Below are positions 1-64,000 of a stretch of 64,000 nucleotides of DNA, piece by piece. Every line of letters starts with the position of its first letter. Position 1 is the first letter of the stretch. The position numbers and the translations under genes were made by a program. This DNA is from Setophaga petechia (lineage: Eukaryota; Chordata; Aves; Passeriformes; Parulidae): NCBI GenBank assembly GCA_024362935.1, contig JANCRA010000003.1, positions 8,670,001-8,734,000 of the forward strand. The letters run 5' to 3'. The notes beneath the pieces are model-generated. The model worked only from the letters and a program-made list of their open reading frames with translations. It ran no database searches and was not told the origin of the DNA.

Positions 1-3000
1 CAGGAAGAGAGCTGATAGCAAGGCATATGGCTTTAGGTGGAGTATCTGGGTTCTGTGGAATCCTCTTCCATTTGCTGTGAGGAAAAGATGCTTGGTTTAG
101 CTGTTTTCATCTACAGCAAAAAGGAAAAACTTGCCTGTGAAACTGGTGGACCATACTAGCCAGGCATGAACCTAGGTAACAAAAGGGATTGAAAGGTGAA
201 GAAGAATTCTCTTTTGCCATACAAACAAGGTGTCAAGGATAAAACCAACCAAGCCACCAAGCTGTATAAGAGCCTCTTTAGATGCCTATATGCCAGAACT
301 AAGAATCCAATAATAAACTAGGAGATTTAGAAGCAGTGTATATGCATTGGTGAAAGAAAATTACTCCAGCTCACAGAAAAGACTTGTGCAACTGAAATGG
401 TTTGCATAGCTTGTTTGGGATAGACTGAATGGATTGCAGAGCTTGGGAACAACATTCTGTATTGTGCCTGACAACTCTAAAATAGTAGTCCTGAATGTAA
501 CTAAAATATTAATAGACAGCAGAGATAGATTTCATGTTGGTCTCTGCTTGCCACGGACCACAGCACTGCCACAAGTTGTGCATAATCTCTATAAAGAGCT
601 GTTTTTAGCACACAGGAGGGAAAATTCTGTCACGTTTAGCTTTAACAACCTATGCTAATGGTCATTTACAACCAGTACACAGCTTCTTACCAGTGGTTAA
701 AAAAAAATTATAGTAACAATATCTTGGTTATGAAAATGCTGCATTAAATATGAAGCTCCTTGCCTTCATTACAATAAATACAGGAACTCATCTTTGAACT
801 AAAATGAGTTGTAGCTTAAGAGAAAGAGATCATGAATTTGCTACATTTGATACTGGTATACAGAATGAAGTCCAAACAAATTATATTTGTTTTCAATGCA
901 AAGGAGTGAATCTTGCAAATTATTTTGGGCCAGGCCATCTGGGAGAAAAGGTTTTAGACACTTATCAATCACTGTTCACATTGTTTTGCTAAAAGCAAAT
1001 CTCACATCCAGGAATAAAAGACTAGAAACCTATAATTAAAAAAACTTTAGGAGAAGAAGTAAAAATTCTGCATAAAATGGAAGCTGTACAAGTAGCAAGG
1101 AGAAAGAAGAACTGGTAGCAGTCAATACCAGTTGTAAAATCTGAAACATAGAGAATAGGTAAAGGAAGGAAAAAGCTAGGTAATATCTTTTATTATAGAG
1201 AATAAGTAAAGGGCAGGAAAATAACCTGTAAAATACTAGGTAGGTATAATAATGCAGCTGGGGTCCATATAACTAGAAGAAATTTAAACAATAAACTTTG
1301 ATATTTTACCTGCTAGGCATGGAGGAGTGTGCACTGGCTTTAGTTCTCCAACGGAAATGAAGTCAATGAGCTTATTGGGTTTAGGAAAATTAATAGAAGG
1401 AAGCACAAAACTTATGTTTCATGGCTCCTATTTCTAGCTTATTAATTAAGTAAAAGGACTCAGCTAGTCCTCAGACCCCCCTCTATTCCAGTGAGAGATA
1501 GAAACACCTCTACAGCATGACTGCCGCCTTCAAACAGGTGTCTAAGCATGGAGACAGAAGCATCCTTTGGGCACATCTCTTCCACTGACTAAATTCTAGA
1601 CAAGCAGCTTTATCCAATGTCTTTCTCTTGGATGGTGAGATGAATTTAAGTTATGGGAGATGAATACCTGGCTCCTGTGACGTGATGATATTCCATAATT
1701 CAAAGCTATGAATCCCTATGTCCCCTCTGGATATCTATGTTTCTTCTTTTTGTCCCACAGGAGAAATACACTTAAAAGAATCCTTTAAAAAATAAAACTA
1801 AATAAAAACACACAAGACAAAAGACAAAGACTTCCAAAATTTAAGTAGAGCAGAAAGTCCAAGACATTAAATAGTTATGCCATGAAATCTTATTTTCTTG
1901 AAAACTGTGCTTCAACCTGGGAATAGCAGCCCAATGACTAAAAGCAAGTCAAGAATCATTACTTAAGTATGCAGAGCTTTTCTCAAGGGTGTGAAGATCC
2001 TTCTTTTTCTAAATACATTTTTCATATTTAGTGTGTTCTATTAAGCATGGCAGCACTAGCAGATAGCTGCCCAGCACTATACCATTTATGAGGAGAGTTT
2101 CACAGGGTTTTCTTTATACACAGATTATCTGAACAATATAGTCATATCCCAGGTATGATTCTCCAAGTTTAATGTCAATAAGTGCTTGGTCACATACTGG
2201 GGTGAGAGGACATTGTCTTATATAGATGACAGTACAGGCAGCATTTCCAAACATATTCTATTTAGCAAGGTACAAAGTTATATTTTGGTCATTCCTAGTT
2301 TAGCTGTTCCTGTAGTTCTAGCAGTGATTTTTAAAACAAAACAGTTCCTTTACCAAGACTGGCAGTTAAAAAAGCTTGGATTCATTATGAAGTAGAGCTC
2401 AGATTTAACCTGAAGTTAACAAAGACTTTACACACCCACAGAAGTGTGTCTCTATATCCTAAAGCCTGCAGGTTTTTAAATCAAAATCTGATGAGCTCTA
2501 AGGGCTTTGATCATCCTCTCCTAAGGTCTCAACTGTTGTAGGAAATCTCAGAGGAAGGTCATTTCTACAAAGGTCCTCTTAAAAATGTTCTGAGCCTCTC
2601 CACTTTCTCTCATCTTGGCTTGCAGTCCTCCTTTTACAAAATGCAGTAAAGTCAGCTCAGCTTTGTAGCAGCTTCTTGGGTTTTGAAGGGAGTTGCTGTA
2701 TCCTGTAGTGTGTGATGAGTTTGCAGTGTGCCCAAACATCTTTTCCCATCCTACTCAGACTCTATGACCTCCTCCTGCACCAATAACAGATGCCCTCAGC
2801 AATTCTGCAGAGATCCCTAATACTGCAGGACCGGGACCTCTTGCTCATGTTGTCAAAATTTTCTAACACAGCTAAGAGATCAAAAATCCTGACACTGTCT
2901 TCTAAATGACTACTTAGGACTTGCTATTGTGCCATCAAGTGATTTTCAAACAATTATTTGGCTGAAGAAGAAGAGTTACACATCAGGTTTGTGTCGAGGT

Positions 3001-6000
3001 AGCTATAAATTCAAAAGCTATTTTTAAACATATTGTATGGGATTCAAAAGCAAAATTCTGGGGGTTGGATTTAGGCACATAAGTCAACTTTCACATGCAA
3101 CTTTTTCATGTTGAAAATCACTAAGTAATAGGATTAATTCTTCTTTTTAATGAGATCCCTACTTTCTATTCAAATCACAAACTCTACCTCACATTTCTCC
3201 TTCTGGAGTATGAAATGTTTTTATCAGCATTCAGCTGTTGAAGGAAATAGTAGGTTGGATGGCTCACTACAGGGGGTTGCTGCTTTTATCTTTTTTTATT
3301 CTTTTGTGGCACATACTTTGAACAGGCTGAAAAAGCCTGAAAATCCTTGCAATTTTAAACCACTTCTTATGGAGTAGGAAATGCTGTATTTTCACATTCC
3401 CCCTAGATTAGAAGTGTGTGCTGCACCTTTGTCCTGGTAACACATAGAGTCAGCAAGAAAGCTGAAGGCAGAGCATGAGCTACACAATAAAAATGGCCTC
3501 AGTAGGTGCCCAGTTACAAACAGGACTGGTTTTTAACCTACAGAGGACAGTGTGGATAAAAAAGTAAAGAAATCATGCTTACAGTGGGCTGAGGAGAGAG
3601 CAGGACATCACTGACAGGGAGGAAAAAGCAGAGTCCAGATAGAGGGGTTGAATCCAAGGAGTCTTCAGATGACTGACAGCCTTAATGGAATCAGCCTGGT
3701 GTCTGGAAAAAGATAGCTAGAAGAAAATAGGAATGGCTTCTCTGTGACCACAGTTTGTCAGCAGGAGGTCTGACCTCACACTGGAAGAGTGCACTGGATT
3801 GTGAAGTGGAAAGAAGTAACAGGAATTGACAGTAGAAATGAAAAAGGAGCAGAATGGTGGGTTAAACTGCTGTCTTTACAGTAAAACAGGACCTTGGAGA
3901 GTAACCTGTTTACATGGATTTTTCTACTAGAACTCCTGAAATACAATCAAACACCTGCAACAAATGAAAGGTGCCAGGAGGAAGGGAAAAAGCTCTTTTT
4001 TGATATCTTCTACTTTAATGTGTTTAATAACTGTATAGCTGACTTCTGCACAGCTTGGCTCTGGCAGCCAGAGTTATTTAATACCGTAATAGACAAGATA
4101 ACTGACAATTTTGTAGAAAACATTAACATTGCAAATGTTGAGATTAGGAACTTGGCAAGTTTGATCGAGGCTGTATCAATCATTCATATTATTGTTGTAC
4201 GTAGATTTTTCTGCCCTCGATCCCTGGGAACAGTACAAAGAATTAAAATTCAACAGCACAAATATTTAAGCATGAGCCAAGTTAAACACAGGGAGATCTT
4301 AAAGCAAAACTTTCTCAGCTGGACATTTTCCTACTAGGAGAGAGTTTTTAACTCAAAGTAAAACTCTTAAAGTGAATTTATACAAGCAATTAAGGATAAC
4401 CAAAGGGCAACATCAGTCGATATTAAGGGATAGTTATGACATCATACACTGCATATGAAATTCTGAGTATATTAAATTGGGATGCCAAGAATTTTAGAGG
4501 ATCACAGTTGTTTTCAAAGTGAAAAGATAAAAAAAGTCAGTACAAGCAAGGATAGGAGATGTGTCTTGGACATGGGACTCAAAGGCACTTTGAAGGCAAA
4601 ATTTTATACATGATTTAGCTGTGGTTTCAATAGCTCTATAAATTTAAGCATATAATAAGCCCCTAAAGTAATCAGAGTAGGAATAATTTTTTAGCACCAA
4701 ACGGATACAGACAGTGAAGAAAGTCTAGGAATATAGCTGTTAAAATATCACAAGCATCTGTCAATCCTGTCTTGTCTGCTATGCCCATTGACAGCAGGAC
4801 TGCTTTTCCTTCCCCTGCTAAAGCACCTCACATCCATCTCTAATTATATTTACTGCAGGAAGAGAGATGGTCTGATTTTTCAAAAATATAGATTTCTCTC
4901 ATTATATCACAATTATGTAATCTGCTGTTGGAAGGAAGAATTTGCATGCAAACCAGTGTGAATAGGATCCATTCCTAAATAAAATCTCTTCTGACAATTG
5001 TAACTAAAAGCAGTCCTTATCTTTCTGAGCTAGGAAAAGCCTTGAACACATTTTGAGACTTGCCAGAGCCCTTCCCATTAAGCTCAAAACATGCTAACTC
5101 TCTCCCAGTTAATCAGTAGATACTGTCATCCATTCTCATTAGACTAAATCTGTTCCCCGGGAGATATCCCAATAAACTGGTGGTCCCAATTAAATTCATT
5201 CCAATTAATTTGCACTCCATGAGGGTTTTAGCGTTACTTCACCTAAATCCAGCCTAAAACTTCTTCTGCTATCTTGTGTGACTTCACCAGCAATTTTCCT
5301 ACAAAAAGGGCTAAAAATGCATTCCATAGAAGGGATCTATCCTATGGAGATGCTAGTTTGCAAAGCATTTCCTGTTATTTCAAAGTGTAGGTGTTGGACT
5401 GCAAGCTGCTTAACTAGATCTGAAGAATCTCTGCCTTACTCTCCAGTTCCCATTTGTGGCTGTCCTATCACCTCCATGGACTCCAGGTTTATTTTTCCTG
5501 GACTTTTTCCACCTTTTCCCCATGTTCACCAGATTTCCTTCCCAGAACAGATCTCTGCAGCTGCTGAATGCTCACAAAGAAAAACTCCAACTTAGTCACT
5601 TCTTTTCAATTCAGCAGAGCTGTATTAAGCCTGTGTTAAATGTGTTATAGACAAAACCCTCACCCTTTTCTTGAGCATAATAGTGATTATTCATGAGCGA
5701 CTGTCAGAAATCATCTAGGTTTTCCGCTGAAACTCAGACATCTGTTTTGCCATAATGAAGAATGAAAAATGTCCAAGATGGAAAAGGACAATTTCATTTT
5801 CCAACCCCACAACTCTTATTATTTGTTTTTTCAACTACATCTGCCCCCTAATTTTTAATTTTTTTAAACAAGTGTGAAAATCAAATAATTCAAAAGATTT
5901 AGCAATCAGGGGTCTACAAGATCAATTTCTTCATGATAACTGAAACCACACCTTACATTTGCACTACCAATAAAAGAGGATAATTTGAACATATTTGTAC

Positions 6001-9000
6001 AAAGCCAAAGTAAAAGGCAAGTGGACCTTACATTTCATATGTCAAGTTAACATGAACTTGTAACTGGGAAAATGCATTAAGTACAGAACTACAAACACTC
6101 CCAGAAGGCCAGCAGTTACTACCCTCCATATTCTGTAGCAGCTGCCTTCTGCATCTCTTTGAAGCAATTATACAGTGATTCAGATATTACTCATGGCCTG
6201 AATATAGAACCAGTTACCCAGTGAGGTGCTCTTGCTAGTGTTCCTTGTACCTGGCTCTGCTTACATACAGCTCTACACCAGAAATGTGCCTGAGATACTC
6301 ATGGATTTCAGGCACATGATGTATCACTTCCCCATGAAAAGGACAGAATGCACCAGTGGGGAGATTTGGAACAATATAGATTAGTTCATGTTTGGAATTG
6401 GATAGACTTGGAATGGTAGATGTAAAAATAATTGGAAGAGAACAACTGCTTGACAAACAAACAATCATCAAAATTACCATTTTCCCAGGGTTCAGTCATC
6501 AGTCCAGGTAAATATTACCACTGAGTGCAAAATTACCCAAACCTGAAGTCTTGAGTCTAGAAAAGATTTGAAGTTTTCTGGCTGGGGATCTGACTCAGAG
6601 TGCAAACATGGGAAACAGAAGATGCTTTGCAGGATATGCATTTATGGTGTGGCCCATGGAGGAAGTGGGACAGTGGTCAATACACTCCTTAAGAAGCCAT
6701 ATATCTCTGCTACTATCTGTAGTACCAGGATCAGGAAGCCTTACACACTGGCACCCTCCACAGTTTCCTTTCTCTGCCCCTCCCTGTCCTTTTTCTTTTT
6801 TTCCCTTTTTTTTCCCATTTCACCTCCTCCGTCTTCCTTATGCATTCCCAGGAATTTGGAAAGGAAGGAGGGAGACCAAGAGGGCTTTTGTGGGGAATGC
6901 TAGGGATTGTCAGCTACATGGTAGTGAGGAGAGATGAAGTCCTGTACTCCTGAGGAGTGGGAGCAAGAGCTCAGAAGCCTGAGACTCTTGTGTGGATCCC
7001 CCTAGAACACCTTCTTGCCTCTTTCTATCCCATCATCTACAACTCCTCCAAAATTCCAGTATGACCCACCTCCATGAGATGTCTGGACCAGTTTCAATAC
7101 TCAGATATGAGGCTGGCCTTAAATTCCCAAAGGGACAGGGGGAATGGAAAGACTTACTTGATGATGGCTCTTCTCTCTTATTTCCCCAGCTCCCTTTTCT
7201 TTGTCCTCCCTGTAAATACCCTCTGGGAGCAAAAAATGTGTTATTCTGTCAGCCTGGGAGAAGAAGACACAAGAGAAAAACATGTACACTAATGAGACAT
7301 ATGGTAGCAGATCTTTCTCTGCCCTACCAAGAAGTTTGGAAGTGCACTACCAAACATCAAAGTTTGATGACTGACCAGGGAAGATGATGATAAATGCCCA
7401 ATATTTTCAGCTACCTTGAAGTTCTGTGTCTGAGATACATCATATTTTAGGGAAAAAATAAAAAAGAAAAATACACACAAGAACATAAGCTTGCATAAAT
7501 CATAGATGTTCCTCAGCCAACACATATTTTGGTCTTAGTGCAAGACAGGAATTCAATGGACTAATTTATAGATAAGATTACATTAGCTGATTAAATATTA
7601 TCTTTGAACTCTAAAATCTATGACTCAGTGAATTGTACAAATCTTTCATCCAAAAATAAAGAACACAACGTTCACATTGTTCAACTGTTTGCTTACACCT
7701 AAAGCTTTTCTTAATAAATAGGCTAAAATTGCCTTTTTTTGTTGTCATAGTTTACCAGAGAATACAAGTTCAATAGCCTTGTGATGTTTTTGTCCTTAAA
7801 GGAAGAGCTTTGTTGCAGAAAATATTATAGAATTTTTTCCTGAGATTATCCCCTCGGGCCGCCACTAATCTAAACCTGATAGATAAATCCCTCACTTTTA
7901 GGATGCACCACATGAGAAAGAAATAACCAGTTATTGTGGATTTCAGTAACATGAATACAGCTTTTTTTGGGAAATTCTCTCAACAACATTTTAACTGCTC
8001 AATTTTTAAATATTGTCGGGGCAAGCAAACAAAAGTGAATTCCACCAGGAATTTAGGGAAAATAATTTTATAAGAAATATTAAATTATAGAAAAGACAGT
8101 CTCAGTGGTATATTGATTTCCACAAAGGTTTACACTTCATTAGATGTGCTGATAATTACCAAGATAGTGTGGATGCTTTTCAGTAATCTTTGATTCCCAT
8201 CACTTTTCATTTGTCACACTTATCTATTGTATGTAGAATTCATAGATCTGATTTTTTTTTACAGTGCTACTAAGCAGTACTATAAACTTTCAAATGACCT
8301 TGGAGACTCCACAGCTTGTCCACTCATTACTGAAGTGGCTCATTCCATCGAGGACTGAGAAGATGTTCAGAGTTATTTTGGTACCAGATACGTCTCTAGG
8401 GCTGAGGATCTCCATAGTGAAATAGAAGCACTCAAATACTCTGTCTGGGAAGTGCACTACCCAAAAGCCTCATGTACAACTTAAGCTCCACAATGATGAT
8501 TAAGGGGGTTTGAAGACAAGAGTAAATAGGGCTTTATGCAGGCTCTTTGCACCTGCATGAGCATTACGCTAATTGCTTGGGCTTATTTACTTTTCCTCTC
8601 ACAGCCAGAACCTAGAGATAAGCTTCCACTGCAAATCAGCCTGGGCAAAACAGTCTGCACCAACAGCAGAAGGAAGTGAGCCTGTGAATGTGTTCATTTT
8701 ACTTTGCAGGCATGAACAGACCATTATTGCACCCAATTATTCTTACTTCTTCTCCAACCAAACACTATGCAAAACAAGGAAATTAAACCCTTAAGCTGGC
8801 AGTGCATGTACTTAACCAGAACAGGATGTCAAACAGACTTCTGGATCCAGAAGAAATGTCTTCAATGGCTAAAGACAAAACTTCTCAAAAATAAAAAAAG
8901 AAGGGAGTAAACACAGCATGACACAGACAGGACACATGGACAGACATGACATAATGATACTCAGCAAACTGGCTGACTCCAGATCCATATCTCCATACCC

Positions 9001-9534
9001 ATACATTGTCTGCCCCAAAAATGTGTGATGTCCCTTACAGTGTTTACTGAAGCCAGAACAAAGGCATTGAAATTGTTATTGTTATAAAATCACTGTACCT
9101 AAAACAAATGTTCCGTGTAGAAAAGGTACAAAAGACACAAGTGGTTACATTTAAATTATGGTTTAATTGGTAATTTTGGTTATAAATCTGTATTTTTCTC
9201 TTGTTAAGAAATGTTGAGAGGTTGGAAATGAAATGTATAAGCAGTCCATTTTGGAAGGGGCAAAAAATGAGATTCAATCTCAGGTCTGTGTGGATTTAGA
9301 GATCACCTGTAGAAATTGATCAATGCAATGACAACAGTGAGATAGTCAGGTGGGGCTAAAAGGTGATGGCAACAATCCCCAGAAGGGTTTCCAAGCAGTG
9401 ACTGACAGCATGTCAGAACAGCAATAACCTCACACATGCCCTGAGAGATTCATAACCAGCTATTACTGCTCATGGGCTTGAGGTATAAGAGATATTTCTG
9501 ATAAAACACCAGCTTAAAACTATTCTGACTGCTA
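1..9534. other. AT-rich non-coding DNA, inferred upstream intron of BEGAIN
   Basis: No exon with convincing coding signal and splice sites was recognised in this stretch. Open frames are short and low in complexity. The longest, 147 codons at 3894-4337 on the + strand, resembles no family I know. A pyrimidine-rich run lies at 6764-6840. Because the first BEGAIN exon in the window begins in mid-protein at 33748, this DNA is inferred to be part of the preceding intron. A distant intergenic position cannot be excluded, because the upstream exon was not found. Confidence 0.5.
6764..6840. repeat. Polypyrimidine tract (C/T-rich, low complexity)
   Basis: The + strand is almost entirely C and T here, with runs of up to eight T. 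It produces spurious Phe/Ser/Pro-rich open frames on the + strand. It is simple low-complexity sequence with no associated splice acceptor and exon. Confidence 0.7.
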
Positions 9535-9910
9535 TCACAGAGTCCCAAAACATCTTGGGTTGGAAGGAACCTTTAAAAGTCATCTAGTGCAGGCCCCCTG
9601 CAATGAGCTGGAATATCCATGACCAGATCAGGTTGCTCAGAGCCCCATCCAGCCTGACCTTGACTGAAGGGTTGATTCCAGGGATGGGGCATCCGTCACC
9701 TCTCTGTGCAACCTATGACAGTTTCATCCTCATAGTAAAAGGTTTCTTCCTTATATCGAGTCTGAGTTTATCCTCTTTAGTTTAAAACCGTCACCCCTTG
9801 TGCTATCACAACAGGCACTACTAAAATGTCTGTCCCCCTCTTTCTCATTAACCCCCTTAGTAAAAGCCAGTGGTGCATCCATAAGCTGATGATTGCATGC
9901 CACTTAGGTC
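9535..9910 (-). mobile_element. CR1 LINE 3' fragment
   Basis: The + strand reads as the reverse complement of a CR1 3' end. It starts near a TCACAG terminus, followed by GGGTTGGAAGGAACC, then the CCCCCTGCAATGAGCTGGAA segment, and further on CACCCCTTGTGCTATCAC. This order is the standard reversed CR1 tail. The copy is 5'-truncated, as most avian CR1s are, and carries no intact reverse transcriptase. The far boundary is approximate. Confidence 0.85.
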
Positions 9911-12639
9911 CCTCCGCCTCCAAAAATATGTAAAATAAAAGAAAATACTGTGAAGAGCAACAGGATGAGAATACTGAACCATGTTCCATGCAAATACACA
10001 GACAGGATTCTCCAGCTTGTTGAAGAAATGGCAGAGAGAGAAGATCTCAAAAAAGACACATCAAATGCCTAAAAGAGCAAGGAACAAGTAAATTGAAATT
10101 ATTTCTCATCAAAACCAATAAAAGAACCAAATAGCATCAAATGGCAGGGGCAAGTATAGATTCAAAACATAGCAAGGGAGGCATTTACCCACATAGCACC
10201 GTAAAGATCTTTCTGCCACAGGATACTATGAATATTAAAATCCTATCTGGATTAAGAAAGCAATAAGAAAATAATAATTCTTTATAGTATCACCTATAAG
10301 TAAGGAAGTAATTTAATTAAAAATTCCTAGAGTCTGGGGAACATTCTGGGGAATAAAGACTCTGTGCTTGGTCGGTTCTTGTACACTACTCTGGGCACCT
10401 CTGCTCTCAACCAGATAGGGGGGTAGATGAATCTCTGCCTTTACTTTTCTTGTTTAGACCTTTTGCAGGTTTCATTAAAATGGCTTGGAGAACATAAGGT
10501 AATGCAGCCTTTAGGCCAGAAGGATGAACCATGATGAAGGAAAACACAACAAATGTGAGAGATAAAAAGCTTGTATTTCATTCCCTGGTTAGATACATTA
10601 CCAGGCAATTTTTATATTCACCTTCCACAGCCTTTCTTGACCCATCCTTTTCTGCATAGCCCATTAGCAAATTGCAATTCTGTTTGCACTGAAGGCCTCA
10701 GCAGCCAGTTAGGAGCTATCCCCAACTGTTCTCAAGGGGGAAACACAAAATAAAGGTATCAGTAAAGATTCATAAGAGTTTGATATGATTTAGGAACATC
10801 CAAGATAGACAGACACTCACCTTGTTCTCTGAGAGAGTAATTTTAACTTAGTGGGAACAGAAAATAAAAGCCTAGAAGGCTTTTTGTAAAACTGGTAGAA
10901 AGGCTTTGGTTAAACTATTTTTCAGTGGAAAATTACCCAGTATGATGCTTGATCTCCAAAATTATGATGGTGAATTCTTTTTCTCAAGCAGTGTGAGATT
11001 ATTGAGGGCAAACTTCAGCTTTTCATCTAGAAAATAGCTTTCTAGAATAGAAGGGTGTTCAGTTTGTAACTGCAGACTCAACTGAACACTCTGTCAGAAG
11101 CAGCACCAATGTGTCTCAGGGATTTGTCATTTGGGGCCTTGTCTGGATGACTTCTCTGCACCGTCTTCCTTGAATGAACAACAGCTCCCATGAGGTAAAA
11201 CAGTGATTCAGAGCCAAAATAGACTACAGGATCCATCAGCAGCCCAGGGATCCCGTCACAAAGGAGAAATGTGCAGGAGCTGTCTACACTGCAGTTCTCT
11301 GGAGGGAACAGTTCTGAAAGGGCATTGTTGGCCAAAACCAGGGAGTTCACCTCTCTCACTCATCCTTCATTTTTGCAGCAGAAGTCCTGAATCTGTGGGA
11401 GCCTAAATGGTGTGACAGGATATTCTTTAAAACCTTGGATGCAGAGATTGGTGAAAGTCAGAGGTGGGTTTAGGAAAACTTAGAAGAGTATCTAGCAAGA
11501 ATTCCCCACAGTGACTAAGTCATATCACTTAAGATTTTAGAGCAGAAGTCATGTTTCAATGAATTTTTAATCCTATTACGTCTTTTTGTTTTAATGCAAC
11601 ATGAATTTGTAAAAGTCAACAGACTTGAATCTGGAAACATCTAACATTTTAACATGCAGAGCCAAAGGTTTTGTCTGAGGTATTATTGTTCTCCCTAAAA
11701 TCAGGTTTCAATATTGCAATTGATGCTTCTAAGCACTACCCTTCCACTTGGCTTTATTAGTTAGCATTTAGGTGCTAACCATTAAATAGAATTCTGTCCG
11801 TTGGGGCTTGTCATGCACTGCAGTTTAGAGCAGAAGTAGCTGAGGCATCATTCTTTAATAGTGGCATAAGTCCTTGTATGAGCAATAGAAGCTGCCACTC
11901 TCTTTATGAGCCAAGCTAAATGCTGTTTAAATGATGAATGAACTAGTTCCATTTTATTTGTTCAGCCTTTCCCAGTGCTCTTCCTACAACCCAATTTAAA
12001 TCACCAGCTTGTATTTTACATAAATTCCTATGTGCTTGAAATACACAGATGCCTGCATAGAATGGCAGAACAGCAGTAAAGGTTTATTTTCTTTTCCAGT
12101 TAGCAAAGAGTTAAGAATTGAAATGGAGCTGGAATATAAATTCAAGATTAATCCCCATGCTCTGAGGCAGCCCTTAAAAGATTTTTCCAGGTAGTTTACT
12201 AGACCATTCTGCTTTGCAGCCAAGGATTGTTGGATATCCATGGGAAGTTGAATCTCAGACTGATCAGTCCCTCCAGACTGCCATACAAAACAATAATGTT
12301 CAAATCAAAATCATCTTGATTAAATAATCTTATTAAAAGGTACATACAAGTGCTGTTGTAGCAAAATTTTTTTCCTCCCCTGAGGATGAAGAAATCTTCA
12401 GATTTACCTTATTTTCAAAATTAGGGGTAAACATTTCCTTCCAATATCATGTTTATGACCTATTAATTAGTTCCTACAAGCATAGCTGAAATCCCAAATC
12501 TGCTTTAACATGGTTCAAGGAGATAAAATTACTTTCAGCCAAATATCCCAAGACACAAAGTGAGAAAAAAATCATGTCTCAGGGAGGTTTGACTGGATGA
12601 TCAAATACAAATCTCCAAGGTCCTACCCTTCATTTCAGT

Positions 12640-12689
12640 GGGGAGGAGAAGGAGAATGAAGGAGAAGAGGAGGAGGGAGAGACAGAGAG
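12640..12689. repeat. Purine-rich simple repeat (GGA/GA-rich)
   Basis: About 50 bases of nearly uninterrupted G and A on the + strand, with irregular GGAGAA and GAGGAG units. It is a low-complexity tract with no coding potential. Confidence 0.7.
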
Positions 12690-14789
12690 CACACAAGAGA
12701 ACATCAGAAATTAAAACCGTCAACCAAATAAGCTGTCAAGCAAAGTCCAAAGCCCATGGTTTATTTTAAATGAGCATGTGTATCCTCTCTATGCTTCCAG
12801 GAGACACAAGCCTGCCTCAAGCCTTACCCATACAGGATCACTTTTAGCTCAAATCTTGAGTTTTAAAGATGCTCTTCTCAGTCTCTGGTCTATTAGGAAT
12901 GACACATATACCTAAGGAATGGGTAAGAAATTGTAAGAAAAATCAGAGCTGGGATAATCACTTGCTGTGGATAGCACAGTAAACCTAAAAAATGAATCCC
13001 TAAATTTTCCAAGTCCTCCTGCTGTTACGCACCTCATAATTTCAGTGCAATTACTTCAATCTAGTTGCAAGTCACACAGTTAGATGACTGAGTTCTGGGT
13101 AAAAAATACCTATCTTTTATTTCATTCTCTCCCCACAAGAGATATAATCTTGTCTGAGCTGTATTTATAAACTTGGAAGGAGAACTGAGAAATAGTTCAT
13201 CTCACAGTGATGTGAATGGCCTGAAAGAACAGTTCCCATGATATAAGATTTTTCTTCCACAGTTCTCCCAATAAAATAGCAGGAGTAACTAAAATCCAGT
13301 AAATTGAAATGTGTGATACTGGTTAGACTGAAACTAATTCACTGATTGTCATGGGAACAGTTGCAGCCACAGTTAGAAGAGTAGCAGAATGCAAGTTCAT
13401 TTCTTTTCTTCCTTATTTGCCTCTAATTTTTATCAGAATATCTGTTGGATATGTTTTCCACAGAGAGCAGAGAATGCAGTTAAAGGAAGTTGCTTAGTCA
13501 CTACCATGGCACAGGGAAGGTCCATGCAGCTGAAAAGAGGATATGATCCACACCAAGGAAAGGTAGTTTGAGAATCTCAACCAGTACTAGCTTGGAGAAA
13601 CACTCAAATGGTTGAAATAGAAATAATGTATAGAAAATCACTCTTTTTTCTTTTGAGAGAGACCTCAGAAACAGAGTAACAAAGTAATCAGATTTATTTT
13701 AGTATCTGCAGATCTGACTTTGAACTTAACAGTGAATATCAGAGAGGAATATTTATCTAGACTGATAGAATTCAGGAGAATTAAAAGGGCTGTTTAACTG
13801 GACTAAGGAATTCAACAATCTGGAATGTGAAAAGGCCTGAAAGCTCTTGAAATCAAGGATACAGGATTATGCACTGCAGATTACAAGGAAAAATTGTACA
13901 GAACATTTCTGAGATTCACTGAATGAGCAACTTCTATGCAGGTAATATTTTGAATAAACAGAGAATCTGAGAGGCTTGGAAGGAGAAACTTGTATGTCAT
14001 AAATCTTAGAAATAATTGCCAAAACCCAAGGTATGTTAGACTACACAAGGGAAACCAAAACACGTAGCAAAAAACCTTGTCTGTGTAAATAGTAGCACAA
14101 TAAAGTTGTTTAAAGGAGAATGAAGAAATTGATGGTCAGGATAGCCCAAAGAGAAGTGAAGCACAGTCATACAGAAGATACAAAGCAGAACATTACCACA
14201 TGGAAACAGGATGCAATCATGCAGAGAGAAAAGGCAGCTGAACCACTGTCCTTCTAGAGAACTGAGCTCTATGATCAGGGAAAGCAAATATGATAAGGCC
14301 TTCCTAAAATTAGTCCTGTGTCAGTTCCATCAGTTGTGCTGCTCTGGTGGGACCTGGGAAGCACAGAAGAGAATGGGTGTCCCTGTCTCATAGGACGAGG
14401 ATGAAATTTTGCACTCCACATCTTTGGCCAGGCTCAGCCCACCTATCTAAATCACCAAATTTAGGAACAAGAAATTTCCTTGTTGCTTCTGTAGTCAATA
14501 GAAATAGATTGGCACTTTCAGCATCAGATAGAACACAAATCAATTTCTTGGAGAAACTGTCTCTGTGACTCCACTGGCTGCAGCCTCTGCCGAGCAGCAA
14601 AGGCACTTTTCTTCCCCACTTTGCTCAGACATGTTCCCACCCACAGGCAGGACAAAACTGTGCTCTCAACTAATGAAAAAAATATGCTATAAATTGGGGA
14701 TTGCCCACTGCAGGTGCCAGAAAGCAATAAAATTCTGGCTTGATTAGTCAATCATAGTTGGAAAAATCATTTGGTTTCAGATGTCCCTT

Positions 14790-15190
14790 GTGAGGCATTT
14801 TTAGAGAACAAGACCATGATGAGGCCATCTGGAATACAATATGCAGTCTTAGGCATCCAGATGCAAGGAAGATTAATTCACTGTGTAACAGAACTACAAT
14901 AATCAAGGAAATGAAGAATTTATCTTCTGAGATGAGATTAAAAGATGCTGGCTTGTGTGGCCTAAGAGAATAAAGGTTGTGGGGATTCTGACTGCTTCCT
15001 ATAAAGTCATCAGTCTAAGTTTCTGTAAACTTAGCAGAGGCTAAAAGCTATTTAAACTAAAAGACACTTCTGCTGCAATAACAAATGGATACTCATTAGC
15101 CTTTAATAAATTTAGCCTGAATATTAGACAAAGGTTGCAAATCCCCAGAGGACTAGAACAACTTTTATTAGGATCAGTTCCACCATTTAA
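14790..15190 (+). mobile_element. Old, degraded CR1/L3-like LINE remnant
   Basis: Scattered words in CR1 order can be read on the + strand: a GAGGCCATCTGGAATAC-type segment followed by ATATGCAGTCTTAGG near 14820-14855, then a GAGATGAGATTAAAAGATGC segment and a segment like the CR1 tail region. Divergence is high and the ends are not definable. A search against a repeat library would be needed to confirm it. Confidence 0.4.
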
Positions 15191-15731
15191 TCACAATGAT
15201 GCTGAAGTGTGATGAGTTTAGGGTCAGCCCTTCCAGCCCAGCTGGAACAGCCAGGAGGGAGAGTCATTAACTCCTGGGGTCCTCTCTTGCCCAATGCACC
15301 AGTTCTCTTTGGGAGCTGAGCAGTTCCCAAGCACTGCTCTGTATTCAATGCCTTTATATGGACAGTGACAGACTTCCAAAGACCTTCATGCCTCAAGGAG
15401 ACAAAGGCCAAATTTTTTGGAAGTGTTCTGCAGTCATAGGACTTCTGTCCTTGGGTTCACACACTTGAGTGTGTTGATTCGGTGGCAGATGACAGCTTTT
15501 CTTTCACATCATGTACTCTTTCAGGGACCAAGTTCTGTGCCAGAAGTGAAAATAAAGGTGTGCTGAGGGCTTACAACAAAAAATCTAAGCTAGAGGAATC
15601 CAAAGAATATTTCACAGAAGTCAAGGAGTCAGCTGAAAGCCAGCTGGCTGCAGGCTGAGTCTGGCTAAGGAAAAGTGACAGAGGCCAGTTGTTTGAAAGA
15701 GGAGGTAGTGGGGGGACAGAGCAAAGTGAAG

Positions 15732-16109
15732 TGTCACAGACGTGTTTTATGAAAAATCCTTTCTTTAGGATTTTTTCTCCTGATAAGCTGAGAGGCCTCA
15801 GGAACACAATGTAAACAATGATTATCTGCTGCTGTGGAATGCAACAGGTTCATCTTTGATTAGTCCATGTTGGTTGTTTCTAATTAATGGCCAATCACAG
15901 TCAGCTGGGTCTGACTCTGAGAGGAGCTTTTGTCATCATTCCATTCTTTTTCCTTTCCTTGCTAGCCTTCTGATGAAATCCTTTCTTCTATTCTTTTAGT
16001 ATAGTTTTAATATAATATATATCATAAAATAATAAACCAGCCTTCTGAAACATGGAGTCAACATTCTCGTCTCTTCCCTGGTCCTGGGACCCCTGTGAAC
16101 ACCACCACA
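15732..16109 (+). mobile_element. Solo LTR of an endogenous retrovirus, sense orientation
   Basis: This 378-bp element runs from TGTCACAGAC to ACACCACCACA, giving the TG...CA ends of an LTR. An AATAAA lies near 16032, in the position of the R-region poly(A) signal. The same sequence, inverted, occurs at 34975-35366. No internal retroviral genes flank it, so it is a solo LTR. The six bases before it (GTGAAG) and after it (GCAAAG) differ at two adjacent positions. They fit a 6-bp target-site duplication whose ancestral CpG decayed differently on each side. An alternative start at 15727 would give identical GCAAAG flanks. A 6-bp duplication favours an ERVK-type (class II) element. Confidence 0.85.
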
Positions 16110-17714
16110 GCAAAGCATATAGGAAGGCTAAGAGGAGACAACAAGACAACAAGAGTTATCAACATACTCAGTTTTAATACAGAATTGTTATATTCAGACA
16201 AAGACAGAGAAATGCCTAAAATGGAGCACAAAAAGTAATTTTTCCTCTTCTGAGCATGACCATGTAACCACACGTAGATAAGCATCAGCATCTCTGAGAC
16301 AGCTCAGATCTCCTATGCAAGGCATCACTCCCCACCTATCACTCTTGAGCTCTGTTCATACAAAATGTATAAATATCAGAAACCTGACAGATTTTCCAGC
16401 AGCTGATGAGGTCAAAGAATTCTCTGTCTTTGGCAAGAGTCAAGTTTCGAGGAAGAATTCAAAAGAATGATGCAGATATCGAAGCACATATCCTAAAGGG
16501 CTCTCCTAACAAACAAAACCAGGCTCCTTTCTACTAGAACATAGGATTTGGCTCAGGTATGCTTAGGCTGATCCTCATTGAACCTGGGATCTGTTCATTT
16601 TTCTTCTCTGCATAGCATTTTGCTTTTTACTGGAGTCCTGGTTCATGAATAAATCTCTCAAGCACTACTGCAGTGCTAGGGAAAGCAGTAACATCCCATC
16701 AGTAAATTTCTATTTATTTTAGTGAACAACCATCCTTGTAGTGCCTGCATGTGCCATAGCACCATATGGCAGCTGCTTTTTTTCTTCCAATACTACTGTC
16801 ATAAATGACATTGTTTTCAATTTTTTCTTAAAGAGCAAAACACATTTTTCTTGTCCTGATCTCAACAGGCATTTGAAAAGGTAGAAGCATTACTTAGCTC
16901 CTCTGCACTCTCGTGCCATTCACTTTCCAAATATATTCAGTTAACCCTTAGTTTTCCATAGTTGGAAGTACCAGGGCAACTATATGGCTTTCAGGATCCT
17001 GCTCAGGTTAATATACAGAGTAATTTAGAGTAACTTTGAGAATGGGGCCTGTAAATATCATCAAGAAGTTCTGTTTCATGTAGTTGGGGAGCTGAAAAAT
17101 GAACACATTTTCTGTTCTGACTCTTATCCAACACTTCTTCCCAGTAGTCAGGAGGTGGCATCATCTGCAATCACTGTAGAAATAGCCAGTCATATTTCTT
17201 TCCAGTTTAAGGAGTGCCATTAAAAGTGACTTTAAAAATGAAATTTGAGAGAAGAGGGAAATTAACATCAGTGTTATGAAAAGGTTCAGGCTGGAGGGAT
17301 TTTACTCACACACACTCTTGATTCTTTAATTTGGAAATTCCTGTTCATCCTCCAAACAAGTAGTAAAATAATAAAATGGTTCTCTCATCAACTCTGCTCT
17401 GGCACCATAATTTATCCCAATGAGATTGTTGATTTGTAATCCTCTCTTGAAAGAAATGTGGTGCATTTCATTCATCCTATAAGCACAGGGTAATAACTTT
17501 CAGTTTTAAACCTGGAAAGCAAATTCTATTTTAAAATTGATTTGTCCATTGCATTTTGAAATACAGATCAGAGTTTTTATAGTGTCAATTTGACAAAAAC
17601 CTCACAGTAACAGATTTATAATGTAAAATGAGCCTTAGAGATAATCCCTGAATATTTTAATATGTTCAGCAACATTTTATTTAAGCAACATTACAACAAC
17701 AACAAAAAGAAATA

Positions 17715-17770
17715 CACATCTGTACTAGATGATCTTTGAAGTTCCTTCCAGGCATTTCTGTGACCTTCCA
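17715..17770 (+). mobile_element. Short CR1 3'-end remnant
   Basis: The + strand contains ACTAGATGATCTTTGAAGTT followed by CCTTCCAGGC. This matches the conserved GATGATCTT...GGTCCCTTCCAACC part of the CR1 3' tail. Only about 55 bases are recognisable. Confidence 0.5.
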
Positions 17771-20700
17771 GAGGTGCAGAAGTTGTTCAAGTGATATGAG
17801 AGGTGTAGCTTCTGTTCAGTGGTTTACTGATTGAATCTTGAAGATAAGCCATAATTTACACTTTTTTTGCTGCACCTGCATCACATAATCATTGAAACCC
17901 TGCTCTGAGACAAGGCACAGGGCTCTGTCTTGGCATTTCAAACTTGCAAGGTTCTGTCTCCACCTCTTCCTTCCTTTTCACAGAGCACATGAGCATATCC
18001 AGACAAAGACTGAGAAATGCTTAAACTGCTGTTCTGATGCTGCTCCACGTCTTCCAGACAATCCCTCAGCAGAGTTTAGGTGTTCTTGAAATATCTTTTC
18101 ATAGACTAGAAATGCAAATATGGTTCCAGCTTTCATTAGAAAGGAGTCAACATCAGTTCTGGTGTATACTGAAAACACTTCTGGAGGCAGCTGCAAAGGT
18201 GGATGAAGATGAATGCAAACTGCACAAGTCTCTCTGCAGGACTTTTTTTGATGATTGTGATTAGATTGAGGATTTGTAAAGACACACCAGTGGAAAAGGG
18301 AGGTATAGATTGCACTTCCATAGCAGCAGACTGATATCATAGGACTCTTTAAATAATACATTTAGAAGCTGAGTCACCTGTAGTAGGAACATTTTAGGCT
18401 GCTGCATAATTCGGGGGCTTTTGTTTCTATAAAGAATACATTAAGGTTTTCAATTCTAAGCTTCTAACAAGTCCACGGTCACCTGACAGTGACAAACAGT
18501 GACAATGACATGTTGTACAGCTTAAGTATCTCACTGTTTGACTTGTATTTTTCATTTCCATTCCTCCTGTAGTCCTCAGACACCCATCCACCCTCATGAC
18601 AAATCCCTGAATAACCTAAGACCCAAGTTATATTTTCCTACAGTGGTCTAAGCCTTGTTCAAGGGCAGCTTCTCTTCTCTCTGAGGCTGGCATGGGGTAA
18701 ACCCTGACAAGAACTTCCCAGGGAATACTGGAAAGACTCATAGGCCCATTCAAAGAAGAGCACCACAGCTCAAAGTCTCATAAGATGCCAAGCCCTAGGA
18801 CTAGACAAGTGGTGATGACCTTCAGCCACATGGAGCACTGAGATGCCTCCAGGGTGGTTCTTACAGAGCCAGGACATGCAGAGGACACGTGTCAGCCGCA
18901 GCCTTCCCCAGCTAGGCAACAATCTCCTCATGAAGTGTCAGCCAGCTTTCTGCAGGTTCTTCTGGCAGTTACTTACCAATAGAAAACAAAATTTGTATTC
19001 TTCAAGCACAGGAATTGCTGACTGAAATATTTATTACATGAGCTAGATGGATCAGATGAATGATCACAGTGGTCTTCTTGCTGGTATAGAAAACCTATTA
19101 AAAAAACAAGTTGTTGTGACTGAGTTGGCTAAATTATTTATCTGAATCTTCACACAGACAGATCTGGAGAACCTAAAATCTGCCATGGCATCTCCTGCCA
19201 GCTCTTAAACTGCATCTTTGTTAGCTATCACACAGCAATTAAGACATTGCTTAGAATCAACCTTCTGTATCTAATCTGCTGGAAAATGTGGACTTTGAAA
19301 TCCTGCCAGAGTGGTAGGAAGTGTTTCTGTACCTTCCAGTAGTGCCTAGTTATAGCACCAAAACCAGTTAGCACAGGCTGTGATGAGGTTTAAATAGTAT
19401 AACTCTTCTATTGCCTTCAATGAAAGCAGTTTTTTCCTCCTACCTATGTTGATTAAAATGTACTTCAAAAAAATTAAAATAGCTATATTAAGTTGTATTT
19501 TCCTACAGTGATTTAAGACAAATTGAGAGAGAACCAAACTGTTGTTTTGCTGATGACTTCACACATTCACTGGAGCTAGATTCTGGACCACATCAGGAGG
19601 TCTCCTTACCACAGCACGTTACAGAAGAAGATTTTAAAAAGTTTTTATTCAGAATGAACAGGATCTCCTAATCTCTTTGTACAGTTCTTATGACTTCTGA
19701 TGAAACTTGAGACTAGTGCAGAGGCATCTAACATCACTTTTTAGCTGTCAGGTTACCTGAAGTTTGGCCTCTTAGACACCCAAAATATACTCATGGTTGG
19801 GGAAAGTATTCATTCCCTTACTTTGGAGTGGCAAAATAGAAAGGATATTTGTTAAGATTCAAAGATAGAGCTAAAAATTGGGATAAAAGAACCATTTTAA
19901 CAATCAGAGATTTTATCTAAAGCCTTGACATAAATTTCTTATCACTAATGAGGATCAACACAGCTCTTCAGTGTCCATACACATTAGCACATTTCTCTCA
20001 ATAAATAAACCTCAGAAGCTGAAAAGCAAATTATATCTGCGCTCTTCAAGCATAAGATGTTTTGACAGGAAGCATTAAAAAAAGGACCAGAAAATTAGAT
20101 GTCAATTCTGAAGACAACTAGTACGTGCAGTGTACTACATTGTGCAGAGGATAAATTCAAAAAGAACAATGTGTAAATACAAGGAAAAAAAAAGCCAATA
20201 AACCAAGTCGTAAACAAAAGTCACAAACAATGAGGACGAAAATCAGACTTACTGGATTAAAAGTTTCACTGAATTTAAAATTCTGTTCCTAGAACATAAT
20301 TAAGAAACATCTTAAGGAACCAGAAGACAATCAACAGGACCAGAAGGATAAGGGCTTTTGTAGAAAGGTGCATTTGGGTCTGGCTTCTAATCTTCAGTTT
20401 TGTAGAGTCTATTCACTGTCAATTATTTCTCATTTCATCCTCCACTATGATTAAAAAGAGTCTTTTTAAAATTCTTTCCTAAGATCCAAGTCCTGAGGGT
20501 TAAACAGCGTGTTCACAACTCTGAGTCTTTTTCCTTCCTCTTCTGACAGGTTCAGGGGCCTGACATCCTGCCCAATACTTGTGTTTTCCATAAACCAGTA
20601 AAGCTGTATTCTTCACAGTGCAAGAGGGGTTGGTTAAGGCATTAAATCTCATTTTCTTCATGGCAGAGAACAGTTTACCTACCAGGCTCCCAGGGCTTTT

Positions 20701-23004
20701 TGTATTCCTTTGGCAGGAAGGAAATAGTTGTCAAATTATTTCAGTGTCCATGACTGAAGGACCATCCCCTAAAGAAGTAGAAAATAAACCCAAATTACCA
20801 AAAGAGAGGAAAAAAATTAATTTTAATACTGTGTCTTTACCAGGAAGTTTTGGGGTTTTCATTTTGTTTTGGGGTTTGAGTTTTTCTCTTTGGGGTTTTT
20901 GCTTTTCTCTGTTTCTAGAGCTGTCTCTGAAAGTAAATTAATTGGTTATAAGCAGCAATTAACTTTCAAATCAGTGGCATCTGACAGACACCACAGTTAA
21001 GAAAATAAATCAAAGGTGCCAAAATTAGAGAAGTTCATTATGGACAGTTTTAATCTCTGATGTTTTCCAGAAGAAATTTCCAAAATCCCTCTATGCAGCA
21101 CCCAGAGATTTACTAGATGCTTCTGCTGTTGGGGTACCTCAAACCTCAAGGACAACTGTGCTGGGCAAAGATCCCCCACATTGTCCCTCTGCCTCTGTGC
21201 AGTCCAAAGGTGCAGCAGCTCCCTCCTGAGTGTGCAGTACCTTTAATGTGCTTCTTGCATCAGGTTTGCAAGGAAATGCCTCATTCTGACCTAACTGGGC
21301 CATTTCATGGCATTTCAAGTCCCTGCCTTGCCACATGAGCCAGAGAACAGATGAGCACCTTTCCCTCCTCACTTGGCTGCCCTTGGTGGGAGGCAGAGCC
21401 CTTGTGCCACCCTTTGCTTTAAGGCTGAACATTTTTTTTACTACAGATTGCAACCCAACTTCCAAATTCAATGGAAACTACAGACAATGTTAAGCAATGT
21501 GTCTTAGCCAACACTTGCAAAATCCTTCTTATAAAAAACAGGAGCCTACATAAATTTCCACCTAAGATTCATAAAAGAACCAGCTGGACAGATTCCCAGC
21601 TTCCTACTCCAAACTAAATTAGAAATACATTCTAATGTGTTAAACTGATGTTAATTTTAAATAAGATTCTGAATGTAGAGATAATTCTGAACCAACTGTA
21701 GCAACATCCAAGAGGTCAGGCATAGAATAGGGCAAATAGAGGTTGTAGAAAACACAAATTCACTGTTTATGTTGTTCACCTACTGGAAAACTAAATCAGA
21801 AGAGTATAAGTAATGGAAGTCAACATATTTTTAGGAAAAATCATTAAATGAACAACAATTTCTTTGTAAAGACAATTGACTAGATATATTTGGATAGTAA
21901 GAATTGAGAAGTATCACTTCATATGATTGTGATTACTAAATAAAGACAATACAATATCAAAAGCAGTTTGCAGAAAGGTTGCAGAAGAAGTCACCTCAAA
22001 AAGTAGCAGGCACTGTGGTATTTCCATTTAAGAGTCTGTTCAGAGGGCTGGATCAGGCCAGCTCAGTGATTGGTGCAGGTCTCAGCACAAACTTGTGTTT
22101 TCAACAGTGTCCTAAAAGTAAACACAAAATGAGATTAAGAAGATTAGCAATGTTGTTGAACGTTGATAAGCAAATCAATTCAAATGACCAGTGCCTTCCC
22201 TAAGATGTTCCTATTCAGTTAAAAGATGTTTTTCACCAGACATCTAAAAGTATTAATCCTATGAGGGTGCTTTGCGCACAATAATGCAAAAAATGGAAAG
22301 AAATAAGTAAAGGGAGTGGGTTGTGCTCTGGAAAGGAGGAACTCAGGAAGGGTCCCTGACACTGAAACTCAGACTGGTTGAACAGCTCCACATGAGCACC
22401 CAGCAGCAAGCCATGACAAAAATAACAAAAGTAGTATTTGTATAACCATGACAGAAGTGGATAGAGCAGAATTATAATTTTGCCACAGTTTCAGACAAAA
22501 GAAAGTCCAGTTTGAAGACAGTGGTTGAAGTTTTGATATTTACAATTTTTATAGGGTTTGTAAAGTCATTCAAGTTTTCTGAAAATTGGAAAGACTGAGT
22601 AGTAAAGAAGCTGCCTCAGCAAGAGATTCAGGCAGATCGCATGTTTAGTGCAGTGGAGAAATAAAACTGTCTAATATAAATGTCTTCACAGAGAGAAAAT
22701 GCTAAATATCAGACAGCTTTTTAATCAGGCAAAACAAGAAGTACACTCAGGATCCAGACCTGCTCAAAGGGAGAAAGCTGTTAGCACATGAAGAGACATA
22801 GAGCTCCTGGTATCCAGGGAAATAACATATTCTTCATTTCTTGAGCTTCTCCCATCAAACAGGCCACTGCAATCAACTTACTGAAAGCCTGTCTCAGCTA
22901 GAGTCACATTAGTTGCAAAATCTCTTCATGCTGCTCTCCTCTGGGACAGTTACAGACCCAGAAAAGCAAACTTCCTTCCTATGAATTACTAGATTTATGT
23001 CTTG

Positions 23005-23110
23005 GGAGTTATGGGTTCAGTCCTTGCCTCTGCCAAACATGATTTGTGTGTCATTGAGCTAGTTACTCAAAGTAAGTTTCATTTTACCTACTTTTAGATA
23101 TCTACATGCT
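23005..23110 (+). mobile_element. Possible ancient MIR-like SINE relic
   Basis: The order GGGTTCAGTCCTTGCCTCTG, then TGTGTCATTGAGCTAGTTAC, then a TTCATTTTACCTA-type segment resembles the conserved core and tail of MIR-type SINEs (the box B-like GGGTTC, then TGTGACCTTGGGCAAGTCAC, then TCAGTTTCC). The similarity is by eye only and the copy would be very old. It could be chance. Confidence 0.3.
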
Positions 23111-26100
23111 AGATGTCTATTTTACACGTGTATGTCTGAAGCATTATTATGCTCAGCATCTTTATCAGCCAGTGGAGAGAAGCAGGCTCCATTGGAGAGC
23201 TGTTCCTCAAAAAAAAAAAAAATATACACTATGCAATGAGGAATTTCATGCTTTGAAGAAGTCTCTATGCTGATTGAATGAAGGCAGGAAGGTGGCTGGC
23301 TTAGACCCTGACATACAAATAAGGGAAGGTTTGCTTTAGCCTCTTCTCAAGAGGATATTAATATTTCTAAGCTGCTGTGAAAAGAATACCTGAGAGACTT
23401 AATATTATTAGGAAATATATGAATAGCTATAATAAATGGAATTAAGAAATCACAGTGTTCAAATTTTTGCCAGGCTCCAGGGCAAAAGAAAACTGAATCT
23501 TGGGATGTCATTGGGAAATACTTAAACTGTGAGCCAGATCTCTGAATGCCATGGAGAAATACTGAGGATATTGAATCCATGTATACTTTTCTTAATGGAA
23601 AAAATAGTTTAAAATACTTCTTTCCCAAACAAAGGGCTTTTCAATTTTGAAGGGCCAGTCTGGTTTTCAGGATGGCCAAAGTTGTGCCAGCACAGCTGAC
23701 AGGGCCATGAACTGTCATGTGGCAGCAAAGGCCTTTTAACACCCGATTTACAACTGAAGAACAAAAAAACCCAAAACAATAAAAAAAGATTGAAGATTGT
23801 GGAGTTTAGTACAACTCAGGATATTAAGGAGCCAAATGAAATTTCAGCAAAGCTCTGAAATGGCATAGGAGAGGAGTGCTGGTTCAAGACAGCTGATCTT
23901 ATGACATGGAACAAGGGCTGTGACGTTTCTCTTGATCAAAAGGCAGTCTCTCCCATCTACACAAACTCTGGGGGCAACAGCTAAAATGACCATCCTGAAT
24001 AGCAGCACAGGAAACACCCTGCAGTGAGTTTCCTATCTGCTTGTTCACGAAAATATATCCATCTTTAATTTTCCTTGGATTTGATCCCAGCAGTCAGATG
24101 GGAAGGAAGTGCTGCACTTGCCTTATAGTAAAACTCAATCAGTTAGAGCAAGCAATCCCTTCTGCAGCCTTTGCTTCTGCCAGGAGAGTTTACACTATGA
24201 GCAGAAACGGGGTCCTTGCTGTGGGCATCAAATGTGGCTCCATCCAGCAGAGCCTCCTGTGACCACAGCCTGCAGCAGACACCACTGCAGCTCTGGCACA
24301 GCTCCACCTGTCCCTCCCTGCAGGGCTCCTCAGCGATTCCAGAGCCACAATTAAATTCATACTAAAAATAACTTCAACACTAATCCCCCCAAACTGCATT
24401 AAGAGACAAAGTCATGAGTACTAGCAGGGCTGGAAGCAAAATTCTGTCATTGTTCAAGGAATTTGCATAGTAGCTGCTTTTCTATACTTCTTTTTTTTTT
24501 TAATAGTTATTTAATATAGTCATTATACTTGGTTATGGCAGTTTGAATTGGGATGCTGCCAAAAAGACACAATTTAACAGGGTCTGAGGGGCTGGATATT
24601 TGAACAGAGTATTTTATTTTAATGGATCTCCTCTGCTTTGCCTTGAAAAGAGCTTATAGGGATTTTCTCAAAATGTTCTCAAGGATCTGGGGTTGATTGG
24701 GATGGGGGGAAACACCAAACCTTAAATACTTTTACCCAACATGAGATTTTACAAAGTAAATAGCAGAGATATATTTTAATAAAAAATAAAGGAGAGACTA
24801 ATTCACACAGAAAAGACACAAGTATATTATGTTTATTCCCTGTACTACCCTTACAATTTTTCAGATAGCTGCTCACCAAATCTTCCCAATCAATATCCCA
24901 GGGGATGTTTCAATATATATTGAACAGATACAAGAGATTAGGGGAACAGAATATAAAGACATGCACACACTGGACGTGGACATATTTAGCAAGATCAAAA
25001 TCCACAGGAGGAAGAGCTCAAGATGGGGAGTGGTGAAGAGAGAGAAGCCCAAGGCATGGCAGTACTGCAGCAATAAGAGCAGGTTTGCCCCTGTGAGCAG
25101 CTCTGGGGGAGGGCAGAGCTGCTGGGCTGGCTCTGGGCTGTGCAGGGTCCAAGCAGGGCTCAGCACAGCTCCTCACTGCAAGAACAGATCCTGTGCTCTC
25201 AGGTGCAAGGGTGAACCCAGAGAGGGAAAGTCAGCCTTGCCACAGCACTGTGGTACAGCAGAGAAAAATCTTCTGAGAGAGAAATACTTTAGCTCCCAAG
25301 GGAGCATTTTGATAAACCATTCCTTTAGTCACAGGGGAAAAGGAAGGGACTTGAAGTTTTCTTCTAAACAACTCATTATTAAAAAAAAAGTGTCAAAAGG
25401 TGACAGGAAATGGGAATTTCAAAATTCCTAGAGCAGAACAAATTATTAAAGAATAAAGTACTGTAAATAATCTAGCCCTTACTATTTTTATTTGGTTGGG
25501 AAATTGTCCTTGTTTAGGTAGGCAACTCTAATTACAATTCACTTGCATATTAAAATAATCTGCAATTAATATGAATGAATATTCCAAAATTCAGAACATG
25601 ACATTTTTTCCTCCTAGGTCATTTTACTTTACTCCTAGAAATTAATGCCTCCTCCTCTTTCTAGACCATCTAAGTAATTCATTTAAGTAGTATCCAGTCT
25701 CCAGTAACTTCTTCATTTCCACAGAGGAGCCCTTGTGGCTGGAAAGGTTGAGGTCAGGCAATCAGTCCTTAGACAGCTTCAAGCTACAAGGCTGATGAAC
25801 ACATCTTGTGTGGCCTGCAGCAGAGGAACTTCTCCTTTTCTACCCATTCACACATTTTCTTTTTCTTTTTGCAAAGTTTTGCTCCTTACCACTAGCTTAG
25901 CTGAAATCTCCATTCCTTTCATTTCACTATGACCATGTAATTATTGTAAATTATTTCTCTGAGCTCCTAGAAGGAGTTAAAAATAAAATTTAAAATAAAG
26001 AATTCAGCTGTGGGCAAGGACAGACAATCCAGTCTTTTCTTGAGCCAACCCAAGAGTCATACATCTGTCACTTCCTTTTATCCCATGTGTTCATCATAAG

Positions 26101-28044
26101 AAAGGCCTGTCACATTGGAATAATGTTCTTGCCACTATCTTCTTTATGTGGAAGAACTCCAACATGACATAGATTTTTGCAGTAGGTAAAGCCTAAGGCA
26201 AAAGACTCATCAACAACATATTTTCTGTGACCTGCCCATAAAAATGAGTATTTTCAAATCCATGGTGCCATACATTTGTCTCTGAAGAATGCAGCCTTGT
26301 CTGCAACCTTGGCAGCTTGGCAACAGAAAATCACTTTAAATAAATATCTAATATTCTTTAGGATAAATATAATGAATTAGTCATTGCTCCTTGCCATAAT
26401 GTAGCAGAATTCCTGAAAGCCAGGCTTTATTAGCATTTTGAAGAGGTATAGAGACAAGGATGGGTGTCCTGGGGATTACTGCAGAGGGAAGCAAAGATGA
26501 GACAGTGGTAGATGATGAAGTGCAATCAGGATGCTACCACAGCCTCTACATCCCTACACATTCCTGCAGCTTTGTTTGTAACTTGATAAAGAATTACCTC
26601 ATAAATCTGCAAAACATTTGGCTCTTTTCCTCTATTGCTTGTAAAGATGCACATTCTTAAATAGGCTTGTGGGTTCAGTGAATCTGTAAGTGAACAGCTC
26701 CTTTGGATACTCATTTTACTGTTAAACCAAAATAAGATTGTTATGCAGAGAAGTAAAACTAAAAATTTAATGTGTATTAAATGTTGCTTTCATGCTGCAA
26801 TTATCAGCACCAAATCCTGCACCCCAAGGATCATGTAGTGAACTGGTATCAGTTGATACAATCTCATTACTCATTGAAAAGTCTTTCATTATTATTTGCT
26901 CTTCTGATCTTGTCAGTTCACTCTTTTTATTACAGTTCCTGCCCATGGGTGCAAGTGAGTGTGATAGGGGATATCCACTGCTCTTCACTGGCAGATAAAC
27001 TCACACAGAGCATCCATAAACAGGCACATCTGCCTGCACATCATCTGCCATAAAAACATGAAGATCTGCAGAGCAGAAACTAACATGCTTAAAATCAGGA
27101 ATTACTGCAGAGAGTATCCAGTAATTCCTGCAAATCTAAATCATCTTTTGCTTCTTTATGAGCCAATTGATAAAACAAGTTATGCATATGGTCTGCAGGG
27201 AAGTACTGCAAATAGAGCAGCTGTTAACTTTCAGAGTTACAGAAGGAAAAAAGGTTTTATTTCCACCACATTTCTCATTCTTGTTTTCTTTACCTTGTTA
27301 GCTATAACCCTGGCCTAGCCAGGCCCACCACCACATATGTTTCTATTTAAGACTTTGCTTACACAATAAGAGGTCCCTTGGTTTGAGCACTGCCTTGCTC
27401 AGCTGAGACCACGACACACCTGCACGGGAGGAAGAGTGCACCTAACCTTGAAATAACCCACATTTGTACCCTCTGCAACACTGAAAAGTTTCCACACCTG
27501 GTGGGAGAGATCATTGCATAATCTCCCAATCTTCCACTCCACAAAGAATGGTTGTTTTTATTAATTTCTCAGCAGAATACAAGATATGTCCTGACAGATG
27601 CTATAAAACAAATTCATCCTCACTCATCACTGAAGTGCTGTCATTGAACTATCACTGGGAATGTACAGGGCATCTGGGGGCCCTTTCTTCATGGTAGATA
27701 ACACACTCACGTCCTCCATGATTGCTGTAATTATCAGTAATAACTAGATGTTGCATCACTGACTCCAGAAGACAGGCATTCACACACACCAAGACTTCAA
27801 ACTGTTTGAGGTCTTGATGGAATGCCAGATAAAAGCATAAGTAAACTTCCATGCATCCTTGTTCTCAATTTTATTAGGACCTAGAGATGTATTAACTGTT
27901 TATTAAATCATCTCTCCATAACAATAGGAGCATTTATTTATATGCAAATATCAGCATTTCCTAATAACAGAAATTTAAACTATCAGAAATTTAAACCCAG
28001 TGATCCCAGCAGTCCAGTGAGATGTGGTAGCCATACATTACAGA

Positions 28045-28940
28045 ACTTACAGAAGGACAGAATGGCTGAGGTTCAAAGGGATATCTGGGCATCGTCTGCT
28101 TCAAACTCCCTGTTCCTACACCTACAGCAAATCACCAAGGACCATGGTCAGACAGTTTTTTACTATCTCCAGTACTGAAAACTCCACAGTTTCTCTGGGC
28201 AACCCATTTCAGTGCTCAGATACCCTCAACAGTTTGTTTTCTATGTTCAGATGGCACTGCTGAAGTTTTGTGTTTGGTGCCTCTGGTATTGTGCCCATTG
28301 CTTCTTTTCCTATCACTGGGCACCTCTGAAGAGAGCCTGGCTCTGTCCTCTTTGCACCCTCCCTTTGGATATTTGTTCATATTTGATGAGATCCCACTCA
28401 GGCTGTGTTTTCTCCAGGCTAAACAGTCCCAGCTTGCTCAGTCTTTCCTCAGAACAGAGATGCTCCAATCCCTTAATTGTAGACTCTCTCCACTAAGTCT
28501 TTATCCACTTGTACTGAGAAACGTGACCTGGACTCAGTGCTCTGGGTGTGGCCCCAGCAGTGCAGAAGGGAAGAATCACCTCCCTCAATTTGCTGGCAGC
28601 ACTGCCTAATGCAGCCCAGGGTAACCTTTGGCCCTCTTTGCAGCAAGGTAACACTCTGGTGGCTTGTGCTCAACTTGCTTTCCACCAGGACCTCCCAAAC
28701 CTTTTCTGAAAAGCTGCAGGATATGCTGGGTGGCTCCAAGCATGCATTGGTGCAAGGGGTTGTTCTTCCCAGGTGCAGGATTTCGAACCTCCCCTTGTTG
28801 AAATTCATGAAGTACTGTCAGGCCATTTCTCCAGCCTGTGAGGTCCCTGGGGAGGGCAGCACCACCCTCTGCTCTACCAGCCACTCCTCCCTGTTTGTCA
28901 TCTTCAGCTACGTAGTTTTGTCCTTCATAAGATGATTTCA
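28045..28940 (-). mobile_element. CR1 LINE 3' fragment, the longest copy in the window
   Basis: About 0.9 kb reads as reversed CR1. The 3' end of the element is near 28045 (a degraded GGACAGAATGGCTGAGG start). It is followed by the CTCCAGGCTAAACAGTCCCA segment near 28410, a CCCAGGTGCAGGATTT segment near 28770, and a CTTGTTGAAATTCATGA segment near 28795. These are well-known CR1 3' landmarks in the correct order. The copy is 5'-truncated, and the open frames over it on both strands are by-products of the repeat. Confidence 0.85.
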
Positions 28941-31900
28941 ATGAGGTTATAAAATATCACCATAAAACATAGAGAGTCTGTTTTGAAAGCTTATCCCCAC
29001 TTATAAAGAAAGCTTATCCCCACTTATAAAGTCAGCCCTTGTTTGCTGGCTGCAATCCACAGGACAGTCAACCCCCTGCTTTTCTTAGCAGATGCCTCAA
29101 AGCATGAGCAGTGAAAAGATTGTGACTGCTGGTCTAGGAGAAAAGTACTGAGTTAGCAGTGTTACACTGGTCCACAAAGGTGGGGAATTTCTCCTGTCAG
29201 AGTGTTATTTTCCTCCTCGGCAAGGAGAGTAGTAGAGAAAAAAGGGAACAAAATTCTGCCTGTATTCCCCATCCAAAACCACTGTAGTAAACCTCTATCA
29301 AGGCATTCAGGATGGGACACCAGTATCACTCTGGTGGTATTTGTAACAGAAAAAGTCTCTCCCTCTATTTCTGTCTGTCATTTGGGCATGACTTATTAAG
29401 AAGTATTCCCAAAGGAATACTGCTGCCCACTAATACCTTGCTGGTCAGCACTACCATTACATTATTGTCTCTGTACCATTTAAATTGCATCCACGGAAAC
29501 ATTCCTTACAGGAACATCAAGATTTACTTTGCCATGTTTGAAAAGTCTGACATTTCCACAGACCAGCACTTCCCATTTGCAAATGTGAGGCTGCCTTCCA
29601 AAGGGCTTTACACACCAGAGCTCCCTCAGGACAGCAAAGACCACAGCAAGCAGCCAAGCCTTGACTAATGGGCTGACACTGCTTTATGGTAGGACACCCT
29701 CCAGCTGCTGGAAAGCAATGAAGGGAGGCTGAAAGACTACCAGAGAGAGAGGGAACTTTTAGCCTGCCCATTTCTGCTGAAGGACTAGAGTAGTAACCTT
29801 TATGGATCCACCAATACACAAGATAAGCAGATCTTTTTATCCAGCTTTTGTTACTTTTAAAATTAATAAATAAATCTCTTAATTATTTCATCATGAATCA
29901 ACCTAGCAAAATTCTTTTCACCCCACTTATATCACAGATTTTAGATGTAGGGACTAGATGGCACCAAACACTTTTGAAAGCATCAACTTATATTTTTATG
30001 GATCTATATATATATGAGGGATGTTTTTACTGTGATAGATGCAAATTATTAAAAAGGCCCTAGGGTTCCAGACAGAGATTATATATTTTAATATATCATT
30101 TGGTTCCTTTGTGAAGATCAGATATTCAATTCCTTCCTCAGATCTGATAAGGATGTGCTGAGGGTCATGCTAAATCCAGGATAGGAGCAAGGTGCCCTCA
30201 GCCTAGGTGCTGTGACTGCTGGATTCACACAGCAGAACAAATTTGATGTGACTCAGATGTGGGCACATGACTGTAGCTCTCTTGTGTTAGTCAGACACTA
30301 CAGAGCTGTGTTCCTGTGTGCTGGCTCTGTGTCAGGGGATGAGGGGGGCAGAAGATGCACAGAGCTGACTCAACAAAGATTTCTGAGCAAGGATCCAGCA
30401 GCCACTCAGCCCACTGCAGTCTGTAGCTCTGGCATTTTGGAGTGGACTTCAGGAAACCTCAGCCCAGCTGCAAGCTGTTGGCAAATCAATAACACCACTG
30501 ATTTTATTCACTACTGAGTTTTGAGAGATTGGGTGTTAGCACCTGCAGAGCAGAAAGCAGTGCCAAAAGGAGGGAGGAGGGGTCACAAGCCTTATGGCAG
30601 AGTAGGAGGACCAAGCTTCTATAAGCTACCAGAAATAGAGGGATCTGCCAAAAGTGGTTACAAATAAAATAAGCATTTATATTTGTAACTCATGATCATA
30701 GCATTGATATTATGATTCCCATCCTCCTTTCATGCCTCTGATAATCTGATGCTGAAAATGATTGCTTCAGTGCAAGTGGAGAGCTCAAAGTTGCAGCCCC
30801 CAGTGACCAGCACTCCCTCTAATGCAGTGATCCAACACTACCCTACTGTCTCCTCCAGCTGCACTGTTCTCCCATGGGTGGTGTCAGAATTAAGCCTTTG
30901 TCCTCTTGGTGCCACCACTGAGCCACAATAATGTCTGGCTGAAGCCCTGAACTTCCAAAGATAGACACACAGTGTGTGGCCAATATGCCGAAGGGTTTCA
31001 GAGTCCTGCCCACCTTCAGGCTACCTCATTTTGCCACACTGAAACAGACTCTTTGCTCTTGTCAATGACGCTGATTTCAAGAGAAAGATGTGAACTAATA
31101 ATGATGAAGAAGGCTGGGACTGGCCTTTCCTCCTTATTCCCTCTTCTCCACGGCACTGCTGAGGTGTTTATTACTTTGGTGTCCACCTGCTGACCTGTAC
31201 AGCATAAATCTGAACTGAGGCAAGTCTTACAGTTCAATAAATATAGAATACCTTTAAAAGTCATACTTGAGCAGATAAAAAGTCTGGGAAATGTCATCCA
31301 AATGTTATCATAAGTGAAATAAAATGAAATTATAATTCAGCCAGATTCAGCATTACTCAAATGCAGTGGAAAGTAGTGCTTCCAATGCCTGAATCTGCTG
31401 CCTTATTAGTTTCTCTCCTGAAAACCATAAATCCTTGATCAGATATCTTCTCCTGAACTGCAAAATAGAATGAGTAAAGTTCAATTTGGCTAGGCAAGAG
31501 CAGCAGTTACTGAGATCGTTGAGATTTAGAGCAACAGAGTTCTACAAATCAGCTGTCCTGGTATGACAACTTGTCATACAAGGACTGATAAAATCTTCCT
31601 TACAAGTGGTTATTTGGAAGATTATGTCTGTACTCAGTGGACCTGGATCCTTCAAAAGCATGAAATTACTTTGAAAATTGAGGGGACATGTTTTTTGCGG
31701 GTACTTAGATAATCACTTGTCTACCTCATTACACAGCTAAATACCTCTGAAAATGTAATCTTCAGTCACTGTCTCAAAGGAGACAGATTTTTAGAGGTGC
31801 ACAGATGGCCAGGAGGTTTACAAAGTGCCTGGTTGTTTAGTTCACTATAAAATCAACGAGAGTTAAGGGTCTCGTATAAAACCACGTTGCTCTGCCTAAT

Positions 31901-32471
31901 TAAAGTCATGGCCCTGTGTCTGGTTAAAATCACTAAGGCTGGAGCCTTGCAAGCTCTCAAAGCTGTATTTTGGCCTTCCATGAGGAAGTCCCCAGGCAGG
32001 AGTGCCTGATCAATGGGAACAAGGAGGGGAGAGGTGTCAAGCCTGAGCCAGCCTCCAGGCCTGGACTGTCGGGACAGAGGACTGGCATCAGCAGGGAACA
32101 GACAGTCCACAGAAAACTGACACTAAAACAGGCCAGTCCAGACCTTCACAAAGACACTTCAATCATATCTGCACGGTTTAAAGCAAGCTGTGGGTTTGCT
32201 TAGACCATTTGAAAAGGTGTTTTTCTTTAAATAGCAACTTAGTATGAGAGCTGCCACTTCCAATTTAATCACCCTCCTTTAATACAGGCTGGTGCTTTGC
32301 AGCTGGATAATTAACCTTGATATTCATTTGGACTTCAAAACACCCAATTCCCATTGCTGTCAATTAGCTGACAATGTCAAGTGTGTGTTGATAGAAGATT
32401 TTTGTGTGACCCTGGCAATATGGCATTTGGGAAATTTCAGTCCTTCACAACTGAAAATGGGAAGTGACATC
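28941..32471. other. Non-coding DNA with a short tandem duplication
   Basis: No gene recognised. A perfect 23-bp tandem duplication lies at 28985-29030, and a short TA run near 30005-30015. A GC-richer unique block lies at 31900-32110. No exon was identified. Confidence 0.5.
28985..29030. repeat. Perfect 23-bp tandem duplication
   Basis: Two adjacent identical copies of a 23-bp unit that starts GAAAGCTTATCCCC and ends ACTTATAAA occupy 28985-29007 and 29008-29030. The lack of any mismatch suggests a recent replication-slippage duplication. Confidence 0.95.
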
Positions 32472-32770
32472 CACAGAATCACAGAATGGTTGAGGCTGGA
32501 AGGGACCACTTCACTTCTAGTGAAGTGGATCCACTAGATCCACTTCGAGATCTAGGCCAATCTCCCTGCTCAAATAGAGTACTCTGGAGCACTTCACTTA
32601 GAATGGTGTCCAGGGTGATTTTTAATATCTCCTCAGCCTCTGTGGGTACCCTGCTCCATTGCTCAGCCGTCCTCACAGTACAGAATTCCTTCCTCATATT
32701 CAGGTGAGCTTCCCATGTCCCAGTTTCCACCTGTTGCCTCTTGTCCTATTGCTCAGCACCACTGAGATTG
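32472..32770 (-). mobile_element. CR1 LINE 3' fragment with internal palindromic insertion
   Basis: The element starts with CACAGAATCACAGAATGG, the reversed CR1 3' terminus, followed by GGCTGGAAGGGACC. The usual body segments (CTCCTCAGCCTCTG, TTCCTTCCTCATATTCAGG, CCTGTTGCCTCTTGTCCTA) follow. Between the terminus and the CCAATCTCCCTGCTCAAA segment, at 32506-32553, sits a cluster of nested inverted repeats that is not normal CR1 sequence. The copy is 5'-truncated. Confidence 0.85.
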
Positions 32771-33747
32771 AGAATTTGTCACTGGATTGAGTTCATTAAA
32801 AAAACAGACATGCATTAGGGTTTACCCTACTTTCTGCTTTTATGCAATTGTACCTTTCTAAAACACCCCCAAGATGTTGTTCAAACCTTCTTGTTGCAGC
32901 TCTGAGTGCACAGAGGGTGCCTTGATCTCAGAGCACCCATAAGCTGCCATACTTTTTAACACCAAAGTAAGGCTGGAGGCAGGGTTGTAAATGACTGTAC
33001 ACAATGATTTTTGATACAAGAAGCAGTACAATAAGCACTGTGTATCAAAATGAAACAAAAGGTGGGAAGGGCCACTGGCATTTCATTCTTTCCATTGATC
33101 TCTTCGTATTTATAATAAAGAGTTACATCCTACTAGTAACAAGATTAAATTAGTGGGCAGAAAGAAATTTGAATCAGACTATTTTCCTGATATGCCACAG
33201 TGGACTCTGCAAATGAGTGCTAACCCTGCAATCAGGTAAACATTCACCTTGAGAAATGCATCAGGGCTTTTAAATCAGCCAGAACAGTCAACAGCTAAAA
33301 TGAACTCAACTCAAACACAACTGCTTTTCTGTTTAAATATTGTCCTTCCTTCCTTATGAGGATGGGAAATAATAGCATAAGTGAAACATTCTTGTAGTTA
33401 AAGAGCAGCTCCAGTCCCTTCCATGTTGGAGACCCTGTCCTGTGACTAAGAAGGGATGTATTAATGGTTGATGCTCAATAGAATGCTTTTGCACAGGCTA
33501 GCTGGAGCCTTCTGTGAAGGTTTCTAATGTGAGCTCAGTCCAGCCTCCATAATTGTAAAGAACTTTACCTCATCTCCTAAGAAAAATAATGGAGAAAATA
33601 AATAAGAGGGAGGGGCAGGAAAAAAGAAAAAAGAAGTGTTGGTCTGTTGTGCTTTCCTCTGGATTTGAGAATGACATCAACCAGTGGACCTTTATCTGAA
33701 ATATTCTGACAGCAGGAAAAACACTGACTACTCCGTTTTCTATGCAG
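32771..33747. other. End of the intron upstream of the first visible BEGAIN exon
   Basis: AT-rich intronic sequence without recognisable coding content. It ends in a pyrimidine-containing acceptor, CCGTTTTCTATGCAG, directly before the exon at 33748. Confidence 0.8.
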
Positions 33748-33855
33748 GGTCAACATTACGAAGAGGAAAAACGGGCTTTGAGCCATGAAATAATTGCACT
33801 CAATAATCACTTAATAGAAGCCAAGGTGACGATAGATAAGTTGTCAGAAGACAAT
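33748..33855 (+). CDS. BEGAIN: BEGAIN internal coding exon (coiled-coil end)
   Basis: This 108-bp exon (36 codons, phase 0 at both ends) is bounded by a TTTTCTATGCAG acceptor and a GTAAGT donor. The translation starts GQHYEEEKRALSHEI and ends TIDKLSEDN. From memory of the family, this matches the segment of mammalian BEGAIN just after its N-terminal coiled coil, with conservative changes only. Regularly spaced Leu/Ile and many charged residues fit the last part of a coiled coil. The in-frame ATG at 33742 lies inside the splice acceptor and is not a start codon. Preceding residues must come from exons outside the window or unrecognised in it. Confidence 0.9.
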
Positions 33856-33990
33856 GTAAGTATTTCATTATTAATTTTGAGATTATATTCAGAAACCAAT
33901 TTGGTCTTGCACTTCCCATTATGGAAATTATGGAATAGTATTTTATATTTGTATAAAATGTAACCTGTCACCTCAGCAGTTAAAATTCAG

Positions 33991-34013
33991 GTTTGTTTGT
34001 TTGTTTGTTTGTT
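33991..34013. repeat. (GTTT)n microsatellite
   Basis: Five full GTTT units plus a partial unit, in a BEGAIN intron shortly after the exon that ends at 33855. A simple tetranucleotide repeat. Confidence 0.95.
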
Positions 34014-34974
34014 CCCATCATTTTATAAGTCCAGCTCTTATGCTATGAGGTTGTGGTGAGACTTTTCATTGATATTTTTTTTCCTTATGTCTAGCCTGAA
34101 ACTGATGAAAAAATATTCTAAGAGATGGCAATATTCCCACATTGATTTTGCCATCAGAACAACAAATTGGTGCGAGCACATGGTCAGAGCTGTTACAGGG
34201 ACACGTGTGTGGAGTGGGGACTCATGAGAAGGATTTTAGACCCTACATTTCCTGCAATTGTTTGATCTTTCGGTCTTTGCTCACCAAAAAGCCCAGCACA
34301 AGCCAGCTGTGCTTGCAGCAGGCAGGACTGACCCAGCCTGGTCACTCAGACCACTCCTGCAGGGAGCAGGAGCCAGGCTCTCCCCAGAAGCTGTTCATGT
34401 GTAAAAATGTGCCTGTCTCTGTGTGGGACAAAACAGGGAACATCTCTGGCAATTGTCACCATCCATCTCATTAAACACTACTGAAAAATGGCATGAGTAG
34501 CACAGCTGGCAACAAGCTCATTAAATCCTTCCTGAGACAAACCTACAAAGACAGCAAAGAGAGGAATATTGCAGGCATTTAGTTCATTATTGTGCCATTC
34601 CTTCCACATTTAATAAAAAATTCATCAGCAGAAGACATGTTTCTGTTAGCACTTATTTTCCAGCATCTTACATTCAATCTTCCCATATTTCACATGAACT
34701 CTTAATCATAGCTGGGAGCATTTAATCTCATTAAAATGCCTGTTGATGTGAACTCTGCCGGAGCAATTAACAGCTTTCCAACTGAAGTAAAAAGTTCCCA
34801 ATCTGACCCCTAACTTTCATAGAAGTTGAGTTGGAAGAGTTACTTTATAACTCTAACAGTTATAAGTAATGGAGTGTGGTAAAAGTAATGGGCTACATCC
34901 AGGTTTTGGAAGCACAGGGACAACTCCAAATTAATTCACTTGAAATCAGTGGAGTTATTTTTCATTTAAAATGG

Positions 34975-35366
34975 TGTGACAGTGTTCACAGGGGTTTTTG
35001 GATGAGGGAAGAGATGAGAATGTTGACTCCATGTTTCAAAAGGCTAGACTTATTATTTTATGATATATATTACATTAAAACTATACTAAAAGAATAGAAG
35101 AAAAGGTTTCATCAGAAGGCTAGCTAAGCTAAGAATGGAATCAGAAAGAATGATAACAAAGGTTTGTGGCTCAGACAGAGAGCCCAAGCCAGCTGACTGT
35201 GATTGGCCATTAATTACAAACAACCACATGAGACCAATCACAGATGCACCTGTTGCATTCCACAGCAGCAGATAATGATTGATTAAATTTTGTTCCTGAG
35301 GCCTCTCAGCTTCTCAGGAGGAGAAATCCTAAGGAAAGGATTTTTCATGAAAAGATGTCTGCGACA
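34975..35366 (-). mobile_element. Solo LTR of an endogenous retrovirus, antisense to BEGAIN
   Basis: The reverse complement begins TGTCGCAGACATC and ends GTGAACACTGTCACA, and it aligns along its length with the LTR at 15732-16109. Shared blocks include the AAAAATCC start region, GAGGCCTCAG, TCTGCTGCTGTGGAATGCAA, TTAATGGCCAATCACAGTCA and ATAATATATATCAT. The six bases on each side are AAATGG and AAATAG, a 6-bp target-site duplication with one substitution. Relative to the other copy it keeps an extra piece between the GTCAGCTGG and TTATCATTC segments. It has no internal retroviral sequence. It lies in a BEGAIN intron in antisense, so its poly(A) signal does not face the gene. Confidence 0.88.
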
Positions 35367-35575
35367 AAATAGAGGTGGAAGAAAGTTGCAGAAATCTCCC
35401 TTTAAGGATACGTGCATTAATACTACTTCATGGAGTCAGGTTTGAAGCCCCATTTGAGGTGTTTTCAATACTCTTAGTTTTACTCTGAGCTCTAGAATAT
35501 GATCCAGAGTCCTCAAATAACAGAACCACTTCTTCAGACTTGGGGTGGGCCCATGGACAAAGAGTTCTGCTCTTG

Positions 35576-35870
35576 CAGGTCTTGAGAAAATGGCATGAAA
35601 TTAAGTCAGGGGAGATTTGGGTTGGATGTCAGGAAAAGGTTCTTCCCCCAGAGGGTGGCTGGGCTCTGGAACAGCTCCCCAGGGCTGTGCTCTCAGCCCC
35701 AAGCCTGACAGAGCTCAAGAAGGGTTTGTACAAAGCTCTCAGGCACAGGTCCAACTCTTGGGGACGTGCAAGACCAGGACTTGATGATCCTTGTGGGTCC
35801 TTGTGGGTCATCAAAAGTTGGACTTGATGATCCTTGTGGGTCCCTTCCAGCTCAGGATAATCTATGATTA
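35576..35870 (+). mobile_element. CR1 LINE 3' fragment, sense, with duplicated tail
   Basis: Standard CR1 landmarks run forward: GATTTGGGTTGGATGTCAGG, AAAAGGTTCTTCCCCCAGAG, GGTGGCTGGGCTCTGGAACA, CTCCCCAGGGC, then GGACTTGATGATCC and GGGTCCCTTCCAGCTCAGG, ending near a TCTATGATTA terminus. The segment around ACTTGATGATCCTTGTGGGT occurs twice (35778-35799 and again from 35821), so the tail is locally duplicated. The copy is 5'-truncated and non-functional. Confidence 0.9.
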
Positions 35871-37928
35871 TGCCTAATATCACTGATGAGAGTAAAGGTT
35901 ATATTCCAAATTTTAAAATAAAGGGCTACAAAACAAACCACTAATATTATACCTAATAAGTACAGAAGTGATAAACTGAAGAATTCTACATGGGGAGAAT
36001 GTTTTTGTCTCAGCAATATTTCTTTCTTCAATTATATTTTCCCTTTCTCTTCTGACAGAAATGTAAAGTGATGCTTTTGATACAAAAACATATTTTAAAC
36101 TGTGGAAAACACTTCTGGCATTAATTACCAGTTATTGTTCCAGTTGCCACAGATATGGCTGGTTTCCATTGAAGGAGAGAAGGTCACCCCATTCACATGG
36201 CTTGGCCCAGCAGGTTGAGAACAAAGTACACGTGGCACATGTAGCTCACATGTAATTTTTTCTGTAGTAATTTTTAAAGCTGCTAAAAATAAAGTGTCAG
36301 AAATGCTTTTCGTGCTCTCCATGACAACCACTGAGCAGAAAGAGAGGCACAGAGCTTTTGAAGAAAGGATTAGGTTCTGGAGAGAGATCATTTTTGTGTG
36401 CCTGGAAATGCCATAAGGGACTTGGGGTACCTGTCTGTGCTGTACATTGCGCAGCAATGTATATTGGGTTTAATGTATATGCAGCATATCCAAGTCACGT
36501 GCACATGGAACAGATTTTACTTCTAAATTGAATTCTTGGGTTCTTTTTCAGGAATGTTTTCAGTACTCATAGTTTTAATAGTGTGTCCTTATATAAAATC
36601 TAAGATCCACATAAATGAATACAGCACATTTGAAGCAAAAAGGTCATTTATAAAATCTCACCAAGACAGAGAAAAAAAAATCACCAAAAAAAAAATGTCT
36701 AAAGGTCCTTGAATGTGAAAAAATATGAAGTAATGTTCACAGGACAACTATCCCCATCACCAAAAGACTCACAAGAACATCTTGTTGCTTTTCTTATTAC
36801 AGAATACCTTAAAATTTTCCTTTATAACAGAGAAACTTTCTTTTTCACAGAATTTTTTTTTGAGTTTTTAAGAGAATTAATGTAGCCATAAAAATTGGCA
36901 TGCAATCAAATTACGACATTAACATCAGAGAAAATGCAAACTATATCAGTATTCCACACCTTTTGTCTACAAACACATGCTAATTTTTACAGATTAACAC
37001 AGCCCAGTGCCCATAGCACTTTCATGCTTTTTGTGTCTCATCTCTACCCACCTATAAAGGCAGCTTCTGAAGCCAGCCTTGGTTTTAATGCAACTAGGTA
37101 AAGAAAAGGAAAAACAAAATACAGCTCCTACCTTCAGGGAGCCAGAGATACTGGTTGAAGGATACAGTTACACAGTCAGGTGTGCTAAATCAAATTTAAG
37201 TGAAGGGCAAATCTGTGTGCTGAATTTTCCCATTAAATAGGCTGTGGGAGCCATTCAATACCAAGATAGTGTAAGAAGCTTGCTTAAATTCTCTCCTTCC
37301 TTGTGTGAAATCCTCACGGTGATTTCTTGCCCAGTGAAAATATTCTATTCTGCAGCATCAAATATTTGCAGTGAGATTTAATATGTTTCTGTAGCTGCAT
37401 TCTGCAAGATATTAAAGGAGCCAGGAACCATCCAGAAATATCAAAAGGAGAAAGAGTCTCTTTTTTAAAAAAATCAACACAATTAATTTCTCCCACAGTC
37501 TCATAAGATTATTTTAGCACTTTCTAAAGTAGTATTTTAGTGGTCAACTGGATAATACCCAGTAAAAAATTTCTTTTTTGCTTAAACGATCATGGTTTTT
37601 TAGCCTTCGCAGTACCATGCATGTTAACAGTATAAAATCCAGTTCTTAATGGTAAATATCCATCTTCTGAAATGCAGATTACTGCTCTGTTGTAACAGGT
37701 CTCAAAAGTCTATTCTTAGTAATTTTATCAACCCTCAGAGTGCAAAGGAGGAAATATCTCTAGGTTGTGCTAGAAACAACAAAGCATCTTATTGTGTTTA
37801 GAAATCAAGGTATGCTCCAAATCTCCCCAAAGTGAATTTTGAAAAGATTGATCAGGCGTGAGAGAAAGGCTGAAAGCCACAAGCACTTTGCAAGCTTTAA
37901 AGAAGAGGTTATTTTTTGTTTTTTCCAG

Positions 37929-38012
37929 GAGCTCTACAGGAAGGACTGCAATTTAGCTGCTCAGCTTCTCCAGTGCAGCAAGAACTATGACAGGGCGCAT
38001 AAACTTTCAGAG
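37929..38012 (+). CDS. BEGAIN: BEGAIN internal coding exon (84 bp)
   Basis: This 28-codon exon is in phase 0. It has a long T-rich acceptor ending CCAG and a GTAATG donor. It encodes ELYRKDCNLAAQLLQCSKNY followed by DRAHKLSE. The ELYRKDCNLAAQLLQCS core is essentially identical to mammalian BEGAIN as I recall it, while the few residues after it vary. It joins in frame to SEDN of the preceding exon and to LPTDFQERV of the next, reproducing the expected continuous protein. The upstream in-frame ATG at 37839 lies in the intron and is irrelevant. Confidence 0.92.
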
Positions 38013-39159
38013 GTAATGTGACCAAAGTTATTCAATGACATAAATATTGTATGGAAAACAGGTTATTTTGCATGTTTCAGTTCCAGAATTTGTTTGCCCT
38101 TAAGGTCTTTATTCCTCCACACACTCTCCTTTACGTCACAGGAGGCCTTGTGCACCTGCTGGTGCTTGTGCAGTCGAGGGAGGTGCTGACAAAATCACAG
38201 CACCTGTGAGATTTTGTTCCACCCATGATGAAACTTGAAGGAACTCTCTTTCCCCAAATCTCTCCTACCCCGTAGGATGGGCCTGCACTGATTGCCTGTA
38301 AAGCAAAGGTTTTGTAAAACACTGAAGTGCTGTGAACTCCAGAATGCAAAACGCCATGCAGGAGCAGTGGGGTGAGAGCAGGGAAATGACAGGCCACAGG
38401 CGTCAGAGATTCTGATATAATCAATTTTCCTCCTGAAGCTATTTTCCAGCCCAGCTAGTTTCCAAACCCCAATTTTAAAATGGACTGCCAGAACAAATAT
38501 CTTTTTCTAAAGAAACCAGAGCACTGAATGATTGATTTCCAAGGTGTAAACTTTAATTACACAATTTAATTCCTTGCTTCCAAGGAAATGAGGCTTGAGG
38601 AATAGGCTCCATAAAGGGGAGGCAAATATTCTTTTAGTAAAGAAGAGACATCTTTAGGGATCCAGGCCCTGCACAAAGCAATAGCACCTTCCTCACACAT
38701 ATTGCTTCAGTGAAGGTTACAGGGAATAGCCTTTCCTTCTTCAGTCCCATCAGGTCAGCATCTCCCCAAATGGCCTCTCTTGTGCAATCCTGCAATGGAA
38801 TATTGCAAAATTAAACTTGGAATGTAAAAACCATCTCTAAGTCAGTAGATGGCTTCAGAGCACTGAACAACCCTAGCAAATAAAGGTGGAGCGAGATTCT
38901 TCTGTCTACCAGACAAAGATTTTGTGGAACAGAGACGGAACTTCCAAATTTAACATTATCATGGTCCTGTTATTTTTTCCTGTTAACTGACTTCCCTTAG
39001 CAAATTGTATCAAGGAATTATCATTACATTACTCACACTTGAAAGCATCCTACCTGTTCTAATTAGGACCTTAAAAGCATTTAATTGTTTATTTGCAGAG
39101 AACTATCACAAATGTGAGATCTCCCCCTAGTTTCCCAGACTGTCATATACTCAGTTAAA

Positions 39160-39260
39160 TAGGCAGTCTCCACTCATTAGTCCAATCATTTATTAATTTA
39201 GCATGTGTGAATGTGCTGTCACAGCCAATAAATTCTTTAAAAATGCAAATATTGCCTGAT
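39160..39260. promoter_or_regulatory. Candidate intronic conserved element with octamer motif
   Basis: This block holds a perfect POU-type octamer ATGCAAAT at 39243-39250, CCAAT at 39182-39186 and CCAATAA near 39223, and several TAAT/ATTA homeodomain-type cores. That density resembles vertebrate conserved non-coding elements, but AT-rich DNA yields such words by chance. No conservation data are available here, so this is a weak suggestion. Confidence 0.2.
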
Positions 39261-40303
39261 AAACTATTGTATGTTATCCAGAAACCTAAACAGTAGTAAA
39301 ACATAGTAATGTGATAGCAGTATCATTTTAGTAATTCCAGTTTCCTGTGCAGTGCCCACAAAATAACGTTCTTTTTAACACATTTCATAATCTTAATAAC
39401 ATGCATAAAATATATCAAATAGTGGTGCTACAGGATACTAAAATAAGAGCTTCCCCATACAGCATTTTCACATTAAATTAACTGTATTTCTTTTTCCTTA
39501 TTTCTATGGCTTTTTACACCAGGTCTATTTTACAACCTGTTTATTCAATCTTTGTTGCATCTGTACTTACTATGACTAATGTTGCTGCCTGCCAGCAGAC
39601 TGGCAATATCATTTATTTCCAATTGAGGACATATGAGTTAATTAGCAACATAATGATTAATCTAAAACATCCTGGAAGGTCTGTTGGTTGAAAAAACACT
39701 CGTCCTACTACAAATAACAGGAATGTCATTTCACTACAAGCCATATTTTGAACATAGTGAGGTTTAGGGATTAAAAAAGCTTTAAAAATGTCCCAATGAA
39801 ATTAAAAAAGGATCTCCATATTTTACAAAATGTGAGACCATGGCAAGGAGCAGGTACCTTAAATTTCCTTTGTCAAAAATAGAGAGGAGAGGAGCAACTG
39901 CAGGTATTAGTAGTGTTCTCTCCTCTAGAGGAACAAATTTAAGGAGGGAGTGAGATTGCTAAGGTCATAAAATTAACCTTTGACTAGTTTGTAAAGAGGA
40001 ACTTGATTTCTAGTTATAAAAACAAAGTTCTGAGTAAATCACAGTTTAGCCCAGCACTGAAGGGATTAATTCCCAAGTGGCATAAATCAACAGGAATACC
40101 AAAGGAGCTAACGAAATCACAAACTCAAAACTTATTCCAAACATGAATCCAAATATTCTGATTTCCAGCAAGAAATAGGGAGAGACAGCCTCTCTCATAT
40201 TGCTTTCTGATCATTGTTAGAGATCTCAAGTGAGCAAGGCAGATAAAATTTGACAGCAAAGAGTGCTTGGTGATACCTGAGTAGGCTTCACCAAGGAATG
40301 TCA

Positions 40304-40318
40304 TCTCTCTCTCTCTCT
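40304..40318. repeat. (CT)n microsatellite
   Basis: About seven CT units within the last BEGAIN intron. Simple dinucleotide repeat. Confidence 0.9.
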
Positions 40319-40917
40319 TCTGGTCTACATGACAGAATGGCAGGTGAAACCATCATCCACAGCCCTGGTCCTGACTTTCTGAAAAAAAAAAACTTTTTAA
40401 TTTCTGATACACAACAGACTTATTGATTAATTCTGTCACAGGAATCACAATGTGAATTCAGGTCTTAGTGCTTCAGTCAGTGTGTTGAGGCTTATGTGGA
40501 TGGTTGATCTGACAAGCAGTGTCCAGCTGAAGGGGCAAGGAAGGCAGCTTGATGTGCTACTTCCCAGCACAGGAATAATCCTGTCATAGCAGCCAGCACT
40601 TCCTCTCTAAGTGTCAGTCAGCTTCTCTGCATCTTCAAACAGCATTGTTTATCAAAGGTGATGCTGGAGGGCAGCAGCCAATTTGGCATGGGGTTGTAGA
40701 CAAGATGAGCTTGAGGAAAGACAAAAGAAGAACAGAACAGATATGATCTCTTCCTCCTTCCTCACTCCCACAGAGACCTCTGCACACCCACACTCCAACT
40801 GCAAATCACACCTAAGCACACTCTCTGGAAAGTGTTGCTGTAGGCTGTAATTCCCTTCCTGCCTTTTTAAGATTGTTGTTTACTACATGCTTTATTTACA
40901 ACAGTAAAATAGACCTG

Positions 40918-40990
40918 GAAGTGCTGGGTTAATGGCTGGACTTCAGGAGTGTAGAGGCCTCTACTGACCTGAGCAATTCTATGATCATTC
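40918..40990 (+). mobile_element. CR1 3'-tail remnant
   Basis: GTGCTGGGTTAATGGCTGGA, then ACTTCAGGAG, then CAATTCTATGATCATTCC follows the order of a CR1 3' end (TGGTTGGACTTGATGATC ... CAATTCTATGATTCT). Only the last 70 or so bases are recognisable. Confidence 0.6.
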
Positions 40991-41252
40991 CTATCCAACT
41001 TGAATTAATTTGGAAGGAACATTTCAGTTTCACAGTGTTATCCATGTGCAAAAGCAGATGAAGATACACAAATGTAAAGTAAACAAACAAAATTCATTTG
41101 ATTACATTTGTTTCCAGAAATGCACAAAGATTGTGGCCATGACAAAGAACCAGATATGGTGAGCTATGTAATGTCATAAACAGCACTCATCTGACACCTC
41201 TATTGACATATACCCTTTTCTCCTCTCTTCTTGCCATCTCTTTATGTTGCAG

Positions 41253-42626
41253 TTGCCAACTGACTTTCAGGAAAGGGTCAGCATCCACCTGGAGAAACAC
41301 GGGTGCAGCCTTTCTGTCCCCTTGTGCCACACTTCTTATGCCGATACCATTCCCACCTGCGTCATTGCCAAAGTGCTGGAGAAACCAGACCCACACAGCT
41401 TGTCCTCACACCTGTCAAGCCCATCCACGAGGGATCTCAATTTTCAGGACTCTGCTGGAAAAGTGGGACAAAGACCCCAGTACAAGTCTGACATCTACTG
41501 CAGTGACACGGCCCTTTACTGCCCCGAGGAGAGGAGGAGGGAGAGGCGGCAGAGCGTGGACACGCAGGTGAAGGACGTGGGCTTCCTGCGCTCCCAAAAC
41601 TCCACGGACAGCACCGTGGAGGAAGACGGTTTCCATTCCAGCTTCTCCCACGAAGCCTTCCCAGAGTACATCACCTCTCTGCCAACCTCCAGCTCCTACT
41701 CCAGCTTCAGCGTCACGTCTGAGGAGAAGGAGAACGCCCAAGCCAACACGCTGACAGCCTCGCAGCAGGCGATCTACATGAGCAACCGCGAGGAGCTGTT
41801 TGAGAGGAAGTCGCCCGTGGGGTACGAGCACCAGGGGAGCCCCAGGTTCGCCAAGCCCAAGCCCGCGCAGCACATGGAGCTCGCTGAGGACAACGAGAAC
41901 TCGCCCACTTTCACCAGGACTCTGCCCCCGTATGCAAACGAACCTTTTCATTTCTCAGCCATAACACCACAGCAGGCTCTGGCAAACCAGAAAATGAGGA
42001 ATGAGTGCAGGAGCACCCACCTTTCAGAAGAAGACTTGCCAGGGAGGTGGAGGCAGCTGAGCGTGGAGGACATTGGAGCGTACTCCTACAGGAACGCTGG
42101 CAGGCTGTCGCCCTGCAGTTTCTCAGAGCAGTACTACAGCAGCCCCATCAAGAAGGGGGACAGTCGAACAAGCCCCATCTATGCTAGCTACAAAGCAGAC
42201 AGCTGCTCAGAGGGAGATGACATCTGCCAAAGCAGACTTGTGGATTCTTGCTTCCTGAGAACAGACAGTGGCCTGAACATTGACATCAGCACAAGCTGTA
42301 AACAGGACAAATTGCCCACTTACAAAACAAAAGAATCAAGAGACCAAAAAAACGAAAGGATCACTGTCCAGTTATGCAGTAGCAAAAACATCGAAAATAG
42401 CCCGGTATTGAAAAGAGAATACGTGGACGTGAGCCCCAACAGCTCAGCAGAGTCACTCAATCAGAGTTCAGTGGAGGCTCCAGAAATCCACCAGTCTTCC
42501 ATGGATCAAGGAAGCCATCCGGGGGTTCACAGCAAACAGCCGCAGTTCCAGCGGACGGGGAGCACTGGTCTGAGTCGGAAGGACAGCCTTACAAAAGCAC
42601 AGTTATACGGAACCCTTCTGAACTAG
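41253..42626 (+). CDS. BEGAIN: BEGAIN terminal coding exon (C-terminal 457 residues)
   Basis: The acceptor AG at 41251-41252 precedes TTG CCA ACT, and the frame stays open to TAG at 42624. The product begins LPTDFQERVSIHLEKHGCSL. It contains the family blocks PTCVIAKVLEKPDP (near 41350-41391), DIYCSDTALYCPEERRR (41490-41540), SLPTSSSYSSFS (near 41680), TLTASQQAIY (near 41750) and LSVEDIGAYSY (42058-42090). It ends GLSRKDSLTKAQLYGTLLN, the BEGAIN signature C-terminus. With the two upstream exons, 521 residues are visible, against about 590 for human BEGAIN. BEGAIN is known to bind the guanylate-kinase domain of PSD-95/SAP90 at synapses through its C-terminal part. The protein is Ser-rich and hydrophilic, without membrane segments. 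The middle of the exon is GC- and CpG-richer than its surroundings. The ATG at 41244 is within the splice acceptor. A BEGAIN paralogue is the main alternative. Confidence 0.93.
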   Translation: MPTDFQERVSIHLEKHGCSLSVPLCHTSYADTIPTCVIAKVLEKPDPHSLSSHLSSPSTRDLNFQDSAGKVGQRPQYKSDIYCSDTALYCPEERRRERRQSVDTQVKDVGFLRSQNSTDSTVEEDGFHSSFSHEAFPEYITSLPTSSSYSSFSVTSEEKENAQANTLTASQQAIYMSNREELFERKSPVGYEHQGSPRFAKPKPAQHMELAEDNENSPTFTRTLPPYANEPFHFSAITPQQALANQKMRNECRSTHLSEEDLPGRWRQLSVEDIGAYSYRNAGRLSPCSFSEQYYSSPIKKGDSRTSPIYASYKADSCSEGDDICQSRLVDSCFLRTDSGLNIDISTSCKQDKLPTYKTKESRDQKNERITVQLCSSKNIENSPVLKREYVDVSPNSSAESLNQSSVEAPEIHQSSMDQGSHPGVHSKQPQFQRTGSTGLSRKDSLTKAQLYGTLLN

Positions 42627-43365
42627 GCACCTCCCCACATGGCAATAAGACAGCAAACAAAGGGAAGGAGAGAGCATTTGATGCTCCCAGTGAACAATAA
42701 GGTTCTAAGAAACAGGATTATTATGAAATATATATTCATAACGGTACTATATGTTTAAAACAAAATCTCTTCAAAAACATTATACAGCACTTTTCACTTG
42801 ACATCCTTTCCACATGGGAGACTGTCCCCTCCCCTCTTTTATAAACCTGAAATATTTTTATAAACAAAAAATGTATTTATTAGACTATCCTAAGCTATTT
42901 GAGCAGAATTCTTTTCCCTTCAAGCAGGTTTCTTATTTATTTTTGTGCATGAGGCCATCTGTGCCTAAATTCTTGGAGGAAAAGGGTAAAATCATGATGA
43001 CAGTGACAAAAAAAATAAACCCACCTGACAAAATACCATAAAATGTCATGTGAAATAAAAAAACACAAGAATGGTGAATTTCAAGAAGTATATTTTTTAA
43101 CAAGAATGGAATTGTATCTTAAGTTATTTCATACAAATGTATTTATGAGTGACTAATGTATGCACAAAGTGATACTAATATTTTGTTCTTTTAATCCACT
43201 GTGTTTCTGCTTTCCTATTTTTCCTTGTATACTACCTCAAAAGTAATTGAGGGTTTCTTTGTCACATTTTCTGTAGGCTTGCATTTATATTGTCTAAAAT
43301 GCATGCAGTGTCATAATTAATACTGTATTTTGCATAACTTAATAAAAGACACCAGTGGATATATT
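42627..43365 (+). other. BEGAIN: BEGAIN 3' UTR
   Basis: AT-rich sequence after the stop codon, with several ATTTA-containing AU-rich words near 42871, 42930 and 43138. Earlier AATAAA words occur at 43014 and 43054, but neither has as good a downstream context as the one at 43341. The end at about 43365 is inferred from the poly(A) signal. Two shorter alternative 3' ends are possible. Confidence 0.75.
43341..43346 (+). terminator. BEGAIN: Likely BEGAIN polyadenylation signal (AATAAA)
   Basis: The canonical hexamer lies about 715 bases after the stop codon. It is followed by a GT-rich stretch (GGATATATTTTGGGGTTGTT) within 30 bases, as expected for a cleavage/polyadenylation site. Cleavage is predicted around 43358-43368. 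Confidence 0.75.
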
Positions 43366-43369
43366 TTGG

Positions 43370-46300
43370 GGTTGTTTATCCCTTCATTCAGCAGAACATG
43401 GAATTGCTCTGAGGGGCATCAGTCCAGCAAAAGTTAATGGCTAAAGCTCCTGAACTGGATTCCTTTCTAAAGGAGTCTCCCTTTCTCTGCAAGCTCCAGA
43501 GTTTAACTGGTTCACAGCCCATGGCCTCTGGGTCTGGGAGGATGACTTCTCATCAGCCTGTTGAAAGTAAGCAAGGAAAAAAAAATGTTTATCCACAGTC
43601 TTGAGTTCACTAGACAGGGTTCTGCATACTGAATGAGAGCAGAAAATTACTCAAAAACCAGTGATGTAAGCTCCTCCTCTATTACTCACATACTTGACAC
43701 AATCTTTTATGCCTTTCAAACTGTTACATTTCACAGCTGCCCTTTCTTCTTATGCAGCTTGGTATTTCTAACAGTGATTTTTCTGAAGCCTAAGGAAAGT
43801 CTGGAAAATCTGTAGCCTTTACTCCCGGGTCCAAGAAGATGTATTTTTACCTCTACTTCTGGCATTTCCTCCAGCAATTTTTCTGTTTCTCACCATCTCA
43901 CTATTATGGAGTACACAGCTGGGACAGGAGGAAAAGGGAGAGAGCAAAATGAGAGGAAGAGAAAAGCAAAAAGGAGAGAAAGGGAAATCCTGAGGATTTT
44001 CTTCCCAGCTTCAGTATTCCTGCTTGGTGAGAGGCAGAATACAGCAAAAAATATTTAATAATTATTTTAAGTCATGTGCACATATCCTATACTTAAAATA
44101 CTGACTCTTGACAGCTCATGTATGGGGAAAGACCTTGCTTAGTGCAGTATGTGGTAGTAATCAGTGGGATCCCTGTGGAAATACAAACTAGCTCATTGTA
44201 AAGCTAAAATAATTATCTACTCAATAGGTATTAAGAAAATATACTTTTTCTGCTGATTCTCTGAAAGCAGTTACCTGGCAACTGACTACAAACCAGGACT
44301 ACAGAACTGCTCATTTCCCACAGAATTATCTTCCATCATGGGGCCACACATTCTGTGCACTTGGCATGAATAACTCCCATTGCTCTCTATTTCCACCATG
44401 TATAATATAAAATTTGTCCATTGTTGATGTGTGCAAATACTTGCTGTGCTCTTTGAAAGATCAGGCATCAAGTCCCTGCAGTTCCTCCAGGGTCTGTTGC
44501 AGCACCATGGAGAAAAATGGTCACAAATAATATCTCACAGGTAAGGCACGAGATAGCTCCAAAGTGGTGCTCATTTCAGTACAAAACTGCCACATGCCTT
44601 GCAATTTTATACTCCCAAACTTGCTCACAGTGAGTGTGAGAGGTAGGGCAGGCTGCAAATAATTCCATGAAGTCGATAACAAACATATACGATGAGGTTT
44701 CCAAAGGCCAAGAGCTACTTATGGCAGGATGTGACCTGCAGTAAATTGACTTGGAGATCCACAAGAGCTGTTATTTCCCCTTTGAAACACCAAGACAGAA
44801 AACAGGTGTGAAAAAAACCTCACTGTTGACTCATTCAGGTATATAAAATTTAGACAATCCCTTAGGCAAGACATTAATTTCTCTGGTCAATGAATATAAG
44901 GATTTGTATGGAAGAGGTGAAAATTAACAGTTATCTCACCTAAGAAAATATGTAAGCTATGAAACAGTAAATTGTGTCATTTATGAGCTGGAACACAGTG
45001 TCAGACTAATCCTTTTACAATATTGTTCATTATTTGACCTAAAGTGCTACCTTGGCAATTATACAAAATTACATTTCTTCTAGATATTATATCTTTGATT
45101 ATTTAATATCCTGTTCTATTATATTCTTTCATACTACTGCAGCTTCAAAGTCTGCTTCTATGCTTGACTTAACTTTTTCTCAGTTTATGTGCACTAATAC
45201 ATAGATTAAACCCAGTCTTTTCAGCCAGTTAGTACAGGCGTTTTTGTAAAATAGCCCACAACCTTGTAACATTTTTCTGTAATTAATTCTGTTACAGAAA
45301 AATATATCAATGAATTTCAACTGAATCAATCAAAATAGCTATAAAAATTCTTCAGCTTTAACATGTCGATTTAAATTTCTCCTTAATTAGAAAAACTGAT
45401 GGTAAGCTTCCTAATTTCATATGAACATGAGAAAAAGTTCCAGTAACTCACCAAAATTTTCTCAGATTTACAGATACACTATGGTTTAGTTTAATTTTTA
45501 AAAAATAACTTGGAAATCTTATAATAAAGGATTTATTTCTGGGATTCTGGTGTTAATTTTGTCATAATAAGTTAGATTTATTGAGACAATCAGAGGGAGA
45601 GATCTGAAGCATAAAGACAGAACAATGATAGGTGTTTTCAGAATAGATTCAAATATTCTTTGTGGTAGAAAGATTTTTTGCTTGCCTTCAGTTTTCACAC
45701 CAGGAGGAAGTAATCCAGAAAAATCTTGAGTTTTGAAGTATGTCATTGGATATTGAGAACAGCCAACAGAGTTCTGCTGTGCCATCAGACAACTGGTTTG
45801 TACAGACTTACAGGCACTGAGATTTTAGGAGATTGATCCTTGTTAAAAAAGGAGCACTTAGGTTCTGTAGGACATTTCTGACAGAGAATAACACCTGAAA
45901 GATCCTTCTCAGAAGATCTGACTTCCCTTTTTTCATTCAAGTAGATATATGTAGTTTGATAAACTCTACTCTTATTTCATTCAATTACAAGTGTCTCCAG
46001 AAAGTAAAACAACAGCCCTTCAGCCAAAGTGCCACAGACCCCTCCACTCCAGTGGCTGAGAATTTGCCATGAAATACCTTTACCCAAGGACATGGGAATG
46101 GGAAAATGTTCCATTTTCTCTTAAGCATTATAAGAATGCCAAGGTGGCTCCATGCTGCCACAAAATCTCACTTTCCCAAATCAAATTTCATATGCAGGAT
46201 TTGTAATTTGATTAATTATTTCATTTGCCATGAGTGAGAACAGGAAGGGCGAGTAAAAGAAGTGGCAAGTCCCAGACAGTGCAGTGAAGCAGAAGACGAA

Positions 46301-49300
46301 AAATGTCATTTTAATGATGAAAACCAAAAGCAGAATGAGTGAGACACACAACACTGACCAAGGGGAAAACAAAGGGGGCTGAAAGAGATCAGAGTCAGGC
46401 ATATTGAATCACATATCAAAATAGAAAAAAGTACAAAAATGGTACTAGGGATATGGGTTATAATTCACCAGGAATGACAGTGCAGAACTATTATGAAGTC
46501 GTGGAAAGAAAATGCATTTTTGAAATGTTTTCTCACTCCCAATTAATCTTATAAAACTGTGCAAAATCTCAATCATTATGAATAATGCAGGTCACTTTTG
46601 TTAAACCTTTTAGAAGTCTAGAAATAGCTAAAATTTTAAGTTTAAATCATGGCAAGCCATAACACAGGTCATTTCCAACTCAACAGTTTCTAACTTCTTC
46701 ACCCAAACTAGAAAATTAATCAAACTAATTCTTTCCCCTTCCAGCACTTTTAATTAAAAAGAATCCATAATCTATCACAGAGCATGATTATGCAGCTACT
46801 TAGATTAATTTCCCCTTGTTTAATTTTAAAGTACTGATTGACATCCTTTGGACTTTCATATAAAATTCTTACCCCCTGTTCATGTGTGCAACCTTGTAAC
46901 CTTTGCAGACTATTGTTATATGTCTCCTTAAATTGTGTAGATGTAGTCATCTGAGATTTTTCTCTTGGAAGACACTCCTTTCAGGACACTAAATGCTTCT
47001 TATTCTCTTCAAGGAATCCTCCTCACCTCACTGCTGCTGAACATCACAATATTTTACAATGAGCACTGAGCTGTTCCAACCCCCAGTACCAAAGTGCAAT
47101 TCAAGGAAAGGTGAGGCTACACAGATCAGAGCAGCTTTTATTGACCCTCCATGCTGACCTGCGTGCATTAAACCATGCCATGTTTCTACATGGTCTTATA
47201 TCAACATTACCAGAGGTTTTTCATTGTTTTCCTAATTTTTCCTCCAAGTCTTTGAAAATAAGCTTCATTGTTAGAAACAGCTCTGGCCATTCAGTTATTC
47301 TTTGACAACCTGCCACTCATTCCAGCATCTCCCACATTGTTTTCTCTTTGGTATTTTATTTTTACTGTATTTTAGTAATTGAGAGGGTTTGTTTAGCTGC
47401 AGTTAAAAAGAGTAATTTGAATGTTCATGCAATGAAAGATTTTTCTCCTTCTGTACCCCACAAGGTCTTAGACCCCAGCTTAATGCCCAAGGCACCAAGG
47501 TTTTGGAATGCTGCTGTTCCAAGCCCCTGAGCTCTCTCTTCTCCAGGTTCCTGCAGCCCCCGTGTTGCAGAGAAAGGCACTCTGCTTTCTGCCAGATAGG
47601 AGCCCCTTAAGGATGTTGCCAGCCCCACATCCCACACCTGTGGGGAGTGGTAAAGCCCCTCCCACCCCTCCTTGCTGAGGCAAGGATCATCCCTGCAGAC
47701 AGTTCCAGAGTATCCAGAGTAGAGAGAACAACTCCATCTGCAAGGGCCAAAACAAGATGCACAGACACAAGATGTAATTGCTGGAAAATATCCCTGATGA
47801 GAGTTAAGTGCCTCCTCATCAACATACCCATCATGATAGATATACATTAATACTCTAACTGTGATTATTCAGAAAAATTCTAATTTTTAAAGTTAGCTCT
47901 AATGAATGAATATTTAAATATATTCACCCATTTCAATTTTTGCTTTGCAATTTATGAGTCAGAGCAGACATGCATGAGCTGCAGAGCCACAGCACTATTT
48001 ACTACACTGACAGCTCTATGATTTAGAAGAAGAGAAACAACAGCAAATCCCAGAATAATTAAATTTGTAACATCAGTGTCAGCCAGCGTCCTTTCCCATT
48101 CCAGGTTTTCACATGTGACATTGAAAAACAGATCATAAAGAACAAAACATCCTCAGCGCATAAGGGTTATAAATTTCAGTATGTTCCCACACAAGAGGTT
48201 TTTTGTTAGAGTTTTTATTGTTACAGTAGAAATCCTCTTAATCTGGGGACCAGTTGCGTGGGGCGACATGAGGAGGGAGACCTACACTGAATGTCCAGAC
48301 AGCACGAAGCCTCTCACCTCAAGAAACCACTGTGCCACCAGCCTGAGGGCATGGGGACAACAGCAGCAGCACTTCTAACTGATAAATCACGAGTATTGAC
48401 TCTGGTGGGATTATTTTTGACAAGGAGTTAAATCCCGATTTATGTTCACTTGACTTAAATTTGTCAATTTACTTCAATGGACCTTCAGCATTTCACAGTC
48501 TTTATCCTCTAAAAATGAGGGAAATACTCTTATCCCCAAAGCCCTGGGAGTTACACTAAGATGACATGCCTAATCCCAGAGAGATAGTAAGGAGTTAGCT
48601 ATTTTAGTTTTAGGAGATTTTAAGGCTCTTGGCCTTTTGCTCATGCTGTAACTTGAGAAACAGTTGAGAAGGAAAGCTCAATTTCTCAAGCTCAGCCTTA
48701 ACACAGGAACTGAATAATTGTTTTCTGATTCATCCCCACTTACCTGAGCTTTCAGAGTCCACAATAGCCTGAAGGTGCGGAAGGAAAGAGCTGACACTGG
48801 AAGAAAATTCAAAATTTAATCTGTGCATCCAAACTATTAAAAGGCCAAATTACTTCTAAGACAATCATGCTTGTCTACAATAAACTGGGGTTTTTTTCGT
48901 ATTTTACCCAGAGAACACATACACTGCCAAAGAAAGTATGTAACTGAGATGAGAACTAGGATCTTGCTGTCTGGAACCAACTTGGATTTTCCTGGGAGTC
49001 TGGAAGGATACATAGGGGAATGGAGGCAGAGCAAGGATGATTGCTCTGTCAGCACAAAATGCAGTAAAACTTTCCAGTCACAACATTTACTGTATTCCCC
49101 TAATTTTTAGGCTACATTATGAAAAAGGTCTCAGGAAAAGGCTTTTAGAAACAGACTGCTTTATTTCAATCTAATTTTTCCCATTTTCCCCACCTCTTTT
49201 AAAAGAGAAAAAGAAAAAATATGTTTTGCAAGCTGCAGTGATATGGGGGCTTTTGCTAGGGCTGTCAGTCCTGCCTATAAACACCTGACTTGTGTCAGTA

Positions 49301-49574
49301 GGGAAAAACAATCCTGAAACTAAATCAGTTTAACAGAAAAACATTTGCTACTCAAGGAGAAATGGCCTAATTGAAAAGAATGTCAGTAAGCAGCTCTTTA
49401 CTGAGATTTCAGAGTCCAGAAAGCTGAGTTTTGGGAACAAAACAAGTCCAGTGAAGTCAAAATTTGCAAAGATCCCAAAAAATACTTATATTTAAAAAAG
49501 GTTTGGAATGCATTTACCATTCTTTCATTCTCTTTGATGATAAAGATGACATGCACTTTTTGGAACTCCAGATG
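43370..49574. other. Intergenic DNA between BEGAIN and the satellite array
   Basis: No gene recognised on either strand. A purine-rich tract lies at about 43925-43990. A GC-richer unique segment at 47460-47770 gives overlapping open frames on both strands (up to 140 codons on the - strand at 47425-47847), with no resemblance to a known protein. In mammals the 3' neighbour of BEGAIN is the convergent WDR25 gene, but no WD-repeat exon was recognised here. Confidence 0.55.
43925..43990. repeat. Purine-rich low-complexity tract
   Basis: The + strand is almost only G and A for about 65 bases, with irregular GGAGAG, GAGGAAGAG and AAAGG units. No coding content. Confidence 0.65.
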
Positions 49575-49789
49575 ACACCAAACCATGCCAAAACTAAGCT
49601 CACAGATGTTGCAAAAGCAGGGGAATAAGTCAAGGAGGAAGACACAACTTGCAGGGGAAGATATAAGAAACAGGGCATGGATACTAAAAATAGAAAAAAA
49701 ATTTTCTTTCCCAAAGTCAAAGCCATCAAAAAGCATGGCATGCCATCAAGTGCAGGGACATGCACCAAAGATTCTTCTATTACTCCCCA

Positions 49790-49842
49790 CTGAAATTTCA
49801 TTTCCCTTCGGGTAGGGAAACGGAATCTTGCGAACCCGAAAA
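49790..49842. repeat. Short (one-armed) version of the hairpin region
   Basis: In this first monomer only the right-arm sequence is present, as TTTCATTTCCCTTCGGGTAG then GGAAACGGAATCTTGCG. It still contains a small 7-bp inverted repeat (TTTCCCT ... AGGGAAA). The monomer is 403 bp, about 32 bp shorter than hairpin-bearing monomers. Confidence 0.85.
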
Positions 49843-50368
49843 CAAAGACTTACAAACACTCTGCAAAGGACATAGGATCAAAAGAAATGCAATTGAAAAA
49901 AACCCCACAAAAACCAGAAAATTCAGAGTTTTAGTCTCTTCAAAAAATGCTCTGGAAGGAAATGAGCTGCATTGCAAAGGACCAAACCATGCAAAATTAA
50001 GCTCACAGCCGTTGCACAAGCAGGGGAAAAAGACAAAGATGAAGACACAACTCACTGGGGAAAGTATAAGAAACACGGCAAGGATACCTAAAAAAAAAAA
50101 AAAACAAATTTCTTTCCCAAAGTCAAAGCCATCAAAAGGCAGGCCATATGCCATCAAGTGCAGGCACATGCAGCAAAGCTTGCCAAAATTGATCCCCGCT
50201 GAAGGCCAAAACACAAAGGAAGGACTTCTAAACTCCCTGGAATGGAGATACCATCCAAGCAATTGCAATCGGAGGAGAAAAAAACAAAATTGGGGAAATT
50301 TTGTCATTCCGAGAAAATGGCCAGGATTCAATCTGGCGCATTGCAAAGGACCAAACCATGCCAAAACG

Positions 50369-51907
50369 AAGCTCACAGCTGTTGCAAAAGCAGGGGAATA
50401 AGTCAAGGAGGAAGACACAACTTGCAGGGGAAGATATAAGAAACAGGGCATGGATACTAAAAATAGAAAAAAAATTTCTTTCCCAAAGTCAAAGCCATCA
50501 AAAAGCATGGCATGCCATCAAGTGCAGGGACATGCACCAAAGATTCTTCTATTAGTCCCCATTGAAATCGCAAGATTCCGTTTCCCTTCCCGAAAGGAAA
50601 TTTCATTTCCTTTCGGGAAGGGAAACGGAAACTTGCGAACCCCAAAAGAAAGACTTACAAACACTCTGCAAAGGACATAGGATCAAAAGAAATGCAATTG
50701 AAAAAAACCCCACAAAAACCAGAAAATTCAGAGTTTTAGTCTCTTCAAAAAATGGTCTGGAAGGAAATGAGCTGCATTGCAAAGGACCAAACCATGCAAA
50801 ACTAAGCTCACAGATGTTGCACATGCAGGGGAAAAAGACAAAGACAAAGACACAACTCGCTGGTGAAGATCAGACGGACATGGCATGGATAGCTAAAAGA
50901 AAAAAAAAAAATTTCTTTCCCAAAGTCAAAGCCATCAAAAGGCAGGCCATATGCCATCAAGTGCAGGCACATGCAGCAAAGCATGCCAAAAGTGATCCCC
51001 GCTGAAGGCCAAAACACAAAGGAAGGACTTCCAGACTCCCTGGAATGGAGATACCATCCAAGCAATTGCAATCGGAGGAGAAAAAAAAAAAGTTGGGGAA
51101 ATTTTGTCATTCCGTGAAAATGGCCAGGATTAAATCCGGAGCATTGCAAAGGACCAAAAGATGCCGAAACTAAGCTCACAGGTGTTGCACAAGCAGGGGA
51201 AAAAGACAAAAACAAAGACACAACTCGCTGGGGAAGATCAGAGGGACATGGCATGGATACCAAAAAGAAAAATAAAAAAATTTCTTTCCCAAAGTCAAAG
51301 CCATCAAAAGGCAGGCCATATGCCATCAAGTGCAGGCACATGCAGCAAAGCTTGCCAAAATTGATCCCCGCTGAAGGCCAAAACACAAAGGAAGGACTTC
51401 CAAACTCCCTGGAATGGAGATACCATCCAAGCAATTGCAATCTGGGGAGAAAAAAAAAAAGTTGGGGAAATTTTGTCATTCCGTGAAAATGGCCAGGATT
51501 CAATCCGGAGCATTGCAAAGGACCAAAAGATGCCAAAACTAAGCTCACAGATGTTGCACAAGCAGGGGAAAAAGACAAAGACAAAGACACAACTCGCTGG
51601 GGAAGATCAGACGGACATGGCATGGATACCAAAAAGAAAGAAGAAAAAATTTCTTTCCCAAAGTCAAAGCCATCAAAAGGCAGGCCATATGCCATCAAGT
51701 GCAGGCACATGCAGCAAAGCTTGCCAAAATTGATCCCCGCTGAAGGCCAAAACACAAAGGAAGGACTTCTAAACTCCCTGGAATGGAGATACCATCCAAG
51801 CAATTCCAATCGCAGGAGAAAAAAAAAATTGGGGAAATTTCGTCATTCCGAGAAAATGGCCAGGATTCAATCTGGCGCATTGCAAAGGACCAAACCATGC
51901 CAAAACT
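50369..51907 (+). repeat. Satellite four-monomer unit A-B-C-C
   Basis: Monomer spacings of 435, 368, 369 and 367 give a 1539-bp unit. It equals the 1170-bp trimer plus one additional C-type monomer, consistent with unequal exchange between neighbouring C monomers. Confidence 0.85.
50569..50637. repeat. 69-nt hairpin in A monomer, copy 1
   Basis: Two 33-base arms are reverse complements around a 3-base TTC spacer. This copy has one mismatch in the right arm (GGAAACTTGCG instead of GGAATCTTGCG). All other full copies are perfect. Confidence 0.95.
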
Positions 51908-52107
51908 AAGCTCACAGCTGTTGCAAAAGCAGGGGAATAAGTCAAGGAGGAAGACACAACTTGCAGGGGAAGATATAAGAAACAGGGCATGGATACTAAA
52001 AATAGAAAAAAAATTTCTTTCCCAAAGTCAAAGCCATCAAAAAGCATGGCATGCCATCAAGTGCAGGGACATGCACCAAAGATTCTTCTATTAGTCCCCA
52101 TTGAAAT

Positions 52108-52176
52108 CGCAAGATTCCGTTTCCCTTCCCGAAAGGAAATTTCATTTCCTTTCGGGAAGGGAAACGGAATCTTGCG
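52108..52176. repeat. 69-nt perfect hairpin in A monomer, copy 2
   Basis: Arms run from CGCAAGATTCCG inward and back out to CGGAATCTTGCG, with a TTC spacer. No mismatch in 33 pairs. Confidence 0.95.
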
Positions 52177-52907
52177 AACCCCAAAAGAAAGACTTACAAA
52201 CACTCTGCAAAGGACATAGGATCAAAAGAAATGCAATTGAAAAAAACCCCACAAAAACCAGAAAATTCAGAGTTTTAGTCTCTTCAAAAAATGGTCTGGA
52301 AGGAAATGAGCTGCATTGCAAAGGACCAAACCATGCCAAAACTAAGCTCACAGATGTTGCACAAGCAGGGGAAAAAGACAAAGACAAAGACACAACTCGC
52401 TGGGGAAGATCAGACGGACATGGCATGGATACCAAAAAGAAAAAAAAAAAATTTCTTTCCCAAAGTCAAAGCCATCAAAAGCCAGGCCATATGCCATCAA
52501 GTGCAGGCACATGCAGCAAAGCTTGCCAAAATTGATCCCCGCTGAAGGCCAAAACACAAAGGAAGGACTTCCAGACTCCCTGGAATGGAGATACCATCCA
52601 AGCATTTGCAATCGGAGGAGAAAAAAAAAAAGTTCGGGAAATTTTGTCATTCCGTGAAAATGGCCAGGATTACATCCGGAGCATTGCAAAGGAGCAAAAG
52701 ATGCCAAAACTAAGCTCACAGATGTTGCACAAGCAGGGGAAAAAGACAAAGACAAAGACACAACTCGCTGGGGAAGATCAGACGGACATGGCATGGATAG
52801 CTAAAAGAAAAAAAAAAATTTCTTTCCCAAAGTCAAAGCCATCAAAAAGCATGGCATGCCATCAAGTGCAGGGACATGCACCAAAGATTCTTCTATTAGT
52901 CCCCACT

Positions 52908-52952
52908 GAAATTTCATTTCCCTTCGGGTAGGGAAACGGAATCTTGCGAACC
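52908..52952. repeat. Short (one-armed) version of the hairpin region, second copy
   Basis: Same short form as at 49790, including the CTTCGGGTAGGG core, in the C/A hybrid monomer of 403 bp. Two monomers thus share the one-armed state. Confidence 0.85.
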
Positions 52953-53482
52953 CGAAAACAAAGACTTACAAACACTCTGAAAAGCACATAGGATCAAAAG
53001 AAATGCAATTGAAAAAAACCCCACAAAAACCAGAAAATTCAGAGTTTTAGTCTCTTCAATAAATGGTCTGGAAGGAAATGAGCTGCATTGCAAAGGACCA
53101 AACCATGCAAAATTAAGCTCACAGATGTTGCACAAGCAGGGGAAAAAGACAAACATGAAGACACAACTCACTGGGGAAAGTATAAGAAACACGGCAAGGA
53201 TACCTAAAAAAAAAAACAACAAATTTCTTTCTCAAAGTCAAAGCCATCAAAAGGCAGGCCATATGCCATCAAGTGCAGGCACATGCAGCAAAGCTTGCCA
53301 AAATTGATCCCCGCTGAAGGCCAAAACACAAAGGAAGACTTCCAAACTCCCTGGAATGGAGATACCATCCAAGCAATTGCAATCGCAGGAGAAAAAAACA
53401 AAATTGGGGAAATTTTGTCATTCCGAGAAAATGGCCAGGATTCAATCTGGCGCATTGCAAAGGACCAAACCATGCCAAAACT

Positions 53483-54652
53483 AAGCTCACAGCTGTTGCA
53501 AAAGCAGGGGAATAAGTCAAGGAGGAAGACACAACTTGCAGGGGAAGATATAAGAAACAGGGCATGGATACTAAAAATAGAAAAAAAATTTCTTTCCCAA
53601 AGTCAAAGCCATCAAAAAGCATGGCATGCCATCAAGTGCAGGGACATGCACCAAAGATTCTTCTATTAGTCCCCATTGAAATCGCAAGATTCCGTTTCCC
53701 TTCCCGAAAGGAAATTTCATTTCCTTTCGGGAAGGGAAACGGAATCTTGCGAACCCCAAAAGAAAGACTTACAAACACTCTGCAAAGGACATAGGATCAA
53801 AAGAAATGCAATTGAAAAAAACCCCACAAAAACCAGAAAATTCAGAGTTTTAGTCTCTTCAAAAAATGGTCTGGAAGGAAATGAGCTGCATTGCAAAGGA
53901 CCAAACCATGCAAAACTAAGCTCACAGATGTTGCACAAGCAGGGGAAAAAGACAAAGACAAAGACACAACTCGCTGGGGAAGATCAGACGGACATGGCAT
54001 GGATAGCTAAAAGAAAAAAAAAAATTTCTTTCCCAAAGTCAAAGCCATCAAAAGGCAGGCCATATGCCATCAAGTGCAGGCACATGCAGCAAAGCTTGCC
54101 AAAATTGATCCCCGCTGAAGGCCAAAACACAAAGGAAGGACTTCCAGACTCCCTGGAATGGAGATACCATCCAAGCAATTTCAATCGGAGGGGAAAAAAA
54201 AAAAAGTTGGGGAAATTCTGTCATTCCGTGAAAATGGCCAGGATTACATCCGGAGCATTGCAAAGGACCAAAAGATGCCAAAACTAAGCTCACAGCTGTT
54301 GCACAAGCAGGGGAAAAAGACAAAGACAAAGACACAACTCGCTGGGGAAGATCAGAGGGACATGGCATGGATACCAAAAAGAAAAAAAAAAAATTTCTTT
54401 CCCAAAGTCAAAGCCATCAAAAGGCAGGCCATATGCCATCAAGTGCAGGCACATGCAGCAAAGCTTGCCAAAATTGATCCCCGCTGAAGGCCAAAACACA
54501 AAGGAAGACTTCCAAACTCCCTGGAATGGAGATACCATCCAAGCAATTGCAATCGCAGGAGAAAAAAACAAAATTGGGGAAATTTTGTCATTCCGAGAAA
54601 ATGGCCAGGATTCAATCTGGCGCATTGCAAAGGACCAAACCATGCCAAAACT
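53483..54652 (+). repeat. Satellite higher-order unit A-B-C, copy 1 (1170 bp)
   Basis: Monomers A (435 bp), B (368 bp) and C (367 bp) make a trimer that recurs at exactly 1170 bp. Comparison by eye with the next unit shows only a handful of substitutions, mostly in the B/C boundary region, so the two copies are recent duplicates. Confidence 0.92.
53683..53751. repeat. 69-nt perfect hairpin in A monomer, copy 3
   Basis: Identical to the copy at 52108, with 33 perfect pairs and a 3-base spacer. It lies in the first 1170-bp trimer. Confidence 0.95.
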
Positions 54653-55822
54653 AAGCTCACAGCTGTTGCAAAAGCAGGGGAATAAGTCAAGGAGGAAGAC
54701 ACAACTTGCAGGGGAAGATATAAGAAACAGGGCATGGATACTAAAAATAGAAAAAAAATTTCTTTCCCAAAGTCAAAGCCATCAAAAAGCATGGCATGCC
54801 ATCAAGTGCAGGGACATGCACCAAAGATTCTTCTATTAGTCCCCATTGAAATCGCAAGATTCCGTTTCCCTTCCCGAAAGGAAATTTCATTTCCTTTCGG
54901 GAAGGGAAACGGAATCTTGCGAACCCCAAAAGAAAGACTTACAAACACTCTGCAAAGGACATAGGATCAAAAGAAATGCAATTGAAAAAAACCCCACAAA
55001 AACCAGAAAATTCAGAGTTTTAGTCTCTTCAAAAAATGGTCTGGAAGGAAATGAGCTGCATTGCAAAGGACCAAACCATGCAAAACTAAGCTCACAGATG
55101 TTGCACAAGCAGGGGAAAAAGACAAAGACAAAGACACAACTCACTGGGGAAGATCAGAGGGACATGGCATGGATAGCTAAAAGAAAAAAAAAAATTTCTT
55201 TCCCAAAGTCAAAGCCATCAAAAGGCAGGCCATATGCCATCAAGTGCAGGCACATGCAGCAAAGCTTGCCAAAATTGATCCCCGCTGAAGGCCAAAACAC
55301 AAAGGAAGGACTTCCAGACTCCCTGGAATGGAGATACCATCCAAGCAATTTCAATCGGAGGGGAAAAAAAAAAAAGTTGGGGAAATTTTGTCATTCCGTG
55401 AAAATGGCCAGGATTCAATCTGGCGCATTGCAAAGGACCAAACCATGCCAAAACTAAGCTCACAGATGTTGCACAAGCAGGGGAAAAAGACAAAGACAAA
55501 GACACAACTCGCTGGGGAAGATCAGAGGGACATGGCATGGATACCAAAAAGAAAAAAAAAAAATTTCTTTCCCAAAGTCAAAGCCATCAAAAGGCAGGCC
55601 ATATGCCATCAAGTGCAGGCACATGCAGCAAAGCTTGCCAAAATTGATCCCCGCTGAAGGCCAAAACACAAAGGAAGGACTTCCAGACTCCCTGGAATGG
55701 AGATACCATCCAAGCAATTGCAATCGCAGGAGAAAAAAAAAAATTGGGGAAATTTTGTCATTCCGAGAAAATGGCCAGGATTCAATCTGGCGCATTGCAA
55801 AGGACCAAACCATGCCAAAACT
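54653..55822 (+). repeat. Satellite higher-order unit A-B-C, copy 2 (1170 bp)
   Basis: Same A (435), B (368), C (367) order and lengths as the preceding unit. Its third monomer carries the CAAACCATGCC entry context instead of CAAAAGATGCC, so its B/C junction has been exchanged with another monomer class. Confidence 0.92.
54853..54921. repeat. 69-nt perfect hairpin in A monomer, copy 4
   Basis: Exactly 1170 bp after copy 3 and identical to it. Confidence 0.95.
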
Positions 55823-56881
55823 AAGCTCACAGCTGTTGCAAAAGCAGGGGAATAAGTCAAGGAGGAAGACACAACTTGCAGGGGAAGATATAAGAAACAG
55901 GGCATGGATACTAAAAATAGAAAAAAAATTTCTTTCCCAAAGTCAAAGCCATCAAAAAGCATGGCATGCCATCAAGTGCAGGGACATGCACCAAAGATTC
56001 TTCTATTAGTCCCCATTGAAATCGCAAGATTCCGTTTCCCTTCCCGAAAGGAAATTTCATTTCCTTTCGGGAAGGGAAACGGAATCTTGCGAACCCCAAA
56101 AGAAAGACTTACAAACACTCTGCAAAGGACATAGGATCAAAAGAAATGCAATTGAAAAAAACCCCACAAAAACCAGAAAATTCAGAGTTTTAGTCTCTTC
56201 AAAAAATGGTCTGGAAGGAAATGAGCTGCATTGCAAAGGACCAAACCATGCAAAACTAAGCTCACAGATGTTGCACAAGCAGGGGAAAAAGACAAAGACA
56301 AAGACACAACTCGCTGGGGAAGATCAGACGGACATGGCATGGATACCAAAAAGAAAAAAAAAAAAATTTCTTTCCCAAAGTCAAAGCCATCAAAAGGCAG
56401 GCCATATGCCATCAAGTGCAGGCACATGCAGCAAAGCTTGCCAAAATTGATCCCCGCTGAAGGCCAAAACACAAAGGAAGGACTTCCAAACTCCCTGGAA
56501 TGGAGATACCATCCAAACAATTGCAATCGGAGCAGAAAAAAAAAAAGTTGGGGAAATTTTGTCATTCCGTGAAAATGGCCAGGATTAAATCCGGAGCATT
56601 GCAAAGGACCAAAAGATGCCAAAACTAAGCTCACAGCTGTTTCACATGCAGGGGAAAAAGACAAAGATGAAGACACAACTCGCTGGGGAAGATCAGAGGG
56701 ACATGGCATGGATACCAAAAAGAAAAAAAAAAAAATTTCTTTCCCAAAGTCAAAGCCATCAAAAGGCAAGCCATATGCCATCAAGTGCAGGCACATGCAG
56801 CAAAGCTTGCCAAAATTGATCCCCGCTGAAGGCCAAAACACAAAGGAAGGACTTCCAAACTCCCTGGAATGGAGATACCAT
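55823..56881 (+). repeat. Satellite higher-order unit A-B-C, copy 3 (truncated)
   Basis: A (435 bp) and B (369 bp) are complete. The third monomer, from 56627, breaks off after GGAATGGAGATACCAT, about 255 bp into the monomer, where unrelated sequence begins. This is the right edge of the array. Confidence 0.9.
56023..56091. repeat. 69-nt perfect hairpin in A monomer, copy 5
   Basis: Exactly 1170 bp after copy 4 and identical to it. Confidence 0.95.
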
Positions 56882-57785
56882 GCTTGCCAGGCCTTTCTCC
56901 TTGCAAAGTTTTTTACACTGAAACGGCAAATGCCTCAGCATACAGAATTTGGAAATCACTGCAGAACACCTGGGATCCGCGTCATTTTTTCACATACTCT
57001 GACACTACATGTATCATATTTCTCAACACTCAGCAGGTTTTATTTATACTTGCTTGCAAGCCAAAGCTGTTTATCAATTCACACAAAAAAGTTCTATTCA
57101 AAAAAAGGCATCCTGGCCACAAACTTCCTCGGCACATCAGCTCCTTCTTCCATTACTGCCATTCACACTAGCTTGATGCTGATACTGAGGAATCGCTCTG
57201 GATATTCTCCTGCTGAGGAGATAAAGCTTCACACCGCTGTTGGAAGAAATAGCTCTTGCTGGAGAAAAATAACCCAAGCAAGCAACAAAACAGGGAAGAC
57301 TTCAAAGAAGCAGGACTGCTTAGAGAGCCCATTGCACTGGACTGGTGCAGCTGCCAAGGAGGTGATAAGGAAGCCTTTCTCCCCCACCTAAGAAAGGCTT
57401 TCCATTTCATTGCAGAGCACACTCACTCTCTGCAGGAGCTGCACAGCTGGAAGAGTCTGGCAGAAGCCTCATGACTGCAACATTGCTGGCAGACAGCAGC
57501 TGGCAAGGTCTCTTTCTAAGCTATTCCTTCAGAGGCTGGTGACAGTCAGATTTTGATCCCATCTGAACCAGCACCAGTCTCAGATGATGCCTTTAAGGCT
57601 CTCATTTGCTACACAGATGCTGCAGGAATAGTTGTATCCACACAGCAGCATTTCCTCATTACATCAGTGATGGAGATTCCATGGGCTGTCTGGGCAGGTT
57701 TTGAAGTCTGTGGCATGCAAAGTGCAAAGGAGAGATGTGAATACTTGGTGGGGTGAGAGGAGGTAAAATGTAAGGCAAGAATATA

Positions 57786-57801
57786 AGAGAGAGAGAGAGA
57801 G
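57786..57801. repeat. (GA)n microsatellite
   Basis: About eight uninterrupted AG units. Confidence 0.9.
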
Positions 57802-58620
57802 GCATGTCTCCATTTCATGTGTTAGGTACACAATCCTAGCCTAGCATTGCACAGCAACAAACAGACAACAGAATGAAGTCAGACCCATCAGAAAATAAGG
57901 GAGAAACAGCAACCAAGCCTGGGAGCCTCCCAGACCTTCAGGATCAAGGCTACAGTTTGCCATTAATATTGCTGAGTCTGCTTCCTGTTGTCCGAGAAAT
58001 AGAGACTGGGAGTCAGGAGAGGATTCTGTTTTCCAGTGGGCTCACAGGGCAGATCTGAGAAAATCAGGGTGTCCCCTGTTGTTGCAGAACCACATCTGCA
58101 GAGCAGGCACCAGGACAGTAGCTCCTCAGAAATGTACAACAGTGAGGAAAAAACATATAGCATAACTTGACTTACCTGTCAAAATTGTTCCTGTTTAATG
58201 GCAGTGTCAGAGTCAGGCTTCTCCCTCATTGTGCTAGCTGAATTAATCAATTTTTCTCTGCTCCAGCCCTACGTGTGTCAAGCAGGAGCTACCCACTGCA
58301 TTCAAATCTTATGGTTTCAACATTCATCAGCATTTTCTCTCCTCTCTGAGCACTAGTGAAAGTTTTCATGCCACAGTTTATTTACTGTACATTCAATTCA
58401 TGCCTCTAGCCATTCTAGAGACTTCCCACACACCAAGTCCTGTACAGGCTTTAGGGTACATTTTAAACCTACTGAAGACACACAGACTGTTCTCTCTGGC
58501 TATGGAACTGTCACATTTAACTGCCTTACACATTTAAATAACTTTGAAATTATTCAGGAATTCAGACAAATTATAATATAAACTGTAGATATACTACTGA
58601 TCTTGATCCTTGTCAGCATA

Positions 58621-58648
58621 CCATTTAATAAATTCCATTTAATAAATT
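58621..58648. repeat. Perfect 14-bp tandem duplication
   Basis: The unit CCATTTAATAAATT is present twice in succession without mismatch. Confidence 0.95.
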
Positions 58649-59560
58649 ATTTTCCCTTGAACTTCTGTGTTGGGATTGTTTGCCTAGAAAAACAGCAGAG
58701 ATTTTTTTGCTGGGCCAGTCATTTATCTTTGCATGTGCACCCACATCTTTAATAGGTGGAAAATATTTTCCACCATACAGTTCACAAATGTATATGAATT
58801 ATTCCCAATAGTTATACATATATATTATTATTATATCAAATTATGACAATTTCATTTTGATTGAAATTATTTTATTAGTAATTTAGATGAGTTCCAATCC
58901 TCCAGCAAGAGCATTTGGTCTGAAACCTGAGAGGTGAATTGGCTGCATTATAAAAGCAAGGTATACACTTCTCACCCCAGGCACAGAAGAGACATTAAAT
59001 TCAGAGAGCTAACACACAAATAAAAGCCCAATTTAAACACTGAAAATAATCAGTACAAAAAAATACAATAACACTACAGTGGGAAACAAATGTCTGTTAA
59101 GCTGTGTAATTCCTTGAAAGATGAAGAACTGGTTCCCCTGGATGCTGCTGTCTTTGTAGGAGGCACTCCTGCCTCAGAGAGTGCAGCCCACAGCAGAGAT
59201 GTCGATATGTCAGGCTGACGTCTGATGTGTTCAGCCTCCTGGAATATGAGATCTGCTCATTATTTCCCTCTTCATAACAGAAGTTCAAGGCAACCTATTA
59301 GCTCTATTTCTTTTATTTATTGCACTACAGTGTTCAAAACCCTTCCTGAAAACAGTACTGCACTACAGAAGTGTATAGCAGTTTGCTTTCCTTCTCCAAA
59401 TAATACCTTTTTTCTGCTTCCCAGCATTTCTGCAGAGGGACAGTTTTTGTCACAGGCTTAGATGAATCTTGGATAAAGGTGTGTAAATAAACACTTCACC
59501 CTGTGCCTGTGCCTTGGGACCATGTAGACTACACAATTAGTGGAGAATATGTCCTGGTTT

Positions 59561-60030
59561 CAGCACAAGAGACAGGGACCTGTTAAAGTGGATCCAGGGG
59601 ACAGCCATGAAGATTCTCCAAGGGCTGGAGCCCCTGAGGAAAGGCTGAGAAAGCAGGAGCTGTTCAGATTGGAGAAGAGAAGGCTCCATGGAGATCTGTG
59701 TGACCCTCGAATACTTGGAGGGGTCTTATGAAAGAGAGGGAGAACAACATTCTTTACAGTGATAGGATAAGAAGGAATAAGGGTTTTAAAGTGAAAGGAG
59801 AGAAATTTAGATTCAATGTTAGGAATAAAGTCTTTACTAGAGAGTGAGGGTGGTGAGGCACAGGAAGAGGTTACCCAAAAAAGCTGTGGACACCCCATCC
59901 CTGGAAGTGTTCAAGGCCAGGCTGGATGGAGCCTTGAGCAATCTGGTCTAGTGGAAGTTGTCCCTGCCCATAGCAGGGGGGATGGAACTATATGGGCTTT
60001 AAGGTCCCTTCCAACCCAAGCCTTTCTGCA
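59561..60030 (+). mobile_element. CR1 LINE 3' fragment
   Basis: Forward CR1 landmarks in order are GACAGGGACCTGTTAAAGTG, GGCTGGAGCCCCTGAGGAAA, GGCTGAGAAAGCAGGAGCTG, TTGGAGAAGAGAAGGCTCCA, ATCCCTGGAAGTGTTCAAGG, CCAGGCTGGATGGAGCCTTG and AGGTCCCTTCCAACCCAAGC. The copy is 5'-truncated, without a coding domain. The open frames on both strands across it are by-products. Confidence 0.92.
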
Positions 60031-62100
60031 ACTCTCCAAAACTTTGTAAGAACAATTTCCAAAGTAAGCCTGAGAAATCCCATGCAAATGCAGCAGAGAC
60101 TTTCCATTACAAACACCTGTGGCCAGCCCAGTGGAGGGTGTCCCCTGCAGCCCCCCCAAGGGTATTTCAGCTGCCTAATGGTGCAGGAGGGGGCTGAGCA
60201 CTCAAACGTTCACCTTGCAGCCTCCTCTGGTTCCTGCTTCCCCCTGCAGAGTGCTGAGGAGCCCTGTGAGAGCTGTCCTGGCACAGCAGATTGCTCAGAC
60301 AGAGCTGGCTCTGCTGTCAGGAGAACACTGCTCTGGCAGTCAGCCTTCCAGTACATGGGATCTGAAATGAAACCCCACCTCTGGGAAGCTGCAGAGACAA
60401 GTGGCAAATGCATTATGCTTTTCTCACCCTGATACTGTCTCCTGTGAAGTGGCATCCTGTGGGCAAGACTTCAGAACCTCTTATTCTATAATCATTCCAA
60501 TAAAAAAAAATATTTTTTTTAACTTTGAAGGGTGTTACAAGGATAAAGCAGAAGAGGTTCAAGCCTATCACCTACATTCTAGATGCATCAATAGCTAGCA
60601 GAGGTATTAAAGAGAAATCAAGTTTATCATCTCACTGGTTGCACATGTCGTAACACTAGAAAATGTTCCTAAAAAGCTGCCTGAGTGACAGTCTACTTTC
60701 TGAAAAACTAAACACCACACCTGTATGAACCTGAAAGAATGTGTTTCATGTATGCCTGCTTCACAAAGCAGCATCACGTTATTTGTTTGATGGGAGATGG
60801 CATTCCAAACAGAGGGATCAGGGATGCTGCTCTTGTGTTGATATGTACTTAACAATGTTCCAGCCACAAATATTTCCACCACACTTCAGCATGCTCTCAA
60901 CAGGCCAGAAAAAAACCTGATGGCTGAAAGTCTTTCAGGTTTCTTTATGGTTGTGCCCATGAATGGAAAGATGCACCACAGGCATTCAAAGATGTCCTGA
61001 ATCATTGTCCTGAAGAGTAACTGAGGAATGACAGAGAAAAAATAGAACAAACAGAGGGGAAAAACATCCAAGGAAACATGAGGCAATGAAAAACAGTTCT
61101 TGAGATGTATTGCAAAAGCTATATTTAAAAGCAGAAAGAAGAGGTTAGTGTAGGATGTTGTGAGGGTTAGACCTGCACAGTGATGTTCTGTGGAAGCCTT
61201 TATTGGAATTCCTGCACTCTTACAGTGACTTCATGGATGGGACTGTGTCCCACGTGAATGTAAAAATAAATCACCCAGATAATGTTGTAACACTTCAAAT
61301 ATACTTAATCTTCATGATTTTTTCTCCCATAGATTCAGAGTAGTACTGTTCAAAAGGGAATGATTGTAGAATTTGAAATGTAAGCATTCAGAGAGCAAAT
61401 TAATGTCTAATTATGAATGTTAAAAATAAAAACAGAGCTATTAATTTCAGAAGCAAATGATGAGTCCTTATGTTACGGAAAAAAAATAACATCCCTCTAG
61501 AAAATATCTCAAGAGTCCATTGATATTTTTTCTATCATTTACTCAAATTACTGCCAAAATTTTCCTCTGAAAAATTCTCTCATGAAACTGTTTTGTATTT
61601 TTTCATTCAGTTATCACCTTTCAAGAAGATCTCAGGTTCAGGAATAATTAATGCAAAACTAAATGTGAGTTTATTAAACTAGAAGAGTTTGGTGAAAAGC
61701 TAAGTACAGCTAAGCTTCCTAACTCAAATTATAACGGTACCATCAGGTCTCAGGGCAGATTATGAAGAATACAATTTCTCTAAAATTATTCCCTTGACAG
61801 ACACCTAAGTAAAAGGCAGTTTAAAACACAATGAAAAGGTCATTATCCTCATTTTTTAGGACTGTAGTTCCCAAGGGAATGCTTAAGCATCCTTTAAAAT
61901 ATATGGAAAACGGAAGGGTAGAGAATAGGGGGGGAAAGGAGGCTCAGGGCTCCCTGCTATGTGTTCCTGCAGCAACATAAAGTGAAGAGCAAAGAAACCT
62001 CTGCAGTGCCAAGGCCCAAACAGACTCATCAAACCAGGAAAGGAGGAGTTTTCATTTGGTGGAACATCAAGTCCAGGAGCCACTTCACATGCCAAGTATC
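60031..62100. other. Intergenic DNA, no gene recognised
   Basis: A GC-richer segment at 60110-60400 gives overlapping open frames on both strands but no recognisable protein. The rest is AT-rich. No RNA gene or repeat was recognised. Confidence 0.5.
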
Positions 62101-62350
62101 ACACAGAATCAGAGAGTCACAGAATATTCTGAGTTGGAAGGAATCCATCATAATCACAGTCCAGCTCCTGGCAGCACCATCCCCAAGAGTCACACCACGG
62201 GCCTGAGAGCATTGTCCAGACACTCCTGGAACTCTGGTAGGCTTGTTGCTGTGACCACTTCCCTGGGGAGTCTGTCCCAGTGCTTGACCACCCTCTGGGT
62301 GGAAAACCTTTTCCTGATATCTAAACTAAGCCTCCCCTCACTCATTTCTG
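62101..62350 (-). mobile_element. CR1 LINE 3' fragment
   Basis: The + strand starts ACACAGAATCAGAGAGTCAC AGAAT, then GAGTTGGAAGGAATCCATCA, and later ACTTCCCTGGGGAGTCTGTC, CCACCCTCTGGGTGGAAAAC and CTTTTCCTGATATCTAAACT. This is the reversed order of a CR1 tail and 3' ORF region. The far end is approximate. Confidence 0.87.
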
Positions 62351-64000
62351 TGAGCATATCCAAATTTGAACGCAGGATTTCATATGAAAGTGTTGACCCA
62401 TAACTGTTGGCCAAAATGCAAGCATTTAAGCCCAGGTCCAGGTAACACTTGTCTTTTGTAAAAAAAGGACACATTTTCTGTTGCTCCAGTAGATTTAGTT
62501 CAATTGCACCAAAGACAGCATTCAACTTACTATAAGTAACTGGAAAAATACAAGGAGCAATTTCTTATTCCCTCAGAGAAACCTTGCCGGACTTGCAAAT
62601 CTCCCTCTCCCTGAAGGGCATTCAAAATGCACCAAACAACAAAAATCCCCAAAGATGCATAATTAATGTGGTAGTTCAGCTATGATGTGGAAAAACAAGG
62701 AAAACATTGTATACTTCATTAATAAAAAGATTGTTTAAAATTGCTCTTCTGAAGTACAGACCAGAGGTCCAAATGTAAATTATACCAGAATCTGAAGTGC
62801 CAAAAGCATTGTCTTTATTTTAATAATGACATGTTGTTTCCACTGCCTTCTCTGTAAAGCTCCAAAATGCCAATTATCCACGGAAGTACACAGCTTCTCA
62901 GGTGAATTTTGCAATTCACCTGTCACTGAAGCAGCCGTGACCAGACTGCTGCAGCAGTGCCAGAGTTAAAAACCGAACACTAAAGTGCTGAGAGATTGTC
63001 CTGCAAGCTCAGCCACAAATTACAGCAAATTTATGTTGGTTTTTAGAAGTGCAGTACAGGCCAAAGAAAAGCTCTTGGCTGTGGCTAGCATGGCAATGCA
63101 GCCTGAGCAAATTACACAACTGAGAGGCAGGTTTACCATCCTCTGAGGTTGTCTCAGTCCCACCTTGCAGCTTCACAGCTCTGGCAAGGTCACAGGATGA
63201 GTGCAGCAAAGTTCCCCCATCTGAAATGGACCATGAAATTATCCCTGGATGGTGATGGGACACTTGGACAAGCGGAAGCTCTGCTCAGCCAGGCTGGTGC
63301 CCAGAGAAAGGTAAAGATGAGATTTTGGATATGATTAAGATTTCACTTCATGGCTTTGCCCAGATTCTGAAGTGACATATCTGGTCAAAACATTACCTGT
63401 TTGAGGTTACAACAAAGCAAAATTAGTCCATGACATGCCTACAGTTCAGAGATTGCATGTTTCATATTAATGGCATAATAAACATTTTCATTTTTGTACT
63501 GAAAGCAATACGTGATTTGAACTAATGTCTACATTTCAAGTAGTTCCATGCATTAAAGCAAATAGCAAAGATGTGCAAACTAACCATCTGGACTAGAGAT
63601 CTTTTTAAGAAACTCTTTTTACAAATAAGAACTTGCCTTAGCAAGGATTAAAAAAGCAAAGAAAGGGAATTAATAAAAATATTTTATTTGCTCTATTCTA
63701 TATATATATAAATTCTAATATATGTGTAAGCTATGGCATTCTTTCCCTCATATTCAACTCAAATAATTTCCTACAGACCATGAGGTGGAAGAGCTCTGGA
63801 ATTTATTTACAACTCTTAGTGGCAAGCCAACAAAGGAGGTGGTTACAGAATAAAACATAAAAATAACATAGTTCATGGTGAAATATAGCTAAATTATATT
63901 CAGAGGCAATTCTTTGCTACTTGCTTATAAACAAGTGGTACTAATCTGAACATAGGGAAATTGCTTTCTCAATGTAAGCTGGTTTGTACCAGAGAAGGTA
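62351..64000. other. Intergenic DNA, no gene recognised
   Basis: AT-rich sequence with a short TA run at 63699-63711. No open frame above 85 codons lies wholly within it, and no exon or repeat family was recognised. Confidence 0.5.

What the first reader, a model, noticed from the sequence alone, without database searches (positions are those of the whole stretch)
49575..56881. Uncatalogued 368/435-bp satellite with an exact 1170-bp higher-order repeat
About 19 head-to-tail monomers of three classes form a higher-order repeat. In the 3' half, A-B-C trimers recur at exactly 1170 bp (53483, 54653, 55823). The 5' half has four-monomer variants of 1539 and 1575 bp and an older-looking edge. This organisation resembles centromeric satellites, but the array is short and sits about 6 kb beyond the end of a single-copy neuronal gene. 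Near-identity of the trimers implies recent expansion, probably with copy-number variation between individuals. I do not recognise the monomer as a named satellite.
Basis: seen in the sequence. Interest (0 to 1): 0.78.

Follow-up and report, generated by a model that had tools for sequence, protein, structure and literature searches.

The report
Bird satellite with flipping DNA hairpin
The repeat block is a small stray island of a satellite DNA family that forms much larger arrays elsewhere in the same bird-like genome, and one of its two repeat types carries a near-perfect DNA hairpin whose tip occurs in both orientations.

Summary
The array is real: 19 head-to-tail monomer slots at 49575-56881 with the stated periods of 1170, 1539 and 1575 bp. 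It is a 7.3-kb island, with single-copy flanks, of a genome-wide satellite: a 20-base core pattern matches 7,572 places (reversed control 0), and hits span roughly 60-470 kb at about ten loci. Monomers are S (367-369 bp) and L (436 bp). L carries a palindrome with 34-bp arms and a 3-base loop. The loop occurs as TTC or GAA (1,211 and 1,213 matches genome-wide), while the arms vary half as much as the rest of L. In the window four L monomers are identical over 436 bp while S monomers between them differ by about 1-4%. This argues against recent expansion of whole trimers and for separate homogenisation of L, probably by palindrome-assisted gene conversion (inferred). Centromeric function is possible but unproven: C11 and C12 hold several arrays, two complete pattern samples show none on C4-C8 or C10, no CENP-B box was found, and there are no CENP-A data. 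No repeat library was available; 'uncatalogued' means only 'not found in the full-text searches made'.

The parts
49575..56881 (+). Satellite island: 19 monomer slots, order L S | L S S S | L S | L S | L S S | L S S | L S S(truncated)
49575..49968 (+). m01: truncated one-armed L monomer (left edge of the array)
50338..50773 (+). m03: L436 monomer, 2 differences from the other L436 copies
51877..52312 (+). m07: L436 monomer, identical to m11, m14 and m17
52681..53084 (+). m09: 404-bp chimera, S-type 5' part joined to one-armed L-type 3' part
53452..53887 (+). m11: L436 monomer, identical to m07, m14 and m17
54622..55057 (+). m14: L436 monomer, identical to m07, m11 and m17
55792..56227 (+). m17: L436 monomer, identical to m07, m11 and m14
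50568..50638 (.). Palindrome in m03: 34-nt arms, 97% complementary, 3-nt loop
52107..52177 (.). Palindrome in m07: 34-nt arms, 100% complementary, 3-nt loop
53682..53752 (.). Palindrome in m11: 34-nt arms, 100% complementary, loop TTC; DNA fold of 53660-53770 gives -43.9 kcal/mol, z -13.4
54852..54922 (.). Palindrome in m14: 34-nt arms, 100% complementary, 3-nt loop
56022..56092 (.). Palindrome in m17: 34-nt arms, 100% complementary, 3-nt loop
54028..54107 (+). Example (in S monomer m12) of the core, monomer positions 141-220, among the less variable stretches across arrays (S 0.024-0.042, L 0.009-0.042 per 20 bases)
48575..49574 (.). Left flank: single match in the genome (itself)
56882..57881 (.). 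Right flank: single match in the genome (itself)

Best explanation
The feature is a 7.3-kb interstitial island of a satellite DNA family whose copies elsewhere in the same genome spread over loci of roughly 60-470 kb (shown). Most likely a fragment of a larger array was once pasted into single-copy DNA (inferred from unique flanks and the absence of a target-site duplication). The family has two interleaved monomer classes, S (about 368 bp) and L (436 bp). L carries a 71-bp palindrome (34-bp arms, 3-base loop). The palindrome changes in ways expected if it really folds: the loop occurs in both orientations, tip deletions occur as mirror images, and one-armed forms exist (all shown in sequence). 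L monomers are on average more uniform than their S neighbours in the five arrays with enough units to compare, and in this island four L copies are identical while S copies differ by about 1-4% (shown). The inferred mechanism is that the palindrome extrudes as a hairpin or cruciform, is cut or stalls replication, and is repaired from another L monomer nearby. That repair homogenises L by gene conversion separately from S, and sometimes inverts the loop. Unequal exchange between phased monomers makes the 805-, 1170-, 1539- and 1575-bp units.
For: Genome-wide family: 5,741 + 1,831 core matches, reversed control 0 + 0; C12:19.37-19.54 Mb is 92-100% satellite in each of 17 consecutive 10-kb stretches. 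Single-copy flanks; no shared duplication of 6 bp or more at the junctions. L identity: 0 of 436 segregating sites in the last three L copies against about 23 of 650 in the S copies (pairwise differences halved), Fisher p about 1e-5; L mean divergence below both S neighbours in 5 of 5 arrays, e.g. 0.023 against 0.036-0.038 in 102 C12 units. Loop flips: 116 TTC, 27 GAA, 4 other of 147 full-length palindromes; 1,211 TTC and 1,213 GAA matches genome-wide; per-site variation 0.49 in the loop, 0.019 in the arms, 0.041 in the rest of L; 12 parsimony changes on a tree of 133 L flanks against a mean of 22.6 for shuffled labels, and one GAA copy whose 320-bp flank is 100% identical to that of a TTC copy. 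Mirror-image tip deletions on C12 (2 copies) and C87 (1 copy). Passages of PMC7999016 say that palindromes with longer, more similar arms and a short or absent spacer carry a higher risk of recombination.
Against: No read data, so assembly or consensus error at hairpins is not excluded. No compensated pairs were seen in the arms (0 in 147 palindromes), so covariation does not show selection on the fold. Low L variation could partly be constraint or lower mutation rather than conversion; a core shared with S (positions 141-240) is also of low variation without any palindrome. The S neighbours may mix subclasses, which raises S divergence. In C12 the excess of L uniformity is modest (L below the following S in 75% of pairs), and C9, C19 and C2 rest on 3-4 units each. 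Loop states are clustered by array, so the near-equal genome totals rest on few independent arrays; recombination between copies could raise the parsimony count.
Confidence: 0.6

Rival explanations
1. The family is the centromeric satellite of this species. The large arrays are centromeres, the palindrome is a cruciform that helps CENP-A loading in the absence of CENP-B, and the window island is a relic or seed of a centromere. (Not exclusive of the best explanation, which concerns how the sequence evolves.)
For: Hits span about 400 kb on C3 and 470 kb on C12; the C19 contig ends inside the satellite; multi-monomer units. Passages of PMC8997354 report dyad symmetries predicted to form cruciforms at centromeres without CENP-B boxes, including chicken.
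Against: C12 carries copies at 1.73-1.82, 14.58-14.65 and 19.25-19.72 Mb, and C11 at 6.49-6.65 and 12.08-12.14 Mb. Complete samples of 46 and 67 hits show none on C4-C8, C10 or C13-C18. No CENP-A data.
Confidence: 0.35
2. The island and its trimers are the product of one recent local expansion.
For: Exact 1170-bp spacing; first and second trimer about 99% identical, third 98%.
Against: S monomers of the same trimers differ at about 23 of 650 sites while L differs at 0 of 436, which one block duplication would not give.
Confidence: 0.12
3. L monomers are uniform because of selection or low mutation on a protein-binding site, not because of gene conversion.
For: Arms are about half as variable as the rest of L across 13 arrays (several represented by one monomer), and an 80-100-bp core has low variation in both S and L.
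Against: In the window the identity covers all 436 bases of L plus 24-219 flanking bases on a side, depending on the pair, not only the core and arms; two one-armed L copies persist beside them.
Confidence: 0.2
4. Assembly or consensus artefact: collapsed or copied L units, and hairpin mis-calls.
For: Satellites are often misassembled (general knowledge); no reads were available here.
Against: Flanks are unique and there is no N in the window; both loop states occur over a thousand times each with right arms within two mismatches; S copies are individually distinct.
Confidence: 0.08

Closest known systems
Avian centromeric satellites (e.g. TleSat01-1220 of Turdus leucomelas, PMC11375038, passages read)
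   Same: High-copy tandem satellite in what looks like a bird genome; multi-locus; long repeat unit.
   Different: TleSat01 has a 1220-bp unit and 48% A+T and gave signals at the centromere of all chromosomes; this family has 368/436-bp monomers, about 57-58% A+T, several arrays on some contigs and none sampled on several large ones. Sequences could not be compared.
Alpha-satellite higher-order repeats with n-box and CENP-B-box monomers (PMC8997354, passages read)
   Same: Two diverged monomer classes interleaved in phased units, one class carrying a special motif.
   Different: The motif is a 71-bp palindrome, not a CENP-B box; the largest stretch read has no dominant unit; function not tested.
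Dyad symmetries and predicted cruciforms at centromeres (Kasinathan and Henikoff 2018, as described in PMC8997354)
   Same: Inverted repeats in satellite DNA without CENP-B boxes.
   Different: Those are described as short (<10 bp); here arms are 34 bp and near-perfect, in about a quarter to a third of monomers (103 L monomers among those segmented from the C12 stretch; 2,424 right-arm against 7,572 core matches), with the loop in both orientations.
Recombinogenic palindromes (review PMC7999016, passages read)
   Same: Short spacer and highly similar arms, the class said to extrude, stall forks and be cut.
   Different: Repeated more than two thousand times inside a satellite; recombination here is inferred from sequence only.

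Membership tests
Satellite DNA | Head-to-tail tandem monomers | tested here: met
Satellite DNA | High copy number at several genomic loci | tested here: met
   7,572 core matches; copies confirmed by fetched sequence on 13 contigs and by pattern only on C36, C81 and C105
Satellite DNA | No coding content or transposon hallmarks | tested here: met
   5 open frames in and across the array gave no Pfam match above cut-off, one weak match below it; junctions share no duplication of 6 bp or more
Higher-order repeat array | Multi-monomer unit more alike between units than between its monomers | tested here: inconclusive
   Window trimers about 99% against 73-76% for complete L436 versus complete S, but the two S positions are 95-98% alike. 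C12:1.73 Mb shows steps of 805 bp or multiples in most of its length; C12:19.4 Mb shows no dominant lag
Centromeric satellite | CENP-A occupancy | not testable with these tools
   no chromatin data
Centromeric satellite | A single main array on each chromosome | tested here: not met
   three loci on C12, two on C11, none in two complete samples on C4-C8 and C10; contigs may not be whole chromosomes and the samples could miss small arrays
CENP-B-box satellite | CENP-B box (core recalled as NTTCGNNNNANNCGGGN) | tested here: not met
   best match in one S and one L monomer has 2 mismatches
Named avian satellites (Repbase/Dfam) | Sequence match to a library consensus | not testable with these tools
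   no library held; literal text searches negative

The most novel reading that the evidence does not exclude
A satellite that keeps itself uniform through its own hairpin. The palindrome in one monomer class acts as a built-in break and repair initiator that drives class-specific gene conversion and free loop inversion (about 50:50 genome-wide), and in a CENP-B-less genome doubles as the cruciform module of the centromere.
Probability: 0.15. Interest if true: 0.8.

Novelty: new variant of a known kind. Interest (0 to 1): 0.52.

Why it matters
How satellite arrays stay uniform, and whether DNA hairpins in them do anything, are open questions. Here one monomer class carries a near-perfect palindrome, is on average more uniform than its neighbours in the five arrays compared, and records hairpin events as loop flips. 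More than two thousand natural replicates therefore sit side by side with a hairpin-free class as an internal control. That makes palindrome-driven gene conversion, and the cruciform idea of centromere identity, directly testable in one genome.

Tried and rejected
Coding reading: long open frames occur on both strands in the array, but 5 of them (239, 344, 235, 205 and 272 aa) gave no Pfam family above cut-off; repetition of units near multiples of three keeps frames open. RNA family: none at gathering score in the whole window. Dimeric origin of S from two 184-bp halves: weak (z 3.3), not claimed. CENP-B box: not found. Compensatory change in the palindrome arms: none in 147, so no covariation argument is made. 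'Palindrome is the least variable stretch of L': not so with the loop included (134 of 366 windows of 71 bases are lower), but the arms alone are lower than the rest. One array per chromosome as a centromere sign: dropped. Direction of change between one-armed and two-armed L: unresolved; a one-armed copy also occurs on C1:32.97 Mb, and deletion between flanking GAAAT repeats would explain such copies. The planned genome-wide count of one-armed L did not complete. Gene identity of the upstream exon was not searched beyond Pfam and PDB; the name given below is recalled.

Rows dropped or capped: 156 matches were found, two of them the one-armed copies of the window; 147 of standard length were analysed, and the other 9 are listed. 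One search used 133 L copies with a readable loop and enough flank. One search used only monomers covering at least 85% of the reference; several of its 13 L arrays hold a single monomer. One search used only L units of at least 425 bp with an S on both sides. One search used 60 random monomers of the C12 set. One search scored 31 of 891 candidates, so its list is a lower bound. Searches list only the first 100 of 127, 1,213 and 1,211 hits. Searches (46 hits; 67 hits) are complete lists; probes at two of the sites (C93, C124) showed no satellite.
Full report
What is there. The array reported at 49575-56881 exists as described. Monomer starts give units of 367-369 bp (S), 436 bp (L) and one of 404 bp, in the order L S | L S S S | L S | L S | L S S | L S S | L S S(cut). 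The spacings 1170, 1170, 1539 and 1575 are exact. Both 1-kb flanks match only themselves in the assembly, there is no N in the window, and the two junctions share no duplication of 6 bp or more. The strand shown is rich in A over the array (AT skew about 0.4).

Where else it is. The window lies at C3:8670001-8734000 of a 1.222-Gb assembly in 687 contigs. A 20-base core pattern with at most one mismatch matches 7,572 places and its reversed control none; at about 390 bp per monomer that is roughly 3 Mb (inference, a lower bound). On C12 each of 17 consecutive 10-kb stretches from 19.37 to 19.54 Mb is 92-100% satellite, on one strand apart from the palindromes. Probes at 19.20 and 19.75 Mb are not satellite, and hits run from 19.247 to 19.715 Mb. 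Other hits span C3:0.277-0.677, C1:2.74-2.92, C2:4.51-4.63, C11:6.49-6.65, C11:12.08-12.14, C12:1.73-1.82, C12:14.58-14.65 and C87:1.93-2.21 Mb; continuity was checked only where sequence was fetched. C19 ends inside the satellite. The window is closest to C12:19.4, C3:0.3, C1:9.8 and C12:14.6 Mb (95-96%), then C2:4.5 (94%) and C9, C11 and C19 (about 92-94%); older-looking copies at 77-86% lie on C75, C1:32.97, C35, C87 and C40. The island is therefore a small outpost of a large family, with a bigger locus 8 Mb away on the same contig.

The palindrome. Five of the seven L-class monomers in the window carry an inverted repeat with 34-nt arms and a 3-nt loop, four perfect and one at 97%. As single-stranded DNA it folds at -43.9 kcal/mol against -12.0 for shuffles. 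Of 103 L monomers segmented from the C12 stretch, 103 carry the first arm and 101 the second, with up to 5 mismatches allowed. Of 147 full-length palindromes, 118 keep all 28 counted pairs, and none shows a compensated change. The loop reads TTC in 116, GAA in 27, other in 4. Genome-wide, with two mismatches allowed, the loop plus right arm and its flank occurs with TTC 1,211 times and with GAA 1,213 times, controls 0. Arrays differ in loop state: among exact matches listed, C1:2.74-2.92 Mb has about 89 TTC and 4 GAA; C9 has 3 GAA of 4 and C19 3 of 5 in the stretches read. With 13 arrays weighted equally, variation is 0.49 per site in the loop, 0.019 in the arms and 0.041 in the rest of L. On a tree of 133 L flanks the loop state needs 12 changes (shuffled mean 22.6, minimum 17), and one GAA copy has a 320-bp flank identical to that of a TTC copy. 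Tip deletions on C12 and C87 are reverse complements of each other. An inversion of the palindrome leaves perfect arms unchanged and shows only in the loop, so these look like traces of inversion; doing this by hairpin or cruciform is inference.

Two clocks in one array. Monomers m07, m11, m14 and m17 are identical over all 436 bases; m03 differs at two sites. S monomers at the same position of the unit differ by 4-13 sites per pair. In the last three trimers L has 0 of 436 segregating sites and S about 23 of 650 (Fisher p about 1e-5). The identical tract runs past L by 24-219 bases on a side, depending on the pair. In five of five arrays L is on average less diverged than the S before and after it: window 0.0018 against 0.042 and 0.026 (5 units); C12 0.023 against 0.038 and 0.036 (102 units); C9, C19 and C2 likewise with 3-4 units each. 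This argues against recent duplication of whole trimers and favours conversion among L monomers. Selection or low mutation on L remains possible for the core and the arms, but less easily for a whole identical monomer; mixed S subclasses may exaggerate the contrast.

Higher-order structure. C12:1.73-1.82 Mb shows mostly steps of 805 bp or multiples, an L-S dimer. The 170 kb read from C12:19.4 Mb mixes units of one L with 1 to 8 S and has no dominant period. The window trimers are one local form among these. Monomer m09 is an S/L chimera, direct evidence of exchange inside a monomer.

Function. Centromeric function is the natural guess, and PMC8997354 (passages) describes cruciform-prone dyad symmetries at centromeres without CENP-B boxes, including chicken. 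Here no CENP-B box was found. But there are three loci on C12 and two on C11, and the two complete samples show none on C4-C8, C10 and C13-C18. I give the centromere reading 0.35. For the window island itself no function is proposed.

Is it new? No repeat library was available. Two literal-sequence searches of 5.39 million open-access papers returned only unrelated papers, and topic searches gave no bird satellite paper that I could match (listings; passages read of PMC8687609, PMC10234393, PMC11375038 and PMC7757076). Two further searches were on DNA structure and palindromes. The organism is inferred to be a bird from a CR1-like reverse-transcriptase fragment (recognised from memory); no species is claimed. 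A satellite that combines a hairpin class with loop inversion and class-specific homogenisation is, to my knowledge (recalled, not searched exhaustively), a new variant of a known kind.

Noticed in passing
window 41172-42626 (+): 484-aa open frame ending in a stop, in a stretch of higher GC; no Pfam or PDB match. From memory it looks like the last exon of BEGAIN, a neuronal gene; not tested.
   Followed up: partly
window 62190-62564 (-): Open frame resembling the end of a CR1 LINE reverse transcriptase (recognised from memory), which points to a bird or reptile.
   Followed up: no
L012, around G000:C12:19407065: About 750-bp insertion inside the satellite with TG...CA ends and a 5-bp repeat ACATG on both sides, like a solo LTR. 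Drops in satellite cover of similar size in L026, L027 and L028 may be the same insertion carried along; not checked.
   Followed up: partly
L051, G000:C1:2738001-2744000: Edge of the C1 array switches strand several times, unlike the stretches read inside other arrays.
   Followed up: no
L079, G000:C161:148501-149700: A palindrome copy whose loop is about 30 nt instead of 3; possible intermediate or insertion.
   Followed up: no
L050, G000:C2:37252468: The left edge of this array begins inside the palindrome of an L monomer, as if the breakpoint fell at the hairpin.
   Followed up: no
L045, end of G000:C19: The contig ends inside the satellite, so this array is probably longer than assembled.
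   Followed up: no
window 28985-29031: Perfect 23-bp tandem duplication.
   Followed up: no
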